This document shows positions 1-33,697 of a DNA stretch of 33,697 nucleotides, piece after piece (within the stretch, counting starts at the first letter, position 1; every line of letters begins with the position of its first letter). Below the pieces are notes generated by a model. It did not search any database. It was not told the DNA's origin and saw nothing but the letters and a program-made list of their open reading frames with translations. The stretch is from positions 1 through 33,697 of the forward strand of contig NZ_WRPM01000021.1 of NCBI RefSeq assembly GCF_009758175.1, written 5' to 3'. Origin of the DNA: Nesterenkonia alkaliphila. Lineage in GTDB: Bacteria; Actinomycetota; Actinomycetes; Actinomycetales; Micrococcaceae. The position numbers and the translations under genes are program-made.

Positions 1-14
1 GTGTATTCACTTAC

Positions 15-51
15 CTGAAGTGAGACTCAGTCAGAGACTGAGCTCACTCAG
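15..51 (-). terminator. Hairpin overlapping the end of the substrate-binding protein gene
   Basis: Three stacked arms pair: CTGA (15-18) with TCAG (48-51), GTGAG (20-24) with CTCAC (43-47), and CTCAGTC (26-32) with GACTGAG (36-42). Two single-base bulges and an AGA loop complete it, giving 16 base pairs. It includes the stop codon at 44-46 of the minus-strand gene. No T-run follows on the minus strand, so it may be an intrinsic terminator of the actinobacterial U-less kind or an RNA-stability hairpin. Confidence 0.55.
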
Positions 52-2044
52 CGGCACGCTGCCACTGGTCGGCATTCCAGGTGATGCCGGTCTGCGCAGC
101 TGTGGTCCGGACGTTCTGGATCTCAGCGTCAGCAGCGAAAATACCTGGGTGGACGAACAGCGGAATGCTCATCAGGTCATCCCACAGGATCCGCTCGATC
201 TCCTGAATCAGCGGGATGCGGGCCTCCTCGTCCATGGTGACCACCAGCTCGTCCCATGCGGCGTCGAGATCCTCGTTGCTCCAGTTGCCGTCGTTCTGAC
301 CGCCCTCAGAGTGGTAGAGGTTACGACCGGAGGCGATCTGACCGGAACCGGCCCAGGCGAAGAGAGCTACATCCCAGTCGCCGGTCGGAATGACCTCGGC
401 GAAGAAGGCCTCGTGCCCACCGTCGGAGATATCGAAGCCGGCCTCCGAGCACTGCTCAGCGATCAGCTGCACCTGGTCGGAGCGGCGCGGGTTGGGCGCC
501 TGGTAGCCGATTTCGATCTCGACGGTGTCGTGGCCGGCCTCATCGAGCAGCTCACGTGCCCGCTCGATGTCCTGCTCGTCGTAGCGGCCGTCATAGGCCT
601 CAGAGACGACCTCGTCGTAGTGCTCCTGGTAGTTGAAGACCTCACGAGCGTTGAGCAGCTGAGCATCCTCAGCCAGCGGAGCGATCAGGTTGTCAACGAT
701 CAGCTGACGGGGCACGCAGAGAGCGAATGCCTCGCGGACTGCGTGATCGTTGAATGGGGAGGCGGAACCGTGGTTGAGGTCCAGGTGCTCCCAGGTAGCC
801 AGCTCCTGGTTGAGGACATTGATATCGCGGTTCATACCCTCAAGGAGATCCAGGGTGTCAACGGTGGCCTGGGGTGCAATGACGTCGACGTCATGGTTCT
901 CCAGGGCCTGCGGCATCACACCATCATCCAGGAAGTGGAAGGTGATGCGCTCGGTGCCCGGGCCACTGCCCCAGTACTCCTCGTTGGCCACCAGGGAGAG
1001 GTACTCACCAGTGGAGTAGGAGTCCAGCACGAAGGGACCGGAGGAGGGCATCAGTTCAGTATCCGGAAGCTCGCCGCCCTGGACGTGCCAACCGGTGTTC
1101 CAGAAGTCCGCCACGTCAACGAGGGCAGCTGAATCTTTCTCGTAGAAGGCTTCAACCAGCTCCTCGACGCTCATACCGCCCTGCTCTGCCAGCACATGGG
1201 CCGGCTGGGGGCCGCCGACCAGCAGCTGCCAGTCGACGTAGACGTAGTGGTCGGAGAACTCCACGGTGAAGGTCTTGCCGTCAGGGTCTCCCTGCGGTCC
1301 CTCCGGGATGTACATACCCAGGGTCTGGGAGGTTGCGTCGAAGAGGTTGGCGGGCTCGTCGTACTCGACATCTTCGTCTTCTGCCGCGGCCGCTGCCTCG
1401 TCCTCGTCATAGTCCGGGTTGGGGAGCCCGGGTGACTGAGTGCCCCAGGTCACCACGAAGTCGGCCACGGTGATGGGGGTGCCATCAGACCAGACCGCGT
1501 CGTCGGAGATGGTGTACTCCACCACCATCGGGGAGGACTCCTCCTCATTGATGACCGGCTCACCGTTCTCGTCGAGCACGGTATTGCCGTCCTCGTCCTC
1601 CTCGTAGACGGCGTTGCCCTCGTCGACCACCTCGGTGGAGCCGAACTCGTCGAAGGTGTTGATGGAGAGGTCAGTGCCGAAGTACCAGAAGCTGGAGCCC
1701 ATCAGGCTCACAATGGCGGAGTTAGTGGTGTTGTTGGCGGTACGGGCGTTGCCGTTGTAGGAGACGAAGTCCACATCGGCGACACTGACGTGGATCTCAT
1801 CCTCGTTGGTCTCAAGGTCGAGGTCCTCGCGGACTCCGCTGCCCTCAGCGGCTTCGCCGCCCTCCTCACCGTCCTCGCCCTCGGCGCCGTTGTCGCCACC
1901 CTCATCAGTGGTGTCGTCGCCGTTCTCGTCGGTGACGTCGTCACCGTTACCGGTGTCCTCGTCATCGCCGGGGGTGCACCCCGACAGAACCAATGCGCTG
2001 GAGGCCAGGATGGCTGCAGCAGCAGAGAGTTTGCGTAGTTTCAC
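44..2044 (-). CDS. ABC transporter substrate-binding lipoprotein, peptide/nickel type (SBP_bac_5)
   Basis: An extracytoplasmic solute receptor of about 666 residues that would deliver peptides or a similar solute to an ABC importer. The N-terminus is a lipoprotein signal: K-R-K charges, an Ala/Leu-rich core and a lipobox LSGC with the lipidated Cys at about residue 23. An extremely acidic, Gly-rich low-complexity linker follows (about residues 26-75, mainly D, E, G). The rest resembles family 5 binding proteins, with the typical closing segments around 'WDVALFAWAGSG' and 'RIPLIQEIERILWDD'. I start it at the GTG at 2044 because GAGGAG lies 6 nt upstream; a longer reading from TTG at 2062 would include that ribosome-binding site. 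No permease or ATPase gene is adjacent on this side, so it is an orphan receptor within the window. The acidic linker fits a protein exposed to high salt, which is inference. The substrate cannot be read from the sequence. Confidence 0.9.
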   Translation of the reverse strand: MKLRKLSAAAAILASSALVLSGCTPGDDEDTGNGDDVTDENGDDTTDEGGDNGAEGEDGEEGGEAAEGSGVREDLDLETNEDEIHVSVADVDFVSYNGNARTANNTTNSAIVSLMGSSFWYFGTDLSINTFDEFGSTEVVDEGNAVYEEDEDGNTVLDENGEPVINEEESSPMVVEYTISDDAVWSDGTPITVADFVVTWGTQSPGLPNPDYDEDEAAAAAEDEDVEYDEPANLFDATSQTLGMYIPEGPQGDPDGKTFTVEFSDHYVYVDWQLLVGGPQPAHVLAEQGGMSVEELVEAFYEKDSAALVDVADFWNTGWHVQGGELPDTELMPSSGPFVLDSYSTGEYLSLVANEEYWGSGPGTERITFHFLDDGVMPQALENHDVDVIAPQATVDTLDLLEGMNRDINVLNQELATWEHLDLNHGSASPFNDHAVREAFALCVPRQLIVDNLIAPLAEDAQLLNAREVFNYQEHYDEVVSEAYDGRYDEQDIERARELLDEAGHDTVEIEIGYQAPNPRRSDQVQLIAEQCSEAGFDISDGGHEAFFAEVIPTGDWDVALFAWAGSGQIASGRNLYHSEGGQNDGNWSNEDLDAAWDELVVTMDEEARIPLIQEIERILWDDLMSIPLFVHPGIFAADAEIQNVRTTAAQTGITWNADQWQRAAE

Positions 2045-2121
2045 GTGTTGCTCCTCATGCAATAGGTGCGAAGTGGCTGGTGGAGTGTTGTGCGCACCAC
2101 ACCAGCACTAAGGTGCTCACC

Positions 2122-2127
2122 AGATTA
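2122..2127 (-). promoter_or_regulatory. Probable -10 box of the substrate-binding protein gene
   Basis: TAATCT on the minus strand, about 78 nt before the GTG start at 2044, fits the actinobacterial TANNNT -10 pattern. No convincing TTGACA-like -35 is visible. A leader of roughly 70 nt would follow. Confidence 0.4.
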
Positions 2128-2165
2128 CGACCGTCCAGCTCGATCAGTGAGACGTTTGACCTGCT

Positions 2166-2181
2166 GTAACCGAATCGTTAC
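2166..2181. promoter_or_regulatory. Inverted repeat GTAAC-N6-GTTAC upstream of the binding-protein promoter
   Basis: Perfect 5-bp arms (2166-2170 and 2177-2181) lie about 40 bp upstream of the putative -10 of the minus-strand gene, a usual place for an operator. The arms resemble the GTAAC/GTTAC half-sites reported for MtrA-like regulators, but the match is short and could be chance. Confidence 0.3.
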
Positions 2182-2564
2182 TGGACCCAAAACCGCCCCG
2201 GAAGCTGTGCTAGCGGGCGCTACGCAGAAGTCAAGTCAGCTGCGTCAATATTCTCGAAACACACTCCGCCCGGGGCTCGCGAGAGCTGGTTACCGGTGAG
2301 TTCCGCGGTATTCCGCCGAAGTCCGAGTCCAGGAAGAATTCAGGTTTACACCAGGTTCCCCAAGGTTTCTGTCCCGTAGACACAGCTCACGAAACACAGC
2401 CGTAACGCACGGTGAGCAGCAGGTGAACAGCACCGAGGATTCTCGCAGACCGAAATATTACTTAATGTTACGTGCCGTGTCGCATCTCACACTGCGCTTC
2501 GGCTATGGCGAGACGTCCCGGACCCCCCGCAGTGCCCTCTCACCTGGAGCGTTTCAGTACAGTC

Positions 2565-3806
2565 CTAGCGTCGCCAGAGCTGCTCGGGATCAGAGGTTTC
2601 ACCCTCGGACTGACGCAGCGCCTGGGCCGCCGCGACAAGCTTCTCGTACTTGGAGTTCTTCTTCTCCAAGCCCTTGGTCTGGCGCAGCGGGAGCATGATG
2701 GTGCGCTCGGCCTCGATCCCGGCCTGCAGCTGGCGGCCGCGCTCTAGCTCCGAGTCCAGTTCGGCGCCGAAGAGCAGCACCATGTTCATGATGTTGACCC
2801 AGAAGAGGAAGATGATCACGCTGGCCAGCGCCCCGTAGGTGGCCTCGTAATTGGCGAAGTTCATCACGTAGATCGCTACTGCCAAAGTGGTGATGATCAT
2901 GGCGACGATCGTGATGGTGGCACCCGGGGTGATCCACTTGGGGCCCGGCCGGCGGATATTGGGGGTGAAGAAGTAGAGCAGACCAATGGCAATGGCCGCG
3001 ACGATGATCATCACGAACGGAGTGGCCCAGTTCCAGATCGTCACGAAGGTCTCCCCCAGGCCGATCACATTGCCGATGGCCTCGGCCACGGGGCCGGAGA
3101 CCACCAGGGTCACTCCTCCGATGGCCACCAAGAGGATCATCGCCACTGTGATGCCGTAGAGCATCGGGCGCAGCTGGATGAAGCTGCGGCCCTCCTCCAC
3201 CTCCCAGATCCGGTTCATAGCGCGGGAGAAGGCGTTGACGTAGTTCGATGCCGTCCACAGGGCCAGCAGAATACCGACGGCCAGGCCGAGGCCGGCCCCG
3301 CCGACCCCGGTGATATTGCCCACCACCGTGTTGACGGTATCCATGATGGCGCGGTCATTTCCGGTGAGATCAGCCACCATGTCCACAAAGAAACCGGTGA
3401 CCCGGTCCGCCTCTCCGACCAGGCCCAGAATAGAGACCAGGGCGATCAGAGCGGGGAAGATCGAGAGCACCGTGTAGTAAGTCAGGGCCGCGGCCATATC
3501 AGTGCACTGATCCCGGCCGAACTCCGCGGCAGCGCGCTTGAAGCTGTACTTCCAGGTGGTGCCGGTGAGCTTGACCGGGGACTCAGCCTTTTTGCCGTGC
3601 TCGGCACCGTCCTCCTCGGCGTACTCCTGCCGCTGACGTGCCTTCACCAGGTAAGGCTGGTCAGCAGCGGCGGAGACTGTGCCGGGCCGGGCGGAGTCCT
3701 CGTAGGTGACCTCTCCGCCAAGGCTGTCCTGAGCCTCCACCTGCTGCTCGCGCAGCTGGTGAGGTGTGAGTCCGGGCTGATCAGCTGGGTTCTGGTCGCT
3801 CCTCAT
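2565..3806 (-). CDS. YihY/virulence factor BrkB family membrane protein
   Basis: A 413-residue integral membrane protein of the YihY/BrkB family, whose biochemical role is unsettled (often mis-called ribonuclease BN). About the first 95 residues are hydrophilic. The family core then begins with 'DQCTDMAAALTYYTVLSIFPALIAL', here split by the helix start, and 'NYVNAFSRAMNRIWEVEEGR', followed by six predicted membrane segments to about residue 340. The tail is charged and probably cytoplasmic (residues about 350-413). The ATG at 3806 has no Shine-Dalgarno sequence, but TAGTCT ends 6 nt before it, so the mRNA is probably leaderless. The gene starts 16 bp after the mrpG stop on the same strand, so it may also receive read-through from the mrp operon. 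The family assignment is firm; the function is unknown. Confidence 0.88.
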   Translation of the reverse strand: MRSDQNPADQPGLTPHQLREQQVEAQDSLGGEVTYEDSARPGTVSAAADQPYLVKARQRQEYAEEDGAEHGKKAESPVKLTGTTWKYSFKRAAAEFGRDQCTDMAAALTYYTVLSIFPALIALVSILGLVGEADRVTGFFVDMVADLTGNDRAIMDTVNTVVGNITGVGGAGLGLAVGILLALWTASNYVNAFSRAMNRIWEVEEGRSFIQLRPMLYGITVAMILLVAIGGVTLVVSGPVAEAIGNVIGLGETFVTIWNWATPFVMIIVAAIAIGLLYFFTPNIRRPGPKWITPGATITIVAMIITTLAVAIYVMNFANYEATYGALASVIIFLFWVNIMNMVLLFGAELDSELERGRQLQAGIEAERTIMLPLRQTKGLEKKNSKYEKLVAAAQALRQSEGETSDPEQLWRR

Positions 3807-3812
3807 AACCCC

Positions 3813-3818
3813 AGACTA
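3813..3818 (-). promoter_or_regulatory. Leaderless -10 box before the BrkB gene
   Basis: TAGTCT on the minus strand is followed by 6 nt (AACCCC on the plus strand) and then the ATG at 3806. The start codon lacks a Shine-Dalgarno sequence. This spacing is what a leaderless actinobacterial transcript shows. Confidence 0.5.
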
Positions 3819-3822
3819 ACGA

Positions 3823-4179
3823 CTAAGACTCGAAATTATCCCGACGTGTCTTCAGCAAATCATCAGTATGGGTGATCTCCGCCGGCATCGAGTTGTTGAG
3901 ATAGCCCGAGCGGGCAATCGCCATGGAGCCCACCGCCGAGGTGAGCAGCTGGGCGATGATCGCCACCGAGGCTTTGATCAGGTTCAACCAGCTGAAGTCC
4001 ATCAGCAGCGCCCCCACTACGATGGCGGCCACCCCAAGCCCGGCGGAGGTGCCCACCGCAGAGGCCCGCAGGTAGAGGTCGGGAAGCTTGAACAGGCCGA
4101 TTCCGGCCACGATGATGGTGGCGATGCCCAGGAAGATGAACACCACCCCGGCACCGTGCGCAATAGTGTGCAGCTCCAT
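3823..4179 (-). CDS. mrpG: Na+/H+ antiporter subunit MrpG (MnhG)
   Basis: A small membrane subunit of the Mrp cation/proton antiporter, 118 residues. It has three hydrophobic segments: 'GVVFIFLGIATIIVAGIGLF', a helix around residues 43-60, and one around 66-82. The family hallmark 'KLPDLYLRASAVGTSAGLG' (residues 31-49) is present. I use the ATG at 4179, which shares one base with the mrpF stop (TGATG), rather than the longer open frame reaching to 4611 that would run across mrpF. It is the last gene of the operon. The hydrophilic C-terminus (about residues 92-118) is somewhat longer than needed for the helices. Confidence 0.93.
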   Translation of the reverse strand: MELHTIAHGAGVVFIFLGIATIIVAGIGLFKLPDLYLRASAVGTSAGLGVAAIVVGALLMDFSWLNLIKASVAIIAQLLTSAVGSMAIARSGYLNNSMPAEITHTDDLLKTRRDNFES

Positions 4180-4445
4180 CAGCGGCGACCTCCAGAGCCG
4201 AGCCGGGCCATCGAGATCGCCGCCATGAAGCCCAGCAGGGTAGCGATCAGGATAATGTCGAACAGCGCCTCGATATTGGTCCGCAGCCCAATCAGCGCGA
4301 TGAACCCAATAGTGGCAAAGAAGATCAGGTCGGCCGCCACTGCCCGATCGGTGATCTTGGGGCCCAGGTAGGCGCGTACACCGGCCAGCAGCATCCCTGC
4401 GCCCAGCAGAATCAGCGCGACTTCGAGGGTGATCTCCGAGATCAT
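4179..4445 (-). CDS. mrpF: Na+/H+ antiporter subunit MrpF (MnhF)
   Basis: An 88-residue Mrp subunit with three membrane helices: residues 5-25, 36-53 and 58-80. The characteristic MrpF segments 'RAYLGPKITDRAVAADLI' and 'ALFDIILIATLLGFMA' are both recognisable; the conserved Asp of the 'DRA' region lies beside helix two. Its ATG overlaps the mrpE stop as ATGA, and its stop overlaps the mrpG start. MrpF is required for assembly of the seven-subunit complex in species where this was tested. Nothing is unusual in length. Confidence 0.93.
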   Translation of the reverse strand: MISEITLEVALILLGAGMLLAGVRAYLGPKITDRAVAADLIFFATIGFIALIGLRTNIEALFDIILIATLLGFMAAISMARLGSGGRR

Positions 4446-4852
4446 GGCTCATCACTCCCCTCATGCTCATCTGAGGGTACGACGACGGGGGCTTCAGTGG
4501 GCCGGGAGAGGTCGCCCGGCTGCCGGCGCAGGGCACGCAGCATCCTGTCCTCCATCTCCTGGATCTCAGCCACCAGCGACTCCCGGGAGTCAACAAACAT
4601 GCCGTGCACATAGAGGATTTTGTGCTCCCGGCTGATGGAGAGGGTCAGGGTGCCCGGGGTCAGGGTGATCAGGCAGCTGATCAGCGTCCATTCGGTGTCC
4701 GTTTTGCTGGCCGCCGGCACCGCGATGATCGCCGGATTGGTCTTCATCTTCCTACGGGGGCGCAGGATATCTGCGGTGACGTGGACATTGGCCAGGAGGA
4801 ACTCCTTGGCGTACCAGAACATGAAACTGATGATCCGCACCGGCCACATCAT
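4442..4852 (-). CDS. mrpE: Na+/H+ antiporter subunit MrpE (MnhE), short N-terminus
   Basis: A 136-residue MrpE. The family core is clear: 'LLANVHVTADILRP' (about residues 19-32) and the signature 'LISCLITLTPGTLTLSIS' (about 57-74), followed by 'ILYVHGMFVDS'. The usual subunit is about 160 residues or more and begins with two extra membrane helices. Here the protein begins directly at the helix preceding the ANVHV segment, so the first hairpin appears to be missing. No in-frame earlier start was apparent upstream of the ATG at 4852, which itself overlaps the mrpD stop (ATGA). The last 30 residues are Pro/Glu/Asp-rich. It is probably still functional as an assembly subunit. Confidence 0.88.
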   Translation of the reverse strand: MMWPVRIISFMFWYAKEFLLANVHVTADILRPRRKMKTNPAIIAVPAASKTDTEWTLISCLITLTPGTLTLSISREHKILYVHGMFVDSRESLVAEIQEMEDRMLRALRRQPGDLSRPTEAPVVVPSDEHEGSDEP

Positions 4853-6459
4853 GAGCCCATCACCGCCTCAACGTACTCTTGGGGGTTCAGCAGATTCTCT
4901 GCGGCGGTCTCGGAGAGCATCATGAGCAGCTCGGCGCCGAAGCCGAAGAACACAGTGATCCCGGCCAGGATGGCACCGGGGATGATCAGTTTGGCCGGAA
5001 TCTTCACTGCGCGCTCCCCGGAGAGCACTGCCGACATCGTGGCGGTGGGCGGTCCGATGGTCAGGGTGGGGTTCTCCGCCTGGGCCTGGACCCGCAGGTA
5101 GCGCTTGCCGTGCATCCGCTCCTGATAGGTCAGCGCGTTCTCCTCCAGGTCAGCCGGCGGCTTGCCCATGAATACACCCACCCAGATCTTGAGCATCGAG
5201 AGCAGGGTGAACACTGAGACCAGCACCGCCACTGCGGCCACCCAGTAGTGGGCCTGCTCCAGGGTGGCCATGATGATGCTGAACTTGGCCACGAACCCGG
5301 AGAACGGCGGCAGCCCGGCCAGGGAGAGTGCGGCGATCATGAAGATGATCGCGATCAGCGGCTCCCGTTTGGCCATCCCGCCCAGCCTATCGATCTCCCC
5401 GGTGCCGTAGGTCTCCTCAATCGCCCCGGTGGAGAGAAACAGGCTGGCCTTCACAATCATATGGTGCAGCAGGTAGAAGATGCCCGCGGTCAGCCCCAGC
5501 CCGGTGAACAGGCCCACACCGATCAGGATGTAGCCGATCTGGCTGATCATATGGAAAACCAGGATAGAGCGGGTGGTCTTCTCACCGATCGCTCCGAGCA
5601 CCCCGACGAGCATAGTCAGCGAGGTCACCAGCAGGGCGACCCAGAGGAACTTCTCATCCCCGTCGAAGAGGATCGAGTAGATCCGGTAAATGGCGTAGAT
5701 GGAGACCTTGGTGTGGATCCCGGAGAACAGCGCGGTCACCGCCGGGGAGGTCATCGGGTAGGTGCGCGTCAGCCAGCCGTGCACCGGCACCACGGCAGCC
5801 TTGATGCTGATGGCGGTGAGTACGACGCCGCCGCCCACCGCCACTGCCGGATCCTCCACAGCTGCCCCGTGCAGCTCGGCGAGGTTCACCGTGCCCGCGG
5901 TGGCGTAGACCAGGCCGATGCCGATCAGCAGCAGGGTGGAGGCCAGCAGGTTCACCGAGACGTAGATGCGTGCGCCGTGGGCGCCGAGCTTGGCACCCAT
6001 CATCGCCAGCAGCCCGTAGCTGGGCAGCAGCATCACCTCGATGAACACGAAGAGGTTGAAGATGTCTCCGGTCATCAGGGCGCCGGCAACACCGGCCATC
6101 AGGATCAGCACGAAGGGGTGGAAGAACCGGGCGCGGGCCTCGTGGGTGGCCATGGCGAACATCACGGAGGTGATACCCAGGATGCAGATGATCATCAGCA
6201 CCAGCGAGTTCAGCGCGTCTACCACAAAGGGGATGGCGATCTGCGGGGCGAAGTCCCAGAAGCCCACCTTATGAGCCAATACGGTCCCGTCATGGGTGGC
6301 AATGACCAGCAGCACGGAGAAGGCGAACAGCGCGGTCAGCGTGCCGAGGCTGATGACGTGCCTCAGGCGCTTGTTCTTGCGCACTGCTGCACCCACAGCG
6401 CCCATCAGCAGCGGGATGCCGACCAGCAGGGGAAGCAGTGGTGGGAGGATCTCGGTCAT
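4849..6459 (-). CDS. mrpD: Na+/H+ antiporter subunit MrpD (MnhD)
   Basis: A 536-residue polytopic proton-translocating subunit, homologous to the NuoM/NuoN antiporter-like subunits of complex I. About fourteen helices are predicted by eye. Recognisable family segments are 'NLFVFIEVMLLPSYGLLAMM' with the conserved membrane Glu, 'SIKAAVVPVHGWLTRTYP' with the conserved Lys, 'LFSGIHTKVSIYAIYRI', and 'HHMIVKASLFLSTGAIEE'. The hydrophilic C-terminal part (about residues 430-480) precedes a final helix. It begins with an ATG whose bases overlap the mrpC stop and ends overlapping mrpE, so translation is coupled along the operon. Length and order match canonical Mrp operons. Confidence 0.95.
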   Translation of the reverse strand: MTEILPPLLPLLVGIPLLMGAVGAAVRKNKRLRHVISLGTLTALFAFSVLLVIATHDGTVLAHKVGFWDFAPQIAIPFVVDALNSLVLMIICILGITSVMFAMATHEARARFFHPFVLILMAGVAGALMTGDIFNLFVFIEVMLLPSYGLLAMMGAKLGAHGARIYVSVNLLASTLLLIGIGLVYATAGTVNLAELHGAAVEDPAVAVGGGVVLTAISIKAAVVPVHGWLTRTYPMTSPAVTALFSGIHTKVSIYAIYRIYSILFDGDEKFLWVALLVTSLTMLVGVLGAIGEKTTRSILVFHMISQIGYILIGVGLFTGLGLTAGIFYLLHHMIVKASLFLSTGAIEETYGTGEIDRLGGMAKREPLIAIIFMIAALSLAGLPPFSGFVAKFSIIMATLEQAHYWVAAVAVLVSVFTLLSMLKIWVGVFMGKPPADLEENALTYQERMHGKRYLRVQAQAENPTLTIGPPTATMSAVLSGERAVKIPAKLIIPGAILAGITVFFGFGAELLMMLSETAAENLLNPQEYVEAVMGS

Positions 6460-6977
6460 CGGTCACTCCCTTCATCTGCATTCGGCGGCTCAGCGGCGTC
6501 ATCGTCCTGGGCAGTGAAATCACTGGCTTCGAAGTCATGCACAGGCGACGACGGGGAGGCGTCAGCTCCCCCGGTTGCCGCACCCACAGCGCCGGTGGAG
6601 TCGGTGTCCACCTTGGAGCCGGCGGCGTCGTCCTTATCCGGTGCGGTGAGCACCTTGGCCGGGGAGTCCTCATCATTCTCCGTGTCATCGTCACCGGTGG
6701 TGGTGATCGCCAGGGTCACCATGAACATCGTGATGGAGAAGGCGATGACGATGGCGGTGAGCACAAAGGCCTGGGGAAGTGGGTCTGCGCCCTCTCCGTA
6801 GTCGGAGGTGCCGATATAGGGCACTCCGCGGAAAGCGGTGTTGCCTGCGGCGAAGAGCAGCAGATTGGCCGCATGGGAGGCCAGGATGAAGCCCAGCACA
6901 ATCCGGATCATGCCGCGCTGCATAAACAGATAGACCGCAGCCGCTGTGAGCAGTCCCACTGCGATGGCGATACTCAT
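6456..6977 (-). CDS. mrpC: Na+/H+ antiporter subunit MrpC (MnhC) with acidic C-terminal tail
   Basis: A 173-residue NuoK-like Mrp subunit. The membrane core occupies about residues 1-108, with three helices and the family segments 'RGMIRIVLGFILASHAANLL' and 'PLPQAFVLTAIVIAFSITM'. After about residue 110 comes a 60-residue hydrophilic tail very rich in Asp, Glu, Ala and Ser. Typical MrpC proteins stop at roughly 110-120 residues, so this tail is an extension. The ATG at 6977 overlaps the mrpA stop, and the TGA overlaps the mrpD ATG. The tail composition resembles the acidic linkers on exported proteins in this window, but which side of the membrane it faces is not shown. Confidence 0.93.
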   Translation of the reverse strand: MSIAIAVGLLTAAAVYLFMQRGMIRIVLGFILASHAANLLLFAAGNTAFRGVPYIGTSDYGEGADPLPQAFVLTAIVIAFSITMFMVTLAITTTGDDDTENDEDSPAKVLTAPDKDDAAGSKVDTDSTGAVGAATGGADASPSSPVHDFEASDFTAQDDDAAEPPNADEGSDR

Positions 6978-9900
6978 CCGCTCTCACCTCCCCGGTCGCG
7001 GGACCATCTGCGGCGCCTGCGGGCCAGTGCCGCCGCGCCCCAGCCCTCACCCTCGGCCTCCAGCGGCACGTCCCCGGGGTCCTCACCGGCATGCATCTCC
7101 ACCTGATCGATCTCCCCGGTCTGCTGGCCCTGGGCCTTCATATGGGCTTTGAGCAGCTCGGCAGGGTAGCGCTGAGCCTGCCCGAGCCGGTCCAGGGCCA
7201 CCAGCACAGCGCCGATCACCGCCAGGTAGATGCCCAAATCGAAGATCAGCGCTGTGGTCAGGGTGAAGCCGGCCTCAGTGCCCCATGGCAGCGGCAGGCC
7301 CTCCCAGATGACGATCGGGCGCAGATAGGAGCCTTGCGCGCCGTCCAGGAAACCGAAGAGGCCCACGACTGCGCCGATGATGATCCCGCCCACGATCACC
7401 AGCGCGTAGTCGAAGCGGAGTTTGACCGCGGAGTCGGAGGGGGCCACCAGGTAGCGCAGGGCGAAGAATCCGCCGAGCACCAGGGCGGCGATGAATCCAC
7501 CGCCGGAGTCGTAGTGGCCGCGCAGCAGCAGGATCATGGAGAGCAGCACGATGAACGGAGCCATCCAGTTGAACACGCTGCGCATGGCCTGGGTGTTGTC
7601 TGCAGCATGGTCCAGCGGGGTGCCGATCCACAGCCTGGACTCTGCCGGGTGGGAATCGGAGGTGGAGAAGGCGGAGTTGAGCACCGCCAGGATGGCGAAG
7701 CCGGCCACGCCGAGCACGGTGAGCTCGCCGAAGGTGTCCAGAGCGCGGAAGTCCACCAGGATCGAGTTGACCGTGTTCACCGCGCCCACCGTCTCGTAGG
7801 TTTCCTCCAAATACCACTGGGCGGCGGCGGACTGGCCGCGGCGCCCGGTGAGCGCAAAGGTACCGACGAAGGCCATGGTCCCGAAGGCCAGTGCCACAGT
7901 GGCCGCCACAGCGGTGCGGGTCTTGGAGACTTTGTGGAATTTCCGGGGCAGTTTGCGCAGCACCAGCACCAGGACCACTACGGTGAGGATCTCCACCAGC
8001 AGCTGAGTCATGCCCACATCCACTGCACCCAGGGCAAAGTACCAGGCGCCGACCACGAATCCGGCACCGCCGGCCAGCACCACAGCGGCGGTGCGGGACT
8101 CGGCGATCACGGTGCCGAGCAGGAAGACGGCCAGCAGTCCGATGAGCACCCAGTCGGTCATCCGGGTATGGCCTTCGCTGAAGCTGCCCACCTCGCCCAC
8201 GTTCAGCACACCGGCGACGAAGATGCCGCCCAGGAAGATTCCCGGCACAGCAAGGTGCAGGCCGTGGATATCAGTGCGGGTGAGGTCACCCACCCGGCGG
8301 CCGAAGGCGATGGAGCCGGTGCGCAGCTGCTCGACCACCTGGACCCCGGTCCAGGGCAGGATGGTACGCGGAATCAGGCTGTCCAGCCGCGTCCGGGCCA
8401 GTACTGCGATCAGGCCCAGCCCCATGATCGCCACCGAGAGCATCAGATCGGTGCTCAACCCGCCGAAGAGGTAGAAGTAGGGCTCATAGTCGCTGGTGGT
8501 GGAGGCCTGCACGGAGGCGGTGATCAGTTGGTCGAAGAGGAAGGGCGCGAAGCCCAGCAGCCCGGCGGCAGCCGGCAGCAGCGCCGGCAGATAGAAGCTG
8601 GCCGGGGCCTCATGGGCGGCCTCAGGTGCCATCGGCCGGTGGGCGTGGTCCTCAGGTGAATAGCCCGCATCGTTCTTACCCACCCCACGGTAGCTGGTGA
8701 AGACTCCCAGCACAATACGACCGCAGTAGGCGAAGGTGCCCACTGCGGCGAGCACACCCAGGATGGTGATGGTCCAGGTCAGCCCGGGACCGAACAGTGC
8801 CGGCTCGTGCTCGGCGGAGAGCATGCCTTTGAGCAGGTTCTCCTTGGACACGAAGCCGAACAGCGGGGGGATCCCGGCCATGGACAGGCAGCCCAGCAGG
8901 GTGATCACAAAGCTGACCGGCATGGTTTTGCGCAGCCCGTTGAGCTCACGGATATCGCGGGTGTGGGATTCGTGCTCGATGATCCCAACCATCATGAACA
9001 GACTGGACTTGAACAGCGCATGGGCGATCACGTGGATCGTGGCTCCGGCGATGGCGGTAGGGGTGCCGATGCCGATCACCGCTACCAGGAAGCCCAGCTG
9101 AGAGACCGTGGAATAGGCCATGATCTCTTTGATGTCGTGGCGCTGCAGCGCGAAGAGGGCACCGATCAGCGCGGTGATCAGTCCGCAGGTGATCAGCAGG
9201 GACTGCCAGATGACCACGCCTTCGAAGACCGGAGAGAAGCGCAGCAGCAGATAGATGCCGGCCTTGACCATGGCTGCTGCGTGCAGATAGGCCGAGACTG
9301 GTGCCGGGGCGACCATCGCATCGGGCAGCCAGAGGTGGAACGGGAACTGGGCGGACTTGGTGAAGGCGGCAAAGGCGATGAGCACCGCGATAACCCCGGT
9401 GAAGACAGCGTCCTCACCCCAGGCCTGGTGCTGCAGGGCCTCGGAGAGGCTGGTGGTGCCGGTGCGCACGATGATCCACAGCACCGCGGTGAGCAGCCCG
9501 AGCCCGCCGGCCATGGTGATCAGCAGGGTGCGCTGAGCCGGCGCCGGAGCCTTGTCACCGGAGCGGTTGATCAGGAAGAAGGAGCACAGGGTGGTGAACT
9601 CCCAGAAGACGAACAGCAGGATCATATCGTCGGCGAGCACCATGCCGGACATGGCGAAGACGAACAGCAGCATCCAGACGTAGTAGTCGGAGGTCTTCTT
9701 CTTGGGGCTGAAGTAGCGGGCCGAGTAGGCCATCACCAGGGCGCCGATGAACAGCACCAGCAGCAGGAACACCATGCCCAGACCGTCCAGGCGCAGGCTG
9801 ATGCCCACGTTGATGGTGGGGATCCAGGGCAGATACTCCTGGGTGGTCTCGCCCCCGGTCAGTCCGGAGAGCCAGGGCAGTGTCAGTAAGCCCAGCACGA

Positions 9901-10009
9901 GCAGGACCGCAGCGGCAAACCATCCGGTGTTGCGGCCCAGCAGAGTGTGCACTGCGGCAGCGGCCGGGACCAGGAGCAGCGTGAGAAAAAGGAGAACCAG
10001 CAGGCTCAA
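6974..10009 (-). CDS. mrpA: Fused Na+/H+ antiporter subunit MrpA-MrpB (MnhA/MnhB)
   Basis: The large subunit of the Mrp antiporter, 1011 residues. Residues 1 to about 500 are a NuoL-like antiporter module, with segments such as 'LCSFFLINRSGDKAPAPAQR', 'KSAQFPFHLWLPDAMVAPAP' (conserved Lys), 'SAYLHAAAMVKAGIYLL' and 'HVIAHALFKSSLFMMVGIIE'. Residues about 590-790 carry the MrpA C-terminal helices. Residues about 815-965 form a MnhB domain, recognised by 'LLRGHYDSGGGFIAALVLGG'. MrpB is therefore fused to MrpA, and no separate mrpB gene exists between mrpA and mrpC. The start is a TTG at 10009 with a strong GAGGAGGA about 9 nt upstream. The hydrophilic C-terminus ends in a very Arg-rich stretch. 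The complex exchanges Na+ for H+ and supports pH and salt homeostasis. Confidence 0.95.
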   Translation of the reverse strand: MSLLVLLFLTLLLVPAAAAVHTLLGRNTGWFAAAVLLVLGLLTLPWLSGLTGGETTQEYLPWIPTINVGISLRLDGLGMVFLLLVLFIGALVMAYSARYFSPKKKTSDYYVWMLLFVFAMSGMVLADDMILLFVFWEFTTLCSFFLINRSGDKAPAPAQRTLLITMAGGLGLLTAVLWIIVRTGTTSLSEALQHQAWGEDAVFTGVIAVLIAFAAFTKSAQFPFHLWLPDAMVAPAPVSAYLHAAAMVKAGIYLLLRFSPVFEGVVIWQSLLITCGLITALIGALFALQRHDIKEIMAYSTVSQLGFLVAVIGIGTPTAIAGATIHVIAHALFKSSLFMMVGIIEHESHTRDIRELNGLRKTMPVSFVITLLGCLSMAGIPPLFGFVSKENLLKGMLSAEHEPALFGPGLTWTITILGVLAAVGTFAYCGRIVLGVFTSYRGVGKNDAGYSPEDHAHRPMAPEAAHEAPASFYLPALLPAAAGLLGFAPFLFDQLITASVQASTTSDYEPYFYLFGGLSTDLMLSVAIMGLGLIAVLARTRLDSLIPRTILPWTGVQVVEQLRTGSIAFGRRVGDLTRTDIHGLHLAVPGIFLGGIFVAGVLNVGEVGSFSEGHTRMTDWVLIGLLAVFLLGTVIAESRTAAVVLAGGAGFVVGAWYFALGAVDVGMTQLLVEILTVVVLVLVLRKLPRKFHKVSKTRTAVAATVALAFGTMAFVGTFALTGRRGQSAAAQWYLEETYETVGAVNTVNSILVDFRALDTFGELTVLGVAGFAILAVLNSAFSTSDSHPAESRLWIGTPLDHAADNTQAMRSVFNWMAPFIVLLSMILLLRGHYDSGGGFIAALVLGGFFALRYLVAPSDSAVKLRFDYALVIVGGIIIGAVVGLFGFLDGAQGSYLRPIVIWEGLPLPWGTEAGFTLTTALIFDLGIYLAVIGAVLVALDRLGQAQRYPAELLKAHMKAQGQQTGEIDQVEMHAGEDPGDVPLEAEGEGWGAAALARRRRRWSRDRGGESG

Positions 10010-10076
10010 GGCAGCGGTCCTCCTCAGGGCTCAGGTACGTACGGTCAGCGGTGCAAGGGCGCGAGACGCTCAGAGC

Positions 10077-10082
10077 ATCCTA
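10077..10082 (-). promoter_or_regulatory. Possible -10 box of the mrp operon
   Basis: TAGGAT on the minus strand, about 68 nt before the TTG start of mrpA, matches TANNNT. No clear -35 hexamer is visible, so the call is tentative. The 188-bp gap 10010-10197 otherwise holds no recognisable feature. Confidence 0.3.
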
Positions 10083-10197
10083 CATTCGCTCCGATGAACG
10101 CAGTATTGCGCTGCTTGCTTCGCCGACCAGACTTCCCGGCACACCATGTTGTGGAATCACCCTAACCAGCGCCGCGGCCAGGGGCAAAGTCAGACCA

Positions 10198-11058
10198 CTA
10201 CTGGCTCACCACTCCGCAGGCGATCCGGCTGCCAGTGTCCCCGGTGGCTTGGGACTCCTGGTCCGGGCCGTAGGGCGCATACCGGGAGGGGATGTTCCCG
10301 TGGTGGTCGGGGTCTGAGTGCACTATGACGGATCTGCCCCCGTCTGCCAGCAGCAGCTCCTCACTGAGCCGGTCTGTGACGAACTCGATGCTTCCGGTGC
10401 CGTCCTGGTTGATCAGCACATTGGGGAAGTTCCCGGCCCGGTCCGGGTGCGGGACCTCCTGGTCCTCCTCAGCCGGAGGCTGCTGGGCGAGCGCGCCGGC
10501 GGAGAAGCCCCCGCCCTCCCAGGTTTCCTCCTCGGCAGTCTCATCTGGGGGCGCCTGCTCGCCGCCGTTCTCCGGCAGCTCCTCCTCCTCGAGCTCCTCG
10601 CCCTCGATCACGTCCTCGGTGGCCGGCTCACCCTGTAGATGACCGCCGGCTGAGTAGAAATCGCCCACCTGACCCCATTCGTTCTCCGACTGGATCTCGC
10701 AGAGGCCGTGCTCATGGACGGACACAGCGCGGAATCCGGGGGTGAGGTTCCACAGTTCGATGGAGACCAGCACCCCTGGCCCCTCCTCCTCGTCCAACTC
10801 GGTGAAGCTCACATGCCCGAGATCGTTCTCCGCGACATCAATCAGCTCAGCGGAGGCGAAGGGCTCGGTCTCGGTGTCCTCCTCCGCCTCCTCCTGCGCG
10901 CCCTCGGCAGGCGGGGCGGTGGCCTGGGCGGTCTGCTCCGGCTCTGGTGAGGAGGCGGCGTCGTCGTTTGTGTCCTCGCCGTTGCCGCAGGCGGTGAGTA
11001 TCAGTGCGGTGCTCAGAGTGGCGGCAGTCAGGGCCGGCCAGCGGTGGGTGAAGCTCAT
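10198..11058 (-). CDS. sodC: Exported Cu(-Zn) superoxide dismutase lipoprotein, zinc site altered
   Basis: A 286-residue extracytoplasmic superoxide dismutase that removes superoxide outside the membrane. A lipoprotein signal ends in LTAC (Cys24), followed by an acidic Glu/Pro/Ala linker to about residue 66. Copper ligands are all visible: His115 and His117 in 'SVHEHGLCE', His140 in 'SAGGHLQG' and His247 in 'VIVHSD'. Cys120 and Cys281 ('ACGVV') would form the disulphide, and Arg278 is the substrate-guiding Arg. Between His140 and His204 lies an acidic insertion of roughly 60 residues. The usual HxxD zinc pair is replaced by Arg207 and Asn210 ('PDRAGNFPN'), recalling the zinc-free mycobacterial SodC. 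TATAGT lies 8 nt before the ATG, so the transcript is nearly leaderless. The family is firm; metal content is inference. Confidence 0.9.
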   Translation of the reverse strand: MSFTHRWPALTAATLSTALILTACGNGEDTNDDAASSPEPEQTAQATAPPAEGAQEEAEEDTETEPFASAELIDVAENDLGHVSFTELDEEEGPGVLVSIELWNLTPGFRAVSVHEHGLCEIQSENEWGQVGDFYSAGGHLQGEPATEDVIEGEELEEEELPENGGEQAPPDETAEEETWEGGGFSAGALAQQPPAEEDQEVPHPDRAGNFPNVLINQDGTGSIEFVTDRLSEELLLADGGRSVIVHSDPDHHGNIPSRYAPYGPDQESQATGDTGSRIACGVVSQ

Positions 11059-11066
11059 GGGGGCAC

Positions 11067-11072
11067 ACTATA
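11067..11072 (-). promoter_or_regulatory. Near-leaderless -10 box before sodC
   Basis: TATAGT on the minus strand is a close match to the -10 consensus. It lies 8 nt before the ATG at 11058, and no Shine-Dalgarno sequence fits in that gap. Confidence 0.55.
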
Positions 11073-11102
11073 GCGCCGGCGGCTGGCAGCGCGCTTGCCG
11101 GA

Positions 11103-12095
11103 TCAGGTGTAGAAGAACCGGACGGCGTGGAAGAACACCGGCGCGGCGAAGCACAGCGAGTCCAGCCGGTCCATGATCCCGCCGTGACCGGGGATGGTGG
11201 AGCCGAAGTCCTTGATACCGCGGTCGCGTTTGATCGCTGACATCACCAGACCGCCGGCGAAGCCCATCACGCAGGAGACCAGGGCCAGTGCTGCTGCGGC
11301 CAGCGGGGTGAAGGGGGTCAGCCACCACAGGGCGGCGCCGAGCGCGGTGGCCGAGAGCACCCCGCCGATGAACCCCTCCCAGGTCTTATTGGGGCTGACC
11401 TTGGGCGCGATCGGGTGCTTGCCGAGCGTCTTGCCCCAGATGTACTGCAGCACGTCGGAGCCCTGGACCACGATGAGCAGGAACAGCAGCAGATGCGCCC
11501 CGGCGGCCCCGCCGGAGCCGGAGGATGAGCCCTCGGCGGCCTCGCGCCCGACCTCCATGGCCACCGGCAGCTGCAGCAGCGCCGGGGCGTGGCTGATCGC
11601 ATAGACGCAGACCATCAGGGCCCACTGGATGCTGGCGGCCCGCTGCAGGAAGCCCTTGGTCTGCCCAGCCAGTGCGTTGCGGGCGGGCAGGAACAGGAAG
11701 GCGTAGACCGGGATGAACACGCTGAACATCCCGTACCAGTGCTCCCAGATAAACCAATAGTGCACTGCCGGGATGATGAACACCAGCCAGACCAGGACCT
11801 TATGGTCCCCGCGGGTGGTGGGTGAGATAGTGATGAATTCGCGCAGCGCCAGCAGGGACAGCAGCAGGAACAGGATGATAGTCACCGTCTCCCCTGCCGC
11901 CAATGCGGCACCGATCACCGCGACCATCAGCCACCAGGCATTGATCCGCTGCCGCAGGTTGGTGATGGTGCTGGTGGGGCCAAGCAACTTGGCCAGGACA
12001 GCGGCGGTGAGGCTGGCAAGGATCAGAACCAGTACGACGCCGCCGAGCAGCCTCAGTGCCGTATCATCCAGCAGCCCTACCTCCCAGCCGCTCAC
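11103..12095 (-). CDS. Phosphatidate cytidylyltransferase (CdsA family)
   Basis: An integral membrane enzyme of 330 residues that would make CDP-diacylglycerol from CTP and phosphatidic acid. About eight hydrophobic segments are present. The CdsA signature sits near the C-terminus (about residues 281-312): 'SAIKRDRGIKDFG' followed by 'IPGHGGIMDRLDS', with the metal-binding Asp pair. An upstream conserved block is 'LGKHPIAPKVSPNKTWEGF'. The start is a GTG at 12095 whose four bases GTGA overlap the stop of the acyltransferase gene. It is the third gene of an operon with an acyltransferase and a CDP-alcohol phosphatidyltransferase, the same set of functions as E. coli ynbAB. It may therefore be a pathway-specific second CdsA rather than the housekeeping one, which the window cannot show. 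Confidence 0.9.
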   Translation of the reverse strand: MSGWEVGLLDDTALRLLGGVVLVLILASLTAAVLAKLLGPTSTITNLRQRINAWWLMVAVIGAALAAGETVTIILFLLLSLLALREFITISPTTRGDHKVLVWLVFIIPAVHYWFIWEHWYGMFSVFIPVYAFLFLPARNALAGQTKGFLQRAASIQWALMVCVYAISHAPALLQLPVAMEVGREAAEGSSSGSGGAAGAHLLLFLLIVVQGSDVLQYIWGKTLGKHPIAPKVSPNKTWEGFIGGVLSATALGAALWWLTPFTPLAAAALALVSCVMGFAGGLVMSAIKRDRGIKDFGSTIPGHGGIMDRLDSLCFAAPVFFHAVRFFYT

Positions 12096-12811
12096 TGCCG
12101 GGACTCCGGGGTGTCTGGGCCGGCCGGATTCTGGGCAGCCGAATTGTCTTGGAAGGTGGTCTGGTGCTCGATGAGGCAGTCGATGAGGATCTGCCGCGCG
12201 CGCGCCAGGAAATCCTGCTGCTCCTCGCCGGATTCGATGTGGATGGGGTCGCAGAACACCACAGTGGACAGGTGCGGGACCGGAATCAGCTCTCCTTTGG
12301 GCAGGATCCGGCCCACATTGGCCAGGGTGACCGGCACCACCGGGATCTGCGGGCTGTGCTGGGCCAGGCGGTAGAGCCCGCCGCGGAAGGCAGCAATCGA
12401 CTCCCCGTCGCCGCGGGTACCCTCCGGGAAGATGATGAGCGAGTCACCGGCATCCAGCACCTCTGCCATACCTTGGATCTGACCCTTGGGGCTCACCCCG
12501 GATCGGGACTCGCGCTGACGGGTGCTGTTGGAGCCGTGCCGGTCCACCAGATAGGCATTGAAGATTCTCTCGGCGATTCGTTTGCGGACGCCGGAGCCCC
12601 AGTAGTCCTTGGCGGCGATGGGCCGGGTGCGCTTTTGCAGCTCATCGGGCAGTGCGGCCCAGATGGTGAGAAAGTCCAGATGGCTGCAGTGATTGGCATA
12701 GAAGATGGCCTGGTCCGGCAGCTCCGGATCCGTCTCCCCGTGCTGGCTGATCACCCGGGCCCCGGCGAAGCCGGTGATCACCTTGGCGAGGCTGCGTTTG
12801 GCGAAGCTCAT
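12092..12811 (-). CDS. 1-acyl-sn-glycerol-3-phosphate acyltransferase (PlsC-like)
   Basis: A 239-residue lysophosphatidic acid acyltransferase-family protein that would add the second acyl chain to make phosphatidic acid. The catalytic NHxxxxD box is 'NHCSHLD' (His41, Asp46), and the substrate-binding block is 'FPEGTRGDGES' (about residues 128-138). A third block, 'IPVVPVTL', follows. The C-terminal 20 residues are hydrophilic and probably disordered. The ATG at 12811 overlaps the stop of the phosphatidyltransferase (ATGA), and its own stop overlaps the CdsA start. Its product, phosphatidic acid, is the CdsA substrate, so the operon order mirrors a short biosynthetic chain. Exact acyl acceptor not determinable. 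Confidence 0.9.
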   Translation of the reverse strand: MSFAKRSLAKVITGFAGARVISQHGETDPELPDQAIFYANHCSHLDFLTIWAALPDELQKRTRPIAAKDYWGSGVRKRIAERIFNAYLVDRHGSNSTRQRESRSGVSPKGQIQGMAEVLDAGDSLIIFPEGTRGDGESIAAFRGGLYRLAQHSPQIPVVPVTLANVGRILPKGELIPVPHLSTVVFCDPIHIESGEEQQDFLARARQILIDCLIEHQTTFQDNSAAQNPAGPDTPESRQ

Positions 12812-13503
12812 GGCCTGCCCCGGCCTGACCTGCTGCGCAGTACCGCACTGATCCTGCGCAGCCTGCGCAGACAGGTGACCAGCGAACCCGCAGCAATCAG
12901 GCCGAGCGTTCCTAGCAGCACCCAGCCCGGGGTCCAGGGCAGCCAGGGCTCAGCGATCGCAGCCAGGCAGCCGGCCATCAGCAACCACATCCGGTGCGGT
13001 TTTGCCAACGGGCCGTCGAAGAAGTTCCCGGTCCCCAGAGCCGCACCCAGGCTGCGGATATAGGCGGTGAGCACCGCCAGAATCGCGGCGCTGAAGCCCA
13101 GCAGGAGGCCCAGATCCACCTTCCCGGCCGTGACCAGGCCGGCTGTGGCCAGCCCGGCGGAGCCGATGAGGAGCACATCGGCGATCCGGTCCGGCAGCTC
13201 GTTGTAGATATCGCCCACCGGGGAGCTCAGCCCCTTCTCCACGGCGAGCATGCCGTCGAGCATATTCAGCAGCAGCCGCAGCGGGATGCAGAGGGCGGCT
13301 GCGGATAGCAGGGCGGCGCGGGCGGCGTCGTTGTCTGTGTGTGCGGAGGCGATAAGGGCGGCGGCCCCCACTGCGGCGAAGAGCACCGATCCCACCGAGA
13401 TCTGGTTGGGCGTGAGCTTGGCAGCGGCGAGCGCATCGGCAGCCTTGGCCGCCCACCGGGTGCTGCGCTGCCGGATCTGCCGCCGGTCTGTTCCTTGACT
13501 CAT
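12808..13503 (-). CDS. CDP-alcohol phosphatidyltransferase, YnbA-like variant motif
   Basis: A 231-residue membrane enzyme that transfers a phosphatidyl group from CDP-diacylglycerol to an alcohol acceptor. The family motif is recognisable but altered: 'NMLDGMLAVEKG' (Asn80, Asp83, Gly84) then 'GDIYNELPDRIAD' (Gly97, Asn101, Asp105, Asp109). The first Asp of the canonical motif is Asn, the Arg after Ala is Val, and the third Asp is Asn. From memory, E. coli YnbA has the same N-x-x-D-G and N-E changes, so this is a subfamily trait rather than decay. I start at the ATG at 13503; an in-frame GTG at 13536 would add 11 residues and include the AAGGAG that lies 12 nt before the ATG. It heads the lipid operon and overlaps the acyltransferase by ATGA. 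Confidence 0.85.
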   Translation of the reverse strand: MSQGTDRRQIRQRSTRWAAKAADALAAAKLTPNQISVGSVLFAAVGAAALIASAHTDNDAARAALLSAAALCIPLRLLLNMLDGMLAVEKGLSSPVGDIYNELPDRIADVLLIGSAGLATAGLVTAGKVDLGLLLGFSAAILAVLTAYIRSLGAALGTGNFFDGPLAKPHRMWLLMAGCLAAIAEPWLPWTPGWVLLGTLGLIAAGSLVTCLRRLRRISAVLRSRSGRGRP

Positions 13504-13786
13504 CGGCTCAGTTCGCTCCTTCCGTCCAGACCACACGCTAGTACGCCTGCCTCAGCTGCGTCACCCACTGTCGTGTCCCCGATCATCAGCCCCCTCAGCA
13601 TTGAGTGGGGAAATATCCCTGCCATTCAGACAGAACACGGCTGTTTAGCGGGGGAAATTCACCACTCGAGGCCGGGGGGCGGCTCAGCTGGGGTCATCAC
13701 AAGGGGCTGAGGAGCAGAAAGCGAAGGCAGCGGGGCGAAGGCGGCGGGGCGCGGGCGACGCGCCGCGGGACGAGAGCGGCATTCGA

Positions 13787-13792
13787 TAGGCT
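13787..13792 (+). promoter_or_regulatory. Leaderless -10 box TAGGCT before the VTT-like gene
   Basis: TAGGCT is followed by CGCCCC and the ATG at 13799, a 6-nt gap. The identical hexamer at the identical spacing precedes the amidohydrolase gene (19153-19158, minus). The rest of the 295-bp gap from 13504 shows nothing I can name beyond high GC just upstream of this box. Confidence 0.5.
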
Positions 13793-13798
13793 CGCCCC

Positions 13799-14446
13799 AT
13801 GGGTATCCGAGGCAGGCGCCGCAGCCGGAGGGCACGCCGGCACGCGGGCGCTCACGCGGTTCGGGCACGTCCCCCTCGCGGAGGGGCCCTCCGGGATCAC
13901 AGCGTGGCCGCCGCCTGGGGATTCGCCGAGGCGACGTTCTTCTTTGTGGTCCCGGATGTCTGGACTTCCCGGGTGGGCCTGCGCAGTCCCAAGCGCGCCC
14001 TGGCCACCACCGGCTCGGCCCTTGCCGGGGCGCTGTTGGGCGGAGCTGTGACCTATACCTGGGGCCGTAATACAGCGGCAGCCACCTCCCAGCGCGCCCT
14101 GGCCAAGGTGCCGGCGGTGACTGAGAGCATGATCGAGCAGGTGGAGCAGGAGGTGACCGAGGCCGGGCATGTCTCGCTGATGCTCGGGCCCACTCGCGGG
14201 GTGCCGTATAAGCTCTACGCCCGCGCCTCGGGTCTGCAGCGCAGGTCGCTGCTGAACTTCCTGGCCTGGAGCGTGCCGGCCCGGCTGCTGCGGTTCATAC
14301 TGGTCACCCTGCTGGCCGCCGGGCTCGCCGCCGGGGCACGCAGGCTCTTCCCCCGGCTCCCGGAGAAGCTGATCACCGCCGTCTTCTGGGCTTCTTGGGC
14401 AGGGTTCTACGGCTGGTTTGTGCCCACTGTCTCCCGCCGGCGCTGA
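13799..14446 (+). CDS. Integral membrane protein resembling the VTT/DedA (YqaA) superfamily
   Basis: A 215-residue protein. The first 35 residues are strongly basic (many Arg and His) and presumably cytoplasmic. Membrane segments follow at about 36-52, 70-92, 150-165 and 175-195. 'WGFAEATFFFVVPD' near the first helix, a Gly-rich second helix ('ALAGALLGGAVTYTWGR') and 'LGPTRGVPYKLYA' before a later helix pair resemble the re-entrant half-helix layout of VTT-domain (DedA/YqaA) proteins, some of which act as lipid scramblases or transporters. This family link is by eye and not certain; it could be an uncharacterised membrane protein. The ATG at 13799 lacks a Shine-Dalgarno sequence but has a leaderless -10 just upstream. 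It stands alone, divergent from the lipid operon. Confidence 0.6.
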   Translation: MGIRGRRRSRRARRHAGAHAVRARPPRGGALRDHSVAAAWGFAEATFFFVVPDVWTSRVGLRSPKRALATTGSALAGALLGGAVTYTWGRNTAAATSQRALAKVPAVTESMIEQVEQEVTEAGHVSLMLGPTRGVPYKLYARASGLQRRSLLNFLAWSVPARLLRFILVTLLAAGLAAGARRLFPRLPEKLITAVFWASWAGFYGWFVPTVSRRR

Positions 14447-14491
14447 TCCGCCGCGAGCCCCGCAGCAGCACGCATTGTTGCTGAGGGCAAC

Positions 14492-14497
14492 TAATCT
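14492..14497 (+). promoter_or_regulatory. Possible -10 box of the S9 peptidase gene
   Basis: TAATCT ends 15 nt before the ATG at 14513. GTTGC/GCAAC arms (14477-14481 and 14487-14491) with a 5-nt loop abut it upstream and could be a small operator. No good -35 is seen. Confidence 0.35.
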
Positions 14498-14512
14498 GGC
14501 AGACTGAGAGCT

Positions 14513-16591
14513 ATGGCTGATTCTCCCTTCTGCGACCTCGACCACTACGTTGCCCATCCTCGGATCGGCGGACTGGCGCTGAGCCCGGACGGTACCCGGC
14601 TGGTCACCACAGTCCAAACCCTGAACACCAAGAAGAACGGGTATGTGACCTCAATCTGGGAGGTGGACCCCGCCGGGGAGCAGCCCGCGCGCCGGCTGAC
14701 CCGCAGCGCCAAGGGTGAGGCCGGCCCGGTCTTCGCCGCCAATGGGGACCTCTACTTCACCTCGGCTCGACCGGACGAGGATGGCGAGGAGGAGGACAGT
14801 GCGCTCTGGTGCCTGCCCGCTGCCGGGGGCGAGGCCTATGTGGTCAACCGGCGCGCCGGCGGAGTCTCCGGAGTCATCGCCGCCGCCCGGGCCGACCTGG
14901 TGGCCGTCACCGCCCCGCTGCTGCCTGGTGCCGCGAATGAGGATGATCAGGAGAAGCTGCACAAGGCCCGCAAGGAAGCCTCGGTGCAGGCGATCCTGCA
15001 TGACTCCTACCCGGTGCGGTACTGGGACCACGATCTGGGCCCGGCCCGGCCCAGCCTCTTCACCCTGGAGCAGGAGCCCACACAGCACAGCGAGCCCCCC
15101 GCCGGCTCCGGGCAGCGCCGCCTCAACCATGTGTTGAAAGGTATCGGAGCACGCTTCGGAGGGGATGTGCATATCAGCCCGGACGGCTCCTTCGCGCTCT
15201 TCGCCCTGCGCCTGCCGGATGCTGGTGCTGATCTGCGCTCCACTGTGGGCCGAGTGGACCTGGCCACCGGTGAGTGGGAGATCCTCTTCGATGGTGCCGA
15301 GCACACCTACACCCCCGGCATCATCAGCCCAGATGGGACCTCTGCGGTGATCGGGGTGGCCAACCGGCCCACCCCTGAGCGCGCTATGCGGCCGGTGCTG
15401 CACCTGCTGGACCTACAGACCCGGCAGCTCACGCCGCTCACCGAGAACGCTGATCTGTGGCTGACCCCCACTGCCTGGCTGCCCGATGGCAGCGGCTTCC
15501 TGGTGGTGGCAGACCAGAACGGCCGCGCCCCCGTCTTCCGGGTGGATACAGACCAGCCACGCACTGTGCAGATCACCCAGGACGACGCCGCCTACACCCA
15601 CGCCTTTCCCACCCCGGACGGCAAGACCGCCTACGGACTGCGCTCCAGCTACGCCTTCCCCGCCGAAGTGGTGCGCATCGATCTGAGCACCGGGGAGAGC
15701 ACCCGACTGCCCAACCCCACCGAGCGTCCTGAGCTGCCCGGCACTCTGGAGGATGTTCAGACCACTGCCGAGGACGGCGTCGTCATCCGTTCCTGGCTGT
15801 GCCTGCCTGAGGGCGCCAGCGGCGCGAAGCCGGCCCCATTGCTGCTGTGGATCCATGGCGGCCCGCTGAACTCCTGGAACGCCTGGACCTGGCGGTGGAA
15901 CCCCTGGCTGGCTGTGGAGCAGGGCTATGCGGTGCTGCTTCCGGATCCGGCGCTGTCCACCGGCTACGGCCAGGACTTCATCCAGCGCGGCTGGAACTCC
16001 TGGGGGGACAAGCCCTACACCGATCTGATGAGCGCCACCGATGCAGCACTCGCCCGGGAGGATATCGATCAGTCGCGCACCGCGGCGATGGGCGGTTCGT
16101 TCGGCGGCTATATGGCCAACTGGGTGGCCGGGCACACCGACCGGTTCAACGCCATCGTCACACACGCCAGTCTCTGGGCGCTGGACCAGTTCGGCCCCAC
16201 CACCGATATGTCACCGTTCTGGCGGCGCCAGATCAACGCTGAGATGGAGGCCGAGCACTCCCCGCACGCTCATGTGGAGAAGATTGTGACCCCGATGCTG
16301 GTCATTCATGGGGACAAGGATTACCGGGTTCCCATCGGTGAGGGACTGCGGCTGTGGTACGAACTGCTGGAGCGCTCCGGGCTGCCCATGGATTCCGAGG
16401 GCGAGACTGCCCACCGGTTCCTGTACTTCCCCGATGAGAACCACTGGATCCTCAAGCCTCAGCACGCCAAGATCTGGTACCAGGTGGTCTTCGCCTTCCT
16501 GGCTGAGCACGTGCTGGGCGTCTCAGCGCAACTGCCGGCGCAGCTGGGGCTCACCGCGCCGGAGAGCGAGAAGGACGACGACGCCGCCTGA
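14513..16591 (+). CDS. S9 family serine peptidase (prolyl oligopeptidase / acylaminoacyl-peptidase type)
   Basis: A 692-residue cytoplasmic-looking peptidase without a signal peptide, expected to cleave short peptides. Residues 1 to about 430 form a beta-propeller-like region with repeated 'SPDG' strands ('ALSPDGTRL', 'HISPDGSFAL', 'IISPDGTSAV'). The alpha/beta-hydrolase domain follows from about residue 435, starting with 'LLLWIHGGPLNSW' (oxyanion region). The nucleophile is Ser529 in 'GGSFGGYMANW', the Asp is probably Asp603 in 'HGDKDYRVP', and the His is His644 in 'ENHWI', giving a complete triad in the family order. Length is normal. The start ATG at 14513 has only a weak GAGAG upstream. 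It is monocistronic and converges on the acylphosphatase gene, 25 bp away. Which dipeptidyl or acyl specificity it has is not readable. Confidence 0.92.
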   Translation: MADSPFCDLDHYVAHPRIGGLALSPDGTRLVTTVQTLNTKKNGYVTSIWEVDPAGEQPARRLTRSAKGEAGPVFAANGDLYFTSARPDEDGEEEDSALWCLPAAGGEAYVVNRRAGGVSGVIAAARADLVAVTAPLLPGAANEDDQEKLHKARKEASVQAILHDSYPVRYWDHDLGPARPSLFTLEQEPTQHSEPPAGSGQRRLNHVLKGIGARFGGDVHISPDGSFALFALRLPDAGADLRSTVGRVDLATGEWEILFDGAEHTYTPGIISPDGTSAVIGVANRPTPERAMRPVLHLLDLQTRQLTPLTENADLWLTPTAWLPDGSGFLVVADQNGRAPVFRVDTDQPRTVQITQDDAAYTHAFPTPDGKTAYGLRSSYAFPAEVVRIDLSTGESTRLPNPTERPELPGTLEDVQTTAEDGVVIRSWLCLPEGASGAKPAPLLLWIHGGPLNSWNAWTWRWNPWLAVEQGYAVLLPDPALSTGYGQDFIQRGWNSWGDKPYTDLMSATDAALAREDIDQSRTAAMGGSFGGYMANWVAGHTDRFNAIVTHASLWALDQFGPTTDMSPFWRRQINAEMEAEHSPHAHVEKIVTPMLVIHGDKDYRVPIGEGLRLWYELLERSGLPMDSEGETAHRFLYFPDENHWILKPQHAKIWYQVVFAFLAEHVLGVSAQLPAQLGLTAPESEKDDDAA

Positions 16592-16616
16592 GGCCACTGT
16601 GCCGCCGGCTCCCCGG

Positions 16617-16916
16617 TCAGCGGCGCACCTGGAAACCGACTTCCGGCAGGGTCTCCAACTGGGCCTCGGTGGCCGGCCGGGCCTCCACCTCGGTCACCTC
16701 GGCCCGCTGAGGACCAGTGCCGCACCAGGTGATCAGGGCCTCCACTGCCGGCCCCTCACCGCCGACCAGCAGTTCTACTGTGCCCTCGGAGGTGTTGCGG
16801 ACCCAGCCGATCAGGCCGAGTTCGTCGGCCTGACGTTTGGCGGAGTTGCGGTAGTTCACGCCTTGGACCCGTCCGGAGATCCGGAGAAACGTTCCTGTGC
16901 TGAATGCTGGTGCCAT
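16617..16916 (-). CDS. Acylphosphatase
   Basis: A 99-residue acylphosphatase, which hydrolyses acyl-phosphates such as 1,3-bisphosphoglycerate or carbamoyl phosphate. The phosphate-binding loop 'GRVQGVNYR' places the catalytic Arg at residue 23. The catalytic Asn is residue 41 in 'GWVRNTSEGTVE'. Both positions agree with the classical numbering when the ATG at 16916 is used. A GTG two codons upstream (16922) is the alternative. TACTCT lies 7 nt before the ATG and no Shine-Dalgarno sequence is visible, so a leaderless mRNA is likely. It is divergent from the metal-efflux gene across an 84-bp gap. Confidence 0.93.
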   Translation of the reverse strand: MAPAFSTGTFLRISGRVQGVNYRNSAKRQADELGLIGWVRNTSEGTVELLVGGEGPAVEALITWCGTGPQRAEVTEVEARPATEAQLETLPEVGFQVRR

Positions 16917-16923
16917 ACTCACC

Positions 16924-16929
16924 AGAGTA
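16924..16929 (-). promoter_or_regulatory. Leaderless -10 box before the acylphosphatase gene
   Basis: TACTCT on the minus strand lies 7 nt before the ATG at 16916 and fits TANNNT. It supports the ATG over the GTG at 16922, which would leave only 1 nt. Confidence 0.45.
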
Positions 16930-16945
16930 CGCAGTGCTAACGGTT

Positions 16946-16962
16946 CTGCGGAAGCTTCGCAG
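16946..16962. promoter_or_regulatory. Imperfect palindrome between acylphosphatase and CDF genes
   Basis: CTGCG-G-AAG pairs with CTT-CGCAG: eight paired positions with one bulged G, centred on AAGCTT. It lies midway in the divergent gap, just outside the larger palindrome at 16966-17002. It could be a second operator half or an unrelated hairpin. Confidence 0.3.
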
Positions 16963-16965
16963 CTT

Positions 16966-17002
16966 ATGCGTTCTCAATAACCAGGGCTTATTGTGAACGC
17001 AT
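16966..17002. promoter_or_regulatory. 37-bp near-perfect palindrome over the CDF exporter promoter and start codon
   Basis: The left arm ATGCGTTCTCAATAA (16966-16980) and right arm TTATTGTGAACGCAT (16988-17002) are complementary except for one position, separated by CCAGGGC. The right arm contains TATTGT (16989-16994), a leaderless-type -10 with a 6-nt gap to the ATG at 17001, and the last arm bases are the start codon itself. A repressor bound here would block transcription of the metal exporter directly. The AATAA/TTATT core recalls ArsR/SmtB-type metal-sensor operators, but no regulator gene is next to it and the identity of the protein is inference. Confidence 0.65.
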
Positions 17003-17942
17003 GGGATTCGGGCACAGCCACACACATCAGCATGAGCGCGCCGGCGCCGCAGAGAATGCAGACCACCGGCGGCGGCTGACCATTGCCTGCGCCATCACCC
17101 TGTGCATTGTGCTCGCCCAAGGCCTCGGGGCCTGGATCACCGGCTCACTGGCCCTGCTCACTGACGCTGTGCACTCCTTGGCCGACAGCATCGGGCTGGT
17201 GGTGGCGGTGATTGCCGCCAGCCTCATGTTCCGGGCAGCCAGCACCACCCGCACCTGGGGCTGGCGGCGGATGGAGATCCTTGCCGGGCTGGTCCAGGCC
17301 GCACTGCTGCTGAGCATCGGGATCTACGCAGCCGTGGAGGGCATTCAGCGCCTGGGCGATCCCCAGGACATCCTGCATGTGCAGCTGCTGGTCTTCGGTG
17401 CCGCCGGGCTGGTGGGCAACCTCATCTCGCTCTATGTGCTTTCCCGAGGCCGGAGGGCGAACTTTAATATGCGGGCCGCGTTCCTGGAAGTGCTGGCCGA
17501 TGCCTTGGGCTCACTCGGGGTGATGGCCGCCGCAGTGGTCATCTGGCTCACCGGGTGGCAGCAGGCTGACGCGGTGGCCGCTCTGCTCATCGCTGCAGTG
17601 ATCATTCCCCGGGCCGCGCTGCTGCTGCGCGAGACCGGCAGGATCCTGCTGGAGTTCACCCCGCGCGGACTGGATCTGGACCAGGTGCGCCACCATATGC
17701 TGCAGCTGGAGCATGTGCGTGAGGTCCATGACCTGCACGCCTCCACTGTGGCCACCGGCCTACCGGTGATCTCAGCCCATGTGGTGGTGGATGAGGCCTG
17801 CTTCACGGACGGCTGCGCCCCGGAGAAGCTGACTGAGCTGCGCGAATGCGTGGCTGAGCACTTCGATGTGCCTGTGGAGCATTCCACGTTCCAGCTGGAG
17901 ACTGCCGCCCACGCCCGCACCGAGTCTCACACTCATCAATGA
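17001..17942 (+). CDS. Cation diffusion facilitator (CDF) metal exporter
   Basis: A 313-residue inner-membrane metal/proton antiporter. The N-terminus is His-rich ('GHSHTHQHE'), as is the extreme C-terminus ('ARTESHTHQ'), both typical zinc-binding tails. Six membrane segments fill about residues 28-220. The transport site in helix two is 'TDAVHSLAD', with His58 and Asp62 as HxxxD. In helix five the usual HxxxD is ExxxD: Glu163 and Asp167 in 'FLEVLADALGS'. A cytoplasmic ferredoxin-like domain occupies about residues 225-300. Zn2+ is the likely substrate, but the Glu substitution could change selectivity; I believe it also occurs in other actinobacterial CDF proteins. The ATG at 17001 is the end of a 37-bp palindrome and the transcript is probably leaderless. 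It is monocistronic. Confidence 0.92.
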   Translation: MGFGHSHTHQHERAGAAENADHRRRLTIACAITLCIVLAQGLGAWITGSLALLTDAVHSLADSIGLVVAVIAASLMFRAASTTRTWGWRRMEILAGLVQAALLLSIGIYAAVEGIQRLGDPQDILHVQLLVFGAAGLVGNLISLYVLSRGRRANFNMRAAFLEVLADALGSLGVMAAAVVIWLTGWQQADAVAALLIAAVIIPRAALLLRETGRILLEFTPRGLDLDQVRHHMLQLEHVREVHDLHASTVATGLPVISAHVVVDEACFTDGCAPEKLTELRECVAEHFDVPVEHSTFQLETAAHARTESHTHQ

Positions 17943-17958
17943 GTGCTGCGGCTCCGGC

Positions 17959-19146
17959 TCACCAGCGCTCAGCCACCACCGGGGCTGAGGCCTCAGCGTC
18001 ATAGCGCAGCACTTCACGGCCCTCGATCCAGGTACGCAGTGCCCGGTTGCGCGTGTCCAGCGGGTCGCCCTCCCAGAGCACCAGGTCGGCGTCCTTGCCT
18101 TGCTCCAGGGACCCGATCCGATCCGCTACACCGAGCACCTCCGCCGGGTTGATGGTGATCGCCCGCAGTGCCTCCTGGGGGTCCATGCCCTCCTTGGCCG
18201 CCAGGGCCGCCTGGTTGACCAAGAAGTCGATGGGCACCACCGGGTGGTCGGTGATGATGGAGACCTTCACCCCGGCCTTGGCGAGAATGCCCGGGGCCTT
18301 GGGGCTTCGTTCCCTGACCTCCACCTTGGAGCGGGAGACCATCATCGGCCCGTAGAGCACCGGGATGCCGCGCTCGGCGATTCGGTCGGCCAACTTATGG
18401 GCCTCGGTGCCGTGGTCCAGTACCAGCTCGTAGCCGAACTCATCGGCGATCCGGATGGCGGTGGCAATGTCATCGGCCCGGTGGCAGTGCTGCCGCCAGG
18501 GAATCTCACGGGCCAGGACTTTGGCCAGCGCCTCGGAGACCAGGTCGGCGGCCCGATCCTTGGAGTCCTTTGCGGCCCATTCACGGGCCTCACTGAAGGC
18601 TTTGCGAATGGTGAAGGCTGTGCCGAGTCTGGTGCTGGGAGTCTTCTTCTGCTCGCCGTAGACCCGCTTGGGGTTCTCCCCCAAGGCGGCTTTGAGCCCG
18701 GAGGGTGCGCGCAGGACCATGTCATCGACTATCGCCCCGTGCGTCTTCATTGCTACGGTGAGCCCGCCGATGGGGTTGGCCGAGCCGGGGTTGACGTTGA
18801 CTGTGGTGACTCCATGGGCCAGGGCGTCGTCGAACCCGATGTCCATCGGGTTGATGGCGTCGATGGCCCGGACTGCGGCGGTGACCGGATCGGTCGTCTC
18901 GTTGAAGTCGGCGCCGGCCCAACCCTCGCCCTGCTCATGGACTCCGAGGTGGACATGGGCATCGACGAAGCCGGGCAGCAGCCAGGCGCCCGCCGCGTCG
19001 ATTCGCTCATGGTCCCTGGGGGCCTTGGCTGTGGGGCCGAGCTTGGCGATCTTGCCTTCGGTGACCACCAGTGCCCCGTCGAAGGGCTCACCTGTGACGG
19101 GCACGATGTGGGCATTCTCCACAATATAGTTTCCTGAAGCAACCAT
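17959..19146 (-). CDS. Amidohydrolase family protein (imidazolonepropionase-like)
   Basis: A 395-residue cytoplasmic metal-dependent hydrolase of the amidohydrolase superfamily. The N-terminal beta-sandwich part ('GALVVTEGKIAKLGP') leads to the metal HxH in 'GFVDAHVHLG' (about residues 60-68). Further barrel positions are 'RQHCHRADD' (about 218-226), 'DHGTEAH' (about 243-249) and the final 'TDHPVVP' Asp (about 297). The C-terminus returns to the sandwich with 'KDADLVLWEGDPL'. The substrate is unknown; members open cyclic amides, deacetylate or cleave isoaspartyl dipeptides. The ATG at 19146 lacks a Shine-Dalgarno sequence and has TAGGCT 6 nt upstream. It converges on the CDF gene with a 16-bp gap. 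Confidence 0.88.
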   Translation of the reverse strand: MVASGNYIVENAHIVPVTGEPFDGALVVTEGKIAKLGPTAKAPRDHERIDAAGAWLLPGFVDAHVHLGVHEQGEGWAGADFNETTDPVTAAVRAIDAINPMDIGFDDALAHGVTTVNVNPGSANPIGGLTVAMKTHGAIVDDMVLRAPSGLKAALGENPKRVYGEQKKTPSTRLGTAFTIRKAFSEAREWAAKDSKDRAADLVSEALAKVLAREIPWRQHCHRADDIATAIRIADEFGYELVLDHGTEAHKLADRIAERGIPVLYGPMMVSRSKVEVRERSPKAPGILAKAGVKVSIITDHPVVPIDFLVNQAALAAKEGMDPQEALRAITINPAEVLGVADRIGSLEQGKDADLVLWEGDPLDTRNRALRTWIEGREVLRYDAEASAPVVAERW

Positions 19147-19152
19147 AGCGTC

Positions 19153-19158
19153 AGCCTA
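19153..19158 (-). promoter_or_regulatory. Leaderless -10 box TAGGCT before the amidohydrolase gene
   Basis: TAGGCT on the minus strand, then GACGCT, then the ATG at 19146. Hexamer and 6-nt spacing are identical to those of the gene at 13799. Confidence 0.5.
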
Positions 19159-19210
19159 TAACGAGGCCGCCCGGGAGCGCACCCATCGCCGCACCGGGAT
19201 CCTCTCGCCT

Positions 19211-19216
19211 ATGATC
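19211..19216 (+). promoter_or_regulatory. Probable -10 box of the DUF4870 gene
   Basis: TATGAT is a good -10 match, 31 nt before the ATG at 19248. It leaves a short leader that includes the strong ribosome-binding site AGGAG six nt before the start. Confidence 0.45.
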
Positions 19217-19247
19217 GGGCGAAGAACACAGACCACAGGAGATCCAG

Positions 19248-19832
19248 ATGACCCAGCCGCCCCATGATGGGACCCACCCCCAGTCCGGCAACGGCCCCCC
19301 GCCGGGATACCACCAGTACGGGCAGGGCGGCTGGCAGTCCGGGTATCCGCAAGGGGCACAGTTCCCCGGTGTGCCGCAGGGCGACTACCCGCTGGACCCC
19401 GCACAGCAGCAGATGGGCGAGCAGCCGCTGAGTCCCTCTGAGGAGCAAGGCTGGGGCGTGGCCGCACATTTGGGCGGGCTGTTGGTCTCGTTCCTGGTGC
19501 CGCTGGCCATCTGGCTGATTTTCCGCAGGCGCAGCCGGCTGATCAACGACCACGGACGCACCGCCGTCAACTGGGAACTGACTCTGCTGCTGTTCTATGT
19601 GGTGGGCGTGGTACTGGCCATCATCGGCTATATCTCCCTGTTCGGAGCCGTCATCTCAGGCAACGATCCCGGAGCCGGCACGGCTTTCGGCTTAGTCGGG
19701 ATCTGGGCTCTGGTCATCGTGGGCTTCATCGTCCTGTGGCTGCTGAACCTGGTGCTCTCCATCATCGGAGCGCTGCGCGCCTATCGCCGGCAGCAGTTCA
19801 GCTACTGGGCCATCCCGTTCATCCGGTCATAG
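19248..19832 (+). CDS. DUF4870 domain membrane protein
   Basis: A 194-residue protein. Residues 1-65 are hydrophilic and rich in Gly, Pro, Gln, Tyr ('PPPGYHQYGQGGWQSGYPQ'), a disordered cytoplasmic tail common in actinobacteria. The DUF4870 domain follows: 'VAAHLGGLLVSFLVPLAIWL', then 'DHGRTAVNWELTLLLFYV' and two further hydrophobic segments to about residue 180, ending in 'YWAIPFIRS'. Four membrane helices are likely. The function of the family is unknown. The ATG at 19248 has a good AGGAG ribosome-binding site. It converges on the RNHCP gene across 10 bp. Confidence 0.88.
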   Translation: MTQPPHDGTHPQSGNGPPPGYHQYGQGGWQSGYPQGAQFPGVPQGDYPLDPAQQQMGEQPLSPSEEQGWGVAAHLGGLLVSFLVPLAIWLIFRRRSRLINDHGRTAVNWELTLLLFYVVGVVLAIIGYISLFGAVISGNDPGAGTAFGLVGIWALVIVGFIVLWLLNLVLSIIGALRAYRRQQFSYWAIPFIRS

Positions 19833-19842
19833 TACCGGGCGG

Positions 19843-20166
19843 TTATAGCACCGGTCGCTGCAGCGCGATCACGGCGTCCATGTCGTCATCCGGGGCCAGC
19901 CGGTTGCGGTCCTGCGCCTGACAGACCGTGCACCGGTGCAGCAGGATGTAGCCCTTCTTGCCCGAGTGGTCCACGCCCACCGGCTCCATGGCCCCGCCGC
20001 AGTCTGCGGCCCGGTCTCCGGGCAGCACATCCACGTGTTTGGACCATAGGCAGCGCGGACAGTGGTTCCGGTAGCTGCCGCCGGGGTGTTTGGTGATCTG
20101 GGCGCCGCAGTGGATGCACGCAAAACCGGTGTTCTCGGCCTGCCGGCCCGTGGGCGCATAGCTCAC
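19843..20166 (-). CDS. RNHCP domain zinc-ribbon protein
   Basis: A 107-residue soluble protein named after its own motif: 'YRNHCPRCLWSKHVD' (about residues 32-46). Metal-binding cysteine pairs are 'CIHC' (about 17-20), 'CPRC' (about 36-39) and 'CTVC' (about 79-82), so one or two zinc sites are expected. The biochemical role of the family is unknown. The start is a GTG at 20166 whose bases GTGA overlap the TGA of the upstream rRNA/tRNA methyltransferase gene, so the two are translationally coupled. That pairing suggests a role near RNA metabolism, which is inference. Confidence 0.88.
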   Translation of the reverse strand: MSYAPTGRQAENTGFACIHCGAQITKHPGGSYRNHCPRCLWSKHVDVLPGDRAADCGGAMEPVGVDHSGKKGYILLHRCTVCQAQDRNRLAPDDDMDAVIALQRPVL

Positions 20167-21326
20167 TGGGGCTCACCACGCTCGAACGGATGCCTCTCGA
20201 GCGCAGCTAGCGGGGCAAAACCCTCATACCCCTCCCCGGGCGGCGGCTGCTGCCGCTTCTCAACGGGGAGCGCGTTGCGCTGGGCCATCGCTGAGGCATA
20301 GAGGCACAGCGCCCCGGCCACGGAGACGTTCAGCGACTCGGCCTGGCCGTAGAGCGGAACGGCGACGGAGCCATCAGCCTGCGCCTTCTGCTGATCACTG
20401 AGCCCATGTGCTTCGTTCCCCAGCAACCAGTACGTGGGCTGCGCAAGCTCCGGGGCCCGCTCATCCTGCAGATCTGCCAAAGTTTCTGCCGCATAGCCGT
20501 CAGCCGCAAGCACCTGGGCGCCGTTCTCCCGTACGAACCTCACCAGCTGGTCTAGGTCGATACCGGTGGCCACTGGGAGGTGGAAGTGGGAGCCGGCCGC
20601 GGCGCGCACCACCTTGGGCGCCCATGGGTCCGTGCTGCCGGGCGTGAGGATCACGACCCCGGCCCCTGCCGCATCCGCAGTGCGGATCAGCGTACCCACA
20701 TTGCCCGGATCCTGAAGTCCCACCAGCACCGGGGCCAGCCGCACTGCCGGGAATGTGACAGTGGCTCCTGAGGCGGCCGCGCCCGATCCATCTGCCCACA
20801 CCGAGGTCATTCTCATCCCCACCAGCAGCGAGTCCAGTCCGCCGAACTCAATGATCGGCTGCCGGCACACGGCGAGGACACCCTGGGGGGTGTCGGCGTC
20901 GCTCATCGCGGCCAGGGCCTCGGCAGTAGCCCCACGCAGGAAGAACCGGGCTGCGCGCGGCAGTTCGGCCTCAGGATTGAAGAGCACCCCGCGGACTTGA
21001 TCCAGCAGGCCTGCCAGATCCGGATGCTGCTCCAGGGCCTGCGGGGTGAAGTACAGGGCGTCCAGCTCCGGCAGGTACTCCGCTGGGGGGTGCTGCGCAC
21101 GGAGCTGTTGCTGCCCGGGCTCGGCACCAGAGGCTGCCCCGGCGGCGTCGTTGTTCTCATCCCACCTGCGCAGCCAGAGCGCCAGAGCCTCACGGACTGG
21201 TTGCGGCCCTTCAGCCAGGAACCGGCCCTGTTTGCGCCGGCCGGCTCGGGTGGCCAGCTGGGCCACCTTCTTCACCCGATCGCTGCTCGGATTGTCCACT
21301 ACAAATTCGTCACTCACAGTGCCCAT
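20163..21326 (-). CDS. TrmH/SpoU-family RNA 2'-O-methyltransferase
   Basis: A 387-residue SPOUT-class enzyme that methylates ribose 2'-OH groups in rRNA or tRNA using S-adenosylmethionine. An N-terminal substrate-binding part (about residues 1-150) holds 'RRKQGRFLAEGPQPVREAL', the L30e-like fold of the family, but with a long Ala/Gly/Gln-rich insertion around residues 57-80. The catalytic knot has motif 1 'VGLQDPGNVGTLIRTADAAG' (with the conserved Arg), motif 2 'LLGNEAHGLS' and motif 3 'AESLNVSVAGALCLYAS'. A 40-residue hydrophilic tail follows. It lies downstream of rplT on the same strand, as in many actinobacteria, but two palindromic elements and a hairpin terminator separate them. The ATG at 21326 is the assumed start; GTG three codons later is possible. 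Confidence 0.9.
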   Translation of the reverse strand: MGTVSDEFVVDNPSSDRVKKVAQLATRAGRRKQGRFLAEGPQPVREALALWLRRWDENNDAAGAASGAEPGQQQLRAQHPPAEYLPELDALYFTPQALEQHPDLAGLLDQVRGVLFNPEAELPRAARFFLRGATAEALAAMSDADTPQGVLAVCRQPIIEFGGLDSLLVGMRMTSVWADGSGAAASGATVTFPAVRLAPVLVGLQDPGNVGTLIRTADAAGAGVVILTPGSTDPWAPKVVRAAAGSHFHLPVATGIDLDQLVRFVRENGAQVLAADGYAAETLADLQDERAPELAQPTYWLLGNEAHGLSDQQKAQADGSVAVPLYGQAESLNVSVAGALCLYASAMAQRNALPVEKRQQPPPGEGYEGFAPLAALERHPFERGEPQ

Positions 21327-21371
21327 TCAACCAGGCCGCGCCGGCCCAAGGCGCCGATGCGGGTCCGCCAG

Positions 21372-21429
21372 TGGGCAGTTGATGACGACGAAACGCCCAA
21401 GAGCGCCCTGCGTCGTCGCCTACTGCCCA
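21372..21429. repeat. Palindromic element, copy 1
   Basis: Outer arms TGGGCAGT (21372-21379) and ACTGCCCA (21422-21429) and inner arms GACGACG (21384-21390) and CGTCGTC (21411-21417) pair around a 20-nt loop, with a 4-nt internal loop between the arms. The left arm matches copy 2 at 21 of 25 positions with an 83-bp offset. It lies between trmH and rplT. Confidence 0.65.
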
Positions 21430-21452
21430 GTAGCGGAGGTTTTTCCGGTCAA

Positions 21453-21514
21453 ACTGGGCAATTGATGACGATAAACCGCGCTGAGTTCGTCAAGATCGTC
21501 CGCAACTGCCCAGT
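21453..21514. repeat. Palindromic element, copy 2
   Basis: Outer arms ACTGGGCA (21453-21460) and TGCCCAGT (21507-21514), middle TTG/CAA and inner GACGAT (21467-21472) / ATCGTC (21495-21500) pair around a 22-nt loop. Arm architecture and left-arm sequence are shared with copy 1, while loops differ. Base changes in one arm are matched by changes in the other (C-G in copy 1 versus T-A here), which suggests the structure is maintained. Confidence 0.65.
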
Positions 21515-21537
21515 CTGGGACCGCAGCGCACACGAGA

Positions 21538-21571
21538 ACGCCCGCCTCCCCTGAACAGGTGAGACGGGCGT
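21538..21571 (-). terminator. Terminator of the infC-rpmI-rplT operon
   Basis: ACGCCCG (21538-21544) pairs with CGGGCGT (21565-21571) and the stem continues inward through CTC/GAG and CC/GG with a single mismatch, giving about 13 pairs around a short loop. It begins 20 bp after the rplT stop. No long U-run follows, as is common in actinobacterial terminators. Confidence 0.65.
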
Positions 21572-21590
21572 CGTCGTTGGTTTGGGCGCC

Positions 21591-21983
21591 TTAGGCTGCA
21601 GCCTTCTCGCGAGGGGCGTTGACGTCCTCGGGGAGGGCGGCCCGTGCGGTCTCCACCAGCGACTCGAAAGTCTTGGCGTCGGAGACAGCCAGCTCGGCCA
21701 GCATGCGGCGGTCGACCTCAACCCCAGCGGCCTTCAGGCCCTGGATGAAACGGTTGTAGGTCAGGCCGTGGGCGCGGGAGGCAGCGTTGATGCGCTGGAT
21801 CCACAGGCGGCGGAAGTCGCCCTTGCGCTTCTTGCGGTGCTGGTAGTTGTAGGTGTAGCTGTGCAGCAGCTGCTCTTTGGCCTTGCGGTAGAGGCGGGAG
21901 CGCTGTCCGCGGTAGCCGGAGGCCCGGTCAAGGACCTTGCGGCGCTTCTTGTGCGCGTTCAGTGCGCGTTTTACTCGTGCCAT
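21591..21983 (-). CDS. rplT: Ribosomal protein bL20
   Basis: A large-subunit ribosomal protein of 130 residues that binds 23S rRNA early in assembly and, in several bacteria, represses its own operon. '[18 protein letters not shown]' and '[19 protein letters not shown]' are diagnostic. The core ends near residue 117; the remaining residues '[12 protein letters not shown]' are a short extension. The ATG at 21983 follows AGGAGA by about 8 nt. It is the third gene of infC-rpmI-rplT, 54 bp after rpmI, and is followed by a hairpin terminator. Confidence 0.97.
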
Positions 21984-22037
21984 GGGTGGTTCTCCTGTGA
22001 GCTAAAAGTCTTGGGGCTTGCTGAAAGTGCTGCGGCT

Positions 22038-22232
22038 CTAGAGGCCGAGCATCTTCTTGATGCGCTTCTCGTCTGCCTTGGTGACGATCTGGTCAGATGC
22101 CAGGCGACGGGTCAGGCGCGATGACTTGTGCTCCAGGTAGTGGCGGCGGTTGGCCTGCTGGCGCTTGATCTTGCCGGAGCCAGTCTGCTTGAAGCGCTTC
22201 TTGGCACCGGAGTGAGTCTTGTTCTTCGGCAT
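22038..22232 (-). CDS. rpmI: Ribosomal protein bL35
   Basis: A 64-residue basic ribosomal protein with the family start '[20 protein letters not shown]' and '[16 protein letters not shown]'. The ATG at 22232 has AAGGAG 9 nt upstream. A 246-bp gap, unusually large for this operon, separates it from infC and holds a possible internal promoter and a strongly folded leader ending just before the ribosome-binding site. Expression may therefore be controlled separately from infC. Confidence 0.97.
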
Positions 22233-22258
22233 AGTGCCGTACTCCTTATGTCGTTCGG

Positions 22259-22339
22259 ACCTGTGAACACCTTTGGTGCCGCTTCAGAGACGGCGGCGGT
22301 GCACAGGTGGACCACATCGGCCGTGAAGGCCTGCGGTCC
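22259..22339 (-). promoter_or_regulatory. Structured 5' leader of rpmI-rplT
   Basis: Two adjacent hairpins lie in the transcribed leader. The first (22309-22339) pairs GGACC/GGTCC and GGCC/GGCC. The second (22259-22308) nests ACCTGTG/CACAGGT, CACC/GGTG and GCCGC/GCGGC arms, 16 pairs in all, and ends about 10 nt before the AAGGAG of rpmI. Such a fold could be an autoregulatory site for L20 or L35. L20 leaders are known in Firmicutes and E. coli; I cannot match this one to them. Confidence 0.5.
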
Positions 22340-22378
22340 CTTTGGCATGGGCGCGCATGAGCGCAGACCCAACCGTCC

Positions 22379-22384
22379 ATCTTA
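22379..22384 (-). promoter_or_regulatory. Possible internal promoter (-10) for rpmI-rplT
   Basis: TAAGAT on the minus strand between infC and rpmI equals the -10 candidate before infC and before the Pro/Thr-rich gene. A transcript from here would carry a leader of about 140 nt containing the two hairpins at 22259-22339. Confidence 0.4.
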
Positions 22385-22435
22385 CGGGAAGCCGGCGGAA
22401 GTTGCGAATCGCCGCGGCGGCGCTGTGCGGGCCCG

Positions 22436-22474
22436 CCAGGCAGCGAGGGGCGCAGATCCGGGAAGCCCGCCTGG
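22436..22474 (-). terminator. Weak hairpin after infC
   Basis: CCAGGC (22436-22441) and GCCTGG (22469-22474) pair across a 27-nt loop immediately after the infC stop. No U-run follows. It may be a partial terminator or attenuator between infC and rpmI; the long loop makes this a weak call. Confidence 0.25.
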
Positions 22475-22478
22475 GAGG

Positions 22479-23195
22479 TCAGAGGTTCTTGAGCTCGTCC
22501 GGCAGGTAGTCGGCCATGGAGTTGGACAGCGGCTTGACGTCCTTCTGCTCAGTGGACACCCGCTGCTGGCGCTCCTGGGTCTTCTTGGCCCGGCGCTCGT
22601 TCTTGGCCTTGGTCTTGGCCTTGTTGTCCTCGTTATCGGCAACCTCACCCTCAGCGGCGGTGGAGGCGGCCTTGGCCTGCTGGGCCTTAGTCTTCAGCGG
22701 GCCCACCACCATCACCATATGCCGGCCGTCCTGCCGAGGAGAGGATTCCACCTGGCCAAGGTCCGCGACATCCTCGCTGAAGCGCTGGAGCAGCCGGACA
22801 CCCATCTCCGGGCGCTGCTGCTCACGGCCGCGGAACTGGATCATCGCCTTGACCTTGTCCCCGGCCTCCAGGAAGCGGCGGGCATGGCCGACCTTGGTGT
22901 TGTAGTCGTGATCGTCGATCTTCAGCCGGAAACGCACCTCTTTGAGAGCGGTGGTGGACTGATTCTTGCGGGACTCGCGGGCCTTGACCGCGGCCTCGTA
23001 CTTCCACTTGCCGAAGTCCATGAGCTTGCAGACCGGGGGCTTGGCCTGCGGGGCCACCTCAACCAGATCCAAATCAGCTTCGGCCGCCAAACGCAGTGCG
23101 TCTTCTATTCTGACGATGCCCACCTGTTCCCCTTGGGGGCCAACTAGGCGGACTTCGGGCACTCGGATGCGGTTGTTGATGCGTGGTTCGCTGAT
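22479..23195 (-). CDS. infC: Translation initiation factor IF-3, probable ATC start
   Basis: IF-3 binds the 30S subunit and checks initiator tRNA and start codons. With the start proposed here it has 238 residues. The N-domain holds '[19 protein letters not shown]' (residues 2-20), the linker and C-domain hold '[16 protein letters not shown]', '[14 protein letters not shown]' and '[15 protein letters not shown]'. A long charged C-terminal extension (about 175-238, Lys/Ala/Glu/Arg) follows. AGGAG lies 8 nt upstream of ATC at 23195, which begins exactly at the family N-terminus, and no ATG, GTG or TTG is there. A GTG at 23246 is in frame but has no ribosome-binding site and would add 17 unrelated residues. 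A non-canonical start codon is known in infC of E. coli (AUU), where IF-3 represses its own translation. Confidence 0.93.
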
Positions 23196-23276
23196 CTGTC
23201 TTGCTCCTGATTCGGTGACTGTGATATTGAGTTCATTTCCGGGCACGCAGTGGCGCGGCCAGAAACGACTATGAGA

Positions 23277-23282
23277 ATCTTA
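23277..23282 (-). promoter_or_regulatory. Probable -10 box of the infC operon
   Basis: TAAGAT on the minus strand, about 80 nt before the proposed ATC start. It overlaps the upstream region of the divergent DUF1844 gene (ATG at 23288), so both transcripts start within a few bases of each other. Confidence 0.4.
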
Positions 23283-23287
23283 GCAGT

Positions 23288-23680
23288 ATGACTAGTGACC
23301 CGAACACCCCCCAGCCTTCCGCAGATCCCGATGACGACGTCGCCGCTCTGGTGGGCGGCCAGGCCCGGGATATTGCCGAGGTGCCGGCTGTGGAGCTCAT
23401 CAATACCGTAGCAGTGCACCTGATGAGCGCTGCAGCGGTGAAGACTGGGCTTGCTGAGGGGCCCGATGCTGCTGAGCTGAAAGACCTGGATGAGGCCCGC
23501 AAGCTCATCACTGCCCTGGCTGGACTGGTCACCGCTGCAGCGCCCGAGGTGGGATCCACTCATGCGGCCCCGCTGCGGGACGGCGTGCGCTCCCTGCAGC
23601 TGGCCTTCCGCGAAGAGTCGCTGATCCAGGATCCCCCCGGCAAGGGACCCGGCGAAAAATGGACCGGCGCGGTCAACTGA
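23288..23680 (+). CDS. DUF1844 family protein
   Basis: A 130-residue soluble, acidic protein. The DUF1844 core runs from about residue 28: 'VPAVELINTVAVHLMSAAAV' and 'KDLDEARKLITALAGLVTAA' (about residues 64-83). The first 25 residues are polar and disordered. The family function is unknown, but members lie beside infC in many actinobacteria, as here, where the genes are divergent with overlapping promoter regions. The ATG at 23288 has no Shine-Dalgarno sequence, so it may also be leaderless. Co-inheritance with infC suggests a translation-linked role, which is inference. Confidence 0.87.
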   Translation: MTSDPNTPQPSADPDDDVAALVGGQARDIAEVPAVELINTVAVHLMSAAAVKTGLAEGPDAAELKDLDEARKLITALAGLVTAAAPEVGSTHAAPLRDGVRSLQLAFREESLIQDPPGKGPGEKWTGAVN

Positions 23681-23832
23681 CCATCCCGGCGGGCACGCCA
23701 TAACCTCCACTCAGCCAGCGTTCAGAGGGTGTTGAGGAACTCTGACTACTTTCGACTCCGCACAGGCGCTGCAGTGACAGAGGCTTCAAAGGTTGAAGAA
23801 CGGGAGCAGTCCCGGCTGAGGAGGAGAACGGA

Positions 23833-24675
23833 ATGACCGCTACAAGCACCATCTGGCGCGGAGCAGCCACACGGGGAACAGCCACACGGGGAGCAGCCAC
23901 ACGCGGAGCAGCCGCACTGAGTGCAGCAACCCTGGGCGCAGCAGCCCTGCTGCTGACTGCCTGCGACTCCGATCAGAACGGGGACACGGAGGCCCCGGCC
24001 CCGGAGTCCTATCAGGGACCGGAGCATGCTGAAGAGATGCTCACCGATGAGCAGGCCCAGCAGCTGACCCTCAGCCAGGATGAGTTCCCGGTGGAGTTCG
24101 AGGAATTCGAATCCATGAACTATGCCGATTTCGGCGATGAGGTGGCCGCCGAGATGGCTGCCCAATCCGCCATGCCCGAGATCCAAAGCTGCGATGAGCT
24201 CGCCGGTTATGCGCAGGACCAGGCCGCCAGTGGCGGCTCGGGCAGCGCGGACCAGGAGGCTGAGGATTTTGAGGGTGAGGTGGCCGGCACCATGGCCATG
24301 GGCATGTGGAACCTCGCCGACCTCGAGAACTTCAGCCTATTGGCCAGCAGCGTGGGCAGTTACGAGGACTCCGACCCAGCCGAGCACCAGGAGCACAGTG
24401 AGGCCCTGCGCGACTGCGACGGCGAGACGGTCCAGCTCACCCAGGACGGCATCGACTTCGATGTGACCTTCGAGCACCTGGCGCAGGGCCCCTGGGAGGG
24501 CGTGATCATGACCATGGCCGCCGAGGTGGAGGGCGAATCCATGCAGACCGACATTGGCTTCCTGTGGCTCTACACCGGAGTTGACGGGCTGGTCGTGATG
24601 GGCATGGGCGAGGGCGCCGAGCATATCGAGGAGACCGCCGAGGCTCAGCTGGAGAAGTACGAGACCGGACTCTGA
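23833..24675 (+). CDS. Acidic lipoprotein of unknown function
   Basis: A 280-residue exported lipoprotein. The signal peptide is unusual: its basic n-region is a tandem repeat of Gly-Ala-Ala-Thr-Arg (residues about 10-29), followed by an Ala/Leu core and lipobox LTAC with Cys44. The mature protein is strongly acidic, with 'EEMLTDEQAQQLTLSQDEFP' and two mid-protein cysteines (about residues 120 and 195) that could form a disulphide. I recognise no family. GAGGAGGAG lies about 7 nt before the ATG at 23833. It is followed by a 24706-24739 inverted repeat and then by the glycosyltransferase operon on the same strand, but a 177-bp gap with its own repeats suggests separate control. Confidence 0.85.
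   Translation: MTATSTIWRGAATRGTATRGAATRGAAALSAATLGAAALLLTACDSDQNGDTEAPAPESYQGPEHAEEMLTDEQAQQLTLSQDEFPVEFEEFESMNYADFGDEVAAEMAAQSAMPEIQSCDELAGYAQDQAASGGSGSADQEAEDFEGEVAGTMAMGMWNLADLENFSLLASSVGSYEDSDPAEHQEHSEALRDCDGETVQLTQDGIDFDVTFEHLAQGPWEGVIMTMAAEVEGESMQTDIGFLWLYTGVDGLVVMGMGEGAEHIEETAEAQLEKYETGL
23860..23919 (+). repeat. 15-bp minisatellite, four units, in the lipoprotein signal peptide
   Basis: Units at 23860, 23875, 23890 and 23905 follow the consensus GGAGCAGCCACACGG; units 1-3 differ by one base each and unit 4 by three. Each unit adds five residues, so copy-number changes keep the reading frame. Confidence 0.8.
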
Positions 24676-24705
24676 CCGTCCCGGTTCCACAATCCCGCCG
24701 CTTGA

Positions 24706-24739
24706 GGTCAGCAGATGACGACGACGCCGCCTGCTCACC
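24706..24739 (+). terminator. Possible terminator after the lipoprotein gene
   Basis: GGTCAGCAG (24706-24714) pairs with CTGCTCACC (24731-24739) except for one central mismatch, with a 16-nt loop. It lies 30 bp after the stop codon. No U-run follows. Confidence 0.35.
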
Positions 24740-24775
24740 ATGGCAGCCCAGGCAGCTGTGAGGTGAGGATGAGGC

Positions 24776-24833
24776 GAAGATGAGAAAAACAATGCTGCTT
24801 TCTCATTCTGCTCTCACTGGCCTCTCACATTGG
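24776..24833 (+). promoter_or_regulatory. Inverted ATGAGAAA/TTTCTCAT pair and 11-bp direct repeats upstream of the glycan operon
   Basis: ATGAGAAA (24780-24787) and TTTCTCAT (24799-24806) are a perfect inverted pair. TCTCAT, TCTCAC and TCTCAC begin at 24801, 24812 and 24823, exactly 11 bp apart, the spacing used by OmpR/PhoB-family response regulators. A related block (GAAGATGAGA, ATGAGAG/CTCTCAT, TCTCAT and TCTCAC 22 bp apart) occurs at 33061-33107. No -10 box is evident downstream. Confidence 0.5.
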
Positions 24834-24852
24834 CCCGCCAGGCTTGTTGACC

Positions 24853-26088
24853 ATGAGCATCACCGTTGCCATGTATTCCCACGACTCAGTGGGGCTGGGT
24901 CACGCCCGGCGGAACCGTGCCCTGGCCTTCGCCCTGGCTGCCGACCTGCCCCGGATCACCGGCGAGCGGGTCCGCGGCCTTCTGGTGGCCGGGCACGCCG
25001 GAGCCACCGCCGACGCCCTGCCTGAGGGGTGGGACTGGCTGGTGCTGCCCGGGTTCACCCGCACCACCAACGGCTACGAGTCGCGCAAACTGGATGTCAG
25101 CACCGAGCGGCTCTGGCACCTGCGCAGCTCAACCGCCGCCGCAGCACTGGAGGCCATGGCCCCGGAGCTGCTGATTGTGGACCGGCACCCTTTCGGCGTG
25201 GACAACGAGCTGCTGCCCGCCCTGGAAACCCTGCAGGGCACCGGCACCCGCTGCGTGCTGGGCATGCGGGAGGTGCTGGACACCCCGGAGGCCACCCGCG
25301 CTGAATGGGAGCTCATCGGTGGCCCGGCCGCCGTGGCGCACTACTACTCCGGGCTCTGGATCTACGGAGACCAGACGGTCTATGACCCCCTGGCCACCGG
25401 TGAGATCCCGCAGGAGCTCTCACCGATCACCCGATTCACCGGTTACCTGGCTCACGGCCGGCCAGATGACCCGCTGACCGCATCCTCTCTGGTGCCCGCC
25501 CAACCCTATCTGCTCACGATGGTCGGCGGCGGCTCTGATGGCGGGGCACTGGGCCTGGCAGCGGCCCGAGCCGAAGTACCGGCCGGGCACCGGCACATCA
25601 TCCTCACCGGCCCCCAGATGCCGGCCGCCGATCACGACGCCATTCTTGATGCGGCGCGCAGCTCGGGGTCGCCGCGCGGGCAGCTGCGGGTCTCCCGCTA
25701 CGCACCGCATGTGCCCATGCTGGTGCGTGATGCCGCAGCCGTGGTGTCCATGGGCGGCTACAACTCACTGGCCGAAATCATGGCCACCACCACCCCGGCG
25801 CTGATCGTACCGCGCAGTTCCCGCCGCGCCGAGCAGCGGCTGCGCGCCCATTCGCTGGCCGCTACCGGCGCCGTGGACGTGCTGAATCCCGAGGACCTCA
25901 GCCCAGCCGCCCTCTCCGCCTGGGCCGCCGCAGCAGTCCGCCGGCGCGGCCTGCGCGACGGTATCGACCTGGACGGGCTGACCAGGATCGGTGATCTGGC
26001 CGCCGAACAGATCCAGGCGCGGCGGGCGTCGTCGTCCGCTCCGCAGTCCACTCACGCCCATATCGCACCCGTTGAGCGTGTGCGCTGA
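24853..26088 (+). CDS. Glycosyltransferase, COG4671/MurG-like
   Basis: A 411-residue GT-B fold glycosyltransferase, first gene of the operon. The N-terminal Rossmann strand leads into 'MYSHDSVGLGHARRNRALA' (about residues 7-25), the hallmark of the COG4671 'predicted glycosyltransferase' group. The C-terminal half has a MurG-like nucleotide-sugar site: 'LLTMVGGGSDGG' (about 220-231) and 'VVSMGGYNSLAEIMATTTP' (about 297-315), then 'VPRSSRRAEQRLRA'. No membrane helix or signal is seen, so it acts in the cytoplasm, perhaps on a lipid-linked acceptor. I use the ATG at 24853; TTG codons at 24844 and 24847 are alternatives, and none has a clear ribosome-binding site. The next gene begins 16 bp downstream. 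Sugar and acceptor are unknown. Confidence 0.85.
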   Translation: MSITVAMYSHDSVGLGHARRNRALAFALAADLPRITGERVRGLLVAGHAGATADALPEGWDWLVLPGFTRTTNGYESRKLDVSTERLWHLRSSTAAAALEAMAPELLIVDRHPFGVDNELLPALETLQGTGTRCVLGMREVLDTPEATRAEWELIGGPAAVAHYYSGLWIYGDQTVYDPLATGEIPQELSPITRFTGYLAHGRPDDPLTASSLVPAQPYLLTMVGGGSDGGALGLAAARAEVPAGHRHIILTGPQMPAADHDAILDAARSSGSPRGQLRVSRYAPHVPMLVRDAAAVVSMGGYNSLAEIMATTTPALIVPRSSRRAEQRLRAHSLAATGAVDVLNPEDLSPAALSAWAAAAVRRRGLRDGIDLDGLTRIGDLAAEQIQARRASSSAPQSTHAHIAPVERVR

Positions 26089-26104
26089 AAGAGAGTTGAT
26101 ACCC

Positions 26105-27421
26105 ATGTCCTCCGCCCCCGTGATCGGTTATGTGCTGAAGATGTACCCCCGGTTCTCTGAGACCTTCATCGTGTCCGAGATCCTGGCCCGCGAAGCCGCC
26201 GGGGAGCGGATCGTGATCTTCAGCCTGCGCACCCCCACTGATGCCCGGTTCCACGCGGAGCTGGCCAAGGTCAAGGCCCCGGTGGTCCAGATCCCGCGCA
26301 CCTCCAACGCCAGCAAAATGTGGCAGCGCCTAGGCGAGGCAGCAGCCGTCCCTGACCTGGGCGCGGGGATCCAACGCCTGCTGCCGGAGCTGATTCGGGC
26401 CGAGGCGGAGGATGCCTTCCAAGCGGTGCTGCTGGCCCAGGAGGCCCGGAACCACGGGGTCACCCATCTGCACGCCCATTTCGCCTCGGTGGCCACAACG
26501 GTGGCGCGATTCGCCGGTTCCATCGCCGGACTGCCGTACTCCTTCACCGCCCACGCCAAGGACATCTTCCACGAGGATGTGGACCAGGCAGAGCTGGAGC
26601 GAAAGCTGGCTCAGGCCCACCACGCAGTGACCATCAGCAGGTACAACCTGGAGGATCTGCGCCGCCGGTTCCCCGCTGCCAGCCAGAATCTCCACCTGGT
26701 GCGCAACGGACTGAACCTTGAGCGATTCCCCTATCAGCCGCGCACCATCAGCCGCCGCGTGCCCCGAATCCTGGCCGTGGGCCGGCTGGTGGAGAAGAAA
26801 GGGTTCGGTCTGCTGGTTCAGGCAGTGGCCCAGCTGCGAGAGCGCGGACTCCCGGTTCAGGCTGATATCGCAGGCGACGGGCCGTTGGCCGCTGAGCTGG
26901 AGGCCCAGATCGCCGCCCTCGAGCTGCAGGACCAGGTGCATCTGCTGGGACCGCGCACCCAGGCGGAGGTCAATGAGCTGCTGGGCAGCCACGATGTCTT
27001 TGCCGCACCATTCGTGGTGGGCTCCGACGGCAATGCCGATGGTCTGCCCACAGTGCTTCTGGAGGCGATGGCCCGCGGCATCCGCTGCGTTGCTGCGGAG
27101 GTGACCGCCGTGGGTGAGGTGGTGCGCAACGGTGAGACGGGTTGGTTGGTGCCCACCGGGGATCTCACTGCCTTCAGCGATGCTCTGGCACAGGCGGTGC
27201 AGCCGGGGGATCACACCGCGATCACTGATGCCGCCCGCGCTCTGGTGGAGGAGCAGTTCGACAGCAACCGACAGGCCGCTCATCTGCGGGCACTGGTCAC
27301 TGCGCCGCAGCAGACGGATACCCCCCAATGGGGCAGCGAGAGGCCCGGCAGAGAGGCGGTGTCCTCCGAGGCGAGCGAGGGATTCATCCCAGCCCGGAGC
27401 TCAGCGGGGGTGCTGCGATGA
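26105..27421 (+). CDS. GT4-family glycosyltransferase (first copy)
   Basis: A 438-residue retaining glycosyltransferase with a GT-B fold. The N-terminus 'GYVLKMYPRFSETFIVSEI' is typical of exopolysaccharide GT4 enzymes such as colanic-acid WcaL. An acceptor-side block is 'THLHAHFASVATTVARFAG' (about residues 120-138) and 'FTAHAKDIF'. The C-domain has 'ILAVGRLVEKKGFGLLVQA' (about 221-239) and the EX7E-like region 'SDGNADGLPTVLLEAMARG'. A 45-residue polar, proline- and serine-containing tail follows the domain. The ATG at 26105 has a weak AGAGAG upstream; a longer open frame from 25991 is not used because it would overlap the previous gene. Its TGA overlaps the next ATG (ATGA). Confidence 0.9.
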   Translation: MSSAPVIGYVLKMYPRFSETFIVSEILAREAAGERIVIFSLRTPTDARFHAELAKVKAPVVQIPRTSNASKMWQRLGEAAAVPDLGAGIQRLLPELIRAEAEDAFQAVLLAQEARNHGVTHLHAHFASVATTVARFAGSIAGLPYSFTAHAKDIFHEDVDQAELERKLAQAHHAVTISRYNLEDLRRRFPAASQNLHLVRNGLNLERFPYQPRTISRRVPRILAVGRLVEKKGFGLLVQAVAQLRERGLPVQADIAGDGPLAAELEAQIAALELQDQVHLLGPRTQAEVNELLGSHDVFAAPFVVGSDGNADGLPTVLLEAMARGIRCVAAEVTAVGEVVRNGETGWLVPTGDLTAFSDALAQAVQPGDHTAITDAARALVEEQFDSNRQAAHLRALVTAPQQTDTPQWGSERPGREAVSSEASEGFIPARSSAGVLR

Positions 27422-28629
27422 GAATCGCCTATATTCTGGCCGATCCGGGCATCGGCATCTTTGGCACCAAGGGCGCCAGCGTCCATGCCCAGGAGATGAT
27501 CCGAGCCTTCCGGGCTCAGGGGCATGAAGTGACGGTCTTCGCCACCAAACGCGGCAACAAATACGGTGAACCCGGCACGGAGTACGTGCCCGAGGACCTC
27601 AAGGACCTGCCGGTGTTCGTAGTCCCGGTGGCCGGGGCCAAAGGTGCAGCCGCCCGCGAGCGGGCCACGGCCCGGGCCTCCCGGCGGATGGCCGAGCTGG
27701 CTGCTGAAGGCTCCTACGGCCTGGTCTACGAACGCTACTCGCTGTTCTCCACCGGCGGGGCTGCACTCAGCGACCGGACCGGCGCCCCCCTGGTGGTGGA
27801 GGTCAACTCCCCGCTGCTGGCTGAGCAGTCTGCCCACCGCAGGCTGCACGACGCCCAGGGCGCCATGGAGGCCACTGTCAGGACCTTCACTGCAGCCGAT
27901 GTGCTCAGCTGCGTCTCCACCCCGGTGGCCGGCTGGGCCAGGTGCATCGCCGCCGGTACTGACCCGCGCATTATCGTGACCCGCAACGGGGTCAATGTGG
28001 AACGTTTCAGGCGGCAGCCTACGACGACGCCCCCCAGCCAGTTCACCGTAGGCTTCCTGGGTACGCTCAAGCCCTGGCACGGCACTGAGTACCTGCTGCA
28101 GGCCGTGGCCTCCAGCCCGGCGCTGGCCGGAATCCGGGTGGAGATCCTGGGCGACGGTCCCCAGCGGGCAGAGCTGGAAGGCCTGGCCGGGCGGCTGGGC
28201 ATCGCCGACCAGGTGGTCTTCCACGGGGCGGTGGCGCCTGAGCATGTCCCCGCCCACCTCAGCCGCTGGGATGCAGGTGTGGCACCCTACCCTGCCGCTG
28301 AACAGCAGAGCGAGAACTACTTCTCCCCGCTGAAGATCTACGAGTACCTGGCCGCCGGACTGCCGGTGGTCGCCTCTGCCACTGGGGAGATCCCCGAGGT
28401 CATCGAGCACGGCGTGACCGGTCTGCTGGTCCCCGGATCAGATCCCGCGGCCCTGGCTGAGGCTCTGGGCCGGCTGGTCACAGACCGGCAGCTGAGCCGC
28501 CGGATGGGTGCGGCAGCCCGCGCCGAGGCGCAGCGGCACCACAGCTGGGGAGCCCGGGCCGCAGCGGTGCTGAAGGCCGTAGGTGCCGGGCTGCCGGCCC
28601 CAGTCCCTGCCGCGGAGGTGCTGGGCTGA
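27418..28629 (+). CDS. GT4-family glycosyltransferase (second copy)
   Basis: A 403-residue GT4 glycosyltransferase, clearly different in sequence from its upstream neighbour. The N-terminus is 'MRIAYILADPGIGIFGTKGA' with the Gly-rich acceptor loop; the donor domain shows 'VGFLGTLKPWHGTEYLLQA' and the EX7E region 'YFSPLKIYEYLAAGLPVVAS' (about residues 300-319), then 'TGEIPEVIEHGVTGLLVPG'. No membrane segments. The ATG at 27418 shares ATGA with the previous stop, which fixes the start despite a longer open frame from 27328. It ends in TGATG with the ABC transporter gene. It should add a further sugar to the product of the operon. Confidence 0.9.
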   Translation: MRIAYILADPGIGIFGTKGASVHAQEMIRAFRAQGHEVTVFATKRGNKYGEPGTEYVPEDLKDLPVFVVPVAGAKGAAARERATARASRRMAELAAEGSYGLVYERYSLFSTGGAALSDRTGAPLVVEVNSPLLAEQSAHRRLHDAQGAMEATVRTFTAADVLSCVSTPVAGWARCIAAGTDPRIIVTRNGVNVERFRRQPTTTPPSQFTVGFLGTLKPWHGTEYLLQAVASSPALAGIRVEILGDGPQRAELEGLAGRLGIADQVVFHGAVAPEHVPAHLSRWDAGVAPYPAAEQQSENYFSPLKIYEYLAAGLPVVASATGEIPEVIEHGVTGLLVPGSDPAALAEALGRLVTDRQLSRRMGAAARAEAQRHHSWGARAAAVLKAVGAGLPAPVPAAEVLG

Positions 28630-30527
28630 TGGGCAAGAAGTCACCCTCACTGAACCGGCAGGCGCTGCTGCGCACCCTGCGGATGGTCTGGCCTTTCGTC
28701 AAGCGGCATAAGCTGCTGGTGGGCCTGGGCATGCTGGCCCTGATCGGCGATGTCCTGTTCCGGATCCTGGAGCCCTGGCCGGTGAAGTTCGCCGTGGATG
28801 CGGTCACCGACGCCCTGGGCGCGGAGCTTGAGAGCACTGCCGACGGGGCCGATAACGTGGCCGGGGTGATCGTCTTCTGGTCAGTGGCCCTGGCCGGAAT
28901 CGTGGCCGGCCGCGCCATCTGCAACTACGGCTCCACCATCGCATTCGCCAAAACCGGAGTGAAGGTGGCCGCCAGGCTGCGCACCAAAGTGTTCGAGCAT
29001 ATTCAGTCACTGTCGCTGCGCTACCACTCGAAGGCCAGTATCGGTGACACCTCCCAGCGCCTGGTAGGCGATATGGGCCGGCTGCAGGAGGTGGCCGTGA
29101 CCGCCGGGCTGCCGATGATCGGCAACCTGCTCACCCTGATCGCCCTGTTCGTGGTGGTTATTGTGCTCAACCCGGTGCTGGCCCTGGTGGTCACCGCTAC
29201 TGCCGGCGGCTATCTGCTGGCCTCACGGGTGCTGAGCCCCAAGATCACCACCGCATCGCGAGCCACCCGTAAGGGCGAGGGGCAGCTGGTGGGTGACGCT
29301 GCCGAGGCGCTGGCGGCAATCCGGGTGGTCCAGGCCTACGGGCTGGAGGACACTGTGGCCTCCGGGTTCGCCGCCGGGAACGAGAAGGCTCTGAGGGCCG
29401 GGATCAAGGCCCGCAAGCTGGCCGCCAAGCTGGAGCGTTCCACCGACTTCTTTGTGGGCATCGCCACCGCAGTGGTGCTGGGCTTCGGCGGTTGGCAGGT
29501 GCTGGCCGGAGTGATGACCCCCGGGGATATGGTCCTGTTTCTGATGTACCTGAAGATCGCGATGAAGCCGCTGCGGGATATGGCCAAGTACACCGGGCGG
29601 ATCGCCCGGGCCACCGCCTCCGGTGAGCGCATCGCGGATCTGCTCGATGAACCGGTGGAGGTCACTGACCCCAAGGACCCGATGCCGATGCGCCGGGTTA
29701 CCGGTGAACTGTGCTTCTGGGAGATCAGTGCTGCCGACGGCCGAGGTGTGCCGCTGTTCGAGAACCTCAGCCTGCGCATCCCCGCCGGCCAGCGGGTGGG
29801 CCTGCTGGGCCCCTCAGGGGCCGGCAAGTCCACTCTTACCGGATACCTGCTGCGGCTGGCCGATCCCGACTCCGGATCGGTGCTGGTGGACGGCTACTCC
29901 ACCCGCAGCGTGGCCAAGGCTGAGCTGCGCGGCAATATAGCGGTGCTGCTGCAGGAATCGGTGCTGTTCTCCACCAGCATCGCAGAGAACATCCGCTACG
30001 GCCGCCAGGAAGCCACCGATGATGAGGTGGTCAGCGCCGCCCGGCGGGCCGGCGCCCATGACTTCATCACGAAGCTCCCCGAGGGCTATGAGACGGTGCT
30101 GGGCAACCGCGGCGATACCCTCTCCGGCGGCCAGCGGCAGCGGATCGCAATCGCCCGGGCCCTGGTCCGCAACGCTCCCATCGTGCTGCTGGATGAACCC
30201 ACCTCCGGGCTGGACCCGGCCTCCCGGGCGAAGGTGGAGGAATCCATCCGGGAGCTCACCGCCGGGCGCACCACTATCGCCATCACCCACGATCTCTCCA
30301 TGATCCAAGGGCTGGACCGGGTGCTGTGGCTGCAGGGCGGCGCCATCCTGGAGGACGGAGCTCCCCAGGAACTGCTGGCCGACTCGGAGTCGAAACTCGC
30401 ACAGTGGGCGCAGAGCCAGCGCCGCAGCATGGCCTCGGCCGCCGAGCGTGGGCAGCACACTGGGCTTCCCACCGCCCATGACCTCCTGATCCCCGATCGC
30501 CGTCTGCCCCGTGAGGTGAATGCATGA
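28629..30527 (+). CDS. ABC exporter with fused membrane and ATPase domains
   Basis: A 632-residue half-transporter of the MsbA/lipid-multidrug exporter type; two copies would form the exporter. Membrane domain about residues 15-330 with six helices, including 'LVGLGMLALIGDVLFRILEP' and 'IVFWSVALAGIVAGRAI'. The ATPase domain is complete: Walker A 'GPSGAGKST' with Lys400, Q-loop 'VLLQESVLFSTSI', signature 'LSGGQRQRIAIARAL' (about 498-512), Walker B 'IVLLDEPTSGLD' with Asp522 and catalytic Glu523, and H-loop His554. The C-terminal 60 residues are hydrophilic. It overlaps the upstream glycosyltransferase by one base and the downstream kinase by four. The position between three glycosyltransferases and two kinases suggests it flips or exports the glycoconjugate made by the operon. 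Confidence 0.93.
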   Translation: MGKKSPSLNRQALLRTLRMVWPFVKRHKLLVGLGMLALIGDVLFRILEPWPVKFAVDAVTDALGAELESTADGADNVAGVIVFWSVALAGIVAGRAICNYGSTIAFAKTGVKVAARLRTKVFEHIQSLSLRYHSKASIGDTSQRLVGDMGRLQEVAVTAGLPMIGNLLTLIALFVVVIVLNPVLALVVTATAGGYLLASRVLSPKITTASRATRKGEGQLVGDAAEALAAIRVVQAYGLEDTVASGFAAGNEKALRAGIKARKLAAKLERSTDFFVGIATAVVLGFGGWQVLAGVMTPGDMVLFLMYLKIAMKPLRDMAKYTGRIARATASGERIADLLDEPVEVTDPKDPMPMRRVTGELCFWEISAADGRGVPLFENLSLRIPAGQRVGLLGPSGAGKSTLTGYLLRLADPDSGSVLVDGYSTRSVAKAELRGNIAVLLQESVLFSTSIAENIRYGRQEATDDEVVSAARRAGAHDFITKLPEGYETVLGNRGDTLSGGQRQRIAIARALVRNAPIVLLDEPTSGLDPASRAKVEESIRELTAGRTTIAITHDLSMIQGLDRVLWLQGGAILEDGAPQELLADSESKLAQWAQSQRRSMASAAERGQHTGLPTAHDLLIPDRRLPREVNA

Positions 30528-31714
30528 GATCTGCCGCCGAGCCGTTCATACCCACCCCCGCCCAGGCGGACGCGGCCGCAGCCTCCGCCGTGGAGCTGGA
30601 CCGCGCTGAGGAACTGATCCATGCTGCGCTGCTCTCCGAGCTGCTGCAGCGCAGCGTGCAGGTCACCCACGCCCGGATCAAGCCAGGGCACTCCGTGGTG
30701 GTGGCCCACGCCGGTGAGGACGGTGCGCATGGTTGGACCATGCTGACCTCCGACCAGGATAAATTCGGCAAGGCCCGGCAGCGGGCAGCGGACTTCGGCC
30801 AACAGCTCCAGGTCCACCAGCGCGACCCCGCCCGGGGCTACCTCTACAGCGGCAGCATCTGGTCAGATCCGGCGCTGGCCAAAGAGCTGCACGATGCCCG
30901 CAGCAGCCTTGACGAGGCTGAGGGCCGCCCGGTGCAGTGGCAGATCCTGCGCTACAACCCCCGGCGCCGCCTGGTGGCCGTGGTCGATGCCGGGCACAGC
31001 CCCAAAGTAGTGCGGGTGGCTGCCGGGGGTGCAGACCAGCTGCTGGCCACCGCCCTTCGCTGGCGCAGCCTGGGGCTCCCGGTAACCAATGTCTCCCCCC
31101 TGGGGCGCCGGCACTCAGCGACCATCGCCCCGTTGTGGGGCGTAGGCGACCTCACCGAGTACCCCTATGAACCGGCCGCCCAGCGCGCCGGGGAGGCGGT
31201 GGCCCAGCTGCACCGCGCACCGCGGCACGAATCCTGCGGAGACCGGCCTCATGCCGATCCGGCCGAGGCCGCCGCAGCCCTGGGCAGGATCGCTCCCTGG
31301 TTGGCCGCCCGCGCCGACCAGCTGGCACTGCGCTGCAGCAGCCAACTCAGGCCCACTCTGAGCTCCACAGCTGCTGAGATCCACGGTGACCTTTCCCCCG
31401 ACCAGGTGATCCTGGCCGCAGCAGCCAGCCATAAGGTCCGGATCATCGACCTGGACCGGGCCGGCTGCGGCCACCCGATGCGCGATATCGGCTCCTGGGT
31501 GGCCACCTGCCGGCATAGCGGCACACCGGAACTCATTGACGCGTTCCTGGCCGGATACGCCACCGGGGCACCGCTGGAACCCGCCGATCTGGACGCCTGG
31601 GAGGCCTACGCCCATCTGTCCCGGGCCACCGACTTCTTCCGGCACCGGGAGTCGGATTGGCCCCGGCAGACGGTCCACGCACTGAACCTGGCCGAGGAGG
31701 CACTGAACCGATGA
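30524..31714 (+). CDS. APH-fold small-molecule kinase (first copy)
   Basis: A 396-residue protein of the aminoglycoside phosphotransferase/choline kinase superfamily, which phosphorylates hydroxyls of small molecules or sugars. The first 140 residues are an extra N-terminal region without a recognised motif. The N-lobe ATP-binding Lys is in 'GHSPKVVRVAAGG'. The catalytic loop is 'IHGDLSPDQVIL' with His287, Asp289 and Gln294 in place of the usual Asn. The metal site is 'RIIDLDRAGCG' with Asp309 and Asp311, followed by 'HPMRDIGSWVATC'. A Gln at the Asn position also occurs, as I recall, in actinobacterial maltokinases. GAGGTG precedes the ATG at 30524, which overlaps the ABC stop. A role as drug-resistance kinase is unlikely given the setting. 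Confidence 0.87.
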   Translation: MRSAAEPFIPTPAQADAAAASAVELDRAEELIHAALLSELLQRSVQVTHARIKPGHSVVVAHAGEDGAHGWTMLTSDQDKFGKARQRAADFGQQLQVHQRDPARGYLYSGSIWSDPALAKELHDARSSLDEAEGRPVQWQILRYNPRRRLVAVVDAGHSPKVVRVAAGGADQLLATALRWRSLGLPVTNVSPLGRRHSATIAPLWGVGDLTEYPYEPAAQRAGEAVAQLHRAPRHESCGDRPHADPAEAAAALGRIAPWLAARADQLALRCSSQLRPTLSSTAAEIHGDLSPDQVILAAAASHKVRIIDLDRAGCGHPMRDIGSWVATCRHSGTPELIDAFLAGYATGAPLEPADLDAWEAYAHLSRATDFFRHRESDWPRQTVHALNLAEEALNR

Positions 31715-31744
31715 GCATTGAACCGATGAACACAGAACCGATGA
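31705..31744 (+). repeat. Three GAACCGATGA units, 15-bp period, at the second kinase start
   Basis: GAACCGATGA occurs at 31705, 31720 and 31735. Each copy contains an in-frame ATG of the second kinase (31711, 31726, 31741). Only the first forms the ATGA overlap with the stop of the previous gene. Confidence 0.85.
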
Positions 31745-32610
31745 CCACTCTGATCGCAGACCCCGCCCTGCCGGCCCTCGATGAACTGATGAGCATCGGC
31801 GCTGAACTGGTCTCCCATAAACGGGGCAGGCGCGCCGTGGTGCGGATGCAGACCGGCAGCGGCACCCAGTTCATCAAAGTGGTCAGACCCGGCAAGGCAG
31901 CCAAGATCCTCGATGGCATCCGCCGGGCGGAACCCTTCAACGGCCCCTTCCGCACCCCGGAGGTGCTCCAGAGCACCGATTCCACGGTGACCTTCGCAGA
32001 GCTGACAGGTCTCAGCCTGCACAGCCCTGAACAGCTCTCCCAGGATCAGTGGGTGCAGGCCTGGACTCAAGTGGCCGCCTCCCTGGCGCAGGTCATCCGG
32101 ACCGGCCGGCCTCAGGACCAGCCGGCACCGCTGGTGCACTCAGCCGAGGCGGAGGTCCGGGTACTGCGGCAGTGGTTCCAGCGCAGCGCGGAGCAGCTGC
32201 CACAGGCTGCGCGCACGCAGCAGCAGCTCACCAAGCTCGCCAGCCAGCTAGAGCAGATCAGCACCCCCCGGATGAGTCCCACCCACCGCGATCTGCATGA
32301 CAAGCAGCTGCTCTGGTCCGCAGCGGCCGGTCCCGGGCTTCTAGATGTTGACACCGCCTGCGCAGCTGATCCGGCACTGGATCTGGGCAACCTCAGGGCC
32401 CATGCGCTACTGCGCCGGCTGCAGGGACTCTGGTCACCTGCCGAGGCTGAGACCGTGCAGTTCTGCCTCGACCACTGCGCCGAGGAGACCTCGGTGCCCC
32501 GAGAGTCCGTGGCGGTCTATGAACGGGCTGCCCTGCTGCGGCTCAGCATGGTCTATGCGCTGCGGCCCCAGCACAGCACCGTAGCCGAGGAGCTGACTCA
32601 GCTGGTCTGA
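31711..32610 (+). CDS. APH-fold small-molecule kinase (second copy)
   Basis: A 299-residue kinase-like protein of the same superfamily as its upstream neighbour but only distantly similar. The ATP-binding Lys lies in 'GTQFIKVVRPGKAAKI' (about residues 50-66). The catalytic loop is 'THRDLHDKQLLW' with His192, Asp194 and Gln199; the metal motif is 'LLDVDTACAADPALDLGNL' with Asp212 and Asp214. All catalytic positions are intact. The start is one of three ATGs in a 15-bp repeat; I use 31711, which gives the ATGA overlap typical of this operon. It is the last gene, and its final 13 bases overlap the end of a convergent membrane-protein gene. Confidence 0.86.
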   Translation: MSIEPMNTEPMTTLIADPALPALDELMSIGAELVSHKRGRRAVVRMQTGSGTQFIKVVRPGKAAKILDGIRRAEPFNGPFRTPEVLQSTDSTVTFAELTGLSLHSPEQLSQDQWVQAWTQVAASLAQVIRTGRPQDQPAPLVHSAEAEVRVLRQWFQRSAEQLPQAARTQQQLTKLASQLEQISTPRMSPTHRDLHDKQLLWSAAAGPGLLDVDTACAADPALDLGNLRAHALLRRLQGLWSPAEAETVQFCLDHCAEETSVPRESVAVYERAALLRLSMVYALRPQHSTVAEELTQLV

Positions 32611-33005
32611 GTCGCTTCCAGCCACTCCTGTGTGGGCTTGATGAAGAGCAGGACCAGGGCCAGGGCGGCCGGCAGCAGGAATATCAGCCCAGTTCCCACC
32701 GCCCCGCCGGAGAAGAAGCTGAAGGAGAGCACCACCAGCAGCAGCTGAAGCACCATCGCGGGGGTACGCGCGGCCGGTGAGCCCTGAAAGATCTGGAAGC
32801 CCAGCAGCACCAGAATCACACCGGAGAGCAGGAACAGTATGCTCAGCGCAACAGTGCCTGCGGTATCGAGCACCTGAGCATCCTCGGTGAAGACCGAGGC
32901 CAGGGTGCCGAAGATGACAGCCGCACCCTGCAGGAACATCACCACGTAGATGACCCACACCGGCACCGGCCGGGGCGGCCGGGCAGAGGAGGCAGTCTCA
33001 GACAT
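32598..33005 (-). CDS. Small four-helix membrane protein of unknown function
   Basis: A 135-residue hydrophobic protein. Segments are about residues 15-36 ('VWVIYVVMFLQGAAVIFGTL'), 48-73, 82-99 and 103-120, with a short polar N-terminus and a C-terminal 'KPTQEWLEATQTS'. I recognise no family. The ATG at 33005 lacks a clear ribosome-binding site. The gene is convergent with the kinase operon, with a 13-bp tail overlap, and divergent from the Pro/Thr/Ser-rich gene across 161 bp that contain shared repeats. It may belong functionally to either neighbour. Confidence 0.75.
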   Translation of the reverse strand: MSETASSARPPRPVPVWVIYVVMFLQGAAVIFGTLASVFTEDAQVLDTAGTVALSILFLLSGVILVLLGFQIFQGSPAARTPAMVLQLLLVVLSFSFFSGGAVGTGLIFLLPAALALVLLFIKPTQEWLEATQTS

Positions 33006-33060
33006 GAGACCTATTCAACCATCCGCGCCCATACTGCGGGAATCGGCGCCAGAACCGCCG

Positions 33061-33107
33061 GAAGATGAGAGAGCTCTCATGCCGGTTTCCTGCTCCTCTC
33101 ACAATAG
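33061..33107 (+). promoter_or_regulatory. ATGAGAG/CTCTCAT pair and phased TCTCAC hexamers before the Pro/Thr-rich gene
   Basis: ATGAGAG (33065-33071) and CTCTCAT (33074-33080) form an inverted pair. TCTCAT at 33075 and TCTCAC at 33097 are 22 bp apart, with a degenerate TTTCCT at the midpoint (33086), the same 11-bp phase as at 24801-24828. The block ends next to where a -35 element would lie for the -10 at 33126, as in response-regulator-activated promoters. Confidence 0.5.
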
Positions 33108-33125
33108 GCGGCCAGAGTAAACACG

Positions 33126-33131
33126 TAAGAT
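33126..33131 (+). promoter_or_regulatory. Probable -10 box of the Pro/Thr/Ser-rich gene
   Basis: TAAGAT, 35 nt before the ATG at 33167. No TTGACA-like -35 is present at the usual distance; the repeat block at 33061-33107 occupies that place. Confidence 0.45.
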
Positions 33132-33166
33132 CACAGCAGAAACGTCCAAGGAGTACTGAAAAGACC

Positions 33167-33634
33167 ATGAGCCGACAGACCACCTGGGTCATCACCGGAG
33201 CTCTGAGCATCGTTGCCCTCGGCGGCGGCACCGCCATAGCTTCCACCCTGGGCCAGGACAACGACCAGGACTTCGGGCCCGCCGTAGAGGTCACCACCAC
33301 ACAGGCGCCCACCGACTCCCCCAGCTCATCGCCCTCACCGACCAGCACGGCCTCACCAAGCAGCACGGCCTCACCGAGCAGCTCGCCCAGCCCCAGTTCG
33401 ACGCCGTCCCCCTCCCCAGAGAGCCCCACCTCCAGCCCCACACCGCAGAACACTCAGCAGGCTCCGCCGCCGCCCCCGCAGACTACCCAGGCGCCTCCGC
33501 CACCTCCGCAGACTACCCAAGCGCCTCCGCCGCAACAGGTGAATCCGGCTCCCCCACAGTCCTGGAGCTCACCGAGCTCCTGGTCCCCGGCCTCAGCCGA
33601 GAGCTGGAGCGCGCCCAGCGCCCCTAGTTCCTGA
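33167..33634 (+). CDS. Pro/Thr/Ser-rich envelope protein with N-terminal membrane anchor
   Basis: A 155-residue protein with a short basic start and one hydrophobic segment ('TTWVITGALSIVALGGG', about residues 5-24). This is either an uncleaved anchor or a signal peptide ('AIAST'). All the rest is disordered Ser/Pro/Thr/Gln. It includes an 18-bp DNA repeat at 33344-33379 (Ser-Thr-Ala-Ser-Pro-Ser twice) and a 30-bp repeat at 33476-33535 (PQTTQAPPPP twice). Such regions often span the cell wall and can be O-mannosylated; no folded domain is present. AAGGAG lies 13 nt before the ATG, longer than usual. The upstream repeat block resembles that of the glycan operon, so it may be co-regulated. No homologue recognised. 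Confidence 0.75.
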   Translation: MSRQTTWVITGALSIVALGGGTAIASTLGQDNDQDFGPAVEVTTTQAPTDSPSSSPSPTSTASPSSTASPSSSPSPSSTPSPSPESPTSSPTPQNTQQAPPPPPQTTQAPPPPPQTTQAPPPQQVNPAPPQSWSSPSSWSPASAESWSAPSAPSS

Positions 33635-33643
33635 GCTGGTCCC

Positions 33644-33667
33644 GGTGGCGGGGGAACCCCGCACACC
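33644..33667 (+). terminator. Terminator after the Pro/Thr/Ser-rich gene
   Basis: GCGGGG (33648-33653) and CCCCGC (33657-33662) pair around a 3-nt loop, extended by GGTG/CACC with one bulge, giving ten pairs that begin 10 bp after the stop codon. Only CTCT follows, so there is no true U-run. Confidence 0.6.
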
Positions 33668-33697
33668 TCTCGGCCGGTTGCAGCGGCACCGGCCTTC

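Follow-up and report, generated by a model that had tools for sequence, protein, structure and literature searches.

A six-gene cassette of glycosyltransferases, an ABC exporter and two glutamine-loop kinases, conserved across actinobacteria, may build and export an anionic glycoconjugate

What is produced by an operon that combines three glycosyltransferases, an ABC exporter and two kinases? The question is raised by Nesterenkonia alkaliphila, where a 33,697-nucleotide stretch of contig NZ_WRPM01000021.1 (hereafter the window) encodes such a six-gene unit. To our knowledge, actinobacterial surface glycans are poorly mapped outside the mycobacteria and corynebacteria. The reading that we favor, with a probability of roughly 0.55, is that the cassette builds and phosphorylates an anionic surface or secreted glycoconjugate and exports it through the ABC protein, under OmpR-type control. 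If the glycan is both phosphorylated and exported, it would represent a new class of charged envelope glycoconjugates for actinobacteria.

Results

Operon structure and encoded proteins

The six ORFs lie at positions 24853-32610 on the plus strand of the window. All are open, with an ATG start and a TGA stop, and the successive intergenic gaps are 16, -4, -1, -4 and -4 nt. The first gene (24853..26088) encodes a 411-aa GT28, MurG-like glycosyltransferase that scores over the curated cut-off of PF04101, and its family profile matches the MurG structure 1f0k with an E-value of 4.5e-10. It is followed by two GT4 glycosyltransferases, GT4a (26105..27421, 438 aa) and GT4b (27418..28629, 403 aa), both over the curated Pfam cut-offs for Glycos_transf_1 and Glyco_transf_4; GT4a is EpsE/WcaL-like, though under the curated cut-offs for EpsE and WcaL. 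The fourth gene (28629..30527) encodes a 632-aa ABCB/MsbA-like exporter half-transporter with ABC_membrane and ABC_tran domains over curated Pfam cut-offs. The last two encode CAK/APH-fold kinases with Pfam APH matches: K1 (30524..31714, 396 aa, model pLDDT 95.3), which carries an extra N-terminal unit, and K2 (31711..32610, 299 aa, model pLDDT 94.1). The coupled six-gene operon proposed in the first-pass annotation is thus borne out, as is its statement that the six genes include no polymerase, ligase or sugar-nucleotide gene. Neither Pfam nor the NCBIfam matches listed place any of the six proteins among Wzx flippases, Wzy polymerases or TagGH transporters.

ABCB exporters carry many and varied cargoes. 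Against solved sequences, the top matches of the exporter are multidrug and lipid pumps, which rank there partly because each of those chains contains both halves; when only half-transporters are compared, MsbA ranks behind SAV1866 and TM288. Identification as the MsbA lipid A exporter was rejected (TIGR02203, 350.8 bits vs an equivalog cut-off of 602), and the score against TIGR02204 was 375.8 bits for a cut-off of 780.4.

Two homologous kinases with an unusual catalytic loop

Although the first-pass annotation described the two kinases as unrelated, profile comparison shows K1 and K2 to be homologous, they are read in one frame at 14/71 loci from seven genera, and they have one loop signature in common. 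The usual APH/CAK catalytic loop is HxDxxxxN. Both proteins score over the Pfam APH cut-off and have a CAK-type fold, but their loops take the unusual form HxDxxxxQ: HGDLSPDQ in K1 (31382..31405, plus strand), with the final Gln in 38/38 aligned sequences, and HRDLHDKQ in K2 (32284..32307, plus strand), with the final Gln in 48/49. Elsewhere in the same genome, the loop ends in Asn at four of ten other APH places, those where it is clearly readable. Gln at this metal-binding position could leave catalysis weak or absent. In the kinase alignments the catalytic Asp, like both Asp residues of the DxD motif that comes next, is either invariant or at least 90% conserved. K2 has an invariant Lys, and by eye K1 has Arg or Lys at the position expected for the ATP-binding Lys. 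The catalytic loops called intact in the first-pass annotation keep their catalytic Asp but depart from the usual motif at their last residue.

The K2 model has fold matches to kinase structures, and those of K1 span residues 111-396, with the N-terminal 110 residues barely covered. Structural matches of the kinases include N-acetylhexosamine 1-kinase, glucosamine kinase and methylthioribose kinase; YtaA (2q83) is one of many similar fold matches. The best solved match of K1 by both profile and structure is the class V lanthipeptide kinase LxmK (9dk1-9dk3), tied with methylthioribose kinase, yet K1 and K2 fall far under the lanthipeptide kinase cut-off (NF038156, 29.2 and 28.9 bits; cut-off 315), and no partner genes for peptide modification came to notice next to K1. 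Assignment to the APH(3') aminoglycoside-resistance kinases was likewise rejected (NF033068, 17.1 and 20.1 bits; cut-off 205). WaaP/Kdo kinase families are absent from the Pfam matches of K1 and K2 up to an E-value of 0.1, and a phmmer search of solved structures with K1 alone returned only chance matches to repeat proteins.

Residues 45-111 of K1 (30656..30856, plus strand) form an extra unit. In the model its element order is strand-strand-strand-helix-strand-strand, like that of residues 139-203, and its profile matches K1 residues 130-210 weakly (P 3.3e-5, probability 72) and the K2 N-lobe with only P 0.025 and probability 2. From the element order and that one profile match, the unit resembles a duplicated kinase N-lobe; alternatively, it may be a maltokinase-type cap.

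Conservation and co-inheritance of the cassette

The gene neighborhood search called for in the first-pass annotation found the six genes together in related genomes, and 71 of the 79 public loci share both their order and their strand. An eightieth locus was dropped, being labelled Vibrio cholerae with glycosyltransferase genes that look actinobacterial. Six of the eight exceptions are cut by a contig end; the others are L125, which lacks K1, and L068, where the K1 match failed the filter though it was seen in another search. Several loci with frames broken by stops or shifts were kept unaltered. Chance adjacency is ruled out by the gene order kept across genera. Pairwise distances for the six proteins, calculated for 70 of the 71 loci after one was dropped, are correlated at 0.82-0.92, compared with a permuted maximum of 0.155.

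The cassette is absent from most sampled genomes. A K1 match was found in 18/149 genomes of the family sample, and 13 of the 17 besides N. alkaliphila have the six genes, with a broken GT28 frame in L037, which was left out of alignment A1. Three of the 17 have weak matches elsewhere, and in the remaining one (G105) a K1 relative lies in an 18-kb stretch that contains none of the other five genes. GT28 profile matches occurred in 53/297, 15/296 and 13/246 genomes of the order, class and phylum samples, which partly overlap and each include the source genome. Of 40 loci chosen from these deeper samples, 26 have all six families and 35 have one kinase or more; the five without a kinase are on contigs no longer than 8.9 kb. 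At one deep locus (L218), the exporter and an APH kinase are fused as a single 968-aa protein.

A UDP-glucose dehydrogenase gene adjoins the cassette in some relatives, and a sugar-nucleotide gene lies near it in a minority of loci only. By eye, no nucleotidyltransferase was recognized among 21 recurrent neighbor families, few of which were scanned, nor any recurrent biosynthetic neighbor beyond the sugar dehydrogenase and an epimerase. The neighbor-family counts are lower bounds, as the rough gene caller lost GT28 in 21 loci; they treat each deep locus as a separate genus label, and part of the scans includes shadow ORFs.

Promoter repeats and a two-component pair

Upstream of the operon, an exact TCTCAT-N5-TCTCAC-N5-TCTCAC array (24801..24828, plus strand) is a candidate response-regulator site. 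A degenerate triple 11-bp direct repeat with two mismatches to TCTCAY-N5-TCTCAY-N5-TCTCAC lies inverted relative to it (24758..24785, minus strand), and a second copy, also with two mismatches, precedes a gene for a secreted Pro/Ser/Thr-rich protein (33075..33102, plus strand). Within the window alone, the triple repeat has three matches against 0.15 expected; genome-wide, the double repeat by itself is not rare, with three matches, two of them overlapping the operon-upstream site, against four for the backward-read control. CTCA repeats spaced 11 bp apart occur upstream in 48/78 relatives (one, L120, was dropped because its sequence was too short), whereas random windows gave at most 4/78 in 200 draws. 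Exact repeats at this spacing are absent from the other 30 upstream regions and from 30/40 deeper loci.

An OmpR-type two-component pair is found near 40/73 loci with 15 genus labels, about half. This count is a minimum, because the sequence of most loci stops some 3 kb past K2; the six contig-cut loci were excluded. At 29/73 loci neither regulator gene is in reach. Regulator and repeats are not strictly linked: Brachybacterium and Microbacterium have repeats with no regulator in reach, and Brevibacterium has the regulator without repeats in 11/13 upstream regions, one of which has a CTTA variant by eye.

Cassettes on proteobacterial plasmids

E. coli plasmids carry the cassette in the same gene order, with an Alginate_exp (alginate-export-type) porin gene after K2 and a nucleotide-sugar dehydrogenase gene also adjacent. 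A GT28 relative occurs in 274 plasmid records, and the E. coli K1 was matched in only 13. The E. coli kinase in the K2 position scores 35.9 bits with the K1 profile vs 31.1 bits with the K2 profile; as it is slightly nearer to K1, it can be called a K2 ortholog only tentatively. On a Paracoccus plasmid with the same gene order, K1 and K2 are joined in one protein of 740 aa, and divergent genes beside the cassette encode a HAMP histidine kinase and a response regulator. Inspection by eye of the sequences preceding the Paracoccus and E. coli cassettes showed no evident TCTCA array. In Rhizobium and Azospirillum, relatives of GT28 and GT4a occur with divergent ABC proteins and no kinase was recognized, so the glycosyltransferase part can function without kinases.

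Discussion

The six genes form a compact unit that has been kept in lineages ranging from Nesterenkonia to deep actinobacteria and that also occurs on plasmids of E. coli and Paracoccus. We propose that the MurG-like GT28 and the two GT4 enzymes would assemble a short glycan, probably carried by a lipid, on the inner side of the membrane, that K1 and K2, acting as one physical unit, would phosphorylate the glycan or a sugar within it, and that the ABCB-type exporter would transport the product outward. A porin of the AlgE type could complete export in diderm hosts. The OmpR-type system would turn the operon on in response to envelope signals, presumably by binding the 11-bp-spaced direct repeats, which offer a handle for induction. 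The phosphorylated glycolipid or wall glycan suggested in the first-pass annotation holds up insofar as a coupled glycan-assembly and export unit co-occurs in relatives; its lipid linkage and phosphorylation are still what we infer.

The role of the kinases is where other explanations diverge. They could be salvage enzymes, supplying sugar-phosphates for conversion to nucleotide sugars used by the three glycosyltransferases, so that the exported glycan would be unphosphorylated. Sugar kinases of the same fold are among the structural matches, but no nucleotidyltransferase was recognized by eye among the recurrent neighbor families, few of which were scanned, and the kinase-exporter fusion suggests a kinase role at the export end of the pathway; we consider this explanation unlikely. 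Somewhat less probable still, K1, K2 or both may be non-catalytic or regulatory members of the kinase fold whose role is to bind the glycan and control the gating of the exporter. The Gln in place of the metal-binding Asn and the Arg or Lys at the ATP-binding position of K1 are in keeping with this, as is the description of Bacillus CotS as possibly inactive (PMC2860764). Against it, both kinases keep the catalytic Asp and the DxD Asp pair, and K2 an invariant Lys, the residues that pseudokinases usually lose. APH-fold kinases and ABCB pumps are also typical of antibiotic-like clusters, and drug kinases and multidrug pumps account for many of the near matches of known structure, which would fit an antibiotic-like saccharide pathway with the kinases for self-protection and the ABC protein as a drug pump. 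We regard this as improbable: the recurrent biosynthetic neighbors recognized are confined to the sugar dehydrogenase and epimerase, and many genera have inherited the cassette whole, often accompanied by the two-component pair.

The preferred reading, phosphorylation and export of an anionic glycoconjugate, has a parallel in lipopolysaccharide core assembly, where waa glycosyltransferases build the core, WaaP/WaaY kinases phosphorylate it and MsbA flips it. In both cases a glycolipid core would be built, phosphorylated and flipped by an ABCB exporter; however, the kinase families differ, the cassette exporter scores under the MsbA cut-off and the hosts are mainly monoderm. More tentatively, and with rather more doubt than belief, the cassette might be an undescribed, phylum-crossing machine in which two physically coupled kinases with the Gln loop, one of them carrying its N-lobe in duplicate, phosphorylate a GT28/two-GT4 glycan and pass it on to an ABCB exporter of its own. 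Such a machine, with its own OmpR-type switch, would be the monoderm equivalent of the phosphorylated core pathway. Three features, the Gln-loop pair, the N-lobe-like extra unit in K1 and the fusion of kinase and exporter, lend themselves to concrete biochemical tests. The E. coli plasmid version recalls alginate-type export through AlgE in its porin, but the E. coli stretches inspected have no other annotated alginate gene and the N. alkaliphila operon has no porin.

No published description of the cassette or its relatives was recognized among the matches listed, which cover few subscription journals. The first-pass annotation went too far in placing such kinases outside any known glycan system, as the Bacillus spore-coat cluster ytaA (cotI)/cotS - cotSA/ytcC - ytcA/ytcB/ytdA provides a precedent: its genes for two CAK-fold kinases neighbor those for a related pair of GT4 enzymes, and the cluster also includes UDP-glucose dehydrogenase and epimerase genes (PMC2860764); the cassette likewise has two kinases beside two GT4 enzymes. 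That cluster is spore-associated, and GT28 and an ABC exporter are missing from the genes listed there. The cassette adds the exporter, the kinase fusions and the two-component pair, and is found in actinobacteria and on proteobacterial plasmids.

Six coupled genes are conserved as a unit in actinobacteria

The six genes at 24853-32610 (+), encoding the glycosyltransferases GT28, GT4a and GT4b, an ABCB-type exporter, and the CAK/APH-fold kinases K1 and K2 (catalytic loops HGDLSPDQ and HRDLHDKQ), form a genuine glycan-type cassette that is conserved and whose coupled kinases are unusual. All six ORFs are intact and translationally coupled, with spacings of 16, -4, -1, -4, and -4 nt between consecutive genes. 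The domains assigned to the six proteins in the first-pass annotation match those found by a Pfam search, and because none of the NCBIfam matches listed reached its curated cut-off, those matches give the proteins no curated name. Immediately upstream on the same strand is a lipoprotein-like gene (23833-24675) with a weak PknH_C match under the cut-off. The product of 32598-32966 (-) is a small membrane protein whose DUF7144 match is below threshold; by eye, similar proteins are also found behind K2 in three of the loci fetched for comparison (L048, L049, and L051).

To follow the cassette through the family, a sample of 149 genomes was searched with K1, which matched in 18; the same six-gene order was present in 13 of the 17 other matching genomes, with the GT28 frame broken in one. 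Scanning genome contigs with a GT28 profile gave 80 loci, the best 80 of at least 572 relatives among the candidates, from which one apparently mislabelled record was removed. All six genes are found in order on one strand in 71 of the remaining 79 loci, bearing out the earlier proposal of a six-gene operon in a check of conserved neighborhoods across actinobacteria. Six of the other eight loci are cut by a contig end; of the final two, one is without K1 and the other's K1 match fails the filter. Carriers among the 79 loci include Nesterenkonia, Garicola, Micrococcus, Kocuria, Arthrobacter, Brevibacterium, Brachybacterium, Rathayibacter, Microbacterium, Tessaracoccus, Corynebacterium, and Schaalia. 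The distances of the six proteins are correlated at 0.82-0.92 across 70 loci, against a maximum of 0.155 after permutation.

In partly overlapping samples, GT28 matches were detected in 53/297 order, 15/296 class, and 13/246 phylum genomes. At least one kinase is present in 35 of the 40 loci chosen from these levels, and the complete set of six families in 26; no contig carrying one of the five kinase-less loci is longer than 8.9 kb. These patchy counts, together with the shared order, indicate that the cassette is sporadic yet kept together where present. Gene order is altered in some deep loci, where, e.g., a kinase separates GT4b from the exporter. By eye, L219 and L222 have one kinase at this position and sulfotransferase-like neighbors, and L219 also has a UDP-glucose dehydrogenase-like gene nearby. 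Two tandem K2-type kinase genes follow K1 in L107, L111, and L115 (Arthrobacter, Pseudarthrobacter). L118, a contig titled Vibrio cholerae 35D, carries an actinobacterial-type GT28-GT4 set and looks mislabelled or contaminated.

A regulator pair and phased repeats often accompany the cassette

The cassette owns a regulator pair in many genomes. Of the 73 loci uncut at the cluster, 40, representing 15 genus labels, have both a relative of the N. alkaliphila OmpR-type response regulator no more than 4 kb away and a histidine kinase no more than 5 kb away; this is a lower bound, since most loci stop about 3 kb behind K2. The N. alkaliphila genome contains 19 matches to this regulator in 3.3 Mb, so about 0.05 would be expected per 8-kb interval. 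Its closest regulator copy is on contig 80, adjoining a histidine kinase. Next to that kinase is also a third APH-fold protein (L236, 15081-16319; HGDFHPAN, an ordinary Asn loop). In Nesterenkonia ebinurensis L047, the window end aligns to 18646 and the contig-80 end from 18829. Because the two ends align to neighboring stretches, the regulator pair probably adjoins the cassette in N. alkaliphila too, with the third APH-fold gene probably located between the histidine kinase and the window end.

Upstream of GT28, at 24801-24828 (+), is the array TCTCAT-N5-TCTCAC-N5-TCTCAC, a candidate response-regulator site; phased repeats of this type are bound by OmpR-family proteins. With at most three mismatches, the window contains three matches against 0.15 expected. 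The double-repeat core occurs three times genome-wide, twice at this place upstream of the operon, against four occurrences of the backward-read control, so it is the tight array alone that is telling. CTCA pairs at 11-bp spacing were found in 48/78 upstream regions (Nesterenkonia 12/12) and in at most 4/78 random windows of the same loci. By spacing, there were 88 pairs at 11, 48 at 22, and no more than six at any other from 5 to 24. Such 11-bp pairs are also upstream in 10/40 deeper loci. Repeat presence and regulator linkage do not strictly coincide across loci. Behind the operon, a second 11-bp repeat site (33075-33102) precedes the likely start (33167, by eye) of a gene for a secreted Pro/Ser/Thr-rich protein (33065-33634), which may be co-regulated with the cassette.

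Relatives beyond actinobacteria, and the product

GT28 matched 274 plasmid records, whereas the Escherichia coli K1 matched only 13 (10 Escherichia, 2 Paracoccus, and 1 Pseudorhodobacter). An E. coli plasmid has the same six-gene arrangement, with an Alginate_exp porin and a nucleotide-sugar dehydrogenase encoded next; among 5,426 complete E. coli genomes, 18 have this version, plasmid-borne every time. Compared with the window proteins, K1 is 30% identical, and the three glycosyltransferases and the exporter are 34-40% identical. By BLAST, the kinase at the K2 position matched K2 over 52 residues only, and it scores slightly higher with the K1 profile than with the K2 profile (35.9 versus 31.1 bits). 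The cassette is also present in Paracoccus aestuarii, where two APH stretches are within one 740-aa protein. In Rhizobium etli and Azospirillum, relatives of GT28 and GT4a are encoded close to a divergent ABC protein, with no kinase recognized beside them. In both plasmids (L225 and L229), an oligopeptide-type uptake ABC operon precedes the GT28-GT4 genes, and the nearby ABC protein is of 904 or 1020 aa.

That the six genes are a unit is certain; the chemistry of their product is not. According to a rough gene caller, the cassette repeatedly has a gene of the UDP-glucose dehydrogenase type as a neighbor (at least 14 members, at least nine genus labels), and an epimerase in three. Together with the porin of the E. 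coli plasmid, these neighbors may point to an anionic, uronate-bearing product.

No description of the cassette or its rhizobial relatives was recognized in the literature searched, a scope outside which most subscription journals fall. Of the arrangements described, the one closest to the cassette is the Bacillus cluster of ytaA/cotS with cotSA/ytcC and ytcA/ytcB/ytdA (PMC2860764), where two CAK kinases likewise stand beside two GT4 enzymes; such a kinase pair next to two GT4 enzymes is therefore a known pattern. GT28, the exporter, the kinase fusions, and the regulator pair set the cassette apart as a distinct variant.
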